Shown here: positions 1 through 64,000 of the stretch, one piece after another
How positions within the stretch are numbered: position 1 is the first letter of the stretch
How the letters are laid out: the number at the start of each line of letters is the position of its first letter
Origin: Candidatus Bathyarchaeota archaeon
Lineage (GTDB): Archaea > Thermoproteota > Bathyarchaeia > Bathyarchaeales > Bathycorpusculaceae
Assembly (NCBI GenBank): GCA_026014585.1
Contig: JAOZIA010000024.1
Span: 310,001-374,000, forward strand
Length of the DNA stretch: 64,000 nt
Reading direction: 5' to 3'
Notes under the pieces: generated by a model
What the model was told of the DNA's origin: nothing
What the model saw: the letters and a program-made list of their open reading frames with translations, nothing else
Databases searched by the model: none
Position numbers and translations under genes: made by a program

Positions 1-386
1 ACCGCACTGACATCGCCGCTTTGATATTGAGAAAGCACTGTTTTCACGGCGTCCACACCAAAGAGCAAATCACCATAAATCAAAACAAAATCGTCATCCA
101 CATAGGGCTCTGCGGTTTCTGCCGCGTTTCCCGTGCCTAAAATGGCTTTTTGCTCCACATAAGTGATTTTTAAACCTTGACTGCTGCCGTCTCCAAAATG
201 CTGCTTTATAGTGTCGCTCATGTAGTGGGTTACGATTATGGTTTCTGTTATGCCTGCAGCTTTTACTGAGTCAAGGCAGTACTGCAATATGGGTTTGCCT
301 GCGAGTTTGATAAGGTGCTTTGGACGTGTTTGGGTTACGGGTTGGAGTCTTACGCCTTCACCCGCGGCAAGTATGACAGCTTTCAT
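1..386 (-). CDS. sugar-1-phosphate nucleotidyltransferase (GlmU-like), 5' part only
   Basis: This is the N-terminal 128 codons of a nucleotidyltransferase that runs off the left edge. It would transfer a nucleotidyl group to a sugar 1-phosphate, most likely making UDP-GlcNAc or another UDP-sugar in the cytoplasm. The protein starts MKAVILAAGEGVRLQPVTQT, the G-x-G-x-R signature loop of the family, followed by PKHLIKLAGKPI, and has the metal-site aspartate in LIYGDLLF near residue 108. Its ATG overlaps the TGA of the upstream phosphoglucosamine mutase gene by four bases (ATGA), so the two are co-translated. That pairing suggests the bifunctional archaeal GlmU type. The acyltransferase domain, if any, lies outside the window, so a glucose-1-phosphate thymidylyl- or uridylyltransferase cannot be excluded. 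Confidence 0.85.
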   Translation of the reverse strand, partial: MKAVILAAGEGVRLQPVTQTRPKHLIKLAGKPILQYCLDSVKAAGITETIIVTHYMSDTIKQHFGDGSSQGLKITYVEQKAILGTGNAAETAEPYVDDDFVLIYGDLLFGVDAVKTVLSQYQSGDVSA

Positions 387-1747
387 GGTTCTTCACTCAC
401 TATGGCTTTCTGAATTAAGTTTGTTGCCTTCACCGTTAAATCCTTTGCCACCAACTCAGACTCACCCTCAACCGTTAACCGAATAAGAGGCTCCGTCCCC
501 GAAGCCCTAACCAGCAACCAACCACTCCGAAGAGCCAAGCGTACACCATCCACCATAGAAAAGTCCGTGAAGTCTGGAAAAGCCGCCTTCAATTCAGCTT
601 CCAGTTTGGCGACAACTTGATATTTGACTTGGTTTTTGACAGGCAGATTTTCTCTAAGCGTTGTAAACGTAGGAATCTCGCTGATGAACTGGCTAACGGA
701 TTTGCCCTCAGATTCAAGCGCCGCCAAAAACATTAACGCGGACAATGGACCATCAGGACACAAATGCTGCCTTGGATGCACCCAAGCACCACAAGGTTCC
801 CCGCCGAAAACTGCACCTTCACGATTTATAGCTTCAGAAATGTAAACATCACCAACCCTTGACCGCACAACCCTGCAGCCAAGGTTTCCTGCGGTTTTCT
901 CAATACCCATCGAAGCCTCAACATTAGTGACCACAATTCCGCCTCCACTATTTTTCAGTGCATATTTGGAGTAAGCAGCCAAAGAGAGGTCAAGGTCCAC
1001 AAACACGCCACGCTCATCCACAAAAGCCACGCGGTCACCATCGCCGTCAAATGCCACTCCAATGTCTGCGCCAGTTGCTTTGACTGTGGCTGAGAGGTCT
1101 TTTAGGGTTTCAGCGTTGGGCTCGCTTTTGCGTGCTGGGAAATGCCCGTCTGGCTGAGAGTTCAGCGCGGTTACTTTGCAACCTGCCGCTTTGAGCAGTG
1201 CTGGACCGACGTGATAAGTGGCTCCGCATCCAGGGTCAACAACTACGCGCCAAGCTTTTTTTAGGGATACAGCGGATAGCGCCATTTTGAGGTAATCTTG
1301 CACTACGTCAACAGGGGTTGCTGAACCAATTTTTTTCCAATCCGCCAAGCTAAAGCTACTTTCAGACACTACTTTTTCAACTGCGGCTTGTTCGGGGTCA
1401 GTGTAGGATAGACTGTCACCTCGGAAAATTTTGATGCCGTTATACTGGGGTGGATTGTGTGAGGCAGTCAACATAAAACCCATGTCTGCACCTAACGCTT
1501 TAGTGGCGTACGCCAGCGTGCCCGTAGGAACAATCCCAGCCAGTAAAACATCTACGCCGCTTGCATTTAACCCTGCAACAATGGCATCTTGTAGCATTAA
1601 CCCTGAGGTTCGCGTGTCCCTTGCTATGATTGCCCGTTTTGCTTTTGCGCAGGCGGCTGTTGCCATGGCGACTTTGCATGCGAGTTCGGGTGTTAAATCG
1701 ATGTTTGCTAACCCTCGTACTCCTGAGCTGCCAAACAGTTTACCCAT
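383..1747 (-). CDS. glmM: phosphoglucosamine mutase / phosphomannomutase
   Basis: This is an alpha-D-phosphohexomutase that interconverts the 6- and 1-phosphates of glucosamine or a related hexose for nucleotide-sugar synthesis. The start motif MGKLFGSSGVRG, the phosphoserine loop TASHNPP (Ser about residue 96), the Mg-binding loop DGDGDR and the C-terminal phosphate-binding loop RASGTEP are all present, and the length of about 454 residues is normal. I chose ATG at 1747. A TTG nine bases upstream is also possible because a GAGGG ribosome site lies in front of both. The substrate loop reads GGEPCG where many family members have GGExSG, so substrate preference is not certain. It is translationally coupled to the downstream nucleotidyltransferase, and together they would give glucosamine-6-P to UDP-GlcNAc. 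Confidence 0.88.
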   Translation of the reverse strand: MGKLFGSSGVRGLANIDLTPELACKVAMATAACAKAKRAIIARDTRTSGLMLQDAIVAGLNASGVDVLLAGIVPTGTLAYATKALGADMGFMLTASHNPPQYNGIKIFRGDSLSYTDPEQAAVEKVVSESSFSLADWKKIGSATPVDVVQDYLKMALSAVSLKKAWRVVVDPGCGATYHVGPALLKAAGCKVTALNSQPDGHFPARKSEPNAETLKDLSATVKATGADIGVAFDGDGDRVAFVDERGVFVDLDLSLAAYSKYALKNSGGGIVVTNVEASMGIEKTAGNLGCRVVRSRVGDVYISEAINREGAVFGGEPCGAWVHPRQHLCPDGPLSALMFLAALESEGKSVSQFISEIPTFTTLRENLPVKNQVKYQVVAKLEAELKAAFPDFTDFSMVDGVRLALRSGWLLVRASGTEPLIRLTVEGESELVAKDLTVKATNLIQKAIVSEEP

Positions 1748-1908
1748 AAGCGTCAATCTTCCCTCTTACCTGTGAATGGTGACGGAATTATTTTAAATTA
1801 TTTGAGTAAAGAATTTTGATTATTTAAAAAATAAGCAGTTGATAGACCTAAAAGGTTTTAAATTAAAACAATCACAAAAATAGTTAAGCAATCAATAGAG
1901 GGGAAAAA

Positions 1909-2271
1909 GTGGACAATATTACAAAGTTAGGGCTTAGCAGCGGTATTCTCGCGATGATGGTTTCATTTGGATTATTCTGTTTTATTGCAATAATTGACAA
2001 CGCACAAACAGTGATGGGCACTGACGTAAGTCCATTTATTAATAGCTTGTATATTCAGTCTGTAGTTGGCTTTTTTGCAGGGGTAATTGGTATTATTGGT
2101 GGCTTACGTGGAAAGAGAAGCGGGGGCGTCTTGATGATTATTGGAAGCATCCTGGTTTTAGTTTCTTGTGGCATATTCGGGTTCTTGCCGTTTGTAATAA
2201 TGATAGCTGGCGGCATAATGGCAGTCAGAGAAAAAACTCCTCAGCCCATGATAAGAGGCAGAAGGCAGTAA
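1909..2271 (+). CDS. small membrane protein, DUF4064-like
   Basis: This 120-residue protein begins at GTG, seven bases after a GAGGGG ribosome site. It has three to four hydrophobic segments: about residues 8-30, 45-65, 70-90 and 90-106. Glycine-rich turns (GIIGGLRGKRSGG) separate the middle helices, and the tail is basic and short. The arrangement of short helices with a final IAGGIMAVRE resembles small DUF4064-type membrane proteins, but this is a resemblance only. It is transcribed alone and converges on the PfkB gene two bases away. I cannot assign a function. Confidence 0.7.
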   Translation: MDNITKLGLSSGILAMMVSFGLFCFIAIIDNAQTVMGTDVSPFINSLYIQSVVGFFAGVIGIIGGLRGKRSGGVLMIIGSILVLVSCGIFGFLPFVIMIAGGIMAVREKTPQPMIRGRRQ

Positions 2272-2273
2272 CG

Positions 2274-3353
2274 TTAACTACCCCTCAAAAAACTAACGAT
2301 TTGTTCCTTAGTTGGATGGGTACCCTCCGAGCTTGAGAGATAACAAGCAGCAACCGCATTAGCCAACAATAAACGGCACTCATCAGACAAGCGGCAACCG
2401 TCGCCATAGATGTTGCCTGCATCCCAAGCGTCGCCCGCGCCAGTGGCACGTTGCGGCTGAACTTTGAATGTTGGAACCACAACTTCGCTTCCTCTGTGGA
2501 GGGTTGCGGAGAACTCTGTTGTGTGCAAATCAATTCGTGCTGACAAGTGATTAGCTAAAGTGCGTGCTGCTTTAAGGGCAAGCTCCGTGGAAACCCCAGC
2601 GGTTTTGTGCTCGTTAATGTCGCTGTCGATTTGGGCGGCGTAGGTTATGGCTTCGTTCTCGTTTAGGCTTAAAATGTCTACATTAACTGACTTGAGAATC
2701 TTGCTTATTACCTCGGGAATTTGGGGTTGGTTTGGGGTTGGGTCAGCTGTGTCAAAATAGGTTTTACCCCTGCCCCGCTTTGTTCGCCTAAAAACTGTCT
2801 CTGCCAGTTCCGTGCCAAACCGCAAAGTTCCAGCCCAGTTAAAGAGGCAAACAAAATCCGCGTGCTCAATTACCTTGTAATCGCTCTCTGTTAGGTCTTG
2901 AGGCCCAAAATCCACAAGAGAACCCACATCCCGAATCATCACATTCACCTTTTCATCACCACCTTTGAACTCCAATGCGGTTGTGATTGATGCTTTAGGC
3001 TGAATTTTGATGTGAGAGACGTCTATGTTGCCGTTTTTGAGGTAGTATTGGATTTTGTTTAAGCCAAAACTGTTGGTGCAAACTATTGGGGTGACGGTGA
3101 CGCCTAATGCTGAGAGGGCTGAGGCAACGTTTATGGCGTTTCCGCCGTTGAGGTCAGTTTGAGAAATTCCATCGAGACTGCCACCTTTACGAGCCACGAC
3201 ATCTTGGAGTTGTTTGGAAAATTCTTGTGCATTCCAGTCCAGACTGATTAGGCGGTCAAGGAAAAAATCAGGCATCACCACAACTGAAAAATCAACTGAA
3301 GTTTTGCTTTCCAGATAATTTTGAAGCTCTTTTTTGCTCTGCGCCAAATTCAC
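2274..3353 (-). CDS. PfkB/ribokinase-family sugar kinase
   Basis: This 359-residue kinase of the ribokinase fold phosphorylates a sugar or nucleoside with ATP. The N-terminal sugar-binding signature GGNAINVASALSALG lies near residue 68. The C-terminal PfkB signature contains the catalytic base and anion hole in RATGAGDAWDAGN near residue 308. There is an aspartate-rich DTADPTPN in the middle. The protein is longer than a typical ribokinase (about 300 residues) because of an N-terminal extension of about 40 residues. The genes around it do not reveal the substrate; the 3' end abuts a small membrane protein gene on the other strand. Confidence 0.8.
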   Translation of the reverse strand: MNLAQSKKELQNYLESKTSVDFSVVVMPDFFLDRLISLDWNAQEFSKQLQDVVARKGGSLDGISQTDLNGGNAINVASALSALGVTVTPIVCTNSFGLNKIQYYLKNGNIDVSHIKIQPKASITTALEFKGGDEKVNVMIRDVGSLVDFGPQDLTESDYKVIEHADFVCLFNWAGTLRFGTELAETVFRRTKRGRGKTYFDTADPTPNQPQIPEVISKILKSVNVDILSLNENEAITYAAQIDSDINEHKTAGVSTELALKAARTLANHLSARIDLHTTEFSATLHRGSEVVVPTFKVQPQRATGAGDAWDAGNIYGDGCRLSDECRLLLANAVAACYLSSSEGTHPTKEQIVSFLRGS

Positions 3354-3446
3354 GGCATGAACACCAGATAGTATTTTCCAAAAAGCTAAAATAACCTTTA
3401 TGCTTTAAAGTTAAAGTCCTAAGGCAAGAGAGACAAAGGGAAAGAT

Positions 3447-3713
3447 ATGCAGTTTAAAACTGAGATTTCACTGTTAATTATTACCATAATATTATTTGCA
3501 GTCAGCGCTTTCTTATACACTTACCAAGTAACCACAACTGAAACAGCAGCAAACATGTATGCATTAACCGACACGTTTAATGAGGCGGTTTATCCGTACA
3601 GGGGTTTTGCAGTTGATTTTGTTGCTGCAGGCTCTGCTCTTATGGTTACAGCTTCAATCTCGTACATGAGAAGAAGCAAAAATCTTTTGGAAGAAAGCTT
3701 AAAGCAAAATTGA
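3447..3713 (+). CDS. hypothetical two-helix membrane protein
   Basis: This 88-residue protein has an ATG start preceded by a GGGAAAG ribosome site. One hydrophobic helix spans residues 7-26 and a second spans about 56-72, with a polar loop of about 30 residues between them and a basic tail (MRRSKN) that should be cytoplasmic. The last 15 bases overlap convergently the end of the prepilin peptidase gene. I do not recognise a family. The clear ribosome site and transmembrane pattern make it a plausible real gene, but not a certain one. Confidence 0.6.
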   Translation: MQFKTEISLLIITIILFAVSAFLYTYQVTTTETAANMYALTDTFNEAVYPYRGFAVDFVAAGSALMVTASISYMRRSKNLLEESLKQN

Positions 3714-4526
3714 TTGCAGAATAACCCAAATTATATCTCCGAAAACCAATGCTGCAAGTAAACCGAAAAACACGAAAATCAGCATAGGTAAACCGGGGGT
3801 AGCCCAAATGTTGCTGTCAATCTTTTTAGCATCAATTGCTTCTGATAAGCGCTCAACAATTTTGTCTCGCCCCTCATCTTTAGGTACAATCATTAGTTTG
3901 CGGTCAACTGCTTCAGCCTCAGCGGATTCTAAGTCTTCTAATGGGTAAATGTGCCATTTTTCTTTGAGTTTTGCAATTGGAACACGATAACCCGTGAGCA
4001 ACACAAGAATTTTTTTGCCAACCGACTCCTTAGCTAAACTACCCTCAAACATTTTCTGTCCATGCCGCTTATGCCAAACCAAATTATGCAACAACAAATA
4101 CAATCCGCTTAAAGCCGCGAATAAAACCGAGTTTGTAAAAATCGTTAAAGGATATATGACTTGAGAGAGCGGGGAGTTGCCTTGGGAAAGAAGGGGCAGC
4201 GCCAATGCTGTGGGGGCAAAGGGCAGGGCTATTGCAATACACATGAGTGCTTTTGAGTCGGCGCCGCCAAATCCGCCTGTGTAGAAGAGGATTAGAGCAA
4301 AAAATATGGTTACGCCGATGCTTAAGCCCAAAAACATAAGGGAAGTGGGCTGGTAGAGTAAAAATTCGATTGTGGTTAATGCAAGAGCTATTGGGGCGTA
4401 GTATGCCCAGACGAGGTTACGGACTTCTCGTGTTTGATGGTCTTTCCATGAAGCATACCCAAGAAAAGCTATACTTACGGCGATACGTGCTATGTCTAAG
4501 GCTACTTGCATGCTCATGGCAACCAT
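3699..4526 (-). CDS. archaeal prepilin peptidase (A24 aspartic protease family)
   Basis: This membrane aspartyl protease removes class III signal peptides from the pilins encoded just upstream. Both catalytic aspartates are visible: one in SWKDHQTREV (about residue 29, after the first helix) and one in GGFGGADSKA, the G-x-[GA]-D motif. There are six or more hydrophobic segments and a cytoplasmic loop of about 90 residues before the last helix. I start it at ATG 4526 because the longer TTG reading lacks a ribosome site. It is the last gene of the pilus operon and ends convergently over the 3' end of a small membrane protein gene. Confidence 0.82.
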   Translation of the reverse strand: MVAMSMQVALDIARIAVSIAFLGYASWKDHQTREVRNLVWAYYAPIALALTTIEFLLYQPTSLMFLGLSIGVTIFFALILFYTGGFGGADSKALMCIAIALPFAPTALALPLLSQGNSPLSQVIYPLTIFTNSVLFAALSGLYLLLHNLVWHKRHGQKMFEGSLAKESVGKKILVLLTGYRVPIAKLKEKWHIYPLEDLESAEAEAVDRKLMIVPKDEGRDKIVERLSEAIDAKKIDSNIWATPGLPMLIFVFFGLLAALVFGDIIWVILQSILL

Positions 4527-4597
4527 ATTCTTTTCTGAATTAATTAAACGTACCTTAGAAATGGTAATCAGAAAAAACAAAAAAAGGAAATGTGGGA

Positions 4598-5032
4598 TTA
4601 TGCTTTTTGGCTAAACTGCAGTGGTTGACCTGATGTTGTTACTACTTTGAAGTAGTACACGTTATTTGCTGTCCACGACATTGTCACGTTAAAGCTTGAA
4701 GTTGAACCTGCATTGACTGTGCTAGAACTGCCATCATTGTAGCTGGGTGTAACCGCTGCCATGTTTGAACTGCTGGTTCCCGCGTAAACTGCAGAAATTG
4801 TTGCAGCGGAAGTTCCAGAGTTGCCTACATCAATGATAATTGTGTCAGTGCCGCTGAAGCTAACGTTTGCTTCATAGAGCAGTATGCCTGCTTGGTCTGT
4901 TGTGTTTCCCATGTAGGTTGTTACCCATGCATAGGTCGCAACAACTGCTGCAACAGCTATCACGACTAGTAGTAGGGTTGCAAGTATTGGGGATATTGCT
5001 TTTCTTGAACGTAGGATATTTTTTATTTTCAT
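4598..5032 (-). CDS. archaeal type IV pilin
   Basis: This 144-residue pilin has a short basic leader ending in LRSRK, followed by AISPILATLLLVVIAVAA, the classic archaeal Pilin_N hydrophobic stretch. The prepilin peptidase should cut just before AISP. The rest is a small Ser/Thr/Asn-rich beta domain typical of an exported pilus subunit. A TATA-like box lies 40 bases upstream, so this gene probably also has its own promoter, as expected for the abundant major subunit. It sits between two larger pilin-like genes and the peptidase. Confidence 0.85.
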   Translation of the reverse strand: MKIKNILRSRKAISPILATLLLVVIAVAAVVATYAWVTTYMGNTTDQAGILLYEANVSFSGTDTIIIDVGNSGTSAATISAVYAGTSSSNMAAVTPSYNDGSSSTVNAGSTSSFNVTMSWTANNVYYFKVVTTSGQPLQFSQKA

Positions 5033-5071
5033 TTAGCGTTCCCTTGCCTACTAATGTAAATCACTTTTTAA

Positions 5072-5079
5072 CATATAAA
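5072..5079 (-). promoter_or_regulatory. TATA box of the major pilin gene
   Basis: On the minus strand this reads TTTATATG, about 40 bases before the pilin ATG, with an A-rich stretch following. The spacing fits an archaeal promoter with a transcript start 25 or so bases downstream and a short leader containing AAGGGA as ribosome site. Confidence 0.5.
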
Positions 5080-5121
5080 GTATATGAATTCTTCCTACAG
5101 GAGTTACGGCATTTCTGAAGA

Positions 5122-6147
5122 CTACGTCACCAAAATGGAAACAAAAGGTATGTTCTGCCCAAAAGGACTTGCACCAATAGTTCCAGTTAATGCCAAGTTA
5201 ACAGGACAAACTCCAGTAAACATGTCATTGCTCGCAACAAAGCTTGTGGTACTTCCAGGAGCCATTGCAGCAAAAAACACAAGCGTAGGCACAGAATAAG
5301 CAAGCGTTTGACTTGTAAACGGCAAAATCTCACCCGTCTCAGCATTAACTTTAACAATATACCAAGTTACCGCCTTATAATTTCCACCTGTACTGGGAAA
5401 AATGGAGAAAAGCTCTGAGTTCTGGTTTAAAACGATGTCTCGGCTTTTGGTATCAAAATTTGTAAAGTTAACACAAATAGCAACGGGCGCAGTACTTCTC
5501 ACGATAGTGTAAGCGCTTGTGCCACTGCTAAGATCTACCCGATAGGTTGACCCTGCGAGCCTAACAGGATAGTAGGTGAAGTTCTGGAAATCCATCGCCA
5601 AAGAGCCAATACCCTGAGTGGTCTGCGCTGCAACGATACTGTTTGTGCGTAAAGATTCAAGTGCAAAGGTGTTTCCTCTACTACTTATTAGCCAAGCTGC
5701 AAAATGATAAGTACCGCTTGGAAGCGTGCCATTTACTTTCACGGTTGCGTCTAACTGATAGAGTCCACCGCCGCTTACAGCAACGTTTAAACTAGTATAG
5801 TTGGAAGCGGTTACGTCTCCGTTTACGCTTAACCAAAGAGTTGTGAAATTGACCGAGTAGCCTCCTATGATGAAAATTTTGGCGCTAACCGACACTGACC
5901 CAGTAGTGTTAATTCTGTAGACGGTTTCGGAGATTTGAACGGACTCAGACATTCTTGCCAATTCAAACTCGTTACGGGTCCTTATGGCATCATTGTATAA
6001 TGCATTCTCGTTTAGCGTGTAGAAAAAGTATGCTGAAGCAAGGGAGCCCACGATTAGAATCATAAATATGGCACCGATAATTGAGGAAACGCCTCGATTG
6101 TTGATGCGTTTTTTATGCAGTATTTTAGACAACAAAACTGTATGCAA
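5122..6147 (-). CDS. large pilin-like protein with class III signal peptide
   Basis: This 341-residue protein carries a basic leader ending in RINNRG, then VSSIIGAIFMILIVGSLA, a pilin-type hydrophobic helix. A large extracellular Ser/Thr/Asn-rich beta domain of about 280 residues follows, much larger than a standard pilin, so it may be a minor or tip subunit. The start is TTG: a GAGGGGG ribosome site lies seven bases before it and no other start fits. The first 23 bases overlap the end of the preceding pilin-like gene, which implies coupled translation. No enzymatic motif is visible. Confidence 0.8.
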   Translation of the reverse strand: MHTVLLSKILHKKRINNRGVSSIIGAIFMILIVGSLASAYFFYTLNENALYNDAIRTRNEFELARMSESVQISETVYRINTTGSVSVSAKIFIIGGYSVNFTTLWLSVNGDVTASNYTSLNVAVSGGGLYQLDATVKVNGTLPSGTYHFAAWLISSRGNTFALESLRTNSIVAAQTTQGIGSLAMDFQNFTYYPVRLAGSTYRVDLSSGTSAYTIVRSTAPVAICVNFTNFDTKSRDIVLNQNSELFSIFPSTGGNYKAVTWYIVKVNAETGEILPFTSQTLAYSVPTLVFFAAMAPGSTTSFVASNDMFTGVCPVNLALTGTIGASPFGQNIPFVSILVT

Positions 6148-6667
6148 AACTTAACCCCCTCAAAGTAACTAACTTAACTGTGTATGAACCAGCAGGTAAT
6201 GCTTGTTCAATAACAACTTGTCGTTCAGTACCAACATCTACCTCATTGCTTGGAGCTAAAGCGCCATCCATATGCTTCATTGTAAACGTAAAGTTGTCTT
6301 GTGAAATACTAAGGTAGACTTGGTCTATTGTGATGCTGATTCTGCCCGAATTAATAAAATAAATATGCACTGTACCTCCAGTGGAGTTATAGAAGGCTTG
6401 TTCGAACGCTAAGGATTCTTTTAGTTCATCAATATCAGAAGTAACCGAGGACTGATAATCCGACTGGTAGGCTGCTGAAATATTACGGGCATACATCAAA
6501 GCAGCAAACCCCAAAACAATAACCACAGCAATAAGAACCAAATTTGAAACAACAGGACTAATTGCCTTTTTACATCTAACCAACCTTCTAACGTACGGAT
6601 GCTTCCTCACTGAGGCCACTGTTTTTTTGAGGCGCCGAGGTTTTTTGGGTAATACTATTTGGGACAT
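6125..6667 (-). CDS. pilin-like protein with long basic leader
   Basis: This protein has about 180 residues. A strongly basic cytoplasmic leader of some 35 residues ends in RCKK and is followed by AISPVVSNLVLIAVVIVLG, an archaeal pilin N-terminal helix. The exported part of about 120 residues is predicted to be beta-rich. ATG 6667 is preferred because AGGAG precedes it by seven bases; a TTG further upstream would overlap the platform-protein gene. It lies directly behind the platform-protein gene in the pilus operon and is probably a minor pilin. Confidence 0.8.
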   Translation of the reverse strand: MSQIVLPKKPRRLKKTVASVRKHPYVRRLVRCKKAISPVVSNLVLIAVVIVLGFAALMYARNISAAYQSDYQSSVTSDIDELKESLAFEQAFYNSTGGTVHIYFINSGRISITIDQVYLSISQDNFTFTMKHMDGALAPSNEVDVGTERQVVIEQALPAGSYTVKLVTLRGLSFAYSFVV

Positions 6668-6677
6668 CTTTTTGCTC

Positions 6678-8402
6678 CTATACAATGGTTATAAATTGCG
6701 GAATCAGTTTTGCAGCCAAAATCGAAATCACCACAAGAATTGCCGAATGCTTAAAACCAGCAGCAATGGATTCTTCACTGATTTTTCCAGCCACAATCCC
6801 AATTAAATAACTGTTAAAGATAACCGCGGTCATGAACACAGTTTGCATTAAACTATTGTCTGTTGGCGGAGCGTCAACACCAGGCACAGCTATATCTGTG
6901 GTTAATCCCATCATCATAACCGTGGTTGCCACCAACAGAATCGAAGCCAAATATGGCATCATAATAAATGGGCGAGTAGACATCTTCTTTTCTTTCTCAA
7001 CATCCTGTGTCAGATTGTTAAAACGCGCCAAAGACTCAATCATAGCAATCGTGCCGCCGCCCACGTCAATTGTTTCAACTAACAAAAACATGACAATTTG
7101 CACCATCCAACTCTTCGTGCGATGCAAAAAATCCATCATCACACGCTTAATGGGTATGCCCCAAGAAATTTCAGAACTAATTTTTCTTAGTTCCTTGGTA
7201 AAGCTGCCGTAGTCACGTTTTGAGAGGCTTTCGATGCATTTTTCAGGTGACAAACCTGTTTTTCGCACTTCGGTGAGGTCACGCAGAAAACTTGCGACGC
7301 CTTGTTCCATGCTGTTTCGGGTTTTTGTTAATTTAATGTGAACTACTGCGGCGGGGGCAACGGAAATGACAAGAGCAACTGCCAAGGCGATTGAAAGGTC
7401 AAGACCTATGGCTTGCAGGTTGGTGATTATGGGAAGTTCAAGCATGCCCATGAAGTTTGTTAACAACATGAAAACGGCGATGGCAACACCACTGGAAATG
7501 CCAAAGACTTTGTAGGGACGCATATCCACCATAGGGGTTTTGGGTTGCATACTATGTGCCAAGTACACAAATAGTGCAGAGAGCATGGGCGTGAAAACAT
7601 ACGTGTACATGATAACTCCTGAAAAGTCGGAGATGTCTGGAGCTGACTGGACGGTCGTGCCTGTCTGGATATTGTTGACGGCAAAGAGAATATAGAAACA
7701 CAGTGACATCATGACCATTACAATAATGAAGGTTTCAAGCAGCATGCCCAATCGTTCTGCCGCAGCTTTAACCCGCAATGCTCGGGTTTTAAAAATGTCC
7801 TCAGCTTTACGTTCCAAATAATGCCCGATGTCACCACCAATGATAACAGTTGAAGCATAACCACTCAAGAAATCCTTGTAAATATCCAGCGGATTTCTCT
7901 TCGCCGAAGATTCCAAAGCGGACAAGGGGTCTATGCCAAAAAGTTCTACGTCTTTGATGATGTCGTTGGCTTCTTTTCGCATGGTCGGCATTAAATCAAC
8001 CTGCGTTATGCGTTTGAAGCTGGTATAAGGAGCGAGTCCACCTGAGGACATGACGCTGATGTAGGCAGCGGCGAAAGGCATTTCACGTTCAAGGTTTGAA
8101 GAACGGTCACTGGCGTTGGATAGGGGCATAAGCATAAAACCTGCCACCACAAAAACCGGAAGCAACCCCAAAATCAGCAAAGGAAGAACACTAAAGTGCA
8201 ACGCCAAAAACACAGCCGACACTGAAACGGGCAAGGTTAAAACTATAGCCAAAAGCATGAGGGAAATGTAGGTTTGGGGATAAATTCGGATGCGGGCACG
8301 CTCAAGAGGCGTTTTAACTTGGAAACCGTGCTGCATCAGGTACGGTGTGACTTTGCCAAATAGGCGGAAAGAAAACGCTTCAAGCTTTTCGAGCAGCGGC
8401 AA
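6678..8402 (-). CDS. type IV pilus assembly platform protein (TadC/FlaJ/PilC-like)
   Basis: This polytopic membrane protein of 574 residues should be the inner-membrane platform on which the secretion ATPase works to extrude pilin. Two T2SSF-type cytoplasmic regions are visible. One follows the first helix pair (about residues 95-215, with the conserved pattern of glycines in SGGLAPYTSF). The second is in the C-terminal half (about 350-480, with RKTGLSPEKCIESL). Helix pairs flank each region. The start is TTG, with GAGGAGG nine bases upstream inside the end of the ATPase gene, giving a 23-base overlap. ATPase-platform gene adjacency is the usual arrangement for archaeal pili. Confidence 0.88.
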   Translation of the reverse strand: MPLLEKLEAFSFRLFGKVTPYLMQHGFQVKTPLERARIRIYPQTYISLMLLAIVLTLPVSVSAVFLALHFSVLPLLILGLLPVFVVAGFMLMPLSNASDRSSNLEREMPFAAAYISVMSSGGLAPYTSFKRITQVDLMPTMRKEANDIIKDVELFGIDPLSALESSAKRNPLDIYKDFLSGYASTVIIGGDIGHYLERKAEDIFKTRALRVKAAAERLGMLLETFIIVMVMMSLCFYILFAVNNIQTGTTVQSAPDISDFSGVIMYTYVFTPMLSALFVYLAHSMQPKTPMVDMRPYKVFGISSGVAIAVFMLLTNFMGMLELPIITNLQAIGLDLSIALAVALVISVAPAAVVHIKLTKTRNSMEQGVASFLRDLTEVRKTGLSPEKCIESLSKRDYGSFTKELRKISSEISWGIPIKRVMMDFLHRTKSWMVQIVMFLLVETIDVGGGTIAMIESLARFNNLTQDVEKEKKMSTRPFIMMPYLASILLVATTVMMMGLTTDIAVPGVDAPPTDNSLMQTVFMTAVIFNSYLIGIVAGKISEESIAAGFKHSAILVVISILAAKLIPQFITIV

Positions 8403-10173
8403 CCGGCTTTGCCTCCTCAGTGCTCATCACTTTTTCGTAGAATTTTTTAGGTCGCGCATAGTACTCGGCAATGTTTGTGGCAACGTCTTTGTAGCTTCGG
8501 ATGTTTTGCTGTCGCATCCAAACCAGAACATCTCGGCGGCGATGCAGCTCCTCAATTAACTGTTCCTTGCTGATGCCAAGCCGCTCAGAAATATGAACAA
8601 GCAAAAAACTGCAACCCAAATCCACACCTTGAACGTCTTTGATTGGGTCCCATTTGAAGGGGTTAACAAAATTTTGGTGGTCAATGATTTCGTTTACGGA
8701 AAGTACGCGGCGGTATGCTTTCTTTTCGCCGTTTTTGACAAGGTGAACGCGCTGAACCGACATCACAATATTCATCAAGGGAATGTACGCGGGGGATATG
8801 TCCATGGGTTTCTGTGTTAAACGTTTAACTGCTGACTGCACGTTTTCAGCGTGCATAGTACACATGCCACCGTGACCTGTCGCCAAAGCTTGAAACAGCA
8901 CATACGCTTCCTGACCACGAACCTCACCCACAATCATCAAGTCAGGACGATGCCGCATACAAGTCTTAACCAAATCAAACAAAGCCACCTCACCCACACT
9001 ATTACCGCCCAAACCGTAGCTCTGACGCGCAATCAATGAAACCCAGTTTTCGTGCGACAAATTCAACTCAGCAGTTTCCTCAATAGTCATAATTTTACTG
9101 CCCGGTTTAACGAGGCAACCCAACGCATTGAGCGCAGTGGTTTTTCCTGCAGCGGTTCCACCCAGAACCATCACAGACGCACGATTTTCTAGACATATCC
9201 ACAAATAAGCCGCCATTTCCTCGTTGAAAGTTCCAATATTGATGAGGTCAATTATGGAGTAGGGATCTTCACGGAACTTACGGATGGTGAACGCGGTTCC
9301 AAAGGGGGTGATTTCTCTGCGGTACGCGACGGCAAGGCGATGTTTTCCGGGGAGAGAGGCGTCAACGATTGGGAAAGCACTGCTTACGTGTTTGCCTGCC
9401 ATGTGCACGAGTTTGACTACGAGGTTGTCGAGGTCTTCATCACTGTCAAATTTCACGTTAGTTTCTATACTCTCAAACACTCGATGCCAAATGTAAACCG
9501 ATTTTTCTACCCCGTCGCAACTGATATCTTCAATGTTTGGGTCGCGCATTAGGGGGTCAATTTTACCAAAACCGACAAGGTCACGTTCGGCATGGTAGAG
9601 GATTTTGTACCATGAAACATCAGGAAGCCAACCCAAGCTGATGCGATATTTCTCCACGATTTTTTGGGCTTCGTCCGCGAAAAATTTGCGGGGATCGCTG
9701 ATTTCTTCTTTTGGAGATTCAATTTCTACTAGCAACATTTCTAATATGCGTTGGTAAACATTTTTTTCCAGTGGGTCAAGCTGTAGTTCGTCTAGGATGT
9801 ATTTGTGTTCGCCTGTTTTGGTGTCTTGGACGATTACGACTTGGGCGAAGGGTTCGTAGAGTGAGTATTTTTCGATGATTTTGAGGTCTTTGGATATTAG
9901 GGGTTTGGGGGCTGTTTGGGGTTGGGGAGTGTTGGGTGTTTGTTTTTTGTTTTTGGTTTTTAGGGTTATTTTTGTTTTTTTGGGTTTTTTGGTGGTTTTT
10001 TTTATTTTTGGTGTTTGATTGGGGGTGTTGGTTGTGGTGGTTTGTTGGATTTTTCGGAGGGTTTGTCTTATTTTGTAGTCGGTGTTTGCTTGGGAAAGCT
10101 TGATTTTTTGTTTTGTTTGTTGTAGTTGGTGTTGTGCTTGTTGTAGGGCTTGTTTGGCGCGTTGCTGTAGCAC
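8380..10173 (-). CDS. type II/IV secretion system ATPase (TadA/FlaI/VirB11-like)
   Basis: This hexameric ATPase powers pilus assembly. Walker A is GGTAAGKTT near residue 340, followed by a Walker B region RPDLMIVGEVRGQEA and the His-containing TGHGGMCTMHAE, all diagnostic of the GspE/VirB11 family. The first 115 residues are not part of the fold. They are a low-complexity stretch made almost only of Lys, Thr, Pro, Gln and Asn, encoded by DNA that is almost free of C on the plus strand. The start is GTG, with GGAG seven bases upstream. It is the first gene of the pilus operon, with the promoter in the AT-rich gap to the divergent acyl-CoA synthetase gene. Confidence 0.9.
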   Translation of the reverse strand: MLQQRAKQALQQAQHQLQQTKQKIKLSQANTDYKIRQTLRKIQQTTTTNTPNQTPKIKKTTKKPKKTKITLKTKNKKQTPNTPQPQTAPKPLISKDLKIIEKYSLYEPFAQVVIVQDTKTGEHKYILDELQLDPLEKNVYQRILEMLLVEIESPKEEISDPRKFFADEAQKIVEKYRISLGWLPDVSWYKILYHAERDLVGFGKIDPLMRDPNIEDISCDGVEKSVYIWHRVFESIETNVKFDSDEDLDNLVVKLVHMAGKHVSSAFPIVDASLPGKHRLAVAYRREITPFGTAFTIRKFREDPYSIIDLINIGTFNEEMAAYLWICLENRASVMVLGGTAAGKTTALNALGCLVKPGSKIMTIEETAELNLSHENWVSLIARQSYGLGGNSVGEVALFDLVKTCMRHRPDLMIVGEVRGQEAYVLFQALATGHGGMCTMHAENVQSAVKRLTQKPMDISPAYIPLMNIVMSVQRVHLVKNGEKKAYRRVLSVNEIIDHQNFVNPFKWDPIKDVQGVDLGCSFLLVHISERLGISKEQLIEELHRRRDVLVWMRQQNIRSYKDVATNIAEYYARPKKFYEKVMSTEEAKPVAAARKA

Positions 10174-10339
10174 TGTTGTTCTCCGATACAGATTTCAAAT
10201 CAGCGTTTATTAAATATTATGTCTTACTACACATCATTAGTTATGTGTTGAACAGTCAAACACATAAACAAAAAAAGCCATAAAAACCGCCAAAACATTT
10301 TAAACCCAACATAAATGCATAATCCGCAGGGACAACCCA

Positions 10340-11032
10340 ATGAATACACTAAAAATAATTAACCAAGCACAATCAGAAGGACGCAAAGCACTTCTTGAGC
10401 CAGAAGCAAAAACCATCTGTGAAGAATATGGCTTACCAGTACCAAAATTCAAAGTAGCCCAAAACCCAGCAGAAGCCGCCGCCTATGCAAACGAAATAGG
10501 CTACCCAATCGTTACAAAAATCGTCAGCCAAGACATCATCCACAAGTCCGAGGCAGGCGGAGTCATTGTGAACCTCAAAAACGCCCAAGAAGTTACTGAT
10601 GCTTACCAGAAAATTATTCAAAACGCCAAAAACTACAAGCCAGACGCAAAAATCACAGGTGTTTTGATTCAGGAGATGGCGCCGCAGGGAACTGAGGTTA
10701 TTGTTGGTGCAGTTAAAGACCCAACGTTTGGTCAAACTGTAATGTTTGGGTTAGGTGGAATTTTTGTTGAACTCCTAAAAGACGTAAACTTCAAAATTGC
10801 CCCCTTCACCGAGACGGATGCTAAAGAAATGATAACTGGCCTAAAAGCCTACCCGCTCTTAAACGGGTTCAGAGGCAGCAAACCAGCCGATATTGACGCT
10901 ATCGTAACGATTTTGATGGCAACATCCAAGCTGATTATGGCTCACCCCGAAATCAAAGAGCTTGACTTGAATCCTGTTATGGCGTACCCCAGCGGGGCAA
11001 AAGTCGTCGACGCTAGAATCATTCTGGAATAA
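10340..11032 (+). CDS. acetyl-CoA synthetase (ADP-forming) beta subunit
   Basis: This 230-residue ATP-grasp protein is the size of the separate beta subunit of archaeal ADP-forming acyl-CoA synthetases, which make ATP from acetyl-CoA, ADP and phosphate. Family features are the opening EPEAKTICEEYGLPVP, the SEAGGVIVNL loop with the lysine-rich nucleotide site before it, and the C-terminal ELDLNPVMAYP. The alpha (CoA-binding) subunit is not in the window, so it must be encoded elsewhere. An ATG start with AGGGAC upstream is clear. A long T-rich tract follows the stop. Confidence 0.87.
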   Translation: MNTLKIINQAQSEGRKALLEPEAKTICEEYGLPVPKFKVAQNPAEAAAYANEIGYPIVTKIVSQDIIHKSEAGGVIVNLKNAQEVTDAYQKIIQNAKNYKPDAKITGVLIQEMAPQGTEVIVGAVKDPTFGQTVMFGLGGIFVELLKDVNFKIAPFTETDAKEMITGLKAYPLLNGFRGSKPADIDAIVTILMATSKLIMAHPEIKELDLNPVMAYPSGAKVVDARIILE

Positions 11033-11036
11033 TCAG

Positions 11037-11066
11037 TTTTTTCTTGTTTTTTTCTTTGTTTTTTGC
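11037..11066 (+). terminator. T-rich archaeal terminator
   Basis: This is a 30-base stretch dominated by T runs (TTTTTTC, TTTTTTTC, TTTTTTG) immediately after the acyl-CoA synthetase stop codon. Archaeal RNA polymerase terminates at such oligo-T tracts without a hairpin. Confidence 0.6.
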
Positions 11067-11113
11067 AGTAAGGATTTTAAGGTCGTAGAAACCTATTTTT
11101 GGAGCAGGCAATA

Positions 11114-11833
11114 GTGATGGCTCCAAAAGCAGTTTTGTTTGACATGTTCGATACGCTGTTTATGATACTTAAAAATCACGAGTTCTACGAAGCCTCACTC
11201 AAACGCATGTACAACTTTCTGGTTACCCAAGGCATCAACACGCCCTATGACAAGTTCAATCAAACCTACATCACTGAGCGGGACGCAATCTACGCGGCAG
11301 CAGACAAAAACTGCGAAGACCCCCACTTCAACGTACGCGTCTCCAACACCCTAAAAAAACTCAGCTACAACTATGACGTTTCAAGCCCCCTGGTCACGGC
11401 TGCTACCGAGCAGTTTTACCTTGAATTTATGAACTTTGTCAAAATAGACCAAAACACCAAACCAGTCCTCCAAACCCTCTATGGCAAATACAAGCTTGGG
11501 CTGGTTTCCAACTTTGCCATTCCTGAGTGCGTACAAAAACTGCTTCAAAACGAAAACGTTGACAGCCTCTTTGATGTAATTGTGGTTTCGGGCGCCATTA
11601 ACAAGCGTAAGCCCAGCCCAGTAATCTTCAACAACGCGCTTGATTCTATTGGGGTTTTGGCGTCTGAGGCGGTTTTTGTTGGTGACACTCCGGATGCGGA
11701 TGTTGCTGGTGCTCAGGGTGTGGGAATGAAGGCTGTGTATATTGAGCGTCGTTTTGAGGCAGGGTTAAAATTGGTTACACCTGATAGGGTTATTACGAGT
11801 TTGCTTGATTTGCCAAATGTTATCGAGTTTTAG
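11114..11833 (+). CDS. HAD-superfamily hydrolase
   Basis: This HAD-fold phosphatase or dehalogenase-like enzyme has motif I LFDMFDTLF with the nucleophile and general-acid aspartates. Motif II is the serine/threonine region near LVSNFA. Motif III is the lysine in KRKPSP. Motif IV is FVGDTPDADV, with the Mg-binding acidic residues. The helical cap between residues 20 and 100 is of the C1 type. The start is GTG 11114 or ATG 11117, following GGAG at 11101; a TTG further up is out of range of that site. The substrate is unknown and the neighbours do not suggest one. Confidence 0.82.
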   Translation: MMAPKAVLFDMFDTLFMILKNHEFYEASLKRMYNFLVTQGINTPYDKFNQTYITERDAIYAAADKNCEDPHFNVRVSNTLKKLSYNYDVSSPLVTAATEQFYLEFMNFVKIDQNTKPVLQTLYGKYKLGLVSNFAIPECVQKLLQNENVDSLFDVIVVSGAINKRKPSPVIFNNALDSIGVLASEAVFVGDTPDADVAGAQGVGMKAVYIERRFEAGLKLVTPDRVITSLLDLPNVIEF

Positions 11834-11899
11834 GTTTTGGGAAAAAACTCTTATAGTTACACTCTAATGAATTGAAGTAAACGGGAAGGAGAAGTATTT

Positions 11900-12013
11900 T
11901 TGGAAGACCAATGCAGTGAAGTGCGCTGGAAGGTCGTAAAAGCTATGCTAGACGAGTTTCCTGCTTTAAAAGAAAAAGTCAAACAATACGTAAACCAGCC
12001 AAACCCAACTTGA
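11900..12013 (+). CDS. small hypothetical protein (37 aa)
   Basis: This short reading frame starts at TTG eight bases after GGAAGGAG, a strong ribosome site that would otherwise have no partner. The product begins MEDQCSEVRWKVV and ends NQPNPT. It is amphipathic and highly charged, with one cysteine and no membrane helix. It lies between the HAD hydrolase and the phosphodiesterase, in the same direction. I recognise no family. Support is the ribosome site and the sensible composition, so it is tentative. Confidence 0.45.
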   Translation: MEDQCSEVRWKVVKAMLDEFPALKEKVKQYVNQPNPT

Positions 12014-12080
12014 CACGGCACACGCCCCAAAGAGAAAGGCTTTATTTCCACAAAAAAACTAATCTCACAGAGGAAAAACC

Positions 12081-12578
12081 ATGCTTATTGGCGCAATATC
12101 AGACAGCCACGACAACCTCCCCAAAATAGAAAAAGCCGTCACCTACCTCAACCAACAAAAAGTCAACCTTGTCTTGCACGCAGGCGACTACATAGCAGGC
12201 TTCACCATCCCCAAACTTGCAAAGCTCAACTGCAAACTCATCGGCGTTTTTGGCAACAATGACGGCGACCGCGAACTCCGCAAAAAACGCTTCAGCCAAA
12301 CCCCAAACTGCACAATCCACGATGATTTTGCCCAAATAGATGTGGATGGCTACAAAATCGCGCTACTACACGGCACCGAACCAGAACTGCTCGCGGCAAT
12401 TATTGACAGCGGATACTTTAACGCCGTGGTTCATGGGCACTCACACCTTCAAGGCGTCCAAACCAAAGGAAAAACACTCAGCGTCAACCCAGGTGAATTG
12501 TGTGGTTATTTAACGGGAAAATCCACGCTGGCGCTGTTGGATACGGAAAAGAATCACGCTGAAATAGTAGAAATATAA
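12081..12578 (+). CDS. metallophosphoesterase, YfcE/MJ0936 type
   Basis: This 165-residue calcineurin-like phosphodiesterase has the five metal-site motifs in order: GAISDSHDN at the N-terminus, HAGDY, GNNDGDR, LLHGT and VHGHSH. The size and motif spacing match the small archaeal MJ0936/YfcE enzymes that hydrolyse phosphodiesters with Mn or Ni. AGAGGAAA precedes the ATG as ribosome site. It is probably a single-gene unit or follows the 37-aa gene. Confidence 0.88.
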   Translation: MLIGAISDSHDNLPKIEKAVTYLNQQKVNLVLHAGDYIAGFTIPKLAKLNCKLIGVFGNNDGDRELRKKRFSQTPNCTIHDDFAQIDVDGYKIALLHGTEPELLAAIIDSGYFNAVVHGHSHLQGVQTKGKTLSVNPGELCGYLTGKSTLALLDTEKNHAEIVEI

Positions 12579-12691
12579 TCAAGCCCCAATTTTTGCTTGA
12601 AATTCTGCTATGAGGAACCTACCCCTCTATAGTTTCTGCAATGAATTTCTATTTGGAGCCTAATAGGTTGGTGTATTAATACATAAAAGAA

Positions 12692-13243
12692 TCAAAAAGT
12701 CAACACTGCAACATAACATTTCAAGGCCTCTTCATCCACAAAACAAGCCAACTTAAGCCCTGAATCCTCCAAAACATCCAAAAACCTGTCCAACGGAAAA
12801 GCCTTCTTTAGCCCCGTAACCACCAAACTGCCACCCGCTTTGGTGACCCGTTTCCATTCTTGCAGTGTAATTTGGGGTTCGGGCATGTTTTGGAGAACCG
12901 TGAAAGAGAAAACCGCACCAAAAACCGCCTTGATAAAGGGCAAATGGTCAGCATCAGCCTGTACAACGGAAACGTTTGGGAAACTTTTGGCTGTGACTTG
13001 TGCTTTTTTAAGCAGTTCCCCTGAAAGGTCAACACCAACAACCAGCCCCGCTTTATCCACAACGTGCGGGAACAATAGTCCTGAGCCACAGCCCACATCC
13101 AAAACCGCATCTCGAGCGTTTAAGTGCAGATTTTGTAGGGCATTTTGGTATTTTGCCTCTTGCTCTTCACCGTGGAGTTCGTTGTAGCCTTCTGCGGTTG
13201 CGTTGTATCGCTGCATTATTTGCTGTTTTTCCTTCCACGACAT
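12692..13243 (-). CDS. class I SAM-dependent methyltransferase
   Basis: This 183-residue Rossmann methyltransferase has motif I VLDVGCGSGLLF, motif II VVGVDLS, motif III VVQADADHLPF and motif IV FSFTVLQNM. The N-terminus MSWKEKQQIMQRYNATAEGY resembles UbiE/Methyltransf_11-type enzymes, but the C-terminal half is short, so the acceptor cannot be guessed. It is divergent from nucS with 59 bases between them. Confidence 0.82.
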   Translation of the reverse strand: MSWKEKQQIMQRYNATAEGYNELHGEEQEAKYQNALQNLHLNARDAVLDVGCGSGLLFPHVVDKAGLVVGVDLSGELLKKAQVTAKSFPNVSVVQADADHLPFIKAVFGAVFSFTVLQNMPEPQITLQEWKRVTKAGGSLVVTGLKKAFPLDRFLDVLEDSGLKLACFVDEEALKCYVAVLTF

Positions 13244-13302
13244 AGTGTTTCCTTCAAGAAATCTTATCTACCAAGAAACTGTCTAAAATACCTTGACACG
13301 CC

Positions 13303-14088
13303 ATGCAAGAGCAAAATAAACTATCCGTCCTCACAGAACCAACCTTTCAACAAGCAAGCGAACTTATTCAGAGAGCCTTCAAAAAACGATGCACCCTCAT
13401 AGTCGTAGGCAACTGCCACGTACACTACTCTGGCAGAGCAAACAGCACTTTAGAACCCGGTGAGCGCTTCTTAATCGTCAAATCTGATGGTTCCTTGCTG
13501 GTTCATCGTCCAGTCGGCTACGAACCCGTCAATTGGCAACCCTCAACCAGCGCACTCACCGTGAAGGCAACCGAGGACAAACTTGAAATTCACGCGGTCA
13601 GACAAAAACCCCGAGAAACCCTCAAAGCCACTTTTAGCAGCGTACTCATGGTTTCCGCGATGAACCTCAATGACTCAGGCGATTTTCTGCTTCACGCCAG
13701 CGAGGATGACATGCACCGAGCAATTTTGCTAAAACCTGAACTGCTTGAAGAAGGGTTTAAGCCGATTAGTTGGGAAAAAAAGGTTGAACCAGGCTTTGTT
13801 GACGTGTATGGCGAGGACAAAAACGGCAAACTCGTCGTAGTGGAGGTTAAACGGCGAACCGCAAGCAAAGACGCCGTCTTGCAGCTTTCACGCTACATCG
13901 AAGCCATAAAAGAGAAAGCAACCAAGGAAATCCGCGGGGTCTTAGTGGCTCCGAGCCTTGGCAAGGACGTGCAAACCATGCTTACAACGATGGGTTTAGA
14001 GTTTAAGGCATTGGACCCCAAAAAGTGCGCGGAAGTTCTTAAAAAGTCAAAAACTGCCAAGCTTGAACACTACTTAAATTCTACTTGA
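13303..14088 (+). CDS. nucS: endonuclease NucS (EndoMS), mismatch-specific
   Basis: NucS cleaves both strands at mismatches and substitutes for MutS-MutL in many archaea and actinobacteria. The N-terminal DNA-binding half has CTLIVVGNCHVHYSGRA and a RFLIVKSDGSLLVHRP strand. The C-terminal RecB-like nuclease core has DVYGEDKNGKLVVVEVKRR, supplying the D...E-x-K catalytic triad, and then LQLSRYIE. The length of 261 residues is normal for the family. The 3' end overlaps by eight bases the convergent glycosyltransferase gene. Confidence 0.93.
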   Translation: MQEQNKLSVLTEPTFQQASELIQRAFKKRCTLIVVGNCHVHYSGRANSTLEPGERFLIVKSDGSLLVHRPVGYEPVNWQPSTSALTVKATEDKLEIHAVRQKPRETLKATFSSVLMVSAMNLNDSGDFLLHASEDDMHRAILLKPELLEEGFKPISWEKKVEPGFVDVYGEDKNGKLVVVEVKRRTASKDAVLQLSRYIEAIKEKATKEIRGVLVAPSLGKDVQTMLTTMGLEFKALDPKKCAEVLKKSKTAKLEHYLNST

Positions 14089-15448
14089 GGTTGTGCTTTG
14101 TTTTTTGGCCTTCAAAAGCCAGCCAGCTCAGCGGAATTAGCGCGACAAAGAGGTATCGGGTAGTGTTGAGGTTGAAGTATCGAGCTTGGTAATCGGGCAG
14201 ATAACTGATGGCTTGCTCTGCGGTGGTTTCAAGATTATAGAATAGGGAGCTGGAAAAAATGCCCACCATGATTGACAGAATCATTGCGATGAGCAGAAAA
14301 CTGTTTTTTTCTTCACGCAGGTAACGTAAAGAGGTTTTTAAGCTACCGACAAAAACCCAACTGTATGCTGAAAGGAAAATTGCTGAGAAAGCTGAAAAAA
14401 AGATGACTTCAACAAAAAAGTTGCCCAGGTTATTTACGTTAAAGACAGTGACTTGCCCCATGTAATTGCTGGGAAAAGCCGCAGTAAATAAGCCCAATAC
14501 GGTGCCATCCCAAAACCGGACAATATTTCGTGCAGTCCAAACAAAAGTTATAGAAAGAAAAACACCAAGTGCTAAAAGGTAGTTTTTGTTTTTGAAAGCT
14601 TTCCAGCCGACATAATGATACCTCCAAAGTAATCCGATAACACCTACTAGGATGAAGAAGTAGCCGACGCTGGGTTTTGTTAAGAATCCAAGAACACCAG
14701 TTAAACCGGCAAAAATAATGTAGCACTCATTTTCAGGCTTTAAGCTTTCAACAATAAAGTAGAGAGTTAAAATGTAAAAAATCAGAATCAAAGGTTCCGC
14801 ATAGTTTCTTGAAGTTGCAAAAATATACATTGGAACCGTAGAAACCAACGCTGACGTGATTAACCCAGCAGTTAACCCATACAGTTTTTTGGTAGCAAAA
14901 AAAGTGACAAGTAGTGATACAATGAAAATTATTTCAAGAGCAACCTGTGTCCCATAATGAGGTTGCAGAAAAAGGTAAAACTGAGACAAGTAGAGAGGGA
15001 AAATGGGACCAGCATGGTGGTTGTACGCGCCATTTAACTCGATAAATTCAGTATTTTTAAGAAATGATTGCCCAAGTTCTTTGTAAATGGTTCCATCATG
15101 CAAAAACAGATAATTAGCCTCATTAGAAGAAAAATTAAGGAAAGTAAACACGCACACGCCCACAATTATTGCAGCAAGAAAACAGGCAGCTACAACTTTT
15201 TTGGGGCAGGAAAGCAGGTTTAAATCTTTTTTGAACAGAAAAACCAAGGTGAATCCAACAAGACCAACTCCAGTGTAGAGACCAAGAGTAACCAATGAAT
15301 TAGTATTAGCCATAAAAAGCATCCAATCATCAAGGTTACCCATCAAACCAACAAAAACAAACAAGCCAACTATAAGGTACATAACAAATAATAAAGGCAG
15401 AAGCTGCCGCGCACTAAGTAACCTACTTCTCAGCTTTCTAAATCCCAA
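14081..15448 (-). CDS. polytopic membrane glycosyltransferase (GT-C / PMT-like)
   Basis: This 455-residue protein has about ten to eleven transmembrane helices and an extracellular loop after the third helix containing FLHDGTIYKELGQSFL and YNHHAGPIFPLY. Acidic and His residues in that first large loop are typical of dolichol-phosphate-dependent GT-C enzymes of the GT39/ArnT kind. It would transfer a lipid-linked sugar outside the membrane, for example to surface glycoproteins or pilins. The exact family is uncertain. It is a single gene, convergent with nucS. Confidence 0.65.
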   Translation of the reverse strand: MGFRKLRSRLLSARQLLPLLFVMYLIVGLFVFVGLMGNLDDWMLFMANTNSLVTLGLYTGVGLVGFTLVFLFKKDLNLLSCPKKVVAACFLAAIIVGVCVFTFLNFSSNEANYLFLHDGTIYKELGQSFLKNTEFIELNGAYNHHAGPIFPLYLSQFYLFLQPHYGTQVALEIIFIVSLLVTFFATKKLYGLTAGLITSALVSTVPMYIFATSRNYAEPLILIFYILTLYFIVESLKPENECYIIFAGLTGVLGFLTKPSVGYFFILVGVIGLLWRYHYVGWKAFKNKNYLLALGVFLSITFVWTARNIVRFWDGTVLGLFTAAFPSNYMGQVTVFNVNNLGNFFVEVIFFSAFSAIFLSAYSWVFVGSLKTSLRYLREEKNSFLLIAMILSIMVGIFSSSLFYNLETTAEQAISYLPDYQARYFNLNTTRYLFVALIPLSWLAFEGQKTKHNLK

Positions 15449-15506
15449 CTTCTGTCTTTACAAATTACGTTTAAAGTAAACAAAAAATAGATTGAGTTCA
15501 GCAGGC

Positions 15507-16049
15507 TTAAGGCACAAAAACCGCTGCAGCTACTGTGGTTGTCCACAAACCATTTTTGTCTCCTGCTGCGGACTGTGTGATGTTTGCGGTTTTGATTATT
15601 AAACCTGTGGTTTTGAAAAGCTGTTTGCGTTCATCCCATGCTGTTTCAGGGTCAAACTGGATACCCATAGTTGTTGCTAGCATAGTAGCAGCTAAGTCTT
15701 CAGCGTAGTCACCTGCTGTTTCGTCAGTTTGCCCGTTTGAATGATGCTCGGATAGGTAGCCGTACTGATTCTTCTCGGAAGGAATAGCTACACCAATGGA
15801 TGATGCAACAAGTCGGTGGGGTTCGTTGGTTGCGTTTCTTGCAATAACTACAAAGGTGATTTCGCCGGGATGAATCATTTTTAAGCCTTTTTCGCGTGTG
15901 ACCAGTTCGCATGAGGGGGGAACAATGCTGGATACAGCGACCAGATTGCACATTTGTATGCCTGCATCTCGTAGGGCTAATTCAAATGATTGGAGTTGTT
16001 CTTTGTGTTTTCCAACTCCTTTTGTTAAGAAGAAGTGTTTTGGTATCAT
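15507..16049 (-). CDS. pdaD: pyruvoyl-dependent arginine decarboxylase
   Basis: This enzyme converts arginine to agmatine and CO2 with a self-generated pyruvoyl group. The 180-residue proenzyme has the family opening [12 protein letters not shown], and the self-cleavage site lies in [14 protein letters not shown]: the bond between the two serines breaks and the second serine becomes pyruvoyl. The downstream pattern with [12 protein letters not shown] and the C-terminal AAVFVP are also as in the family. It lies just downstream of the N-carbamoylputrescine amidase/agmatine deiminase fusion on the same strand, so together they complete arginine to putrescine. Confidence 0.93.
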
Positions 16050-16123
16050 TTGGTGTCGAAAAACAATGATTACAGCATTTATTTAAAAACGTTTTTGTGG
16101 TAAATTATATTGCTGAATCTACA

Positions 16124-16140
16124 TGAACCCGCATGGTTCA
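16124..16140 (-). terminator. hairpin between the agmatine fusion gene and pdaD
   Basis: TGAACC and GGTTCA form a six-base-pair stem with a five-base loop in the 104-base gap. The position suggests a terminator or mRNA stabiliser behind the fusion gene. A T/A-rich TTTTTAAATA box follows on the minus strand at about 16082-16091, so pdaD may have its own promoter. Confidence 0.4.
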
Positions 16141-16153
16141 AGCCCCTAATTAT

Positions 16154-18058
16154 TTATTGTTTGGGAGAAGGCTGCTGCTGCGAAATACAATGCAGTGTTC
16201 CAAACCCGTACACTAAGTCTTCGCAGTTAATTCCAACAATTTTTCTGTCAACAAACAGGTCCTGCAAAATCTCTAAGGCTTTCTGGTCATTATCATCACC
16301 AAAAACAGGAACCAAAACCACCCTGTTGCCAATGTAAAAGTTTGTGTAACTTGCGGGCAGCGACCCATCTTCGCCAAAAACACAAGGCATAGGCAACTTT
16401 ACAATTTTTAGTTTGTTGCCGTCTTGGTCAACAGATTGACAAAGCAAATCATAATTTTCCTTCAATGCTTCATAGTTCTCATCCAACGTGTTCTCCTCAA
16501 AAGCACACACAACCGTAGTTGGATTCACAAACCGTGCAAGGTCATCAATGTGCCCGTCTGTGTCGTCGCCGCAGATGCCGTTTTTTAGCCAGATGATATG
16601 GGTTACGCCTAAGTTGTCTTTTAGGTGCTGCTCAATTTCTTCACGGGTCAGGTTGGGGTTTCGGTTGCTGTTTAGCAAGCACTGCTCGGTGGTGATTAGG
16701 GTGCCTTTGCCGTTAACTTCAATGGAGCCGCCTTCCAGCACGATGCCCGGTTTGAAACAGGTTATTTGCATTTCTTGATTTATGAATTGGGGGATTTGAT
16801 GGTCTTTTAGGAGCGTGTCATACTTGTTGCCCCAACTGTTAAAAATCCAGTTCACCATCGCCAATTCGCAGTGACGGTTAATTATGAAGGTTGGACCGTA
16901 ATCGCGGAACCACACATCCGCATAAGGAAACAAATGAAAACGAACCTTATCTAAATCAACACGCGCTTGCAGTAGCAAGCCTTCAACTTTAGCTCGCATC
17001 TGCTCATCCTTAACAAACAGGTTTACGGTTTCGCTTGTGTGGATGTTTTTGATGATTTCAACGTATGTTTGCTCAACTTTTTCTACGCGGTCAGGAAAAG
17101 TGGTGGGGTCATAGGGCCAAGCAAGCCAAATTGCATCGTGCCGTTCCCACTCTGCGGGCATGCGGTAACCCAGTTCACGGGGGGTTTTGCAGGCAACATT
17201 CTCCGTCAGTAACCCGTAAGTGTCTGGACGACGGTTCCGCAGAAAACCCCAGCCTTCCCGAATACGCAAATTAAAACCCAAATCCACACTGGCAACCAAC
17301 ACTTCCTCTTTATCGCTGCCTGCTTCTGCGAGAACTTCCCCAAAAGCATCACAAACAAACGAGCCACCCCAAAACCGAAGTTGCCCCTCCTCACCGACAC
17401 GATTAACAGCCGCAACGTGAACGCCGTTTGCTATAGCGTGTCCCCGCTGCACAGTTTGCCAAGCATCATGCCAGTCACCATCAGCGGACTTGTGCCCTTT
17501 AATGTAGCCAATAGCAGTGGGGTAAAAGATTATGTCGGCACCTTGCAGGGTGAGGATTCGTGCGGCTTCAGGGAACCATTGGTCATAGCAGATAAGCACG
17601 CCAATTTTTGCGTACGCAGTCTGGTAAACCTTGTAACCATTATCGCCGAGTTGGAAGTAGTTCTGCTCATAAAACAGGGGGTCCTGAGGCACATGCATTT
17701 TACGGTAAGTATCCAACAGTGTCCCGTCCGCATCAATCACGACAGCAGAATTGTAAAACACCCCATTAGCAGTCTTCTCAAACAGGGGCACAACAATGAC
17801 GATTTTATGTTTTTTAGCAAGCTCCGAGAAAACCGCGGTGGATTCTCCGGGGATGGATTCTGAGAAGGCTTGAGCATCTTGGTATTCTTCTTGGGGGAAG
17901 TAGCGTGTACGGTAAAGTTCCTGTAAGCAAACGATTTGGGCGCCTCTGCTTGCGGCTTGCTCTATCAGTTGCACCGTTTTTGTGAGGTTTGCCTTTAAGT
18001 CTTCGGAGACGCTACTTTGGATAAGTCCCACAGTGACGATCTGTCCTTCTTGGGGCAC
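16154..18058 (-). CDS. fused N-carbamoylputrescine amidase and agmatine deiminase
   Basis: This single 634-residue polypeptide combines two consecutive enzymes of the agmatine route to putrescine. Residues 1 to about 285 form a nitrilase-fold amidase with the Glu-Lys-Cys triad visible in CLQELYRTRYF, YRKMHVP and LICYDQWFPEA (N-carbamoylputrescine to putrescine, CO2, NH3). Residues about 290-634 form an agmatine deiminase (agmatine to N-carbamoylputrescine) with EGGSIEVNG, CGDDTDGHID and the catalytic cysteine in FGTLHCISQQ near the C-terminus. The start is GTG with only a weak ribosome site (GAGAAAA). Usually these are two genes, aguA and aguB. pdaD follows 104 bases downstream. Confidence 0.92.
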   Translation of the reverse strand: MPQEGQIVTVGLIQSSVSEDLKANLTKTVQLIEQAASRGAQIVCLQELYRTRYFPQEEYQDAQAFSESIPGESTAVFSELAKKHKIVIVVPLFEKTANGVFYNSAVVIDADGTLLDTYRKMHVPQDPLFYEQNYFQLGDNGYKVYQTAYAKIGVLICYDQWFPEAARILTLQGADIIFYPTAIGYIKGHKSADGDWHDAWQTVQRGHAIANGVHVAAVNRVGEEGQLRFWGGSFVCDAFGEVLAEAGSDKEEVLVASVDLGFNLRIREGWGFLRNRRPDTYGLLTENVACKTPRELGYRMPAEWERHDAIWLAWPYDPTTFPDRVEKVEQTYVEIIKNIHTSETVNLFVKDEQMRAKVEGLLLQARVDLDKVRFHLFPYADVWFRDYGPTFIINRHCELAMVNWIFNSWGNKYDTLLKDHQIPQFINQEMQITCFKPGIVLEGGSIEVNGKGTLITTEQCLLNSNRNPNLTREEIEQHLKDNLGVTHIIWLKNGICGDDTDGHIDDLARFVNPTTVVCAFEENTLDENYEALKENYDLLCQSVDQDGNKLKIVKLPMPCVFGEDGSLPASYTNFYIGNRVVLVPVFGDDNDQKALEILQDLFVDRKIVGINCEDLVYGFGTLHCISQQQPSPKQ

Positions 18059-18236
18059 GGTTTTGGTTTTCTCGGGTATAGTTTATCCTTCCTAAATTGC
18101 AATAATTCGTGTTTACTGCTAAGAACCTTTCTGAAAAATAAAATCCAAAAGGAAGCAAAAATTTCTTTTGCCACGGATATTTTATTTTTGTTCCCAGTTA
18201 TGGCTAAGTCGAAAATTAAATAAAAATTTGAATTGC

Positions 18237-19835
18237 CTACCAGAATCTTGTATGGCAATGATGGCATACTCTTTGGTTTTGACCCAACAGAACACCACAG
18301 TAGGGACATTGATAGTTTACGGGTTGATTATAATATGGATATCGATGATAGTTGTTGTAGGGCTGATTGACAGGGGTTTGATATAGTGGTGTTTGATGGT
18401 AAACGTTGGTCGCATTGTAGACTCTTGGGCGTGTAGCATAATTAGCTTGACCTCTTATGTCCTTACTTGAAAGCACTAGCCCAATTGAAACAATAGTGGA
18501 AACAAGTAAACACGCAATTGGTATCGCCGTAGAAAGCGGTATTAGTGAATTGTCACTAACAGAGTTTTTTGGTGTAACTGTTGGCGCTATTGAATATGAT
18601 GCAGATGTTGGAGTTGCTGGTGCAGTCGGTTTAACGGTTGGTTTTGGTGTTGACACTGAACTGCTACCAGAGCCACCTGTAGCGGTTGAGGTTACGTTTG
18701 TGGTGGAAGTTGAAACTGATGCTGTATAGGGTTTCATTAATGGGTAGGAATCATGGTTGTCTGAATCTATTACGTAGGGTGTATCCCCTATGCCATCATT
18801 GTTTGAGTCGGTTCCCTTATAGGTATCCCAATAGTTTCCTCCTGAAGGATAACCGTTGTCCCAAGTGTTAGCACCTATTTTGACACCTTCAATGGGTATT
18901 GAAGCGATATTTTCAACGTTATTTATCATATCATTGTGGTAGAATAGGTTGTTTGAGGTTTGTTGTAAATAAAAGCCTTGGTTATTTGACTGTATTACGT
19001 TCTCGTACACCCGATTACCAGTAGCGCTCCATCCGCTATCTGACAAACCGATTGAATTTCCAATTAAGTAATTTTTGAAAACTTTTGAGCTGGACATTCC
19101 AGTGCCACTTATGCCATGTGCACCATTGTTTGTAACGTTGTTGTAAGATATTGTCATGTTGCTTGAGTGCCATATCCCTAAACCGGAGGGTACAATGGGG
19201 TTTCCTGATAACACTTCGTTGTTGTCAGTTATTTGGTTGTATTGGATTATGCATCCTTGGCATTGGGTAAATGATGCACCTATTGCAGCGTTCTTTCTAA
19301 CTGTGTTATTTGAAAACTCCACACTATTGCAATAACTAAAACCTGCTGCACCATTTGCCATAGCGTTATTGTGATAAAAATAGTTGTTTTGAATTTTAGC
19401 GTAGGAACAAGATTCTAGTAGTATGCCTCCTGCATTATCTAGTATGTTATTGCTGTTTATGCTAATGTTAGGTTGGTTAGATGCATAAATTGCTGGTGAC
19501 CCTTTAGGACTGTTTTTTATTGTAAAACCACTTATTTCCACGTTTCTTGAAGTTATCACGATTGCATTTCCTATGAAGTTTGCATCTATAACCGTTACAC
19601 TTTTTCCTTGTCCAATTAGACTAATTGATTTGTTTATCTTTATACCGCCAGTATAATATCCAGCTGGAATGTTGACGGTGTCCCCAGAACTTGCTGAGTC
19701 AATTAAACCTTGAATAGTATCTGCTGAGATAGTTTCGTGGTCTTCAGCGTCAACAATACTTGTTGCTTGAATGAAACTAACCAAAAAGAGCAGAGCAGTT
19801 AAGCAAACAACAAAGTAATTTTTCACTGATTGCAA
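18237..19835 (-). CDS. NosD-like beta-helix surface protein with C-terminal zinc ribbon
   Basis: This 532-residue protein has several distinct parts. A signal peptide covers about residues 1-30. A right-handed parallel beta-helix of about 330 residues has NosD/pectate-lyase-like repeats (N-N-x-I motifs, IPAGYYTGGI at the start). A Ser/Thr/Pro linker covers about 370-430. A transmembrane helix follows (AIPIACLLVSTIVSIGLVL). After a Tyr/Asn/Gln-rich stretch comes a zinc ribbon with CPYCG and CHHCHTRFW at the extreme C-terminus. The topology places the beta-helix outside, probably binding surface polysaccharide, and the zinc ribbon inside. It is a relative of the three beta-helix proteins at 27-32 kb, but only this one has the zinc ribbon. 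It is transcribed alone, divergent from orc1/cdc6. Confidence 0.82.
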   Translation of the reverse strand: MQSVKNYFVVCLTALLFLVSFIQATSIVDAEDHETISADTIQGLIDSASSGDTVNIPAGYYTGGIKINKSISLIGQGKSVTVIDANFIGNAIVITSRNVEISGFTIKNSPKGSPAIYASNQPNISINSNNILDNAGGILLESCSYAKIQNNYFYHNNAMANGAAGFSYCNSVEFSNNTVRKNAAIGASFTQCQGCIIQYNQITDNNEVLSGNPIVPSGLGIWHSSNMTISYNNVTNNGAHGISGTGMSSSKVFKNYLIGNSIGLSDSGWSATGNRVYENVIQSNNQGFYLQQTSNNLFYHNDMINNVENIASIPIEGVKIGANTWDNGYPSGGNYWDTYKGTDSNNDGIGDTPYVIDSDNHDSYPLMKPYTASVSTSTTNVTSTATGGSGSSSVSTPKPTVKPTAPATPTSASYSIAPTVTPKNSVSDNSLIPLSTAIPIACLLVSTIVSIGLVLSSKDIRGQANYATRPRVYNATNVYHQTPLYQTPVNQPYNNYHRYPYYNQPVNYQCPYCGVLLGQNQRVCHHCHTRFW

Positions 19836-19880
19836 CGTTTACCACAAGTTTTAACCGTTAATTTTTTAATAAAAGCGTTT

Positions 19881-19925
19881 TTGTCAAGGTTTCTTGACTA
19901 AGCTTAGTCAAACTTTCTTGACTAA
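19881..19925. repeat. palindrome and direct repeats upstream of orc1/cdc6
   Basis: TTGACTAAGCTTAGTCAA at 19894-19911 is a perfect 18-base palindrome. TTTCTTGACTAA occurs at 19890-19901 and again at 19914-19925, a 24-base period, and a partial inverted copy (TTGTCAAGG) starts at 19881. This could be an operator for the divergent genes or part of a replication origin, since orc1/cdc6 genes are often next to origins. It does not match a textbook ORB sequence that I can recognise. Confidence 0.6.
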
Positions 19926-19988
19926 ACATTCCGCCTTTAGGAGGAGGGTCTACTTGGAGGGCAATAACATCTTGAAAAATTGTTGGGT

Positions 19989-20022
19989 GTATTACGCGTA
20001 ATGGTTTTATTAAGCGTAATAC
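19989..20022. repeat. inverted repeat GTATTACGC / GCGTAATAC upstream of orc1/cdc6
   Basis: Nine-base arms at 19989-19997 and 20014-20022 are perfect inverted copies. The left arm also lies in its own 12-base palindrome ATTACGCGTAAT (19991-20002). It lies 55 bases before the orc1/cdc6 start, where an autoregulatory site would be. Confidence 0.55.
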
Positions 20023-20077
20023 TAAACAGAAGGATAAGCTGAAATAACAACAAAATACCTTGAAACGGAGACTAACT

Positions 20078-21274
20078 GTGCCGTACCATAGCAGCGTGTT
20101 CAAAGACGAATCCAAACTCGACATCAACTTTGTACCGAACAGGCTACCCCACCGCGAAACCCAACAACGCCTGCTCACAGAGTTCTTTAGGTTTTTGGTC
20201 ACTTGTCCGCAGCGCATGGCACAACGCGTCATAATCACGGGTGACGTGGGCACAGGCAAAACCGCTCTTTGCCAGCGCTTCGGAGCTGACGTAACCTCGG
20301 AGGCTAATAAGCGGCAAATCAAAGTCCGATACCTCCACGTTAACTGCCGAGAGCACCGCGGCATCCTCTCCACGATTCTGCACCAAGCCATAACCGCCTT
20401 TAACCCACAGTTCCCATCACGAGGCTACTCCCCACAGGAAATGCTAAGCACTCTTCTGAAGATGCTTGATGAGCAGGACACGTTTCTGGTTTTGGCGCTT
20501 GACGAGTTTGACAGCCTAATTGAAAAAGAAGGCAGTGACGGAGTCTACAAGCTCACGCGGTTGCAGGAAACCCGCATTGGCAAACCTCCACGTGTATCAT
20601 TCGTTTTCATTCAGCGAGACTTAACTGCTATTGAAGATTTAGATGATAGCGCAAAAAGCACGCTTCAACAAAACATCATCCGCCTCCAACGCTACGGCAA
20701 ACCCGAATTAACCACGATTTTAAACGACCGTGTTTCTTTGGCGTTTGAGCGGGGTGCAGTTCCTGAGGATACTGTGAGTTTGGTGGCGGAAATGGCAATC
20801 ACCGAAAACGGCAACGCCCGCTTCTCCATCGAGCTGCTTTGGCGTGCAGGCAAGTACGCGGATGCGGAGGATTTGGAGTTGGTGGTTCCTGAGTGTGTGC
20901 GAAAAGCAGTTAGCAGTGTATTGCCCAGTTTTAGGCACAGTGACTTGGGTGCGCTTGGGTTCCATGAACGCATGTTCTTGTTGGGTGTGGCGCGATTGTT
21001 TAAGGCATCTGAGAAAGCCTACAGTTCCATCACAGACGCAGAGCAAGAGTACCAGGTGATTTGTGAAGAGTTTGAAGTAGAACCTAACAGTCACACACAA
21101 ATCTGGAAGTACATTCAGTACCTCTTCAAACTAGGCATACTAAAACCCGAAACACAAGCGGGTGAGGGCAGAGGGCACCCAACCACGTTTTCGTTACCCA
21201 CGATTCCTGCGGGGGAGCTGGAGAAAGAATTGAGTTCCTTGCTTCAACAGGGAGGTTGTGATGATGGAGTTTGA
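20078..21274 (+). CDS. Orc1/Cdc6-family replication initiator ATPase
   Basis: This AAA+ protein of about 398 residues is related to Orc1/Cdc6, which bind origins and load MCM. Walker A is GDVGTGKT near residue 55. Walker B is LALDEFDSL near 140. There is a sensor-1-like FVFIQRDL and a C-terminal winged-helix domain from about 310. The start is GTG 20078: GGAG lies eight bases upstream, while the longer TTG reading has no ribosome site. The end overlaps the next winged-helix gene. The upstream repeats suggest a nearby origin or autoregulation. It could be a non-initiating paralogue. Confidence 0.85.
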   Translation: MPYHSSVFKDESKLDINFVPNRLPHRETQQRLLTEFFRFLVTCPQRMAQRVIITGDVGTGKTALCQRFGADVTSEANKRQIKVRYLHVNCREHRGILSTILHQAITAFNPQFPSRGYSPQEMLSTLLKMLDEQDTFLVLALDEFDSLIEKEGSDGVYKLTRLQETRIGKPPRVSFVFIQRDLTAIEDLDDSAKSTLQQNIIRLQRYGKPELTTILNDRVSLAFERGAVPEDTVSLVAEMAITENGNARFSIELLWRAGKYADAEDLELVVPECVRKAVSSVLPSFRHSDLGALGFHERMFLLGVARLFKASEKAYSSITDAEQEYQVICEEFEVEPNSHTQIWKYIQYLFKLGILKPETQAGEGRGHPTTFSLPTIPAGELEKELSSLLQQGGCDDGV

Positions 21275-21536
21275 GGAAGTTTTCTCGTCCAAGCCGCGTG
21301 TAAAAATTTTGGTGCTACTTGAGCAGTTGTGTTCGCTAAATGTTACTGAAATCAGCAAACGCATAGGCTTAAACTATGTCGCAACCGATAAGCACCTAAA
21401 AATTTTGGAAGATGAAGACCTCATTGAAGCCCGCACCTATGGTAGGGTACGGATGTTTCGGTTCAAAGAAGGCTCAGAGAAAGCCAAAGCAGTGCAGAAT
21501 CTGCTGGAAACATGGAAAAAAAGCGGCACTACCTGA
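21261..21536 (+). CDS. ArsR-type winged-helix protein
   Basis: This protein of about 91 residues has a clean winged-helix domain. Helix-turn-helix residues include LNVTEISKRIGLNYVATDKH, and the wing lies around ARTYGRVRMFRF. It starts at one of two adjacent ATGs (21261, 21264) after GGAGG at 21251. It begins inside the last codons of orc1/cdc6, so the two are translated together. No metal-binding cysteine pair is visible, so it is probably not a metal sensor. It could regulate or assist the initiator gene. Confidence 0.82.
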   Translation: MMEFEEVFSSKPRVKILVLLEQLCSLNVTEISKRIGLNYVATDKHLKILEDEDLIEARTYGRVRMFRFKEGSEKAKAVQNLLETWKKSGTT

Positions 21537-21645
21537 GGTTTTTTTCTTGTTCTTTACCTTCCTCTATTAATCTGCGGACTTTTTGCCCACCCATTCGTCC
21601 TGCCTCTTCAACAGTTAAATCCCTGTTCTTGCTTTTTCGCGACAA
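21529..21645 (-). CDS. small KGG/stress-type protein (38 aa)
   Basis: This short gene starts at TTG six bases after GGAGGTGA. The product begins MSRKSKNRDLTVEEAGRMGG and continues with QKVRRLIEEGKEQ. The EEAGRMGGQKVRRLI core resembles the small GG-K motif proteins (con-10/KGG, LEA-like) seen in many bacteria and archaea as desiccation or stress proteins. It overlaps convergently the last eight bases of the winged-helix gene. The ribosome site and the recognisable motif make it convincing despite its size. Confidence 0.65.
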   Translation of the reverse strand: MSRKSKNRDLTVEEAGRMGGQKVRRLIEEGKEQEKNLR

Positions 21646-21819
21646 AACGGTTCACCTCCCCAAGTTCCTACGGGGTTATGGCGTATGCTATCGCGTTAAT
21701 TGTTTAGATAAAGCTATGTGGTTGCCACCCTGCAACATGCACCCTGCCTACTCAACATTATTATGCGGGGAAACCCAGAAGTACCCTACAGATAAAGGGC
21801 TTATTTGGAGACATGTAAG

Positions 21820-22257
21820 TTGGCTATGGTTGATGTTTCAGCAAAAGCAGAAATTTATCGGGAAGCCACCGCAAAAGGACAAATCAAACTTAAAGCGGAA
21901 ACCACCCAGCGCATTTTGGAGGGAAAAATCGCCAAAGGAGACCCCCTCTATACTGCAAAAATCGCGGGAATCCTCGCAGCCAAAAACACCAGCAACACCA
22001 TCCCCCTCTGCCACCCGCTCCCATTAACAAATGTGGAAGTAGACCCGAAGGTTGCAGACCAAAATACTGTGGAAATCTCCGCCACCGTAAAGACCCGTGC
22101 GCAGACGGGCGTGGAAATGGAGGCTCTCGCGGCGGTTTCAGCGGCGCTACTTACGGTTTGGGATATGACTAAGCAGTACGAAAAAGACCCAGAGGGGCAG
22201 TACCCGAGCACAGCCATAGAGGACATTCATGTCGTGAAAAAGGTTAAGCAGGCATAA
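21820..22257 (+). CDS. moaC: cyclic pyranopterin monophosphate synthase
   Basis: MoaC converts the MoaA product to cyclic pyranopterin monophosphate in molybdenum/tungsten cofactor synthesis. The diagnostic PLCHPLPLT and the C-terminal GVEMEALAAVSAALLTVWDM are present, with MVDVSAKAEIYREA at the N-terminus. Length is about 145 residues. I take TTG 21820 because GGAG is nine bases before it; ATG 21826 would be too far. It is the first gene of a moaC-moaB-moaA operon, two bases from moaB. Confidence 0.93.
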   Translation: MAMVDVSAKAEIYREATAKGQIKLKAETTQRILEGKIAKGDPLYTAKIAGILAAKNTSNTIPLCHPLPLTNVEVDPKVADQNTVEISATVKTRAQTGVEMEALAAVSAALLTVWDMTKQYEKDPEGQYPSTAIEDIHVVKKVKQA

Positions 22258-22259
22258 TT

Positions 22260-22796
22260 ATGAGTGAAACAAGCAAAACCCACAAGGCCAAAGCAGCCAA
22301 AACCCTCAACTACGCAGTTTACATCTGCAGCACCAGCCGCGCCAAAGCAGCCGAGAACAAAGAAGAAGTCAGCGATTTAGGCGGCGACAAACTCGTCGAA
22401 CTCCTCAAAGCAGGCGGACAGAATGTGCTGTTCAAAAAAATCATCGCCGACGACGAAACCGAAATCCAAGACGCCGTAATGTACGTGCTTGGCATGCCCG
22501 AGATTGACGCGGCAATTTTCAGCGGCGGAACAGGCATCACCCCAGCGGACGTCACCATTGAGTCGGTTGCACCGTTTTTTGATAAAACGCTACCTGGGTT
22601 TGGCGAGTTCTTCCGCAAGATAAGTTTTGATAGTGTGGGTTCGGCGGCGGTGCTCTCGCGGGCAACTGCGGGCGTCGCTAAGGGCAAGGTGCTGTTTTGT
22701 GTTCCTGGTTCCCCTAATGCTGTGCAAACTGCGGTGGAAAGGCTTATACTTCCCGAGGCGCCTCACATCGTTAGGCACGCACGGGAATATCGATGA
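22260..22796 (+). CDS. moaB: MoaB/MogA-family molybdopterin protein
   Basis: This 178-residue member of the MoCF-binding family adenylates molybdopterin. It shows the FSGGTGITPADVTIES loop, the DDETEIQDA region and GVAKGKVLFCVPGSPNAV near the C-terminus. It has a Lys/Ala-rich N-terminal tail of about 15 residues. Its TGA overlaps the moaA ATG by four bases (ATGA). Confidence 0.9.
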   Translation: MSETSKTHKAKAAKTLNYAVYICSTSRAKAAENKEEVSDLGGDKLVELLKAGGQNVLFKKIIADDETEIQDAVMYVLGMPEIDAAIFSGGTGITPADVTIESVAPFFDKTLPGFGEFFRKISFDSVGSAAVLSRATAGVAKGKVLFCVPGSPNAVQTAVERLILPEAPHIVRHAREYR

Positions 22797-23728
22797 ATCT
22801 GAAAGATTACTGTGGGCGACCTCTCCTAAACCTGCGAATCAGCATCACACAACGCTGCAACCTAACATGTACCTATTGCCACCGAGAAGGAGAAGTCCGC
22901 CGAGCAAACGCTTCCGCCGAAAAAATGACGGTGGAAGAAATCACAAAAATAGCAAAAACAGCGGTCAGCTTGGGCATCAGTCGTGTTAAACTCACAGGCG
23001 GCGAACCGCTAATGAGAGAGGACATCCCCGAGATTATCCAAAAAATCCACGCGATTTCTGGCTTGCGGGATTTGTCACTTACCACTAACGGGCTACGCTT
23101 AGGCGACGGATTGGCAAAGCGACTCTACGATAGCGGCTTGCACCGTATTAACATTAGTTTGGCTTCTTTGAACCCTGAAACTTATAGAAAGTTGACAGGC
23201 GGCAACCTCCCTACAGCACTATCAGGCATCCAAGCAGCGGTAGAAGCAGGCTTTAACCCAGTCAAACTAAACATGGTGGTTTTGCAGGGCGTGAATGTTT
23301 CTGATGTGCCTGCCATGATTGATTACGCTGCCAAAATGGGCGTTATACTGCAACTTATTGAGCTTGACCCCATCAACGTGGGCGAGTCCTATTACAGTGC
23401 GCATCATCGGGGGTTGGAGGAGCAGGAAAAAATGCTGGCTGAGCGAGCGGTAACAGTTGAGCAGCGCCCGTTTATGCATAACCGCAAAATCTACCACCTC
23501 AAAAACGTAGACGTAGAAGTTGTGCACCCCATCGAAAACATGGACTTCTGCATGCACTGCACACGAATGCGCGTTACCAGCGATGGGAAACTGAAACCGT
23601 GCCTGATGAGAAACGACAACCTAACTGACATACTAACCCCACTTAAAAACGGCGCCACAGACAAGGAACTACGGGAATTATTTAAGCGGGCTAATGAGTT
23701 AAGAGAACCCTACAACAAAAACAATTGA
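22793..23728 (+). CDS. moaA: GTP 3',8-cyclase
   Basis: MoaA is the radical SAM enzyme that rearranges GTP in the first step of molybdenum cofactor synthesis. The N-terminal cluster motif is CNLTCTYC in the ISITQRCN context, then TGGEPLMR. The second cluster is bound by CMHC in MDFCMHCTR and a later cysteine in KLKPCLMR. At 311 residues it is close to archaeal MoaA. The usual C-terminal double glycine is replaced here by a tail ending REPYNKNN, a small oddity. Confidence 0.92.
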   Translation: MNLKDYCGRPLLNLRISITQRCNLTCTYCHREGEVRRANASAEKMTVEEITKIAKTAVSLGISRVKLTGGEPLMREDIPEIIQKIHAISGLRDLSLTTNGLRLGDGLAKRLYDSGLHRINISLASLNPETYRKLTGGNLPTALSGIQAAVEAGFNPVKLNMVVLQGVNVSDVPAMIDYAAKMGVILQLIELDPINVGESYYSAHHRGLEEQEKMLAERAVTVEQRPFMHNRKIYHLKNVDVEVVHPIENMDFCMHCTRMRVTSDGKLKPCLMRNDNLTDILTPLKNGATDKELRELFKRANELREPYNKNN

Positions 23729-24017
23729 GTGCTTCTTGAAGAATTTTGGTTATTTGATAACTTATACGTCTACATTTCTATTTGCTGTCTATTAGGCTCC
23801 TATTAGCCAACTTATGCAGAAACAATAGAGGAGGTCTACTTTTGGGGCAGGGTTTGGCTTTTGTTTAGTGGGTTTATTGAGTGGGCTTTGCTTTTTTTGG
23901 GGTTTAGGGTTTGTTGGGTGAGTGCTTGTTTGCAAGTTAGTTAAACGGATTTCTCAAAAAGCATTAATTATCATCAGTTTTCCTTTTAGCGGCATTTAGG
24001 GTAAGGAGAAGAAAATA

Positions 24018-24212
24018 GTGAGTATGCAAGTGATTTCAGCTGATTTGGATGCTGAGTTAATGTTAAAATCGGTTTTGTCTCCGATTAATTTAAAAGCGAC
24101 CCTGCATCAGTATGCCAAAATCGGTAAAACAGAGCAACTTAGATTAATCTCTGAGGATACCAATACTAATGTTAACGCAACAAACCATTACAACACAACG
24201 CTTCTGGCTTAA
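24018..24212 (+). CDS. small hypothetical protein (64 aa)
   Basis: This frame begins at GTG nine bases after AAGGAG. The product is soluble, with no cysteine and no membrane helix, and ends in an Asn/Thr-rich tail. It lies alone between moaA and the P-type ATPase gene. I recognise no family. The 289 bases before it (23729-24017) hold a GAGGAGG motif followed only by a very short frame, and a G/T-rich stretch, but no gene I can support. Confidence 0.4.
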   Translation: MSMQVISADLDAELMLKSVLSPINLKATLHQYAKIGKTEQLRLISEDTNTNVNATNHYNTTLLA

Positions 24213-24299
24213 CATTTCGGTAGAGCCAGTAACCTTCGGTTATTGTGGGAGTCTTTCATAACTAAACTTTGTTTCCATAATAATTAGGCGGTATGAGTT

Positions 24300-27074
24300 T
24301 TGGAAAAAGCAACGTCTCTGCAAATAAACGAGCTCTTTGAATCTTTAGGTTCCTCACCTGAAGGTTTAAGCAGCACAGAAGCTAAAGAACGCCTAAGAAA
24401 ACGAGGCTACAACACTCTTACAGAGAAAAAACAAGTTCCATTCATCAAAAAATTCATCCAGCACCTAAAAGACCTCTTTGGAATACTGCTACTCTTTGCA
24501 GCTTTACTCTCATTTATCAGCGAAAACATCTCCTTAGGCATAATTATTCTAGCAGTTGTTTTTGTTAACATTTTCGTCAGCCTATTCCAAGAATCCCGCG
24601 CTGAAAAAGCCATGGAAACCCTCAAAAGCTGGATGCCAGAATACGCCAAAGTCATCCGCGACGGAAACCTAACAAAAATCCCTGTAAAAGAAATCGTGCA
24701 GGGAGACGTGATTTTCCTTGAAGAAGGCGACCGCGTACCAGCAGACGCACGTTTGATTGAAGCGTTTGATTTATGGACAAACAACGTGCCCTTAACAGGT
24801 GAATCTGAACCACAACCAAGAAACGCGGATACAGTGCAAACTGTTGAGAAAGCCTACTTATACTCGCCTAACCTTGTTTTCATGAGCACCAGCGTGGCTA
24901 AAGGCAATGGTAAAGCCCTTGTTTATGACACTGGCATGACAACCCAGTTTGGAAAAATAGCCAGTTTAACCCAGACAATCCAAGAAGAAGCCAGCCCACT
25001 TCAAAAAGAAATTGCCTCAATGGCAAAATTTGACTTCACCATCGCCGTTATCGTGGGCGTCATTTTCTTCATAGCCAGCGCATTATTTTTACATGTTGAC
25101 GTGTCAACCAGCATCTTCTTTATGATAGGTGTCATGATTGCCTGCGTTCCAGAAGGATTACAAGTCACAGTTTCCAGCGCATTGGCAATTAACGTGCTTA
25201 AAATGGTTAAACAAAGCGTAATTGTCAAACGCTTATCCGCCGTGCAAACACTGGGCAGCGTCACGGTTATTTGCACGGACAAAACAGGCACTATAACCAA
25301 AGGAGAAATGACCGCAAATAAACTCTGGGTAAAAGACCAAGTTGTGGATATTTCTGGTCTTGGTTACAAACCTGTTGGAAAATTCACCCGAAAGGGGCAA
25401 CCAATACATGAAAAAGATTCAGTTTCAGTGGATAGGCTCTTAGAAATTGCGGCTCTTTGCAATGGTGCCAAAGTGAATCCACCAAGCGACAAAAGCAAAA
25501 CTTGGAGCGTTATTGGTGACCCAACCGATGGCGCTTTGATGGTTGCTGCCTTGAAGTACGGCTTAGTTATTGAAGAGAAATTATCAGAAAAACCCGCCGT
25601 TTCAGTGGTTCCCTTCAGTTTTGAACGCAAACGCATGACCACCGTTCACTTCCATAATAGCGAGTTTTATGTTTACACCAAAGGCGCACCCCGAAACATA
25701 CTAGACGTATGCAAAAAAGTCGAGTTTAACGGGAAAATTGAAGACTTAACCGACGAAAACATGGCACTGGTTGAAAATCGTATCCATGAATTTGCCAATC
25801 AAGGCTTGCGCGTCATTGCCCTTGCATATAAGAGAACCCCTGAGAACCAGTATGTTGAAGGTGAAGGTATAGAGAAAGACCTGATTTTTGTTGGGTTAAT
25901 TGCGATGCGTGACCCGCCAAGAACAGGCGTGAAAGAAGCAGTACTGAAAGCTAAAGAGGCAGGAATCCAAACAGTCATAATCACAGGCGATTACGGACCA
26001 ACAGCCCAAGCCATCGCAAAAGAAGTCGGAATTGCAGAGCAGGAATGCTGCCAAGTCACCCGCGGCGTGGACCTTGAAGAATTAGATGACAAAGCCATCG
26101 TGGACGAAGTTAAAAAAGGCAACGTGATTTTTGCCCGTGTCTCCCCCGAGCAGAAACTGCGAATCGTCAAGGTTCTCAAAGAAAACGGAGAAATTGTCGC
26201 TGTAACTGGTGACGGCGCAAACGATGCACCTTCACTTAAGGAAGCCAATATCGGCGTTGCCATGGGCGCTTCAGGTACAGACGTGGCGAGGGAAGCAGCC
26301 GACATTGTTTTGCTCAATGACAGCTTTGCTTCAATTGTTAAGGCTGTGGAGTCGGGCAGGGCAATTTACGAGAACATCAGAAAATTCATTGTGTACGTGT
26401 TCAGCCATAACTGGGCAGAACTTATCCCGTTTGTGCTCTATGCCACACTCAACATTCCACTGCCCCTGCTGGTGGTTCAAATCCTCGCTATTGACCTAGT
26501 AATTGATGTTATTCCCAGTTTAGCGCTTAGCCGTGAACCCCCAGAAGCAGGAATTATGGATGAACCCCCAAGAAGCATCAAAGAACGCCTCTTCACGCCC
26601 AAAGTTTTCGCGCGTTCAATCTTTATTGGCGCAATAATCGCAGTTGGCGCAATGATTGCCTGTATGAGTGCATGGACTGCCCCGGGAAGCGGCTGGCAGT
26701 TTGGTATGCCTATTCCTGCAGATTGGCACTTTGGCGGCAGTTTACCCAACAATAATCCATACTACATCAAAGGAGTCACCATGGCATTTGCAGCCATCGT
26801 CGTAGCACAGGCAGGAAACGTGTTAGCATGCCGAACCAGCAAGCAATCCATCTTCAAATCAGACTTATCCAAAAACAAATGGATAATCGTTGGCATAGTG
26901 GCGCAACTTTCGATTTTAGCCATGCTAATTTATGTGCCGTTTATGCAACAGATTTTCGGAACCGTTGCGCTTGGACTATTTGATTGGCTGATGTTAAGTG
27001 CAATTGCGTTGGTAGTGATTTTCGCTGAGGAAGTGCGAAAACTGTTTGTTAGGCAATTCTCTAAAAACAAATAA
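24300..27074 (+). CDS. P-type cation-transporting ATPase (P2-like)
   Basis: This 924-residue ion pump has an N-terminal cation-ATPase domain (ELFESLGSSPEGLSS). The actuator motif is LTGESEP. The phosphorylation site is CTDKTGTITKGE with Asp at about residue 327. The nucleotide-binding part has KGAPRN, and the hinge has TGDGANDAPSL. Ten helices are expected, with the ion-site PEGL in helix 4. The sequence ACVPEGLQVTVSS around PEGL lies between the Ca2+ and Na+/K+ types, so the transported ion cannot be named. The start is TTG with a weak upstream site. Confidence 0.9.
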   Translation: MEKATSLQINELFESLGSSPEGLSSTEAKERLRKRGYNTLTEKKQVPFIKKFIQHLKDLFGILLLFAALLSFISENISLGIIILAVVFVNIFVSLFQESRAEKAMETLKSWMPEYAKVIRDGNLTKIPVKEIVQGDVIFLEEGDRVPADARLIEAFDLWTNNVPLTGESEPQPRNADTVQTVEKAYLYSPNLVFMSTSVAKGNGKALVYDTGMTTQFGKIASLTQTIQEEASPLQKEIASMAKFDFTIAVIVGVIFFIASALFLHVDVSTSIFFMIGVMIACVPEGLQVTVSSALAINVLKMVKQSVIVKRLSAVQTLGSVTVICTDKTGTITKGEMTANKLWVKDQVVDISGLGYKPVGKFTRKGQPIHEKDSVSVDRLLEIAALCNGAKVNPPSDKSKTWSVIGDPTDGALMVAALKYGLVIEEKLSEKPAVSVVPFSFERKRMTTVHFHNSEFYVYTKGAPRNILDVCKKVEFNGKIEDLTDENMALVENRIHEFANQGLRVIALAYKRTPENQYVEGEGIEKDLIFVGLIAMRDPPRTGVKEAVLKAKEAGIQTVIITGDYGPTAQAIAKEVGIAEQECCQVTRGVDLEELDDKAIVDEVKKGNVIFARVSPEQKLRIVKVLKENGEIVAVTGDGANDAPSLKEANIGVAMGASGTDVAREAADIVLLNDSFASIVKAVESGRAIYENIRKFIVYVFSHNWAELIPFVLYATLNIPLPLLVVQILAIDLVIDVIPSLALSREPPEAGIMDEPPRSIKERLFTPKVFARSIFIGAIIAVGAMIACMSAWTAPGSGWQFGMPIPADWHFGGSLPNNNPYYIKGVTMAFAAIVVAQAGNVLACRTSKQSIFKSDLSKNKWIIVGIVAQLSILAMLIYVPFMQQIFGTVALGLFDWLMLSAIALVVIFAEEVRKLFVRQFSKNK

Positions 27075-27182
27075 CATGCTTTCTTAGACGCCTAACCTCC
27101 TTTTCAATTAAATGCGAAACAACTCATGCCAGCAGTAGATTTAGCTAAAACTTAAATGATTACATAGGGATTCTCTATGTGA

Positions 27183-28937
27183 GTGAGGAGTATGAAAAAA
27201 AAGGCATGTGCTGGTTTAGCCTTTATTCTTTTATTCGGATTGTTCTTTACTGGTATTTCAAGTTTTAATTGTGCATCTGGCGCTGTTTCGGTTAATGGGA
27301 TTATCTCGTCAGACACAACATGGACAAAAGCAGATAGCCCCTACAGCCTTTCAGGCAATGTATTAGTGGACTTGGGGGCAACACTCACAATAGACGCTGG
27401 AGCTACAGTGAACCTCAACGGTTACTACATAAAGGTCAATGGAACCCTGCAAGCACATGGCTCAAGCTCTGAGAGAATAACTTTCACAGGTTCAGGTTAC
27501 GTTCAGTTCACAGAGTACAGCACCTCTTGGGATGAAACTACAGGTTCAGGCTGCATAATAGAAAAAGCCGATTTTGACCAAGGCTTTATCAGCACAGACA
27601 GCGCGCCTAAAATAATCTATTGTTCAATGACACGTTTAGTTGCTGCTGGCTCACCAACAATTACAAACAACACAATTGTAAATGACCTCTCCTGCTGTAG
27701 CGGTGATGGAACAAACCCAGTAATTGCCAACAACACTGTTCAAGGACTCTTAACCATTCCATACCACTGCGCGTATCCTTCAGGAACAATAAAAATCACC
27801 AATAACACGCTAATTGGCGGAATACAAGCCGATTATAAACGTGGCACAATCGATATTTCGTATAATACCATTTCAGGTAAAATAACAACAGGCACTCAGT
27901 ACCCAACCGAGGGATTGATAACTTTTTCACATAACACAATTTCTTGCGAGGTTTCCCTTTCAGGTTTAACAGTTTTCTCTTTCAACATGGTAACTAAAGA
28001 AGTCGACATCTTTGGCTCAAATAACACAATAACCAACAACACATTGGTTGGTAATGGTAACTTAGCAGACAACACTGTCGGAATAATTTTATCACAGGCA
28101 GGAATACTGTTCTGCCAAAACAACACAGTAACCAACAATGTAATTTCGGGCTTTACAAACGGTATCTGCGTTGGCATTTATCAGGAAGGATCTCTTGCTG
28201 GTTTTGAAATTGAAGGCAATCTAGTTCCGTTTATTGGAGGAAATAATATTTCAAATTGCCAGTATGGAATCAATGCCCGCGGAAGCGCACTAATTACAGA
28301 TAATGTTGTAACTAACAATTATTGTGGAATAGATGCTCATTGCAAAGGAGCTATTGAATACAATCAAGTAACCAATAACTACTATGGTATGAGCCATGCC
28401 AGTGCAGTCAACTATAACACTATTGCCCATAATGTTTACGGAATAACCGGTGGAGGTTCAACCCTTCAATACAATAACATTTACAACAATACACAATACA
28501 ATCTAGATTTAGGCTCAAATAATACATGGAAAGGAATAGGAAGAAGCACTTTTGACACACCAAACAATTGGTGGGGAACAACCGACACAAACACAATTGA
28601 CCAGTCAATTTATGATTACTACGAAGACTTTGACTTAGCAAAAGTCAATTACACACCCATCTTAACCGCAGCAAACACGCAAGCAGTACCCCGACCAGTC
28701 ACAGTACCAACATGGACACCTACACCAACCACAAGCCCAACCCCAACAGCAACACCACCACCCACAACCAGCAACCCAACTGCAACGCCGACCCAACCAA
28801 GTGGCACAGGCGATAATTCAGGCTTTAACTGGGATTCGATAGCTTTACCATTGATAGCTGGTGTTATTGTTGGCATAGTGCTGGCAATAGTTATTATCTT
28901 CTTTGTTCGGGGCAAAGCAAGCCCTAAACCATTTTAG
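27183..28937 (+). CDS. surface beta-helix protein with Thr/Pro stalk and C-terminal anchor
   Basis: This 584-residue exported protein has a signal peptide over about residues 1-35 and an Ig/hedgehog-like strand segment at the start (TLTIDAGATVNLNG). A long parallel beta-helix follows, with repeated N-N-T-I and N-x-I motifs over about residues 110-480. A Thr/Pro-rich stalk covers about 500-545, and a C-terminal transmembrane helix (IALPLIAGVIVGIVLAIVII) is followed by a basic tail. It is likely a glycosylated cell-surface protein binding polysaccharide. The start is GTG 27183 or ATG 27192; neither has a well-spaced ribosome site. It is the first of three such genes. Confidence 0.78.
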   Translation: MRSMKKKACAGLAFILLFGLFFTGISSFNCASGAVSVNGIISSDTTWTKADSPYSLSGNVLVDLGATLTIDAGATVNLNGYYIKVNGTLQAHGSSSERITFTGSGYVQFTEYSTSWDETTGSGCIIEKADFDQGFISTDSAPKIIYCSMTRLVAAGSPTITNNTIVNDLSCCSGDGTNPVIANNTVQGLLTIPYHCAYPSGTIKITNNTLIGGIQADYKRGTIDISYNTISGKITTGTQYPTEGLITFSHNTISCEVSLSGLTVFSFNMVTKEVDIFGSNNTITNNTLVGNGNLADNTVGIILSQAGILFCQNNTVTNNVISGFTNGICVGIYQEGSLAGFEIEGNLVPFIGGNNISNCQYGINARGSALITDNVVTNNYCGIDAHCKGAIEYNQVTNNYYGMSHASAVNYNTIAHNVYGITGGGSTLQYNNIYNNTQYNLDLGSNNTWKGIGRSTFDTPNNWWGTTDTNTIDQSIYDYYEDFDLAKVNYTPILTAANTQAVPRPVTVPTWTPTPTTSPTPTATPPPTTSNPTATPTQPSGTGDNSGFNWDSIALPLIAGVIVGIVLAIVIIFFVRGKASPKPF

Positions 28938-28994
28938 GGTGAAGTATAGCAAGTGTTAAAAGGAGAAACGTAGCCTCTACTTTTAGGGAGCAAT

Positions 28995-30326
28995 ATGCGC
29001 AAAGCCTTAGTTCTTACGTGTACGGTTGCGTATGTGCTAGTTTTTGCGCTGTTAACCTCCGTTTCTGCCTTAACTATGGCTCCAGGGTTAACACACAAAA
29101 TTTTAATCAAATCCGATGGAAGCGTGGAACCAGCTGATGCACCTATTGAACGGTCGGGTTCCGTTTATTCTTTAACGGGTGACATCAATTTTACTTCCAT
29201 TAAGGTTTCCTGTAATGGTATAGTTCTTGATGGGAAAGGTTTCTTTGATAGGGGTTATGAGGGGTATGATAAAGCAGTTATACTGGATAACACTATAAGC
29301 TGTGTTGTTAGGAATTTTAATTTCTTAAAATTTAGCTCCCAAATAAGCATTGAAGGAGGCACAGGCAACATGGTTTATGGCAACACGTTTACGGGTGCAT
29401 ACTATGGTGTGGAGATTTATTCAAACAACTGTCAAATATACCAAAACAAGTTTGTCAGTACTAAACCAGGCGACTGCTACGGAATTGAAGGAGAATGCCA
29501 AAACACAGTAATTTCAAATAACATCTTCACCAATTTTGGAGCAAGCATTCAGTTAACACACAGTGAAAACAACACAATTACCAGCAACTCTTTTGCTGAC
29601 GCAACAAGCATTATGTTTTATCGGCAATGTAACAACAACACAATCACCAAAAACACAATCACTGGAGTTGGCTTGAGCGGAACAGGCATTTACCTGCTGG
29701 GTAGCAACCACAACCTTATTTGTGAAAACGAAATTTCGGATAAAGCAAAAAATTATCAGCCTTCCTTTGATAACTGTTTTGGGGTCTGGATTTATGAGTC
29801 ATCAGATAATATTGTAAAATGCAACAACATCACAGGTAACCTTGTCGGAATCCAAATTGGTCACAACTTCTACCCTGAAGACCCCCCATCAATCAACAAT
29901 TATTTTGCTCTAAACAACATTTATAATAACGTAGCAGGCGGAGCTAATGTTGGATTGACAAAATATGACACGTACCCAGTTAACTTTTGGGATAACGGAA
30001 CATACGGCAACTATTGGAGCGAATATGCAAAAAGATATTCTGGTTCATCAGGGATTGATGATTTAGGTTTAGGTACCACACCTTACAATATAACAGTAAA
30101 TAACGTAGACCAACATCCGCTACTGGCAATAATTGGAGCTAATAAACAGGCACCTACACCCACCTCAGACCAAACCGCCTATGACACAGATTCACCAACG
30201 CTACCAGAGGATTCGGGCAGTAGTTCAAATCAAAGGTCAATTTGTGATTATGTTGCAATTGGGTCAGCTTCAGTTGCAGCAGCAGGTTTAATTGTCATCG
30301 CTGTTTACAGGAAAAAAATATTGTAA
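28995..30326 (+). CDS. NosD-like beta-helix surface protein (paralogue A)
   Basis: This 443-residue exported protein has a signal peptide over about residues 1-25 and then the segment ILIKSDGSVEPADAPIERSG, which recurs in the gene at 30912. A NosD-type right-handed beta-helix runs from about 60 to 370 and ends in WDNGTYGNYWSEYAKRY and DQHPL, the typical NosD end. A short linker and a C-terminal membrane helix (VAIGSASVAAAGLIVIAVY) close it. An ATG start follows GGGAG at short spacing. It forms a pair with the gene at 30912. Confidence 0.82.
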   Translation: MRKALVLTCTVAYVLVFALLTSVSALTMAPGLTHKILIKSDGSVEPADAPIERSGSVYSLTGDINFTSIKVSCNGIVLDGKGFFDRGYEGYDKAVILDNTISCVVRNFNFLKFSSQISIEGGTGNMVYGNTFTGAYYGVEIYSNNCQIYQNKFVSTKPGDCYGIEGECQNTVISNNIFTNFGASIQLTHSENNTITSNSFADATSIMFYRQCNNNTITKNTITGVGLSGTGIYLLGSNHNLICENEISDKAKNYQPSFDNCFGVWIYESSDNIVKCNNITGNLVGIQIGHNFYPEDPPSINNYFALNNIYNNVAGGANVGLTKYDTYPVNFWDNGTYGNYWSEYAKRYSGSSGIDDLGLGTTPYNITVNNVDQHPLLAIIGANKQAPTPTSDQTAYDTDSPTLPEDSGSSSNQRSICDYVAIGSASVAAAGLIVIAVYRKKIL

Positions 30327-30429
30327 ACAAAGAATGTTCTTGCAGATTTTGGGGTTACAGGTTGGGGCTTAAATGGCAGATTAGATAACTTTTTAAGGCA
30401 AACCTTCTCAATTTGTTAATGGAGATTTT

Positions 30430-30810
30430 ATGGCGATAAACATTGAAGCAGTACTAATAGGTTTCTTTGTACATGCAATAATTAACCTCATAATCTTGTC
30501 ACCTGTTCTTTGGGGTGCAGGAAGACTACTTGCAGGCAAAAACGCAAAATTCACGGATGCCTTATGGATTGTGTTTTTGGGCACACTAATTTTCGACGTT
30601 GTCGGCTACTTCATTGAAGGCATAATTGCAAGTATAATACTGTTCGTTATCTGGCTGGCGTTGGTTAAGCACTTCTTTGACTGCGGCTGGCTAAAAGCAT
30701 TGGCAATAAGCATAATCGCACTGATATTCCTCATAATCGTGTGGATGGTTTTGGGATTTATCCTTGTGGCGATTGGTATAGGAACCGGCTGGATTCCTGT
30801 ACCGTGGTAA
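30430..30810 (+). CDS. polytopic small membrane protein
   Basis: This 126-residue protein has four hydrophobic segments (about residues 10-28, 43-62, 64-80 and 92-120) and few polar residues. An ATG with TGGAGA upstream is clear. It lies between the two NosD-like paralogues on the same strand. I recognise no family and cannot assign a role. Confidence 0.68.
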   Translation: MAINIEAVLIGFFVHAIINLIILSPVLWGAGRLLAGKNAKFTDALWIVFLGTLIFDVVGYFIEGIIASIILFVIWLALVKHFFDCGWLKALAISIIALIFLIIVWMVLGFILVAIGIGTGWIPVPW

Positions 30811-30911
30811 CTTCCTTTTTTCCCTATTTTTTAAATGATTGTTTTTGTTAATTTTTTTAGCAAGGTTCCCCTTGAAATAAGTAAAGCTTAAAAGTGCATT
30901 AAATACTACTT

Positions 30912-32426
30912 TTGTTTGTGATAAACGTGCGAAAAATTGTTTTTGCCATAATTTTTTCGCTTACATTAACTCTCATACCCTGCATATTTGACTATGCATA
31001 CTCTAACCCCATAGCCCCTCCGGGACCAGTTGATACAATGTATATCCATGCAGATGGCAGCATTGACCCCTCAACAGCACCTCTGCAAAAGTCAGGTTCC
31101 ACCTATAGTTTAACACAAAACTTGAACTGTACGTCCATACAGGTTGAATGTAGCGGCATAACCCTTGATGGACAAGGTTTCTCAGATTCGGGATATAGCA
31201 TGTGGTACACTGCAATTACGTTAAGCGGGGTCAATGATGTGACCATTAAGAATTTTCATTTTCACCAGTTTAGCACTCACATTGAAATGGGCGGCGGCAC
31301 AAATATTATAATTTCAGGCAACTCCTTCACAGATGGCGATTTCTGTATTCAAACATCTGCCACCAATTGTCAAATAATAGGAAACAAATTCTATAACAAT
31401 TTTAATCCTGGACACTGGTATTGCATTCAAGGACATTTATCAACCTCAACAATATCTAACAATCTCTTTAGCGATTATGGGATAAGCATCCAACTTTTCG
31501 GAGGCGGCGAAAACATGATTTCTGGCAACCAGTTTACAGATGGAACAAACATTTTCCTGCAAGATTGCAGTAACAACATCATAACAAAAAATATTATGAC
31601 TGCAGGTAACCCTGTGGGTCTTGCTGGACTGCTTATTAAAGAATCAAGTGGAAACACAATTTATGAAAACTCCATCACACAAAAATACTATAGCTCTACG
31701 GCAACCATTCCTGATTGCTATGGAATCACGATGTATTATTCTTCGTGCAACAACATCGTTTATCGAAACATAATCAGTAGCAACCTTATCGGCATCCAAA
31801 TTGGAATCCCAGAAGTAGCCAGCACATACAATCCAGCCCTTGGTGAAGCCCTCTCTGACCTTAACAATCAAATTTATCAAAACAACATAATTAATAATAT
31901 CAGAGACAACGCAGCTGTTGGAAAAACCTTAGACGGTGGAAGACCAGATGACAGTTGGGATAATGGCGTACAAGGTAACTATTGGAGCGATTACTTAACC
32001 AAGTATCCAGAAGCAACAGAAGTCTCAGACACTGGAACAGGAAACATACCCTATGTTATTGCAACAAACAATGTTGACCAGCACCCATTAATGAACCCAG
32101 TTGACATCCACGTGCCGACCCCCGCAATTGTCACCACTTCCTTAGCAACACCACCAGCAGAACCCTCACAGACTTCAACAGCAACACCTACACAAAACAC
32201 AACACCTAACCCTACAGTAGCACCGTCAAATCCAACGGTTCCACCAACAACTGGTACGCCAAACCCAAACACTAAACCAAATTCATATTCTGATTCTCGC
32301 AGTATTGATGATTATGTTACAGCAGGTTTGGTTGCCGTGGCAATTGTCTGTGTATGCTCTTTTGTTATCGTTTACAATAAAAATAGACGAACATATCACA
32401 GCCCTATTACTACTAGTTTAAGATAA
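30912..32426 (+). CDS. NosD-like beta-helix surface protein (paralogue B)
   Basis: This 504-residue paralogue of the protein at 28995 has the same signal peptide plus MYIHADGSIDPSTAPLQKSG opening. The beta-helix (about residues 70-390) ends in WDNGVQGNYWSDYLTKY and DQHPLMNP. A longer Thr/Pro stalk (about 405-465) and a C-terminal membrane helix follow. No ribosome site precedes TTG 30912 or the in-frame GTGs just inside, so a leaderless mRNA is possible. An A/T-rich tract follows the stop. Confidence 0.8.
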   Translation: MFVINVRKIVFAIIFSLTLTLIPCIFDYAYSNPIAPPGPVDTMYIHADGSIDPSTAPLQKSGSTYSLTQNLNCTSIQVECSGITLDGQGFSDSGYSMWYTAITLSGVNDVTIKNFHFHQFSTHIEMGGGTNIIISGNSFTDGDFCIQTSATNCQIIGNKFYNNFNPGHWYCIQGHLSTSTISNNLFSDYGISIQLFGGGENMISGNQFTDGTNIFLQDCSNNIITKNIMTAGNPVGLAGLLIKESSGNTIYENSITQKYYSSTATIPDCYGITMYYSSCNNIVYRNIISSNLIGIQIGIPEVASTYNPALGEALSDLNNQIYQNNIINNIRDNAAVGKTLDGGRPDDSWDNGVQGNYWSDYLTKYPEATEVSDTGTGNIPYVIATNNVDQHPLMNPVDIHVPTPAIVTTSLATPPAEPSQTSTATPTQNTTPNPTVAPSNPTVPPTTGTPNPNTKPNSYSDSRSIDDYVTAGLVAVAIVCVCSFVIVYNKNRRTYHSPITTSLR

Positions 32427-32462
32427 AATAATAAAAAAAATAAAAAAAGATTGTTGGAAAGC

Positions 32463-34418
32463 TTATTTTTCTAGTTGCTTTCGCAAATCTGCGTATGTTG
32501 CTTTGATGTCCTCGATTGAGCCTTCATCTTCAATAGTTGAAGTGTCACCCAATGGAGCACCAGTCAACACTGCCTTTAGCAGTCTACGCATGATTTTACC
32601 GCTTCTTGTCTTTGGTAGCTTGTTAACAAACACAACTGCTTCAGGAGTAGCGATTGGACCAATGGTAGCGCGAACGTGCTTTATGAGTGTGGTGCGTAGT
32701 TCATCTGATGGACTAAATCCGCCTCGCAAAACAACAAATGCAACTGGAACTTCGCCTTTAACTGCGTCTTCTTTGCCCATGACTGCTGCTTCAGAGACTG
32801 ATTCGTGTGCAACAAGTGCAGATTCGAGTTCGACAGTGCCGATTCTGTGACCTGCAACTTTGAGGACTTCATCTGCTCTTCCAAGTAGCCAGAAGTACCC
32901 GTCAGGGTCTCGGATTGCATAGTCGCCGACATAGTATATGCCTGGCCATCTGCCGAAGTATGTTTGTTTGAAGCGGTCGGGGTCTTTCCAGATTGTTTGT
33001 AGCATTCCTGGCCAAGGTGACTTGATTACTAGGTAGCCTTTGGTTCCTTGTGGGACTGATTGTCCTTTATCATCGAAGATGTCAACGTTAACTGCTGGCA
33101 AGGGTAGTGTTGCTGAACCTGGTTTTAGCGGTGTTAATTCTATGCCTGATGCAGGAGAAATCATAAATCCGCCTGTTTCAGTTTGCCACCAAGTGTCGAT
33201 GATTGGTAATTTTTCTTTGCCGATTACGCGGTAGTACCATTTCCATGCTTCTGGGTTGATTGGTTCGCCGACTGAGCCGAGTTCGCGTAGGCTGCTGAGG
33301 TCGTGCTTGTTGACCCATTCTTCGCCGAATTTCATGAACATACGTACTGCGGTTGGTGTACCGTAGAGGATGTTTATGCCGTGGCGTTCGATCATGTCCC
33401 ACCAGCGGTCTTGTGCAGGGAAGTCGGGAGTTCCTTCGAATAGGAAGGCAGTGAGACCATTGCTGAGTGGAGAGTAAACGTTGTATGTGTGTCCAGTGAT
33501 CCATCCGATGTCTGCAACACACCAGTAAATGTCCTCATCAGTTGGGTTAAATGCCCATTTGAGAGTCCAGTGTGCCCAAAGGAGGTAGCCGCCTGTTCCG
33601 TGCTGGACGCCTTTTGGTTTGCCTGTGGTTCCTGAAGTGTAGAGGATGAACAGTGGGTCGGTTGATTTCATGCTTTCTGGTTCAACATATGCATTAGCGC
33701 CTGCTTGTGCTAGGGCATCGCTGTACCAGACGTCTTTTTCGCCCATTTGGATTTCTTGACCTGTACGTTTGACAACGATAACTTTTTCAACGTTTGGCAT
33801 GTTTGGCAGTGCACGGTCAGCGTTGTTTTTGATTGCAACTGGTTTGCCTCTGCGGAATGAGCCATCAGCAGTTACAAGGATTTTTGCGCCGCAGTCATTA
33901 ACACGGTCTGCCAATGCTTCAGCACTAAAACCAGAGAACACAACTGCATGTACTGCACCAATTCTTGCACAGGCAAGCAGTGTAATTGGGAGCTCGGGAA
34001 TTACTGGCAGAAACACTGCGACACGGTCGCCTTTTTGGACGCCGAGGTCTTTGAATGCTTTTGCAAGTTTGTTTACTTCACGGTAGAGTTGATAATAAGT
34101 GTAGGTTTTTACTTCGCCCATTTCGCCTTCCCATATGTAGGCGAGCTTGTTTTTGCGTGCGCCTTTAACGTGCCTGTCCAGCGCGTTATAACATATGTTT
34201 AGTTCACCATCTGGGAACCACTTGTAGAATGGCGGGTTTGAGTCATCGAGCACTTTACTAAATGGCTTAAACCAGTCAATTGCTTTTGCTTTTTCGGACC
34301 AATACTCTTGAGGGTTTTTAATGGCATTTTCCCATTCAGCTTTGCGTTTATCTCCAGAAGAAACTTGAACGCTGCCTGGGCTGTATTTTTCGTCGAAAGG
34401 TAAACTAGCTTCTGACAT
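32463..34418 (-). CDS. acs: acetyl-CoA synthetase (AMP-forming)
   Basis: This adenylate-forming enzyme activates acetate to acetyl-CoA via acetyl-AMP. Visible motifs are YTSGTTGKPKGVQHG (ATP P-loop), WWQTETGG, YVGDYAIRDPDGYFWLLGR (hinge) and TRSGKIMRR with the C-terminal catalytic lysine. Starting at ATG 34418 (MSEASLPFDEKY) gives about 651 residues, the usual length. The longer TTG reading adds a spurious N-terminus. It coexists with the beta subunit of the ADP-forming enzyme at 10.3 kb, so both acetate routes are possible. It is divergent from the iron-regulator gene. Confidence 0.93.
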   Translation of the reverse strand: MSEASLPFDEKYSPGSVQVSSGDKRKAEWENAIKNPQEYWSEKAKAIDWFKPFSKVLDDSNPPFYKWFPDGELNICYNALDRHVKGARKNKLAYIWEGEMGEVKTYTYYQLYREVNKLAKAFKDLGVQKGDRVAVFLPVIPELPITLLACARIGAVHAVVFSGFSAEALADRVNDCGAKILVTADGSFRRGKPVAIKNNADRALPNMPNVEKVIVVKRTGQEIQMGEKDVWYSDALAQAGANAYVEPESMKSTDPLFILYTSGTTGKPKGVQHGTGGYLLWAHWTLKWAFNPTDEDIYWCVADIGWITGHTYNVYSPLSNGLTAFLFEGTPDFPAQDRWWDMIERHGINILYGTPTAVRMFMKFGEEWVNKHDLSSLRELGSVGEPINPEAWKWYYRVIGKEKLPIIDTWWQTETGGFMISPASGIELTPLKPGSATLPLPAVNVDIFDDKGQSVPQGTKGYLVIKSPWPGMLQTIWKDPDRFKQTYFGRWPGIYYVGDYAIRDPDGYFWLLGRADEVLKVAGHRIGTVELESALVAHESVSEAAVMGKEDAVKGEVPVAFVVLRGGFSPSDELRTTLIKHVRATIGPIATPEAVVFVNKLPKTRSGKIMRRLLKAVLTGAPLGDTSTIEDEGSIEDIKATYADLRKQLEK

Positions 34419-34632
34419 GTTCTCAACCTTGAGTTGGGGACAGAAATAAAACTTAAAGAATATAAGCTTTTTCAATTAATGCAATCTTAGAAAAAATCCA
34501 AAATCAAATACAACTGAAAACTGAAAAATCGTGCTATTGTGCTTTTGTGGGCGTTCAAGGGTTCAACAGCTCACAAAGGAAGCTACGCCGATTTTGTGTT
34601 GCAATCAATGGCTGTTTTATGGAAACTATTTT

Positions 34633-34646
34633 TTAGGCGCACCTAA
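34633..34646. promoter_or_regulatory. DtxR-type operator, box 1
   Basis: TTAGGCGCACCTAA is a perfect five-base inverted repeat with a four-base centre (TTAGG-N4-CCTAA), matching the known iron-box core of DtxR/IdeR regulators. It lies just before the TATA box of the dtxR-feoB operon, so binding would block TFB/TBP access. Confidence 0.75.
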
Positions 34647-34649
34647 ATC

Positions 34650-34657
34650 TTTATATG
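34650..34657 (+). promoter_or_regulatory. TATA box of the iron operon
   Basis: TTTATATG lies between the two iron boxes, about 50 bases before the regulator ATG. A transcript start near 34680 would fall in box 2. Confidence 0.6.
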
Positions 34658-34674
34658 TCTTCGCGACTGGAAAT

Positions 34675-34688
34675 TTAGGTGAACCTAA
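34675..34688. promoter_or_regulatory. DtxR-type operator, box 2
   Basis: TTAGGTGAACCTAA is a second perfect TTAGG-N4-CCTAA box, extended to TTT...AAA. Its centre is 42 bases from box 1, four helical turns, so two dimers would bind the same face. It covers the expected transcript start. Confidence 0.75.
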
Positions 34689-34707
34689 AAACAGGGGGAG
34701 AGAACAA

Positions 34708-35427
34708 ATGGAACAATCAACCCAAAACTACCTAAAAGCCATATACAGCCTATCCAAAAACGGCGATTTAGTCAGCACCACCCAAATCAGCCAAAAACTA
34801 AACGTTGCCCCAGCCAGCGTAACAGAAATGCTCAAAAAACTAGCCCAAGAAAACTACATAAACTACTCACCCTACCACGGTAGCACCCTAACAGACAAAG
34901 GCACCCGTGAAGCAAAAAAAATCACCCGAAAACACCGCTTACTCGAAACATTTCTCTCCGACGTTTTGCACATCGGAAAAGACAAAGTACACAGTCAAGC
35001 ATGCGAGCTTGAACATGCACTTTCTGATGAAGCAGAAGAATCCCTGTGCAGATTACTAAAACACCCCGATACTTGCCCAGACGATGGCAAACCCATCCCT
35101 GCTTGCAACTTGCCTTTCACCAGTTGTGAAGAATGCATTGAACTGCACAAAAAAGGCTTAGAAGAGGTAGGAAAACGTAAAGAAAACTTGGTTGCTTTAA
35201 CAGAACTCAAGACTGGACAGTCAGGAAAAATCGCATTCATCCGAGGCGGTCACCATGTTCTTCAGCGCCTTTTAGACATGGGTTTAACCCCCAACACAAA
35301 AATCACACTCATAAAAATTGCCCCGTTTGATGGCCCCATCGAAGTTTCTGTTCGAGGCTCAAAACTTGCAATAGGCAGAGGCATAGCGTCAAAAGTTTTC
35401 GTAGACCCCCACAGCGAAAAACAGTAA
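34708..35427 (+). CDS. DtxR-family iron regulator with C-terminal FeoA domain
   Basis: This protein has about 239 residues. The N-terminal winged helix contains [20 protein letters not shown]. The metal-binding/dimer domain carries the H-R-L-L-E-T-F helix and [13 protein letters not shown], as in MntR/IdeR. A Cys-rich segment follows ([21 protein letters not shown]). The C-terminus is a FeoA/SH3-like domain (GKIAFIRGG onward). It should repress its own operon when Fe(II) is plentiful, through the two boxes upstream. ATG 34708 is chosen because GGGGGAG precedes it by seven bases; an upstream reading would run through the operators. feoB follows 13 bases later. Confidence 0.9.
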
Positions 35428-35440
35428 GGAGACAAATCAA

Positions 35441-37417
35441 ATGTTTCACAACAACAAAAACAGCAAACAACCCATCAAAGGCAAGCACTTAACCATCGCC
35501 CTAGCTGGAAACGCTAACGTGGGTAAAAGCGTAATCTTTAACCGATTAACGGACTCTGACCAAATCGTAGGCAACTGGCCAGGCAAAACCGTTGACCGCG
35601 CAGAAGGTACACTACACTTTGAGGACCACGAAGTCACCTTAATTGATTTGCCAGGTATTTACTCCTTTTCTACGTTTTCCATGGAAGAGTTAGTTTCACG
35701 AGACTACATTGCACTTGAGAAGCCTGATGCAGTTATCAACGTGGTTGATGCTTCGATTTTAGAGCGGAACCTGTTTTTCACAATTCAACTGATGGAAATG
35801 GGTGTTCCCTTAATTGTGTGCCTAAACCAAGTGGACGTAGCCAAAAACAAAGGCATAAACATTGACAAACAAAAACTCGAATCCGCCCTTGGCGTTCCTG
35901 TGGTGTTTGCGGTAGCCCCCCGGGGTGAAGGCATATACGAATTGGCAAGAGAAGCCATAAAAGTAGCCGCCCATAAACCCAAGCCTAAACACTTAAAATA
36001 TCGACATGATGTCGAAGAAAAAATCGAAAAACTACAACAAACAATAGAAAAAGCAAACCTTGACCTACAATACCCCGCACGTTGGCTATCAATCAAACTG
36101 CTCGAAGGCGACAGCGAAATCACCAAACTCGTAGCGGAAAAATCCAAAACCGTAGCCGACGCCGCCAAAACCATCTCACAAGAACTCTCCAGCAGTTGCC
36201 AAGAACCCTGCTTCTCAATTGTTGCCTCAGAACGGTATGCCCTTGCAAGTTCCATTGCCGCGTCTGCACTTCACCAGAGCGAAATAAAGAGCACCTGGTC
36301 AGAAAAACTTGACTGGCTAACGACCCACCATGTTTTGGGTTATCTCACTTCGATGGGTGTTATTGCAGGATTACTGCTGTGGACATTTTTTGTAGGCAAT
36401 GCCCTGTCAGGGGTAATCTCTGATGTACTAAATCAGATTCAACCGCTTGACCCCGCTCTGTCAGCAGACCAGCCGCTTCTGTCAATAGTAGTTAACGGTG
36501 TTTGGGGCGGATTTAACGCAGGCTTAACTCTGATTATCCCGTTTGTGATTCCATTCTACCTGCTACTAGCCATGATTGAAGACTCAGGCTTGCTCACACG
36601 GGTTGCCTTCATGATGGACAGCGTTATGCACAAAATCGGTTTACACGGCAAAGCCTTAATCCCAATAATTCTAGGCTACGGCTGCAACGTACCCGCCATT
36701 CACAGCTGCAAAATCATGGAAACAAGACGCGAACGCCTACTAGCAGCGTTTGCCATAACGTTCGCGCCCTGCTCAGCTCGAACCATAATTCTGTTTGGCA
36801 TGGTGGACTTGTTTGTTGGGGTTCACTGGGCTTTACTGCTCTACGTGGTTGATGTCGCCGTGATTTTCCTGCTGGGCCGTGTTGCCATGAAGGCTGTTCC
36901 CGGAAAATCTACAGGATTAATCATGGAAATGGGCGCATTCAAAGTACCCTCGCTCAAGGTAGTGCTTAAGCAGACATGGTCACGGACAAAATCAATCATT
37001 TACGTGGTCTTCCCAATCTACATTGTAGGCAGTGCACTAATACAGGTACTTTTTGTGCTTGACGTATTAACTCCCATCAGCAACGCAATGACACCCTTAA
37101 CGGTTTGGTGGCTTGGATTACCCGCCATTGCAGGCATACTGCTGATTTTGGGAACTGTACGAAAAGAACTCATACTAGTCGGCGCAGTTGCAATGCTTGG
37201 CACCACAAACCTGATGATACAACCAGACGGATTCACCGCTGTACAACTAGTCATTATGGCACTTGTGGCAATGCTCTATATCCCCTGCGTGTCCACAGTG
37301 GCGATTTTGGGTAAAGAGTTTGGGTGGAAAGCAGCAACAGTCATCACCCTGGCAAACATTGGCGCAGCACTGCTAGTTGGCGGATTTGCCTTCCGGCTTC
37401 TGTCACTGTTTGTTTAG
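35441..37417 (+). CDS. feoB: ferrous iron transporter FeoB
   Basis: FeoB imports Fe(II). The N-terminal GTPase has G1 GNANVGKS, G3 DLPGIYSF and G4 NQVD, then a helical regulatory domain (about residues 180-280). The membrane domain has the two Gate motifs, including YGCNVPAI and TFAPCSART, each with a conserved cysteine. At 658 residues it is at the short end of the family. It is the second gene of the iron operon; the FeoA function is probably provided by the regulator's C-terminal domain, since no separate feoA is present. Confidence 0.95.
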
Positions 37418-37457
37418 CATTTCCTTTTCTTTTTTAGCACTAACTAAAAAGCGTTTA

Positions 37458-38744
37458 CTAATCGGTAACTAATTCACCGACAAGATAGGTTTCAGGTGCC
37501 TTAGTTACCTTGACTTTGAGAGTTTGTCCCAACAAATCATTCCCACTTTGAAGTACGACAGGCTTGTAGGCAAAATTGCGTCCAACCCACGAACCAGCCT
37601 TTTTACCACGCTCATCAATCAGCACCTCACCAACCCAACCTAGCCACCGTTGATTTTGTTGGGCTGAAATTTGCCGCGCCACCTGTGCCGCCAAGGTGCT
37701 TCGACGCTTTTTCTCAGTAGATGGCACTAAGTCTTGGTTGATTTTAGCTGCGGCGGTGAGGGGGCGTGCGAAAAATTTGGAAACGTTGGTTACGTCGGGT
37801 TGGACTTCGCCTAAAAGCTTGAGGGTATTGTCAAAGCCGTTTTGGTTTTCTCATGGGAAGCCAACGATGATGTCTGTTGCAAGGGTTAGTTCGGGAATTT
37901 TGGAGCGAAATGCCGCCACGATTTGTCGGAATTGGTTTGCAGTGTAGAATCTTTGCATTCCCTGCAGAACAGAATCGTCGCCGCTTTGGATGGGAAGATG
38001 TAGAAATTTAAAAAATTTGGGGCTTTGGAACGCTTCAATTAGTGGTTCTTGCATGTCAAAAACCATGTTTGGCGTCATCATGCCCACGCGGATTTTAAAA
38101 TCACCTTGTAAGTTTGAAAGCGCTGATAGCAACTGGGGCAGATTAGTGCCGATATCTCGTCCATAGCAGGCCGTGTCTTGGCTGGTTAACCAGAACTCTT
38201 TAGCGCCAGCATCAAAATCCTCCCTGACACGCCCAACTATTTCGCCTATTCGGTAGCTTCGCAGGGGTCCACGAGCAAATTTCACAGCACAATAGCTACA
38301 AGAACCCAAGCAACCGTAGTTAATCGGAATGACACTAATTAATGCACCCGACTTGACTCTTGGCAGGTTGAACCGGGGCGTGTTAAAACCCTCAAAATCC
38401 ACCACACGCTCTCCAGCCATAACACGCAAAACCACATTCACAATACATTCGCCAGCAGCGGCACCCAAAACAGCGTCGAAGCGAACTTCACGTTCCAGCC
38501 TTTGGAAGCTAATTTTTGGTAGACACCCGGTGATGATGATTTTTTTGGTTTTGGGGACGCGTTTGATTTCGTCAATTACTCGGTTTTCGGTTGGTCCTTT
38601 TACTGCGCAGGAGTTGAAAATTATTAGGTCTGCTTGGTTGGGTGAGTTGGCAAGTTGGAAGCCTGCTTGGGTTAGGCATCCTGCTAGTGTTTCGCCGTCT
38701 GCTGTGTTTGCGGAGCAACCGTAGTTTTTTATGTGTATTCGCAC
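37458..38744 (-). pseudogene. tRNA t6A37 methylthiotransferase (CDKAL1/MtaB type) with in-frame TGA
   Basis: When intact, this enzyme adds a methylthio group to t6A37 of tRNA. Fe-S cysteines of the N-terminal UPF0004 domain are in KNYGCSANT, NSCAVKG and TGCLPK. The radical SAM motif is CLGSCSYC. The C-terminal TRAM domain is at 37458-37720. The frame is continuous over 429 codons except for one TGA at 37851-37853, exactly where the family has glycine in VGFPGE (here VGFP-stop-EN). One G-to-T change (GGA to TGA) explains it. This is a genuine nonsense mutation or a sequencing error. The start is GTG 38744 with AAGGTG upstream. Confidence 0.85.
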
Positions 38745-38847
38745 TTGGGCACCTTGGGTATGGTACGTTGCATAGTCAGCAAACAATAAAAACGTAAAGG
38801 TGAATGTTGCTGAATTTACAGATTGATGCAACAACACCTTTTTTGCG

Positions 38848-38881
38848 TTTATATACTAAGTAACGAACATGTTTAAAACAT
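38848..38881 (+). promoter_or_regulatory. TATA box and inverted repeat before the RHH gene
   Basis: TTTATATA at 38848-38855 is followed by ATGTTT-A-AAACAT at 38869-38881, a 13-base inverted repeat located where transcription should begin. This fits autoregulation by the ribbon-helix-helix protein encoded downstream. Confidence 0.5.
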
Positions 38882-38955
38882 ATTTGTAGCATAACATATA
38901 GAAGTATAACTCTGAATAAGGCTTAATGAGTCATCAACAAGGGAGAGAACGTTAA

Positions 38956-39111
38956 TTGAAGCTAATCACTCTGTATCTGCCTGAAACGTATATAAAAGCT
39001 TTGGACCAGCTTGTCGACGAACGGTTCTACCCCAACCGCGCCGAAGCTATCCGAGTGGCAATTCGCGACTTAATTTCCGCTGAAGTGTGGAGGAGAAAAG
39101 GCGTTGACTAA
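38956..39111 (+). CDS. ribbon-helix-helix transcription regulator (51 aa)
   Basis: This small DNA-binding protein starts at TTG after GGGAGAG. It opens with the beta-strand MKLITLYLPETYIKALDQLV, then has YPNRAEAIRVAIRDLI, the helix-turn-helix pattern of the CopG/CdrS-like archaeal RHH family. It ends in a basic tail. Its last eight bases overlap the next small gene, so the two are translated together. It is too short to appear in a usual length-filtered gene list. Confidence 0.8.
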   Translation: MKLITLYLPETYIKALDQLVDERFYPNRAEAIRVAIRDLISAEVWRRKGVD

Positions 39112-39385
39112 ACACTTACATGAAGACGCATTAAAAATGCACCTAACCGCTGAGGACCCAAAAATCGAAGTTACACCAGAAACAATCGACAATTCTCTGG
39201 TTATTAGCACAAGATGCATTCCTCAGCCCAAACCAAAACAAGCAAGGATGGTTAAACCAAAAGTGACAAACAAAAAAAGCTGCCTAGACCGTGCAACAGC
39301 TTGCCTATTTGACTTAGAAGCAGGCAATGAACCCGAAAAGAAACTCGACATCGACTTCGGGCTCTACCAAATGGAAGACTTCTAA
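39104..39385 (+). CDS. hypothetical partner of the RHH protein (93 aa)
   Basis: This protein of unknown family starts at TTG after GGAGGAG within the end of the RHH gene. It is polar, with a basic middle (KPKPKQARMVKPKVTNKK), two cysteines around SCLDRATAC and an acidic tail ending YQMEDF. No fold is evident, and it is probably partly disordered. Overlap with the RHH gene suggests a shared job, for example a binding partner, but no toxin signature is visible. Confidence 0.6.
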   Translation: MTKHLHEDALKMHLTAEDPKIEVTPETIDNSLVISTRCIPQPKPKQARMVKPKVTNKKSCLDRATACLFDLEAGNEPEKKLDIDFGLYQMEDF

Positions 39386-39448
39386 TTCTTCCCTCCTCAT
39401 TTTTAAATATCAAAAAACTTAAAATTTTCCGCCAACTGCTCATTCATC

Positions 39449-40159
39449 ATGCAAAGCCTTCTCAGCCAAATACGAGCAGACCTAAAAGCCAGCGTTAACC
39501 AACAAACCCTCAAAACAGCACAGCACTTCTTCAAAGAACCCATCAAGGTTTACGGCATAAAAACAGCTGTTGTCAGCAAAATCGCCAAAAAACACTGGAG
39601 CCAAGCAAAAATGTTGAGCAAACTAGAGCTTTTTGAGTTATGCGAGGAACTGTTCCAAGCTGACTTCATGGAAGAAGCCTTCATTGTTTCTGAATGGTTA
39701 CCCCGATATATTAAGCATTTAATCCCAGATGATTTGGCAACTTTTAGGGGGTGGATTGAAAAGTACATCAACAATTGGGCAAAATGTGACAGTTTCTGCA
39801 ACCACACCATCGGCGACCTATTACAGAAATACCCCGAAACAATCAAGGAAGTACAAAGCTGGGCAAACAGCCAAAACCGCTGGCTCAAACGCGCCTCGGC
39901 AGTTTCGTTAATTGTGCCCGCCAAAAAAGGCTTATTCCTCAAAGAGGCCATTGAAATAGCTGACGCCCTTTTGCTTGACCCTGACGATTTAGTACAGAAA
40001 GGATATGGTTGGCTGCTTAAAGAGGAAAGCCGCAAACATCAAAAAGAAGTCTACGAATACGTGGTTAAAAACAGGCAAATCATGCCAAGAACTGCACTTC
40101 GTTACGCCATTGAACTGATGCCTAAAGAGTTAAAGGCAGAAGCAATTAAGAAAAAGTGA
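39449..40159 (+). CDS. AlkD-like DNA alkylation repair protein
   Basis: This 236-residue all-helical protein of the HEAT-like AlkC/AlkD family removes alkylated bases. Family signs are the N-terminal KVYGIKTAVVSKIAKKHW, the core NWAKCDSFCNHTIGDLL with the aspartate and tryptophan that line the DNA site, WLKRASAVSLIVP, and QKGYGWLLKEES. The ATG lacks a strong ribosome site. The end is one base from the convergent glycosyltransferase. Confidence 0.88.
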   Translation: MQSLLSQIRADLKASVNQQTLKTAQHFFKEPIKVYGIKTAVVSKIAKKHWSQAKMLSKLELFELCEELFQADFMEEAFIVSEWLPRYIKHLIPDDLATFRGWIEKYINNWAKCDSFCNHTIGDLLQKYPETIKEVQSWANSQNRWLKRASAVSLIVPAKKGLFLKEAIEIADALLLDPDDLVQKGYGWLLKEESRKHQKEVYEYVVKNRQIMPRTALRYAIELMPKELKAEAIKKK

Positions 40160-40160
40160 A

Positions 40161-41264
40161 TCAGATTTTCCAGTCCACCGCGGTCTTTTTCCCGCCAAAA
40201 AACACTTGAAGATGCCCAATTATGATTATTGCCATCCAAATGTTGGCGTAAAAGAAGTAATACGCAAACAACTCATGAATTTTCATTTCAAAACCCATCT
40301 TGCGCGAGAAACCATAAAAGATGGCGGCTGTAATGCCAAAGCTTGAAAATGAAATTAGCAAAATTTTCAAAACATCCGCAGTTGCTAGCGAAACAAGAAA
40401 AATCGGCAGAACCAAGTTAAATTTTACAGACAAAAACAGTGAAAACACAAGCATTGAGTTATACAACCAAATACTTGGCACTAATGCGCTGACAAGGAAA
40501 ATAGCAACGGACGGATACAAAAAGAACAGCCCAGGCAGAAAAACTTGGGGTTTTTTGATGAACCGTTTGCCAAGTTCACGCCACCACTCCTTAAGCCATA
40601 ACGCTTGACCAACAGACCAACGGCTTCTCTGAGTGAGCCAGTTACGCCAATCCGAATGCACAACATTTCTAACTTCCACATCAGAAGTATACGCAAAACT
40701 GCCCTCATTTAGAAAAGAGCGCGTAGCAATGTCAATGTCCTCTGCAACAACTTTTCTAAAACCATTAACTTTCTGAAACATTTCACGTTTCATTGCAAAT
40801 GCTGCGCCGTTAACTGCGGGGCATTTGTGCAAGCATTTAGAGGATAACCATGCGCTGATGTTGAAAGTAAAGTATTCGTAATATGCCATTCGGGAGAGGA
40901 ACGAGTTGTCCTTTGTAACTTTCTTTTTGATATCTAAAACATCCACGTGTTCAAGTTCCATAACGATTTTTTTTAAAAAATCAGGGTCGTCTGGAACTTC
41001 CACGTCAGCATCCAAAAAAAGTAGCGCTTTCCCCGATGACAGGGGCACGGTGCTGTTGAGCGCGTTTGCTTTGCCGACTCTTTCCTTGTTAACTATGACT
41101 TTGGCTTTTTCAGAAAAGTTTTCGATATTTTCTAAAAAATCTTTTGAAGGCGCATCAACTGTTACAAATATTTCCTTAGCTACGCTTTGAGAACTAAGCT
41201 TGTTAATCATATTGCCTAGCTGGTTTGATTCTTTGTAAACGGGAATGAAGATGCTGATGTCCAC
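40161..41264 (-). CDS. membrane-anchored family 2 glycosyltransferase
   Basis: This 367-residue processive-type GT2 begins SIFIPVYKESNQLG, has the metal-binding FLDADVEV (D-x-D) and the Q-x-x-R-W motif in QRSRWSVGQALW. Three or four C-terminal membrane helices follow. The acceptor is unknown; roles in surface polysaccharide or glycolipid are likely. It is a single gene, 137 bases downstream of the kamA operon on the same strand. Confidence 0.85.
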   Translation of the reverse strand: MDISIFIPVYKESNQLGNMINKLSSQSVAKEIFVTVDAPSKDFLENIENFSEKAKVIVNKERVGKANALNSTVPLSSGKALLFLDADVEVPDDPDFLKKIVMELEHVDVLDIKKKVTKDNSFLSRMAYYEYFTFNISAWLSSKCLHKCPAVNGAAFAMKREMFQKVNGFRKVVAEDIDIATRSFLNEGSFAYTSDVEVRNVVHSDWRNWLTQRSRWSVGQALWLKEWWRELGKRFIKKPQVFLPGLFFLYPSVAIFLVSALVPSIWLYNSMLVFSLFLSVKFNLVLPIFLVSLATADVLKILLISFSSFGITAAIFYGFSRKMGFEMKIHELFAYYFFYANIWMAIIIIGHLQVFFGGKKTAVDWKI

Positions 41265-41400
41265 AGCTAGTCCTCAATAGACGCGAGTTATAGTGATTGA
41301 TATCCGCAAATTGCCTTTTAAATTATTCGACAGTTCAGTAGACAAGTGGACACTATACAGAAAAAAAATGGATAAATTTTGAAAAAAATTAGGTAAACAA

Positions 41401-41925
41401 CTATATTTCAACAAGATTTTCCAATAAATCAGGAGCAATAGGACCAATCCTAAAGAGCACTTCAGCCTCATGTCCATCGTTCTCAAAATCCTCTTCACTA
41501 AACAAAATAGTCTCCTGATAACTCGCTTTCAGTAACAATGCAATTTCAACAAAGTTCTTTCTGGAAACCTTATTAGAAGGATTAATAGTGCCCTCAAAAA
41601 ATTTTGCGCCAGCCTGCCTTATTTGATAAAGCAACAAAGTTTTCTGCAAACCAAGACCGCGGTAATCTTTGTGCACCACAATTTCCCAATTAAAAAAAGT
41701 ATCAGGTCGTTTTGGCGGAACATAACCTGAAGAAAACGCAATCAAACGTTCACCATCAAGTACAATCATGCAGGTGTCAGAGAAGTCTCGAGCTAAAAGG
41801 AAGTAGGTATAACGGGAGTTTAACCCGACGTAAGGTCTGTTAGCGACAAGTAGCTTGTAGACTTCTTTTATGTCGCTTATGTTCACATTTCTGATTGTGA
41901 AGGCTGTGGCAGTTTTTTTGGGCAT
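41401..41925 (-). CDS. EctA-like GNAT acetyltransferase, probable beta-lysine N-acetyltransferase
   Basis: This 174-residue GNAT closely follows the diaminobutyrate acetyltransferase (EctA) pattern: the NSRYTYFLLARDFSDTC substrate region, SSGYVPPKRPDTFFNWE, the acetyl-CoA loop DYRGLGLQKTLL, GTINPSNKVSRKNF and the C-terminal EVLFRIGP. No ectB or ectC is present. Instead its ATG shares one base with the kamA stop (TAATG). The likely substrate is therefore beta-lysine, giving N-epsilon-acetyl-beta-lysine, a compatible solute of methanogens in which AblB, a longer GNAT, does this step. The fold is seen; the substrate is inferred from context. Confidence 0.75.
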   Translation of the reverse strand: MPKKTATAFTIRNVNISDIKEVYKLLVANRPYVGLNSRYTYFLLARDFSDTCMIVLDGERLIAFSSGYVPPKRPDTFFNWEIVVHKDYRGLGLQKTLLLYQIRQAGAKFFEGTINPSNKVSRKNFVEIALLLKASYQETILFSEEDFENDGHEAEVLFRIGPIAPDLLENLVEI

Positions 41926-43268
41926 TATGGTAGCCCTGGATCATTGCTTTTTCTGCGTTGTAGCCTAATGTTGCCCTTTGGTACAAGAGATATCTCTTTT
42001 TTAGAACCATCGGTAAACAGTTTTTCGAGACCTACAAGATTTTTTTCGTCTTCGTCAAGTTTTAGTTGCAGGGCGCAGTTTTGGCAGTCTCGATTGCAAC
42101 GCACGGGTTTGTAATCTTCAGGTTCATTGTAAGTTGTGATTACGCCTTCATAATTGCGCAGTATCACCTTGTTACTTGACCAGGAAATGATGTAATTTGG
42201 CATTACTGGAATTTTTCCTCCGCCGCCTGGTGCATCGATGACAAAAGTTGGAATTGCAAACCCGCTGGTGTGACCAAACAGGCTTTCCATGATTTCTATG
42301 CCTTTCCCTACAGAGGTTCGGAAATGGGTAAGTCCCTCGGATAGGTCACATTGGAAAAGGTAGTATGGACGCACTCTGTTTTGGACAAGTTTCTGGCAGA
42401 GTTTTTTCATGATTTGGGGACAATCATTAACTCCAGCTAAAAGAACTGATTGATTGCCTAAGGGTATGCCTGCATCTGCTAGTTTTCTTAGGGCTTCTTT
42501 TGCTGATGGGGTAAGTTCACGAGGATGATTGAAATGAGTGTTTATCCATAATGGATGATGCTTTTTGAGCACATTTACCAGTTCATCAGTTATTCGGTAA
42601 GGCAAAACAACAGGTGTTCTAGTTCCAATTCGTATAACTTCCACATGTGGTATATTGCGAAGTTCAGTTAAAATCCAGTCAAGGTATTTGTTAGGTAGCA
42701 TTAGTGCATCGCCACCTGAGAGGAGAACATCGCGGATTTGTTTGTTATCTTTGATGTATTTTATGCCTTTGAGGATCTGTTGCTTGGATGGGTTATGGTC
42801 TGAATCGCCGACTTTTCTTTTTCTTGTGCAGTGCCTGCAATACATTGCGCAGCGGTTGCTGATTAAAAAGAGAACACGGTCAGGGTATCGGTGAGTGATT
42901 CCTTCTGTGGGGCTGTCTTTGTCCTCATGTAGCGGGTCTTTCATGTCATATTTTGAGATTTTTAGTTCTTCAGGGTTTGGGAAGGATTGCTTAAAGATTG
43001 GGTCTTGACGGTAATTTTCTTTATCAATCAAAGAAGCATAATATGGTGTTATGCTAAGAGGAAACTTTTCGATGGTTTTTTTGAGTTCTTGTTTTTCTTT
43101 TGTAGAAAACTTTATTCCTGTAAAATTTTCAAAATCTCTAATGGTTTTTATAGAATTTTCAATTTGCCATTGATAGTTTTTCCATTCAAGAACTGTTACC
43201 GTTCTATCAAAATTTTTTGAAACATAAGATTGATAACTGGTAAGAGGCTCACTTTTCTCTTTAATCAG
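41925..43268 (-). CDS. kamA: L-lysine 2,3-aminomutase
   Basis: This radical SAM, PLP-dependent enzyme makes beta-lysine. The cluster motif is CAMYCRHC in the FLISNR context. There is a [11 protein letters not shown] loop, and the C-terminal zinc cysteines are in CNRDCQNC. Homology clearly continues upstream of the first ATG/GTG/TTG (TTG 43031): codons from 43268 encode WKNYQWQ, then [10 protein letters not shown], both typical of the KamA N-terminus, and the frame is open. No standard start exists there. CTG 43268 lies eight bases after GGAGAG, with a TATA box 45-55 bases upstream, so I use it as the start (447 codons). ATT 43265 is the alternative. Confidence 0.85.
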
Positions 43269-43311
43269 ATCTTTCGCTCTCCGAAATTAGACGTTTGTGT
43301 AAACAACCCAT

Positions 43312-43326
43312 CTTTTTTATATATTT
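43312..43326 (-). promoter_or_regulatory. TATA box of the kamA operon
   Basis: On the minus strand this reads AAATATATAAAAAAG. Transcription would start about 25 bases on, near 43295, leaving a short leader with GGAGAG before the proposed CTG start. A start codon upstream of 43300 is therefore unlikely. Confidence 0.6.
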
Positions 43327-43433
43327 TGGAAAAACGCAAATTGAAAAAAAATGGAAGAAACACACCAAAATTAGCTGATTTTACCTGTTTTGAAGGCAAA
43401 TTATTATTTGTACCCAAATACATAGGTCAATTT

Positions 43434-44435
43434 ATGACTAAGGTTAAAGCAGTCAGCCTATTTTCTGGCGGGTTGGACAGCATTCTTGCAGTCAAGCTGA
43501 TTCAAAACCAAGGCATAGATGTAGTAGCCTTCCACGTTAAAAGCCCCTTTTATGCACTAAAAAACGAGGGTGCAAGCGAATCCGAACTTGCAGCTAAACA
43601 GTTAAACGTGCCCTTGGTCACCGTTGACGCAGGCAAAGAATACATAAAAATGGTAAAACACCCCAAACACGGCTACGGAAAAAACATCAACCCCTGCGTA
43701 GACTGCAAAATCTTCTTTTTCAAACTAGCCAAAAAATACGCCAAAAAAATCGACGCTGACTTCCTCTTTACAGGCGAGGTATTAGGAGAACGCCCAATGT
43801 CTCAGCATCTGCCCCAGCTCAAAATAATTGAGGAAGAAGCAGGGCTAAAGGGAAAGTTGTTGCGTCCTTTGTCGGCGAAGTTGCTTCCTGAAACCGCGGC
43901 GGAGCGCAAGGGCTTAGTTGACCGCAGCAAACTGCTGGATATTTCAGGCAGATCCAGAAAGCCTCAGTTGAAGCTGGCGGCTGAATTTGGCGTTAAGTGG
44001 TTTCCGTCTCCCGCGGGCGGTTGCCTGTTGACCTGTAAAGAGTACGCAGAAAAACTTGAGGACATTTATAAGCATAAAAAGAGTGTTTCTGCCTCTGATG
44101 TTGCCTTGCTGAGTGTGGGGCGTCATTTTAGGGTTGGAAAAAATAAGATTATCGTTGGCAGAAACCAGACGGAAAACAAGCTGCTTTTGGAGAATAAGGG
44201 CTTTAACGATTTCTATTTTGAATTGCCAGACGTGGTGGGACCAACAACATTGCTGCAGGGACCAAAAACCAAAAAAGCCATTGAAACCGCCGCGGGCTTA
44301 ACCGTGTATTACTCTGACGCAAAAACCCATAAAGCCTCCGTAACCTATGGACGCAAAAGCCTAAACAAAATAATGGTTGCAACAACTCCCAGCGAAAACC
44401 AAATTAGCAGACATAAAGTCGGCGCCAAAAAATAG
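43434..44435 (+). CDS. ThiI/MnmA-like PP-loop tRNA thiolation protein
   Basis: This protein of about 333 residues has the PP-loop SLFSGGLDSILAV at the N-terminus and CVDCKIFFFKLAKK, with two cysteines near residue 85. A further cysteine lies in GGCLLTCKEY. A C-terminal domain (GRHFRVGKNKIIVGRNQTEN) resembles the RNA-binding DUF814-like part found in archaeal tRNA sulfurtransferase relatives. It probably activates a tRNA uridine for thiolation. I use ATG 43434 because homology begins there; the longer reading from 43230 runs antisense into the kamA promoter and N-terminus. Confidence 0.78.
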   Translation: MTKVKAVSLFSGGLDSILAVKLIQNQGIDVVAFHVKSPFYALKNEGASESELAAKQLNVPLVTVDAGKEYIKMVKHPKHGYGKNINPCVDCKIFFFKLAKKYAKKIDADFLFTGEVLGERPMSQHLPQLKIIEEEAGLKGKLLRPLSAKLLPETAAERKGLVDRSKLLDISGRSRKPQLKLAAEFGVKWFPSPAGGCLLTCKEYAEKLEDIYKHKKSVSASDVALLSVGRHFRVGKNKIIVGRNQTENKLLLENKGFNDFYFELPDVVGPTTLLQGPKTKKAIETAAGLTVYYSDAKTHKASVTYGRKSLNKIMVATTPSENQISRHKVGAKK

Positions 44436-44541
44436 AAAGCACTACTGGAAAAAAATTGTCAATTCAGCTTCAAGTTTGGCTTAGGGATGGCTAAGGTTTT
44501 TATGGTTCTTACGAAATTACATCACTGCAACCCAACAATGT

Positions 44542-44619
44542 GGGGCTTTCGGCTAGCTTGGTCTAGGCTTGTAGACTTGGGCTCTATAGACCCCGGTTCA
44601 AATCCGGGAAGCCCCACCA
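44542..44619 (+). tRNA. tRNA-Pro (anticodon TGG), CCA encoded
   Basis: The acceptor stem is GGGGCTT/AAGCCCC. The D arm has GGCT/GGCT with two G-U pairs, and the anticodon stem is GTAGA/TCTAT around loop CTTGGGC, so the anticodon is TGG (proline). The T arm is CCCGG-TTCAAAT-CCGGG. The discriminator A is followed by an encoded CCA. The 3' 46 bases are duplicated at 54348-54393, marking this gene as the integration target of the mobile element. The gene itself is intact. Confidence 0.92.
44574..44619 (+). repeat. left attachment site, inside the tRNA-Pro gene
   Basis: This 46-base sequence from the anticodon arm of tRNA-Pro through its CCA end is identical to 54348-54393. Identity stops on both sides: GTA precedes it here and AAG precedes it at the other copy, and ACTT follows here versus TTGA there. 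Confidence 0.93.
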
Positions 44620-45019
44620 ACTTACTTAAATTAGAGCTTAATTCTGTCTTTTTTAGGTCTATGTTATTAGGTTGACCCATTTGACCTATTGCTTTAGAAT
44701 CAACATCTTTCGGTAATTCCTTAAGTTTATTCGCTATATATTGTAAAGTTTGCTGATGATACTCAAACTGTGGCTTACCATTTACTTGACCTAAATAATG
44801 TCTGGCTCTAGCATACTTTACCACTGCACTCTTATTGTAAAAAATTTGAATAGAAGCTAAGTTGCCACATACTTCACATTGGAACTTTACACATTTAATC
44901 TTCATACTCAGACTTCCATATGCTTGGAGCCCTCACGAGTATGCTAAGTTGTATTTAACGACCTCCTAACAAAAAGTTCTGGATAGTATTACCGTATATG
45001 CACTAAGATTTAGGTGTGG

Positions 45020-45040
45020 AATATTAACTCAATATTAACT
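45020..45040. repeat. tandem AATATTAACT repeat, 11-base period
   Basis: Two perfect ten-base copies are spaced one helical turn apart, 115 bases upstream of the integrase start on the minus strand. This would suit an operator or recombinase arm site. Confidence 0.5.
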
Positions 45041-45476
45041 AGAAAATGGGAAACAAATATGCGTTATAAACAGATACAACAGTTAGAACATAACATGCTT
45101 GTTTACCCTTTTTCTTAATGTGAACCAATCATCAGCAAATGCTTGGGTGTACAGTGAGTGTTACCTTCTAGTTATTCCCATATACACTGGAAACTATGCT
45201 TGTGGTCAATAAATAACTTGCATCAGACTCTGGACTATAACTCTACAAACTCAATGATGGTCAACATACCGGATAGAATAAAGTAGTTAATCCCTTTTAG
45301 CTTCCAAAAGAGCTGGAGGGTCATAATTGGGTGTAGTTATTTAATTAAGCCAATGCTGAGAATATAGTATGTGATATATGTGTTTAAAATATTGCCATGA
45401 CATAATGGAAAGTTGCCATTTGGGCATACACTAGAAATCTGATTTTGCAGAGGTTAAAAAAAATTAGGGGCTAAAA

Positions 45477-45593
45477 CTAAAAATTTTGATGCTTTCTGCC
45501 TCTCAAGAGCTTTTTTTCCATGCTTTTTCGCTAAAAATTGGAAACCTTTTTAAGATACCGAGAAGCAATGGTTAAGTGCATCAAAATTTTTAG
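45477..45593. repeat. 16-base inverted repeat CTAAAAATTTTGATGC with 85-base spacer
   Basis: The arms at 45477-45492 and 45578-45593 are perfect inverted copies. A partial third copy GCTAAAAATT lies at 45530-45539. The copies of GCAGAGGT near 45446 and 45592 add further symmetry. It could be iterons of a replication origin or a long RNA hairpin. Confidence 0.6.
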
Positions 45594-45769
45594 CAGAGGT
45601 AACTCTGAATCGTTTGGTAAATCAAAAATCTAGGCTAGATGCATCTAATTAATAGGATTATGTTATTTCTCTCAGCATATTTGATGTTACTGCATTAGTT
45701 TGAGCGTTTAGCATATTTCTTCTCGCTGAGGCTCGGTCTAGACCTTAAAAATATTTTGGATGTGCTATT

Positions 45770-46429
45770 ATGAATATAGACAACAGTATAAATGATGAAG
45801 AAAATTTTGATTGGAAAGAACTTCTCTTTGAAGACCTAGAAGATGAATCCTCCGAGGAAGAAGAAACTAATTTAACAGAAATATTTACCCCTGAAGAAAT
45901 TGAAGAATACTTTTACAGCAACAAGAAACCAACACCATTCTCAGAACTTAGTAATTCCTTGAAGGGTGTACCCCTTGAGCAAGTGATTAGAAGGTATTGT
46001 ACTTCAAACAAACTTAAGTATAATATGCTATTTACAGACTTAGCCAGGAATAAGAACCGCAAAGGTGCTAAAGGAAAAAAAGATGTTGATTTTGTAATAA
46101 ATAATTATGCTGCAATAGAATCAAAGAATTGGGACTGTTTTGGAGGAACACAGTATACAATATCACCAAGGGACATGAACAACCAAGTTCTCAATAAATT
46201 TAATAATTATGCTAACCTCAAGAAAATACTAATTATTGCTAATCCTTGGTGGAATAGAGATACTATAAAGTATCTCATAAACAATAAAGTGGAAATAATT
46301 GAGGTGGGTTTTCAAGTTACCTTTGATACAACACTAATGGAGACAGCTTTTTGGAAAATAAAACCTCAGTTAGATACCTTACTATATATCCCATATCAAC
46401 AGTTACACAGAATAGTTTTCACTATCTAG
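45770..46429 (+). CDS. PD-(D/E)XK nuclease-like protein of the element
   Basis: This 219-residue protein has a very acidic N-terminus (residues about 8-45, rich in Glu/Asp). A compact domain follows with GKKDVDFVINNYAAIESKNW, which has the D-(x)10-E-S-K spacing of PD-(D/E)XK nucleases. Further on are IIANPWWNRDTIKYL and a mixed alpha/beta C-terminus. It could be a resolvase, homing-type or defence nuclease. I do not recognise an orthologue. The ATG lacks a strong ribosome site. Confidence 0.68.
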   Translation: MNIDNSINDEENFDWKELLFEDLEDESSEEEETNLTEIFTPEEIEEYFYSNKKPTPFSELSNSLKGVPLEQVIRRYCTSNKLKYNMLFTDLARNKNRKGAKGKKDVDFVINNYAAIESKNWDCFGGTQYTISPRDMNNQVLNKFNNYANLKKILIIANPWWNRDTIKYLINNKVEIIEVGFQVTFDTTLMETAFWKIKPQLDTLLYIPYQQLHRIVFTI

Positions 46430-46547
46430 TATAAAGTATAAACATACATCTGCTCTGATGCTTCTTTACTCTAGTTTATCCAGTAATAATTAGCTTCTAG
46501 TTATAGCCTAAAAGGGCTTAACATAAAATAAAGAGAGAGGTGATTTT

Positions 46548-46781
46548 ATGCAAGTTATTTGTCCTAGTTGTAATAAGGTTGGTCTTCTGCAAACTATTAC
46601 ACCAAGATATCACAGAGTTAGGCACTCACATAAAGTTGAAAATATTGCTGACAATGGACGACATTATATTGTAAGAGAGTTCACATATTGCAGAATCCCA
46701 ACACTTTGGGCTCTAGATCAAATTAATGCTGAAGAGTTAAAATATCAAGAATTTGTTAGGCAATTAATGGCAGGAAAGTAA
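46548..46781 (+). CDS. small zinc-finger-like protein of the element
   Basis: This 77-residue basic protein has MQVICPSCNKVGLLQTITP (C-x-x-C) at the start and a His/Arg-rich middle (RYHRVRHSHK). A later single cysteine (TYCRIP) and the histidines could complete a zinc site. It starts after GAGAGGTGA, a strong ribosome site. It is likely nucleic-acid binding. Confidence 0.68.
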   Translation: MQVICPSCNKVGLLQTITPRYHRVRHSHKVENIADNGRHYIVREFTYCRIPTLWALDQINAEELKYQEFVRQLMAGK

Positions 46782-46848
46782 AAGATAAGAAAATACAGTC
46801 CCTCTTGTGCTAATTAAATGACTATTTTTCTATCAATTAGGGTTCATA

Positions 46849-46950
46849 TAGATACAGCGTATATTACCATAGTTTTTCCATAGATTTTATCAAAGTTTTC
46901 ATTTCAGGCAAAATTAAGTATAAACTTAGTTCCTTAGATACAGCGTATTA
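46849..46950. repeat. two direct copies of TAGATACAGCGTAT
   Basis: The 14-base sequence occurs at 46849-46862 and 46937-46950 in the same orientation, 88 bases apart, in the 316-base gap before the radical SAM gene. Nothing else is recognised in this gap. The copies could bind an element-encoded regulator or initiator. Confidence 0.55.
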
Positions 46951-47097
46951 CATTACATAATTTTCTGGTAGGACAGATTTACAATACACAGTAGCACAAG
47001 AAAACATACTATAGAACATAGCTGTCTAGGATAGGTCAATGGTTATCCTATTTTTTGTTTAGTTAAATTAAGTTTTAAATTTTAAAGAGGTGATAAT

Positions 47098-47961
47098 CTG
47101 AAAATAAACGTTAGATGCAAAACTGATGTTCTAGTTCCTTCAAGAACTGCTTTTGGTTGGACCATAAATCCTTACAATGGTTGCAGGCACGGGTGTCTTT
47201 ACTGTTACGCTAGAAAATATGAATACAACAAATGGATTAAACCTACACCAAGAAAGGACGTAATTGAAAAACTAAAAAAGGATATTAAAGTTCTAAAGAG
47301 CACAGATAAGATATGCAATATTCAAGACATCCTTCTAGGCTCAAACACTGACTCTTATCAACCACTAGAAGCGGAGTATAAGCAAACAAGGCAGGTTATT
47401 GACGAATTAATCTCCAATGAATTACCCTTCAGCATCCTAACTAAAAGCAATCGAGTTCTCAGAGATATTGATTTGTTTAAGGGCTATCAATGGTGCAGAG
47501 TTGGAGTTACTCTTACTTCTTTTGATGAAACATTCAGAAGAGACCTAGAACCATATACTGTTAGCTACGATGAAAGAATCAAAGTTTTAGTTGCTCTGAA
47601 AGAAAATGGCATCAGCACATATCTTAGTGGAGAACCCATAATGCCCGTTGAAGCATCAAATCCTTTGGAGATAGTGCATAAACTCAAAGATGTTGTGGAT
47701 TTGTTTGAGTTTGGTTTGTACGATGATAAAGAAGATTATGATTATACGCCAGTAGCTTACAAAAAACATTACAATGATGACACTTATCATGCACCTATTT
47801 TCAGAGAGCAGATTCAATACTGTCAAGAGAATAACATTAACTACTGTAACTCATCACATTCTAGAGCGTTCTTTAAGAAAAACAATCTTCCATTCCAAAA
47901 ATATCCACTGCTAAAGCCCCCGATGCCTAAAGCACAACAATGTTTAACAGCATTTTGCTAA
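47098..47961 (+). CDS. SPL-like radical SAM protein of the element, CTG start
   Basis: This 287-residue protein has NPYNGCRHGCLYCYARKYE, the exact C-x-x-x-C-x-x-C pattern of spore-photoproduct-lyase-like radical SAM proteins. It then has LLGSNTDSYQPLE and FSILTKSN, as in that family. The first ATG/GTG/TTG in frame (TTG at 47473) would delete the Fe-S motif. CTG 47098 lies five bases after GAGGTG and is the only plausible start between an in-frame TAA (47083) and the motif. The true substrate is unknown; DNA repair or a modification role is possible. Confidence 0.82.
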   Translation: MKINVRCKTDVLVPSRTAFGWTINPYNGCRHGCLYCYARKYEYNKWIKPTPRKDVIEKLKKDIKVLKSTDKICNIQDILLGSNTDSYQPLEAEYKQTRQVIDELISNELPFSILTKSNRVLRDIDLFKGYQWCRVGVTLTSFDETFRRDLEPYTVSYDERIKVLVALKENGISTYLSGEPIMPVEASNPLEIVHKLKDVVDLFEFGLYDDKEDYDYTPVAYKKHYNDDTYHAPIFREQIQYCQENNINYCNSSHSRAFFKKNNLPFQKYPLLKPPMPKAQQCLTAFC

Positions 47962-48427
47962 GCCATTTAGAGATTTAGCTATACCCCATTTTTATTGCTA
48001 ACTAAAACCTGTCTTAGACAGGTGTGATAATTCTGTATTGATAAGCGCGGTATTGCAGAAATAGAGATTGATAATATTACTAGTTTTATGCTTAAGCATT
48101 AGGTAAATAGGTATTCAAGGAAATACCTATAATGATATATCATCATCAACCTTAGCTACTAACATAGCCATCCTTTGAGTTTTTATTTTTGCCTCAAACT
48201 ACATTGATTCTTCACGCAGAAGCAATCTATGGGTAGAACTCAACCATAGTACTAGCTAATCCCACAACTATATGCTGACTAAGGATTTGTTTCCGATGAA
48301 ATTAAGCAACTGTTAATTGCTCAATTGATTGAGCCATAACTCGGCATATAAACATAGTGCAAAACTCTGCAATCCCAAAAATACAAAAGTGTTATAGGTT
48401 AATTATTATTTTTGGAGTTGGACTGAG
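47962..48427. other. 466-base gap rich in short palindromes
   Basis: No gene is supported. Four perfect inverted repeats occur: ACCTGTC-TTA-GACAGGT (48007-48023), ATGCTTAAGCAT (48088-48099), ATAGGTATT-N6-AATACCTAT (48107-48130) and GCTCAAT-TG-ATTGAGC (48319-48334). The density is unlike other gaps here and suggests an origin, a regulatory hub or structured RNA. The first could be the terminator of the radical SAM gene. Confidence 0.6.
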
Positions 48428-49267
48428 ATGGCTGATTTAAAGGAAGATATTGGATTAATATTAAGCTCAGCAATAGCTGGAGTTGGTGCTTTCCTTAGTT
48501 GGTTTTATCAATCAGGTCTCCTTGGTACAGTCACAGGCATAGTTATTGGTGCTGGAATAACTTATTTTGTACAAACTAGAACACAAAAGAGGCTATGGAA
48601 AAGGGAATACACCATTAAGATAACGGAACAGGTTTATGGTGAACTTTTTGGAGAAATAAAAATAATAATCAATAAACTTGAAAATGATTTTAATGAACAA
48701 ATTATTCTCGAGAATAAATGGGCACAGATTCAAAATGACCACAGGTATTTCATGGTTGACCAGAAATTCAGAGAAGAACTTGATTCCTTTTATGCATCTC
48801 TTTCCCGGTATAACACAGCTTGTTGGAAATTAGGTTCTGAGGCTAAAAGGATATTGGAGAAAAGTGCGAAGATTATTTTTGATAAAAAGCCTGATAAAAC
48901 TCCGCAGTTAACTTTTTCTTATGTTGATAGCGAGGGTAGAGAAAATTCTACTTTATTGCTTATTGATTCTGATCTAAAACATTTAACGACGCTTAAGCAG
49001 ATGGAACAACAATGTCTCAGAAATTATGGACAGGACATCGTGGAAAAACAATTCAAAGTTAGTTTTCAAATAATCAACGGCACTCGTCCTTTTGAAGTTG
49101 ATGATTCAGACCCCAGAGTTTCAAGCTATTGGGAACTCTGTTTAAAATTATTCAAGGAAGATGAAAATTTCTTAATTGCTACAAAGGAAAAAAACTATCT
49201 GGTTAAGCAAGCCCCTGAAATCAAGAAGGCTCTTGAAAAGCGAATTAGTGAACCTTGGAAAATTTAG
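48428..49267 (+). CDS. membrane-anchored cytoplasmic protein of the element
   Basis: This 279-residue protein has one or two N-terminal membrane helices (about residues 8-28 and 31-47). A basic stop-transfer (QTRTQKRLWKREY) and a long cytoplasmic region follow, with a predicted coiled coil (EQVYGELFGEIKIIINKLEN) and a C-terminal globular part ending EKRISEPWKI. I recognise no family. It converges with the zinc-finger membrane gene with a four-base overlap. Ribosome site GGAGT precedes the ATG. Confidence 0.68.
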   Translation: MADLKEDIGLILSSAIAGVGAFLSWFYQSGLLGTVTGIVIGAGITYFVQTRTQKRLWKREYTIKITEQVYGELFGEIKIIINKLENDFNEQIILENKWAQIQNDHRYFMVDQKFREELDSFYASLSRYNTACWKLGSEAKRILEKSAKIIFDKKPDKTPQLTFSYVDSEGRENSTLLLIDSDLKHLTTLKQMEQQCLRNYGQDIVEKQFKVSFQIINGTRPFEVDDSDPRVSSYWELCLKLFKEDENFLIATKEKNYLVKQAPEIKKALEKRISEPWKI

Positions 49268-49587
49268 AAGATTTGTGCTAACCACCAAGAGTAGTAAATT
49301 CCTATTAAAAGTGCGTAAATGAAGGTGAAGACTATTCCAAAAATTAGTAGGTTGTTAGCTAGTTCTTTGTCATCATCTTTTACGCCAACATAACCAATTA
49401 ATCCACCTAAGATACCAAACAGGATTGGAACAAGAACCCATGCATTAGAGGGTTTACTTTTTTGGCTGTTCACAGTTAATGCGAGTTTTGTTTTCTCTTC
49501 ATTTGTGTGAGTCTCATAATGTCTTAACATTTCTTCTTTAGAGTTAAACCTTCTCTCACAAACAGGACACCGATGTAATTTTCGCAT
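49264..49587 (-). CDS. C2H2 zinc finger fused to two membrane helices
   Basis: This 107-residue protein starts with a textbook C2H2 finger, CPVCERRFNSKEEMLRHYETH (Cys-x2-Cys-x12-His-x4-His). A polar linker and two membrane helices follow (WVLVPILFGILGGLIGYV and NLLIFGIVFTFIYALLIGI). C2H2 fingers are common in archaeal viruses and plasmids, but a membrane-tethered one is unusual. It has an ATG start and weak ribosome site. It may tether the element's DNA or regulate a membrane partner. Confidence 0.72.
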   Translation of the reverse strand: MRKLHRCPVCERRFNSKEEMLRHYETHTNEEKTKLALTVNSQKSKPSNAWVLVPILFGILGGLIGYVGVKDDDKELANNLLIFGIVFTFIYALLIGIYYSWWLAQIF

Positions 49588-49724
49588 ACCCTTTCACTAG
49601 CGTATGTTTATTGTTTGGTTCTCTTTTTAAAACTTGCTATTTGGTGTCCTAATTTGGTTAGTATTTTGAGGTCTCACAAGCCATAATGCTCTTTTCTCTA
49701 TGATACACAAATTAGGTAGCTAAA

Positions 49725-49910
49725 ATGTTGGAAGCAGAAAGCAAACTAGTAAATAGACCTACAGTTACAGGCAAAAAATCATACTCCAAATTCTTTGTTT
49801 ACTTACCATCTGAAATAGTGAAAGATTCTGCTTTTCCATTCAAAGAAGATGACAAACTCAAAATAAAGATAGATACAAAAAACCGTAGGCTAATAATTGA
49901 AAAGCCTTGA
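49725..49910 (+). CDS. AbrB/SpoVT-like DNA-binding protein
   Basis: This 61-residue protein has the swapped-hairpin pattern: basic N-terminal strand, KFFVYLPSEIVKDSAFPF, then DDKLKIKIDTKNRRLIIEK. It resembles AbrB-type regulators and the antitoxins that share this fold. The next gene lies on the opposite strand, with only 14 bases between their ends, so there is no obvious toxin partner. It is likely a regulator of the element. Confidence 0.68.
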   Translation: MLEAESKLVNRPTVTGKKSYSKFFVYLPSEIVKDSAFPFKEDDKLKIKIDTKNRRLIIEKP

Positions 49911-49924
49911 GCATAACTAAAAGA

Positions 49925-51055
49925 TTAAAAGTTATTGCTCAATAAATCAAACAAACCTTCAATCAATGATTTCAATCTTTCAGACTCACTTCTCACGTGC
50001 TTAATTAAATCATCTTCATCAAGCATAGGCTTCAATTTCTCAATAAATTGATTAAATTCTTCCTTTGGTATCTTCTGGGTTTTAATTTTATTATCTACTT
50101 GATACATGAGAATAAACTGGGCATCTAAAATTTCATCATGAGGGAAATCTTTCTTCCAAAAATCAAGTGGTTGTTGCTTATTCAATAATGCATCATCTAT
50201 ACATGGAGATTGTTGCATTGTCTCTGTTTTTATCCATATACTTAAAGCAGAGCCCATCCCAAAAGAATGAGAAAAGGCTCTTTTATGAAAATATTTTGTG
50301 GCAAAAGCTGTAATCAGCTTTGCAAGTCTGTATTTAACTGGTTTTATGGCTTTATTGTACTTCTCGACTCTTTGATAAAAACTGCCTAATTCAAGGGCCA
50401 AATCTTCATCTTGTTCTAAAAGAAACGCTCTCTCATTTAGCACTTTATAATAATTAATCACATGCAATTCTTTAATTTCTGCTTCATTATAGAAAATATA
50501 TAATTCATTGAAAATAGGGCCATAAACCGTATTCTGTAAATCAAATTTTTGAATATAATTTAGCTTAATCATTGAAACAACTTGCTCATGACCCAGCTCT
50601 TGAGTTTGGGAGTTGAGACGTGTATAATAAATATGGTTAGCCATATGTGGCGGATTATTGCTCTTAGGGACATCAATCAAAAAGATGTTCTCGTTTACAT
50701 TACGGGGGTTTTCAACAGGAAAAATCTTGATGTTTTCATGCCAAGGTTGCAACCTTGTGTAAAGGCTATTCTCTAAAGAATCTTTGTTTGTATAAGTTGT
50801 CCAAGTAAATTTATCAGGCAAGTGGTGTCCATTCTCTACTTTTTCAGAGATGCCCACTATTATAATACCGCCCGAGGAATTCAATAAGCCAGAGATGGCT
50901 TTAGCTACCCCCTCATAACTAATCTTGTTATTATAAACTCCTTTGTATTCAAGCTGATTGAACTCTTCCATTCTATTGTCAATTAGTCTCTGAATATCTT
51001 CAAAGCGTATGTCCTCAAGTTTCTCTTTGTTGAAAATATGCTTAAGATATGCCAT
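49925..51055 (-). CDS. AlbA_2 / Schlafen-like domain protein
   Basis: This 376-residue protein has, after a short N-terminus, NQLEYKGVYN, then AISGLLNSSGGIIIVGISE and NIFLIDVPKSNNPPHMA with HIYYTRLNSQT. This is the AlbA_2 (Schlafen) pattern of LE-x-K, GGxxxxGI and YxRxxS/NxxQ. The C-terminal half (about 170-376) is helical and unassigned. AlbA_2 domains occur in regulators and in antiphage proteins, where the LE-x-K residues can form a nuclease site. It lies back to back with the 51148 gene (92-base divergent gap). Confidence 0.78.
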   Translation of the reverse strand: MAYLKHIFNKEKLEDIRFEDIQRLIDNRMEEFNQLEYKGVYNNKISYEGVAKAISGLLNSSGGIIIVGISEKVENGHHLPDKFTWTTYTNKDSLENSLYTRLQPWHENIKIFPVENPRNVNENIFLIDVPKSNNPPHMANHIYYTRLNSQTQELGHEQVVSMIKLNYIQKFDLQNTVYGPIFNELYIFYNEAEIKELHVINYYKVLNERAFLLEQDEDLALELGSFYQRVEKYNKAIKPVKYRLAKLITAFATKYFHKRAFSHSFGMGSALSIWIKTETMQQSPCIDDALLNKQQPLDFWKKDFPHDEILDAQFILMYQVDNKIKTQKIPKEEFNQFIEKLKPMLDEDDLIKHVRSESERLKSLIEGLFDLLSNNF

Positions 51056-51147
51056 CTACGTCAACCTTATTTCTTATATTTAGTTCTTGATTAATTAGCT
51101 TAGCTTAACCTTTTAAATGCTAACTTAGCAATAAGATAGAGATTAAC

Positions 51148-52218
51148 TTGACTGAAAAAAGAAAACAAACAGAAAAGAAATGGTGGTTAATTAATCATAA
51201 TTTAACTGTGTATCGAATTTTTCAGGAAAAAGATGGAAGAAATATAATAATAAATTTAATCGACAAAAACAATGAACCACTAGACCCTAATTTTAAAAAT
51301 ATATCAAATGGCAATCTCATCGTTTATTATTCAAACTTTGAAAAGGTAATAGTGGGGATATTCAAAGTAATTTCGGATAAAGGTTTGTCCATAAAGGGAA
51401 ACAGGCTGTATGAAAACATAGATTGGGACTTTGCCTATTTCAAAATAGAACCACTAAAACAAACAAAATATTTTATCGATATAACCAGTCTACAGCCAAA
51501 AGTAGATACGTTTGACCGTTTTCCAGACGGATTATTGTATGAAGAATTCAAAGATTCTTATTCTATTTGCAGATTACTTGAAGATAAGGACTTTGACAAA
51601 TTTGCTCAAATTTGTGCTAACAAAAATTACGCCAAGCGTTATACTGAAGAAACAACTATCAACCTTTTTACCTCACTTCTGGACTTCTATGGAAACAAAG
51701 CAGCCTCTTTTGCTAATCTATTTTTAGTGTCAATCTTTGGTATTGTGACTTTATCAGCAATAATAAGAACCACAAGCGGGATTCCAACAGCTATATCCAT
51801 TATTCCATTTTTAATTTTTAGTATACTAGGATTATATACATTGAACAAATATACCAGCTACGGAAATAGAGCAACTGCCATTAAAGGGGAGTACATTGAT
51901 GAACAGCATTATGATAGCCTAAACAACCTCATATTTTATGATTCCAAAGAAAAGAAGTATAAGGGATATTCAGACTTTTTTAATAATCAAAAAGGCACAG
52001 CTATAACTGATAAGAAAAAGCATTCTTACAGAAAAGTCCTATATGCAAATTCTTCACTGAAAAAGCTTTATGAGAGATTTTTCGAGAGAAACGGCTATTT
52101 TATAATATGGTATGTTGCTATTTTAGTAACTTTAGCATTTGTTGTTTATTGGGACAAAGGATTAAGTTCCTTACTTCAGGATATTACAAACTTTTTATCT
52201 CAAATTAGGTTGTCTTAA
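51148..52218 (+). CDS. membrane protein with possible PUA/EVE-like head
   Basis: This 356-residue protein starts KWWLINHNLTVYRIFQEKDG, has NGNLIVYYSNFEKVIVGIFKV and ends this part near residue 115 with DITSLQPK. The order of strands resembles EVE/PUA-fold domains that read modified bases, but I cannot confirm this. Two membrane helices follow at about 188-240, then a cytoplasmic loop and a last helix near 318-336. The start is TTG after AGATAGAGA. It is divergent from the AlbA_2 gene. A modified-base sensor coupled to a membrane effector would be a typical abortive-defence design, but this is inference. Confidence 0.6.
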   Translation: MTEKRKQTEKKWWLINHNLTVYRIFQEKDGRNIIINLIDKNNEPLDPNFKNISNGNLIVYYSNFEKVIVGIFKVISDKGLSIKGNRLYENIDWDFAYFKIEPLKQTKYFIDITSLQPKVDTFDRFPDGLLYEEFKDSYSICRLLEDKDFDKFAQICANKNYAKRYTEETTINLFTSLLDFYGNKAASFANLFLVSIFGIVTLSAIIRTTSGIPTAISIIPFLIFSILGLYTLNKYTSYGNRATAIKGEYIDEQHYDSLNNLIFYDSKEKKYKGYSDFFNNQKGTAITDKKKHSYRKVLYANSSLKKLYERFFERNGYFIIWYVAILVTLAFVVYWDKGLSSLLQDITNFLSQIRLS

Positions 52219-52331
52219 CAATTGGTCTTACGTCTTAGTACCTTTCAAGATACTTTTTCGTCTTTGACCCTCCAAGCAAGCTGGACATGCAAACATGAAT
52301 ATAAAAGTCAAGGATGAAGGACAGGAGTAAA

Positions 52332-53456
52332 TTAACTAAAAAGATTGGTTAATTCGGCCTTACTCAATACTTCACTCATATGCTTTTCCAAGATTTTATA
52401 GAGTTCAATAGTTGTTATGAGTTTGAAGCCATGTTTTTTTATCAGGTCCATTGCCTCCTTTGTGGCAGGACTACCTCTTTTAGAAGGCTCTTCATTCCTA
52501 AAGTGGTTAACAAAGAAAAATCCTCTTACATTCCTTTGTTCAATGTCTCTCTGCTCAATGTAATAATCTAATAGTTGTCTTAAATCTTGCAAGTTTGCAC
52601 TACCGCTAAGTCCTTTAACCTCACAAACAGCCACTACATCATCAGGAAGGCTGACTTCTAGGTCCACATGACTGCCTTTCTCAAGTTTTTTTACACTAAA
52701 GCCTATCTCTTTTAAAGTATCAACTACTAGTTTCTCTAATGGCTCACCGTTTTCCCAATACAACTGCTTAAATTTACTATATTTTCCTAATTTCTCAGAA
52801 ATTTTGTTATATTTGTCCAGTAGTAGTAATTCACTTTGAGATGCAATCGAGCTAGCCCAAGTAGGTATTGCCAATGGTGCTTCATTGATCTTTCTTTCAG
52901 ACTCAGGAATCAATTCCATTCCTCTTTTTAGTAGCAAATCAAGCAAAGTCAAATTGTTAATATCATTTAAGATTGAATCTGGGCAGGGAGTGGGCAGAAA
53001 GACACAAGCACCTGATTTATATTGAATTGAAAAACTAATTACATCATTAGCTCTATTTGTAGCTATAATCTTGCCTTCTTTAATATCGAAGAAATGATTC
53101 CAAAAGAAAGGGACAGAATCAAATAGAAACTTAGCCCGTCTATCAATACATATTAGAGTTTGTCCCTTAGTATTTTCTACCGTAAATTGATCAGCAAAAG
53201 GGCACCAATCATAATTTGAAATATTAAAGCAATGTTCTATCCTTTCTGTTATTACTATACAGACACCTTTGTTTTCAAAAAACTTTTGGAATTCCAATTT
53301 TTTGTTAGTTAAATAGGTGAAATAATTTTGTCTAGAGCATGGTCTCAAATCTAAAATAATAAATTCATAATCAAATAGCGTGGGAAGATGAGTCCCAACA
53401 CTGCAATAGGTATATCCACAGTTTTCTTTACCAATACCAATGCAAAGGGTCCTCAA
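52332..53456 (-). CDS. restriction-endonuclease-like protein (PD-(D/E)XK)
   Basis: In this 374-residue protein the C-terminal domain (about 230-360) has GSHVDLEVSLPDDVVAVCEV followed by KG, giving the D...E-x-K triad of Mrr-like nucleases. It continues LQDLRQLLDYYIEQRDI and FFFVNHFRNEEPSKRG. The N-terminal about 200 residues look like a separate alpha/beta domain (FEFI-like strand YEFIILDLRPCSRQNYF, then NKGVCIVIT), perhaps a sensor. This two-domain layout resembles defence effectors. It sits next to the integrase C-terminal fragment on the same strand. Confidence 0.72.
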   Translation of the reverse strand: MRTLCIGIGKENCGYTYCSVGTHLPTLFDYEFIILDLRPCSRQNYFTYLTNKKLEFQKFFENKGVCIVITERIEHCFNISNYDWCPFADQFTVENTKGQTLICIDRRAKFLFDSVPFFWNHFFDIKEGKIIATNRANDVISFSIQYKSGACVFLPTPCPDSILNDINNLTLLDLLLKRGMELIPESERKINEAPLAIPTWASSIASQSELLLLDKYNKISEKLGKYSKFKQLYWENGEPLEKLVVDTLKEIGFSVKKLEKGSHVDLEVSLPDDVVAVCEVKGLSGSANLQDLRQLLDYYIEQRDIEQRNVRGFFFVNHFRNEEPSKRGSPATKEAMDLIKKHGFKLITTIELYKILEKHMSEVLSKAELTNLFS

Positions 53457-53521
53457 GTGGCAATCCTCAGATATTACTTAGCCATTGTTTACTTAACATT
53501 TTGCATAAGAAAAATAGAAAG

Positions 53522-54394
53522 TTAGTTAGAAATAAGCAAAGATTTCTCTATAGCAGGCAGTAACTCAATTATCTTGTCACTTAATAGTTGGGGGTTCTCT
53601 TTGAAGTAATGCATTAGAAAGATGCTTTTGCCTATTCTTCCCTCCATTAAATCTATTTGCTCAGACAATAAACCTAGTTTTCTCATTTCTGTGGCATAGT
53701 AGCTTCTTAGCTTCTTTATTTTCATTGGAAGGTTAGCTCTGTTTAATCTTTTATCAATAGCAATATAGCTAATATTACTAGAGTGTGAAATATCATCTAG
53801 CAGTTGCTTAGGTACACATGACACATAGCAGTTCTTACTGTTTCTGAGAAATAGTTTAGGGAATCTGAAGTGTTCTAGAAACTTTGTATTCTCATTATAG
53901 TATTCAGTTGTGTATTTGCTGCCCATCTCAGCTATTAGGTTGAAGCTGTTGATTCCTTCCATTGCTCTAAGTCCACTAAGATGCATAAACCTCAGATACA
54001 ATTTTTCATTATCATTAAGCACAGCCATTGCAGAGTTATACCATTCAGCTAAGCCATTGTGGGCATTACTGCTAAAGATTCTAGTAAAGGTGGCTATTGG
54101 GTCAGGTTTGTAGCGTTTAATCCCATGTAATTCCATATCCTTCTTAAAAGAATCATAAGTTCCTATGTATCTGCTTAGTGCGGTTAGGGCGTTTATGATG
54201 TTGTTTCTAACTGTAGGTTTAGCTAGTTGTATTTTATTTACATCTTTAAGGTAGCTGTGATACTTTGCAGAGTATTCTAGAATTGTGTAACTGTAAGACT
54301 TAGCATATTTTGCTTCAACATATTTTTTAAAATCTGACCAAATAAGGGACTTGGGCTCTATAGACCCCGGTTCAAATCCGGGAAGCCCCACCAT
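53522..54394 (-). pseudogene. integrase C-terminal fragment (IntC), tyrosine recombinase
   Basis: This is the catalytic part of the element's integrase. The first 16 codons come from the right attachment repeat (VGLPGFEPGSIEPK). They are followed by a core-binding domain, then the box I arginine in LRFMHLSGLRAMEGI, a conserved lysine region, the second arginine in KKLRSYYATEMRKLG, and the tyrosine nucleophile in FLMHYFKENP. Without the N-terminal about 110 residues encoded at the other end it is probably inactive. Joined through the repeat the frame is continuous. Confidence 0.9.
54348..54393 (+). repeat. right attachment site (tRNA-Pro 3' half copy)
   Basis: This copy is identical to 44574-44619. 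It lacks the acceptor 5' strand and the D arm, so it is not a functional tRNA. Host sequence resumes directly after it. Confidence 0.93.
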
Positions 54395-54412
54395 TGATTT
54401 TGACGGCGATAA

Positions 54413-55129
54413 TTAGGAAATAGCGCTCCATTCAGAAGTTTGAAGAACTTGTCCAGAAATTGCATCTATTATCACTGTTTTGCCATGTGCTGAATAGGAT
54501 TGGAATAAACCGTCTGTTTCTTGAAGAGTGTTTTGAACTGACCAAACGTAAGCACTTCCACCCCAGCCAAAACTCGCATGCCAATCAGATATGCCCTGCT
54601 CTAATCCAGCGTTTCTTGCAATTTCCCTTGCCTGCTTCTCATCTATTGTAAAATTTACTGCGGCGGGATTATGTACTATGTCGGGGATTCCACCCATTAT
54701 CTTTTCATCAGACACAATAGTGCCGTTTGAGTCAACATGAAACTGTATTGTTTCATCCACAAACGGTTTTTCAGGCATTCTAAAATTGTATACGATAAGG
54801 TAGTAAGGATAAAGCAAGTACTCATGTGCTACACTATCATGGTGATCAAGGGTATATTGGCTAGGTGGAATGTAGCTACTTTTTTCAGGATTAAAATGTA
54901 TGTACTTGTCGAAAAAATCTTGCCCAACCCTTGTTATAATAAACTGATTAGGCGATTCAAGTATTGAATTTGGAATGTCATGAGAAAAAGGAGGCGAGTT
55001 TTCTTTCACCCCAGATTGCGATGAAATGTATATTGAAATTGCCAAAATAGATATTAGAAAAATTACTATGATACACAGGCACTTTCTTGGAATTCTCCAT
55101 TTAAAGGAACTTTGAAGCATATTTCTCAA
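54413..55129 (-). CDS. membrane-anchored PepSY-like protein
   Basis: This 238-residue protein has one N-terminal membrane helix (about residues 15-38) and an extracellular domain. The C-terminal segment FTIDEKQAREIARNAGLEQG, then VWSVQNT and TVIIDAISGQVL, follows the PepSY pattern seen in protease-inhibitor-like and surface proteins. The start is TTG 55129 or ATG 55120; no ribosome site is clear. It is the first host gene after the element, 20 bases from the attachment site. Function is unknown. Confidence 0.65.
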   Translation of the reverse strand: MRNMLQSSFKWRIPRKCLCIIVIFLISILAISIYISSQSGVKENSPPFSHDIPNSILESPNQFIITRVGQDFFDKYIHFNPEKSSYIPPSQYTLDHHDSVAHEYLLYPYYLIVYNFRMPEKPFVDETIQFHVDSNGTIVSDEKIMGGIPDIVHNPAAVNFTIDEKQAREIARNAGLEQGISDWHASFGWGGSAYVWSVQNTLQETDGLFQSYSAHGKTVIIDAISGQVLQTSEWSAIS

Positions 55130-55180
55130 TCAATACAAATATGTAATCATGAGAGTATAAACTCGTTGTCGTTCTGTGGT

Positions 55181-56383
55181 TTAGTATGCTTCGTAGATGC
55201 CTGCGCCGATGAGCCAGTCTTGATTTACCATCAGGACATAGCTGACTTTGGGTTTAATCATGAAGTCATCATCGGGGTCAACGTACAAATAACGTACAAA
55301 TCCTCCGCCAGACTGCGCCGTCTGAATTATTTCTTGAATAAAGGTGGTTCCGTTTGCGTCTGTTGCGTTCCACCGGTTTGTTCCGATGATTTCGGGTTGG
55401 AAGGGAAGTGCCAAGGTGTCACCGGTCATGTCGTAGGCAAATATGTAAAGTTCGCCTTGTACAAACATACCTGTTTGGTTGTTAAATTCGTTTAAGGCGG
55501 TTTCTTGGCTGGTTTGTTGGGCGTATTCGTAGGCTGCTTGGACAAACTCGACAAGTTCTTCTGGAGTTGTGGAGGTTCCCATTGTTGGAACATATTTGCC
55601 CAATATTTTTTCGTAAGCAGTCATTCCGGTGTTGTCTTTTTCTTGTTTAAGCTCGTCAATTGCCTGCTGGAAAGCGTTTACTGTTGAATCTGAAATGTCT
55701 TTGCTAAATGCGTAATAGTAATCATAATAGCTCAGTTGAAACGCGTTTTTGAATGCATAATAATTGCCTGTTATCTGCTCCGTGAGGGTACGTCCTACCA
55801 CTTGTGCATAGCACCAAAAATCGATGTTGCCGCTGTTAAGGTCGTCTATGATTGCTGATGCGTTTGTGAAGTATACCAGTTGGCTCTCATTCACGCCTGC
55901 GTTTGTGAGTTGTGTGATTGCAGCGGAGTCTTGGATTACGCCGATTGTGTAACTGTTTAAATCAGAGGATTCTTCAATTGTTACGTCGTTATCCCAGCGG
56001 GTAAAGAGTGCGTACGTATCAGTGAATAAGGGTCCTGCCCATTTGAAAGAATCCTCTCGTGAAGGCAACCGTGCTGTTGAAAAAAGAACAGTTTTTTCGC
56101 CTGTTAGGGCTGCTTGGTATGCTTCGGTCCATGGAACTATCTGGACTTGGTCAGGGGTTATTTTGTGACCCATTTTGTCGGTGATTGCAGTTAAGAGGTC
56201 AACGGCGATGCCTGTTGCTGTTTCATTTTCTTGGTAGTTGCAGGGTGGGAACTGTTCAGTATAATAAGTGAAGGTGCTCAAGGGGCTGGTTTGTTGCCCA
56301 AATTGTAAAACGTAAACAGAGCCAATGGATATGGATACTGCAAGCGCTAGGGCTAAAAGGTAATAAGCGTAACGTCTGGACAT
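55181..56383 (-). CDS. extracellular solute-binding protein fused to a Cache domain
   Basis: This 400-residue exported protein has a signal/anchor helix at about 5-25. A family 3 solute-binding domain (about residues 35-270) contains FTYYTEQFPPCNY, GIAVDLLTAIT and a type 2 hinge. A single Cache domain follows (about 275-400), with the elements QGELYIFAYDMTGDTLALP and VNQDWLIGAGIYE. No permease or kinase gene is adjacent. It may be a sensor input that binds amino acids or aromatic ligands, or an orphan binding protein. Confidence 0.8.
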   Translation of the reverse strand: MSRRYAYYLLALALAVSISIGSVYVLQFGQQTSPLSTFTYYTEQFPPCNYQENETATGIAVDLLTAITDKMGHKITPDQVQIVPWTEAYQAALTGEKTVLFSTARLPSREDSFKWAGPLFTDTYALFTRWDNDVTIEESSDLNSYTIGVIQDSAAITQLTNAGVNESQLVYFTNASAIIDDLNSGNIDFWCYAQVVGRTLTEQITGNYYAFKNAFQLSYYDYYYAFSKDISDSTVNAFQQAIDELKQEKDNTGMTAYEKILGKYVPTMGTSTTPEELVEFVQAAYEYAQQTSQETALNEFNNQTGMFVQGELYIFAYDMTGDTLALPFQPEIIGTNRWNATDANGTTFIQEIIQTAQSGGGFVRYLYVDPDDDFMIKPKVSYVLMVNQDWLIGAGIYEAY

Positions 56384-56546
56384 AACAGTACAGGCTGAAT
56401 GTTTATATTTAAAACTTTACCGCACCATTGAATTTTAGGCAGATTTGTTGAGGCTATTTAATGGTTAAAACTTGAGTTCCAATATGAAAAAGCATTATAA
56501 TTGCCGTTCACATAATAATTTGTAGATTTTTTAGTGGAATTTAAAC

Positions 56547-57227
56547 ATGAGCAAAAATTCTGAAATTACTTCTGCTCAAAAATACATGGCAGAACTTATC
56601 GGGACTTTGGTACTTGTTTTGATGGGTTGCGGCAGCGCTACTATTGCTGGTCAAGCAGTTGGAAATTTGGGGATTGCTTTCGCATTTGGTCTTGCAGTTT
56701 TAATTATGGTTTACACGATTGGCAATATTTCAGGTTGCCATATTAACCCGGCAATTTCAATTTCTATGTTTATCGCGGGTAAACTAAGCCTAAAAGATAC
56801 AGGTCTTTACATTATTTTCCAATGCATAGGAGCCATCATCGGAGCAGGCATTCTTTACATGATTGCCATAGGAAATCCATCATTTAATTTGTCTATAAAT
56901 GGTTTAGGTGCAAACATGTACTCCACTTATTCTTTAATATCTGTATTCATTACCGAAGTCGTCTTTACTTTCATATTCATTCTGGTAGTTCACGGTGCAA
57001 CCCATGAGAGAACCCCCAAAGGATTTGCTGGATTAGCCATTGGTTTAGCTTTAACCCTTGTTCACATTGTAACAATACCTATTGATGGCACATCAGTTAA
57101 TCCTGCAAGAAGCCTTGGTCCAGCAGTTTTTGTCGGAGGCACCGCACTAAATCAGCTCTGGGTCTTTTTTGTTGCACCAATAATTGGCGGAATTTTGGCT
57201 GCTTTAGTTTGGAAACTATTCAAATAA
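56547..57227 (+). CDS. aquaporin / glycerol facilitator (MIP family)
   Basis: This 226-residue channel has six membrane helices and two NPA boxes: GCHINPAISISMF and GTSVNPARSLGPAV. The histidine before the first NPA and Arg after the second are typical. The Phe/His/Cys selectivity residues are not decisive between water and glycerol. A long GG-rich start (IGTLVLVLMGCGSATIAG) is normal. It has an ATG start, no strong ribosome site, and is a single gene. Confidence 0.9.
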   Translation: MSKNSEITSAQKYMAELIGTLVLVLMGCGSATIAGQAVGNLGIAFAFGLAVLIMVYTIGNISGCHINPAISISMFIAGKLSLKDTGLYIIFQCIGAIIGAGILYMIAIGNPSFNLSINGLGANMYSTYSLISVFITEVVFTFIFILVVHGATHERTPKGFAGLAIGLALTLVHIVTIPIDGTSVNPARSLGPAVFVGGTALNQLWVFFVAPIIGGILAALVWKLFK

Positions 57228-57495
57228 CATCAAAACATAACTTCTAAGCGTTTTAAATTATTGAGTGTACCTTTTGGAAATGTGAAATGCTAAAAGCGTA
57301 TAAGGAACTGTGAGGTTACCGCGAGTTTTTTGAGGCAAAGCTTGATGTGAAGGAAAACCAAATATAGCTTAATTGACATATTTTTAAATAAGCGTAAGGG
57401 TTTTTGCTGAGTAAAACATTGTTTAGGTGTTTTGCTGATTCTTAACTTTTAAAACCACAAGCAAAGCAGAGATTATTGTTAATGGAGAAAAACAA

Positions 57496-58473
57496 TTGAC
57501 TGTTCTGGAAGCATTAAACAAGATTCAAAGTGAAAGTTTATGCACCACGGTTTACAAGCCACAATTAGCTCCCGTATGGAATAGTTTTGTGGCAGATTCA
57601 AAAAATGGAACCTTTCTTTTTCACAGAAACTATATGGACTATCACAATGACCGATTTGTGGACCATTCCCTGCTGTTTTACCGCAATAAACAGCTTGTTG
57701 CTTTAATGCCTGCCAACATATCCGATGATGTACTGTACAGTCACGCTGGCTTGACCTATGGCGGCATTTTATCGGGCTATGATATGACTGCACCGCTGAT
57801 GCTTAACGTTTTTGAGGAGCTTAAAAGGCACTGTATAGACCATGGAATTAAAAAAGTAATCTACAAGGTTATTCCTTCAATCTATCATTGCGCCCCATCC
57901 GAAGAAGACCTCTATGCATTATTCCGCAACGACGCTAAACTAATTGGCAGAAACTTATCATCCAGCATCTTTTTACCCACCAAAAAAAGGTTCCACAAAA
58001 AAAGACGAGAAGCCATCACCAAAGCCAAAAACCACAGTCTCACCGTTAAGCAAAGTTTTGATTTTGAAGGTTTCATGGGGATGGTTGAGCAGGTTGTAAA
58101 TGGGCGGCATGGGGCTAAACCTGTTCACACGGGGACGGAGATGGTTCTTCTTGCTCAAAGGTTTCCTGAGAACATTAAATTGTTTGGTGCGTTTAGGGAT
58201 GACAAAATGTTGGCTGGGTGCCTAATTTATGAGTGCAGACATGTAGCGCATGGGCAATATGCTGCAAACTTGGATGAGGGAAGAATGCTGGGTGCACAGG
58301 ATGTAATCATAGATTATCTTGTTAATTCATATTATGAGAAGTTTAGATTTTTTGATTTTGGAATTTCAACGCTTAATCTTGGACAAATACTAAATGAGGG
58401 CTTAGTTAAGCATAAGGCAAGTTTTGGGGCAAGCAGCGTTGTGCATGACTTTTATGAGCTTACCGTAAAATAG
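57496..58473 (+). CDS. FemAB/GNAT-like acyltransferase
   Basis: This 325-residue protein has the doubled GNAT fold of FemABX-type enzymes (Acetyltransf_6). Evidence is SFVADSKNGTFLFHRNYMDYH near the N-terminus, a central FLPTKKRFHKKRREAITKAK and the GCLIYECRHVAHGQYAANLD strand. It may transfer an aminoacyl or acyl group to a surface sugar or lipid. The start is TTG eight bases after GGAG. It is followed, 77 bases on, by the U32-like gene in the same direction. Confidence 0.7.
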   Translation: MTVLEALNKIQSESLCTTVYKPQLAPVWNSFVADSKNGTFLFHRNYMDYHNDRFVDHSLLFYRNKQLVALMPANISDDVLYSHAGLTYGGILSGYDMTAPLMLNVFEELKRHCIDHGIKKVIYKVIPSIYHCAPSEEDLYALFRNDAKLIGRNLSSSIFLPTKKRFHKKRREAITKAKNHSLTVKQSFDFEGFMGMVEQVVNGRHGAKPVHTGTEMVLLAQRFPENIKLFGAFRDDKMLAGCLIYECRHVAHGQYAANLDEGRMLGAQDVIIDYLVNSYYEKFRFFDFGISTLNLGQILNEGLVKHKASFGASSVVHDFYELTVK

Positions 58474-58550
58474 GCAAAGTAGTTGTCTCTAAAGAAACGT
58501 TTAATAGCTCACAAAGCTCTAAGATTGTTGTAGTTTTAGGAGTGTTTTTT

Positions 58551-59660
58551 TTGCCAGGTTTTTCTATTCCAGCTGATTTTCAACCTTCAACCATGGAGCA
58601 AATTGGTAAAAGAAACGAAAAATGGAATATGCCCATAAAAGACGTTTACGGCTGCCTGAATCCATCAGTTTTTGGTTCAGGAAGAACAGGCTCAGCAATA
58701 CATCAAACCTCATTTAAAGACCTAAAAAAATATGTTGACTCATGCAACAAAAACGAAGTCCAATTCAATTATGCATTAAATTTTAACTGTGCGTCCAACA
58801 TGGAGTTCACCGATAAAGGCAAAAAAGAAATCACCAAATTTTTGCATAAACTCCATGATATAGGAGTTAGGCGATTCACGGCGGTTTTACCTTCGAGTAT
58901 GTTGTTGCTTAAGGATGTGTTGCCTGATGCTAAGGTTACTGTTTCGGTGATTTCTAATGTGGATTCATTGACTAGGCTCAAAGTTTTTCTTTCCTTTGGT
59001 AATGTTGACCGTATTATGATTCCTGAAAGCATGAACCGCAAAGTGGGACGACTGGAAAAAATGGCAAAGCAGGGCAAGGATTTGGGTGCTGAGTTTGGAA
59101 CAATTGTTAATGGACTCTGTTTAATTGATTGTCCTTACCGAGAGTTTCATTATTCTTTTAACTCGCATGCTGTGGGTAAAAAAATCAGTTACACACCTGG
59201 CGATTTCTACGTTGCACGATGTACGTTGTTTAAGCTGCAAAATCCAGTTGAGATTTTAAAGATGGGATGGATAAGACCAGAAGACCTCAAACATTACATC
59301 AACATGGGCATAAACGTGTTCAAGCTTGCGGGACGAGAAATGCTCAAGCCAGATTTTCTGCAAACAGTTGACATTTACAATCAAGGAAGCTACGATGGAA
59401 ACCTATGGGAACTGTTCAGATGCTTCTCATCGGTACCGTCTTCTGAACCCAGAAACTATCCTAAACTGTTTAACATACAAAACAAAGATATGGAAGCGTT
59501 TACTCAGCGGTTTTTTGAGTCAAAATATTTCTGCTCCACCAAAGACTGCGAAACCTGCAACTACTGCACCGCCAACGCACACCTGATTAGTGTGAATGAT
59601 TTTGACATGTGGAATCAGTCCCTGCAAAAAGAACTGGCAACATTCACAAACAAAAACTAA
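58551..59660 (+). CDS. U32 peptidase-like protein (UbiU/UbiV type)
   Basis: This protein of about 369 residues carries the U32 pattern GTIVNGLCLIDCPYREFHYS, ARCTLFK and KLAGREM. The C-terminal cysteine cluster is in CSTKDCETCNYC. Cysteines at the first and second motifs could bind an Fe-S cluster, as in the hydroxylation-related UbiU/V or RlhA relatives. The start is TTG 58551, eight bases after GGAG; a GTG nine bases upstream lies within that ribosome site. It pairs with the FemAB-like gene, possibly in modification of a lipid or tRNA. Confidence 0.72.
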   Translation: MPGFSIPADFQPSTMEQIGKRNEKWNMPIKDVYGCLNPSVFGSGRTGSAIHQTSFKDLKKYVDSCNKNEVQFNYALNFNCASNMEFTDKGKKEITKFLHKLHDIGVRRFTAVLPSSMLLLKDVLPDAKVTVSVISNVDSLTRLKVFLSFGNVDRIMIPESMNRKVGRLEKMAKQGKDLGAEFGTIVNGLCLIDCPYREFHYSFNSHAVGKKISYTPGDFYVARCTLFKLQNPVEILKMGWIRPEDLKHYINMGINVFKLAGREMLKPDFLQTVDIYNQGSYDGNLWELFRCFSSVPSSEPRNYPKLFNIQNKDMEAFTQRFFESKYFCSTKDCETCNYCTANAHLISVNDFDMWNQSLQKELATFTNKN

Positions 59661-59671
59661 ACTTGGTAGGT

Positions 59672-60418
59672 TCACGGTGTGGGTTGTAGGTTTGAGAGTT
59701 TTTGTGCTATGTCAATTCCCCGTTGTGTGACTATGTAGTCGCCTTTGTTGTTTTCCTGCGCTATTAAACCCGTGTCCACGAGTTTTTTGATGTGAAAAAT
59801 CAGATGCCCACCCTTCAAGCCTGTTAGCTGAGTTAGTTGTGAGAAGCTTTTTTTGCCTTCGCTGATGTTAACCAGAATTTTGAGTCGCACCGTGTTAGCT
59901 AAGGGTTCCAGCACAGATTCCACAAGCTCATCAATGTTGAGGCTTTGTTGGTCGGGGGCTTCGGATTTTTCCACGAGCACGACGGTTTGAAGGGAGCGTT
60001 TTTGTCGTTTGAGTTTTTTTTGGAGTTTTTGGTGGCATTCTTCGCATGGGGCGCCTTTGGCTTTTTGGATGGTGTTACCGATTTGGCTGATTTTTGTGTC
60101 GAGGTCTGTTAGGGCTTCTTGGATTTTGGTTTCTTTAATGATTTTTAAGTTTTCTTCTGTGAGGGTTTTGAAGTGTTGGGTGCATTTTTGGCAGTTTTTG
60201 CAGTTGGGGTCAGTGAGTGTGGGGACGTCTTCGTTTAGTTCGTCTTGGAGTTGGTTTGTGTAGAGTAGGAGGCGGTTTTGGGTAAGGGCTTGTTGTGTGG
60301 CTTTTAGGCGTTCATTTAGGATGCTGCCGTGGAGTTGGTTTAGTTCGTTGCGTAGGTTTTTGATTTCTGTTTTGAGTTCGTGTATTGCGTTTACTGTGGG
60401 TTGGTTTGGGTTGGGCAT
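59672..60418 (-). CDS. winged-helix regulator with coiled coil and cysteine clusters
   Basis: This 248-residue protein begins with a long coiled coil (about residues 8-60). A CKNCQKC cluster lies near residue 75, a second coiled coil follows, and then CEECHQKL near 125. The C-terminal ArsR-type winged helix (about 165-245) has the recognition region FSQLTQLTGLKGGHLIFHI and the wing GDYIVTQRG. The cysteines could bind a metal or sense redox state. It is divergent from the flavodoxin gene (81 bases between), so the shared region is its likely target. Confidence 0.82.
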   Translation of the reverse strand: MPNPNQPTVNAIHELKTEIKNLRNELNQLHGSILNERLKATQQALTQNRLLLYTNQLQDELNEDVPTLTDPNCKNCQKCTQHFKTLTEENLKIIKETKIQEALTDLDTKISQIGNTIQKAKGAPCEECHQKLQKKLKRQKRSLQTVVLVEKSEAPDQQSLNIDELVESVLEPLANTVRLKILVNISEGKKSFSQLTQLTGLKGGHLIFHIKKLVDTGLIAQENNKGDYIVTQRGIDIAQKLSNLQPTP

Positions 60419-60499
60419 ACTCCTGCACTTTAGTATATTTTTGTTACCTAAAACTATATAAAAATATCCACGGATTTTGAGACAAAGGAGGAAAAATAC

Positions 60500-60937
60500 A
60501 CGACAAAAATCCTAATCGCATACTACACCAAAACAGGCAACACCCAAAAAACCGCAGAACAAATTGCCCAAGGCGCAAAAACACCCAACACCACCACAGA
60601 AGTAAAACCAGTAACCGACATCACCCCACAAGAAGCAGCCCAAGCAGACGCCATAGCATTTGGCTCCCCCGCATACTTCAGCTTAATGAGTGGACCAGTA
60701 CTCACCTTGCTAACCGAAATGTACTTCATCAAAGACAAGTTCGCAGGCAAACCCATGACAGCATTTGCAACGGGTGGCGGAAGCCAAACCAAAACCGTCG
60801 AAAACATCGAAACCATACTCAAAGTCTTCAACCCAAAACTCACCCCAGGCGTAGCAGTTAGCAGCGACCTCACAGAAACCGAGCAGGAGCAAGCCAGAAA
60901 ACTCGGTGCAGCCCTCGCCAAAGCTACAGAGAATTAA
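60500..60937 (+). CDS. flavodoxin, near-cognate ACG start
   Basis: This 145-residue flavodoxin has KILIAYYTKTGNTQKTAEQI, the FMN phosphate loop (T-x-T-G-N-T), at its N-terminus. It then has AFGSPAYFSLMSGP and ATGGGSQTKTVENI, covering the flavin ring loops. The homology begins at Thr-Lys-Ile, where the DNA reads ACG with GGAGG eight bases upstream. No ATG, GTG or TTG exists in frame until ATG 60686, which would remove the FMN loop. I annotate ACG as start; a T-to-C sequencing error is the alternative. It is divergent from the Cys-rich regulator. Confidence 0.8.
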   Translation, partial: TTKILIAYYTKTGNTQKTAEQIAQGAKTPNTTTEVKPVTDITPQEAAQADAIAFGSPAYFSLMSGPVLTLLTEMYFIKDKFAGKPMTAFATGGGSQTKTVENIETILKVFNPKLTPGVAVSSDLTETEQEQARKLGAALAKATEN

Positions 60938-61032
60938 GGCAGGCTGAATGGGCTTGAAGGAAACAAAAGCCCCGTTAATATTAGGTTCTCGAAAAACCCG
61001 GGTATTCAGGCTCCAGCAAACAAGCACAAGAA

Positions 61033-61066
61033 GGCTGAACAAAAACGTTCAACCCCCCATTTTTTA
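61033..61066 (+). terminator. hairpin and T-run behind the flavodoxin gene
   Basis: GGCTGAAC and GTTCAACC form a stem around a six-base loop, followed by CCCC and TTTTTT. It lies about 100 bases after the flavodoxin stop. The intervening stretch also has C-rich inverted segments, but no gene. Confidence 0.45.
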
Positions 61067-61129
61067 TTAAACAGACGTCCTTAGTGTTGATTTGCGGTAA
61101 GTCTAATAGGTGAGTGAGGCTTCTAGTTT

Positions 61130-61498
61130 TTGGTGATTGTTTTGCCTCATGTTGTTTTAAATGGTGAAATCAGTATAGAGGAGGTTTTCAAAGCGCTTAG
61201 CCCCCTGTTTTTCAGAAACGAAAACATCATCCTCAAAACAAAAGAACTCTATCTTGAACGCAACAAAATCGATATCCTCATCGACTCCTTAGCCCTTGAA
61301 GAGGGCAAAAAAACGGCGTTTTTGGCGTTGATTTCAGGCAGAGATGACGGTTTAGTAGTTAGGCTCTACCCGAATGCTATTGTGGAAAAAACCGCGGGTG
61401 TCAAACGGGTTTTGGCTGAGTTAGCTAAGCAACTACTAAAGGTGTTCCCTCAACTTAAAGTGGGGGAAACAAACCTAACCGAATACTTGGAAAGCTAG
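61130..61498 (+). CDS. conserved-looking hypothetical protein (122 aa)
   Basis: This soluble 122-residue protein begins MVIVLPHVVLNGEISIEEVF with a core of alternating strands and helices (KIDILIDSLALEEGKKTAFLALI) and a helical tail. I do not recognise a family. It starts at TTG 61130 or GTG 61133, with GAGG upstream at a longish distance. It converges with the heliorhodopsin gene, overlapping by four bases. Confidence 0.65.
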   Translation: MVIVLPHVVLNGEISIEEVFKALSPLFFRNENIILKTKELYLERNKIDILIDSLALEEGKKTAFLALISGRDDGLVVRLYPNAIVEKTAGVKRVLAELAKQLLKVFPQLKVGETNLTEYLES

Positions 61499-62328
61499 AA
61501 GGGCGCAAATATTCCTATAAAGACAAGCCATGAAAGCATTGTTTTAGCCACAAAACTCAGCACGATATAGGCGCGTTCGCCGTAGAGGTAGTCCCGCCAT
61601 TTCCCGATGCCTGCGTATTGTAGAATCATGTTTAGGGCAAACACGTTGAACACTGCAAAGTAAATAAAGAAAATCAGGTACACGAACGCGGGCGGGTTGG
61701 TGCCTGTGGAAGTTACGGCTGCTATAAAGTAAGCAAAAAGCACAACCCATGGGACACCACCAGATACACAGCCTGTAATGAATGCGGACCAAGAGGTTTT
61801 TTCAGTTTTCTGATTGACCACTTCCATGAAGTAGCCAAACATTATCATCATTGCGTTTAAAACAAAAATCATAACCAGCGACCACAAATCCCAAACCCCA
61901 ACAAAAGTTGCAATAAGCACTATCATTATGGAGCTTGAGAAGGCGTATTCGTACCAGCGGTAGGGGTTTATGCCTTTTTTGAGGTTTTCATTGTAGGCTT
62001 TATTTTTTGGAAAAGCAATCAAGAAATGCGCCAGCGATGAAAGAAGGGGAAATGATGCAACGATTACGCCGATATAGCCGAGGGTGAATGCGATTTGGGG
62101 GTTTGGGGCTATGTCAAAGGTTGGTGGTGTTCCCGGGGTTATGGTGAATTTTAGGTAGAAAGTGTAGATGGAACGTTCCCAAGTGAGCAGAGTGCCCAGT
62201 GACAGCATTAGTACGCCTTGGATAAGATGTAGAATGCCAGCACCAAGGTTGAAGCGTTTGAGGTAACTATAAGAGATGGGCGATTTTGCGATTATTTCCT
62301 GTCTTTCTTTATAGTTCAATCCTGTCAC
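61495..62328 (-). CDS. heliorhodopsin
   Basis: This seven-helix retinal protein has 277 residues. The third helix carries YRWYEYAFSSSIMIVLIA, with Glu127 as probable Schiff-base counterion, and WDLWSLVMIFVLNAMMIMFG follows, both signature segments of heliorhodopsin. The last helix has FVAKTMLSWLVF, with the retinal lysine at Lys262. There is a cytoplasmic N-terminus of about 25 residues and a long first loop with Pro/Thr (TPGTPP), as in the family. Type I proton pumps have D-x-x-x-x-x-x-K in helix 3, which is absent. The role is photosensory or regulatory rather than pumping. GTG start with a weak site; it lies between a hypothetical gene and katG. Confidence 0.88.
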   Translation of the reverse strand: MTGLNYKERQEIIAKSPISYSYLKRFNLGAGILHLIQGVLMLSLGTLLTWERSIYTFYLKFTITPGTPPTFDIAPNPQIAFTLGYIGVIVASFPLLSSLAHFLIAFPKNKAYNENLKKGINPYRWYEYAFSSSIMIVLIATFVGVWDLWSLVMIFVLNAMMIMFGYFMEVVNQKTEKTSWSAFITGCVSGGVPWVVLFAYFIAAVTSTGTNPPAFVYLIFFIYFAVFNVFALNMILQYAGIGKWRDYLYGERAYIVLSFVAKTMLSWLVFIGIFAPF

Positions 62329-62490
62329 ATCACAGTGAAGTCACTTAATGTTTTCTAACACATAGTTTTAAGCACTAAATGGGTGCACAAAAAATATTTC
62401 TATCAATTTTTATTAAAAAATATGTGATTGAACCACAACAACCACAATTTTTTAAATTAAAAAAGAAAAATGGCGATTATAGTCTTATGT

Positions 62491-64000
<1,510 letters not shown>

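Follow-up and report, generated by a model that had tools for sequence, protein, structure and literature searches.

Archaeal translation has been reviewed as starting on AUG, GUG and UUG, on mRNAs that are led by a Shine-Dalgarno (SD) site or carry short leaders (PMC7531240). Main genes that start on other codons are rare, and switches to CUG and AUU number only 3 in 61,358 ancestral AUG starts of bacteria and archaea (PMC5622118). In the upstream open reading frames (uORFs) of yeast, ACG stands at 6% versus 1% each for AAG and AGG (PMC6898956). The yeast initiation factors are related to the archaeal ones. To our knowledge, ACG lies outside the start codons accepted by prokaryotic gene finders or by NCBI code table 11, and genes that start with it get lost, truncated or labelled as pseudogenes by standard gene finders. 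A literature search that covered only a minority of subscription papers turned up no account of ACG starts in archaeal genes or in bacterial genes led by an SD site; given this coverage, a missing report is not proof of novelty.

Here we analyze a flavodoxin gene with ACG in the place of its start codon, located in a 64,000-nucleotide stretch of DNA from a Candidatus Bathyarchaeota archaeon (hereafter the window; positions 310001–374000 of contig C23 in the 2.31-Mb genome G000). Comparison with related genomes, mostly fragmented draft assemblies, suggests that the ACG at 60500 is very probably where translation of a functional gene begins, and that it belongs to a family-wide pattern of near-cognate initiation, probably brought about by the SD site and the Met-initiator tRNA.

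Results

The flavodoxin gene and its orthologues

A sequence-only reading of the window had described a flavodoxin gene in which GGAGG and eight further bases precede ACG at 60500, and both the sequence and Pfam bear this out. The SD site GGAGG (60487–60491, forward strand) is followed at the right spacing, the 8 bases AAAAATAC, by ACG (60500–60502, forward strand), after which the frame continues ACA AAA ATC CTA ATC and runs for 145 codons to a TAA at 60935–60937. The gene (60500–60937, forward strand) encodes a protein of 145 residues that matches Pfam Flavodoxin_5 (5.5e-8) and Flavodoxin_1, and its score of 33.7 bits for PF12724 exceeds the curated cut-off of 27.

Among the orthologues, the start column is occupied by ACG in G000 and in G023, a sister species of the same genus whose protein is 63% identical and whose start reads AAGGAGG-AAAAGCAC-ACG-AAA-AAA-ATC; by ATG in G062, from another genus of the same family (68%); by GTG in G009 and G011; and by TTG in three more distant relatives. 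The SD site is conserved along with the column, as AAGGAGG in G023, as GGAGG and GGAGGT before the GTG of G011 and G009, respectively, and as AGGAGAA before the ATG of G062. The presence of ACG in the same place in an orthologue at 63% identity argues that its occurrence at the flavodoxin start goes beyond chance.

The similarity extends into the upstream region. Alignment of the orthologues reveals a conserved element, GTTACCTAAAACTATATAAAA (60443–60463, forward strand), which resembles an archaeal BRE/TATA core and presumably serves as the promoter; the block is the same or nearly the same in G000, G023 and G062, at equal distance from the start, and when leader and element are aligned the flavodoxin ACG falls on the ATG of G062. 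A divergent gene (59672–60418, reverse strand) encodes a winged-helix regulator with an ArsR-type HTH (Pfam HTH_5), and the G023 orthologue is likewise adjoined by a similar divergent gene. Between the winged-helix and flavodoxin genes, the segment GTATATTTTTGTTACCTAAAACTATATAAAA (60433–60463) is strongly conserved and is likely to be the operator/promoter of the pair.

ACG and CTG at the starts of other genes

The deepest ACG case is a tubulin/FtsZ-like gene (Pfam Tubulin_2), which surfaced in an unbiased comparison of orthologue pairs; G023 has ACG at its start, and G000 has TTG. Across 20 genomes of the family, drawn from several genera, the start column of this gene holds ACG in 18, ATG in 1 and TTG in 1. 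Most copies from the genus have an in-frame TAA or TAG two codons 5' of the ACG, and 15 of the 18 ACG copies contain no canonical codon from the upstream in-frame stop to the ACG, while an upstream TTG or GTG is present in 3. Two genomes from another family of the class start the gene with TTG or ATG.

A pattern search of the G000 genome returned one more match of the same look, GGAGG-GGAAAAAC-ACG, ahead of an Hsp20-like frame. The SD-anchored start column of this family in 49 genomes contains ATG (23), TTG (15), ACG (9) and GTG (2) and nothing else, and ACG is confined to the genus. These starts sit behind G-rich leaders, with SD leaders throughout the Hsp20 set of the genus. On the Hsp20-like tree, at least six changes to or from ACG are needed, and well-supported branches make four of these unavoidable. 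As regards individual copies, five of the nine with ACG have an in-frame TTG 5–7 codons upstream that overlaps the SD region, another is preceded by an ATG at a distance of 15 codons, and only three are free of an upstream TTG or ATG; because an in-frame TTG lies within the SD region of some copies, it is the column and not any single copy that constitutes the evidence.

The sequence-only reading had also listed two CTG starts, each with an ideal SD site. Both exist, at 47098 (forward strand) and 43268 (reverse strand), but a strong SD site (AGAGGTGAT) is found only at 47098, and the gene at 43268 has only GGAGA. The former is a radical SAM gene (47098–47961, forward strand) with an in-frame stop 5 codons upstream and the next ATG/GTG/TTG at +125; no close orthologue was found among 20 relatives, and its CTG start is predicted from the anatomy of the frame. 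The latter, a lysine 2,3-aminomutase-like gene (41925–43268, reverse strand), has an in-frame stop 7 codons upstream and the next canonical codon at +79, and its start column holds CTG in G000, G017 and G018 and ATG in G010. A TrmO-like gene (G000:C2:363139–363327, reverse strand) starts with a CTG that immediately follows a TAG stop; in relatives this position is taken by TTG, GTG or ATG. Codons one base from AUG thus occupy the orthologue start column in the flavodoxin, Hsp20-like and tubulin-like genes (ACG) and in the aminomutase-like and TrmO-like genes (CTG).

Frequency of near-cognate starts

The survey of start codons covered 844 kb of G000 and 400 kb from each of four relatives. Among the 854 orthologue pairs compared in stretches of the five genomes, 154 start columns have an SD site in both partners, and these hold ATG (81), TTG (31), GTG (21), ACG (3), ATT (3) and other codons (at most 2 each); no non-canonical codon is more frequent than ACG and ATT. 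Of the ACG columns, one (G000_261) is ambiguous because a GTG lies in frame three codons further 5', and it was not counted as solid. An ATT start in a G018 gene is accounted for by an ATG three codons upstream, and another ATT case has an ATG two codons downstream. We also listed the frames that lose coding sequence when forced to a canonical start; among the 38 SD-anchored coding edges of this kind, ACG is the commonest codon (4, against roughly 1% expected), and CTG accounts for 3. In sum, ACG and CTG proved solid in G000 and its relatives, but the ATT/ATC candidates were left unconfirmed.

Motif counts alone give no excess: GGAGG-N5-9-ACGA occurs 22 times in the G000 genome versus 59 times in the reversed control, and the case rests on the orthologue columns. 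A first codon-blind scan of all genes was too noisy because many genes are without SD sites. From the cases in 844 kb of G000, we roughly estimate that ACG and CTG starts together would make up about 1% of genes or less.

Some further candidates were noted. A homoserine O-acetyltransferase-like gene, named from its N-terminal sequence, has a candidate ACG start behind CGGAGG (around G023:C1:859679), and a 135-aa frame around G062:C1:598813 has a candidate ACG directly after a TAA stop and behind AGGAGG. Two possible ATT starts lie behind AGGAGG-type sites, near 15984 in L054 and near 111256 in G018:C18, both on the reverse strand.

Alternative explanations for the ACG codon

The main rival explanation is C-to-U editing of the mRNA, by which ACG in the DNA would become AUG and CTG would become UUG prior to translation, in the style of land-plant chloroplasts, where start codons created by such editing have been described (PMC9845219). 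One kind of change would turn both solid codons into standard starts, and ATT, ATC or ATA starts, which are beyond repair by editing, were not confirmed, although the two possible ATT starts, if true, would argue against it. The same source states, however, that editing of this kind is not observed in bacteria (PMC9845219). The leaders near the ACG of different genes have only the SD site in common, with no shared editing motif discernible by eye, and the spectrum of ACG and CTG is explicable without editing. Both codons belong to the near-cognates that are used by direct initiation in eukaryotes. We know of no C-to-U mRNA editing in archaea or bacteria, and consider this explanation unlikely.

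Alternatively, translation could start elsewhere, upstream with a longer N-terminus or downstream with a shorter protein, in which case the ACG would be an internal threonine codon. There is some room on the 5' side, with 16 open codons between the ACG and an in-frame stop 17 codons upstream, but none of these is ATG, GTG or TTG, and the TATA-like element stands only ~40 nt 5' of the ACG. Judged by the position of this element, the transcript should start just 5' of the SD site, at a predicted ~60480–60485 with a leader of ~15–20 nt, which would exclude a longer flavodoxin for reasons of space. On the 3' side, the first ATG/GTG/TTG is found 62 codons in, inside the domain and past the FMN-binding loop, leaving the frame without a usable canonical start. 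The start columns themselves also speak against an internal codon: in three gene families they always read xxG and never ACA, ACC or ACT, and since ACG represents only 11–18% of the threonine codons in sampled genomes of the family, the invariable G as the third base of ACN indicates that the column is not an internal threonine codon. A start at another site is thus very unlikely.

A third possibility, that the start codon has decayed and the flavodoxin gene is a non-expressed pseudogene, would produce the same picture in any one genome through loss of the ATG alone, but the 145-codon frame is intact, the SD site and promoter are conserved, a second species keeps ACG with an equally intact frame, and the ACG-started tubulin-like frames remain intact over ~890–900 codons; the conserved orthologues refute this reading, which we regard as highly improbable. 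A sequencing or assembly error, with T as the real base at 60501, is scarcely conceivable and is likewise refuted by the conserved orthologues: ACG is one T-to-C difference from ATG and the assembly is a draft, but the orthologue with 63% protein identity, which was assembled independently, has the codon as well, and two other genes show it in 9 and 18 genomes, respectively.

Proposed mechanism of initiation

These starts are most simply explained if Met-tRNAi initiates directly on ACG and CTG, aided by SD pairing. A short mRNA leader with a strong SD site would position the ribosome over the ACG, where the ordinary Met-initiator tRNA (CAU anticodon) would start in spite of a C-A mismatch at the middle position, and the predicted first residue is methionine. 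Other genes of the archaeal family would be initiated in the same manner, and CTG would be the other additional codon used in this way. The output from ACG is probably lower than from ATG, and there may be a regulatory reason for retaining it.

Three departures from normal translation were evaluated as causes and rejected. An abnormal initiator tRNA does not account for the starts, as the initiator-type tRNA-Met found in the stretches of G000 examined is normal, with a CAU anticodon, A1-U72 and a GGG/CCC anticodon stem. Loss of aIF1 (SUI1) does not do so either: the gene was found in G000, G001, G018, G019, G021, G022 and others across the clade, including genomes with ACG starts, and its N-terminus is intact in G018, which has both ACG and CTG starts. 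Nor do the data suggest a genetic code with TAG reassigned, TAG making up 20% of G000 stops and not being markedly over-represented 5' of start-less frames.

aIF1 also acts as a fidelity factor in start-codon choice. Codon 6 of the G000 gene reads TAG in frame (MAEVC*TCGLPKD; G000:C23:264430–264447), where the relatives compared have a sense codon; the TAG may be an error, a real lesion or a recoding site. Because aIF1 has been described as destabilizing archaeal non-AUG complexes (PMC6237735), genes with ACG or CTG starts should respond to aIF1 activity.

Discussion

The best reading of these comparisons is that two extra start codons, ACG and CTG, are used across the family in a minority of genes, and ACG in particular seems to function as a true additional start codon in this archaeal group. 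From the window alone, relaxed start selection in this organism had been suggested. The idea stands in that ACG and CTG replace ATG, GTG or TTG in the orthologue start columns of several gene families, but it was drawn too narrowly in one respect and too broadly in another: the near-cognate starts are common to the genus and to other genera of the family, and, with these starts restricted to a small minority of genes, a general relaxation is not supported; the initiator tRNA looks normal.

More speculatively, and somewhat short of an even chance in our judgment, ACG could be a fourth regular start in this Bathyarchaeota family, selected in certain genes as a built-in low-efficiency start that would render their translation responsive to the strength of the SD site or to the stringency of initiation factors. 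The tubulin/FtsZ-like gene would be the foremost example of such a low-efficiency start, and it is conceivable, at a similarly tentative level, that a eukaryote-like near-cognate logic operates here in an SD-using archaeon. A conserved ACG start in an archaeal family would mean that near-cognate initiation of main genes also reaches relatives of the eukaryotic initiation system that use SD sites. Genes with such starts would be clean natural cases in which to test how start stringency depends on aIF1, aIF2 and SD pairing.

Compared with archaeal starts as reviewed (PMC7531240), the genes described here share the SD-led, short-leader type of mRNA, but ACG and CUG are absent from the review text as archaeal starts. 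The rare bacterial and archaeal CUG and AUU starts, of the infC and pcnB type, are similar in that main genes start on near-cognate codons; ACG is, however, absent from the survey of annotated starts (PMC5622118), as would be expected if annotation never proposes it, whereas here it is recurrent and conserved. In land-plant organelles, too, the DNA of conserved genes carries ACG where ATG would stand, but editing there converts the C to U at the mRNA level (PMC9845219), whereas the Bathyarchaeota ACG is known from DNA. Finally, eukaryotic near-cognate starts, such as that of the N-terminal extension of yeast ALA1, resemble the present ones in placing ACG at the start of the cell's own genes under eIF2/eIF1-type initiation; in eukaryotes these starts lead to extensions or uORFs and are reached by scanning, whereas in Bathyarchaeota ACG would be the sole start of main genes, placed by the SD site.
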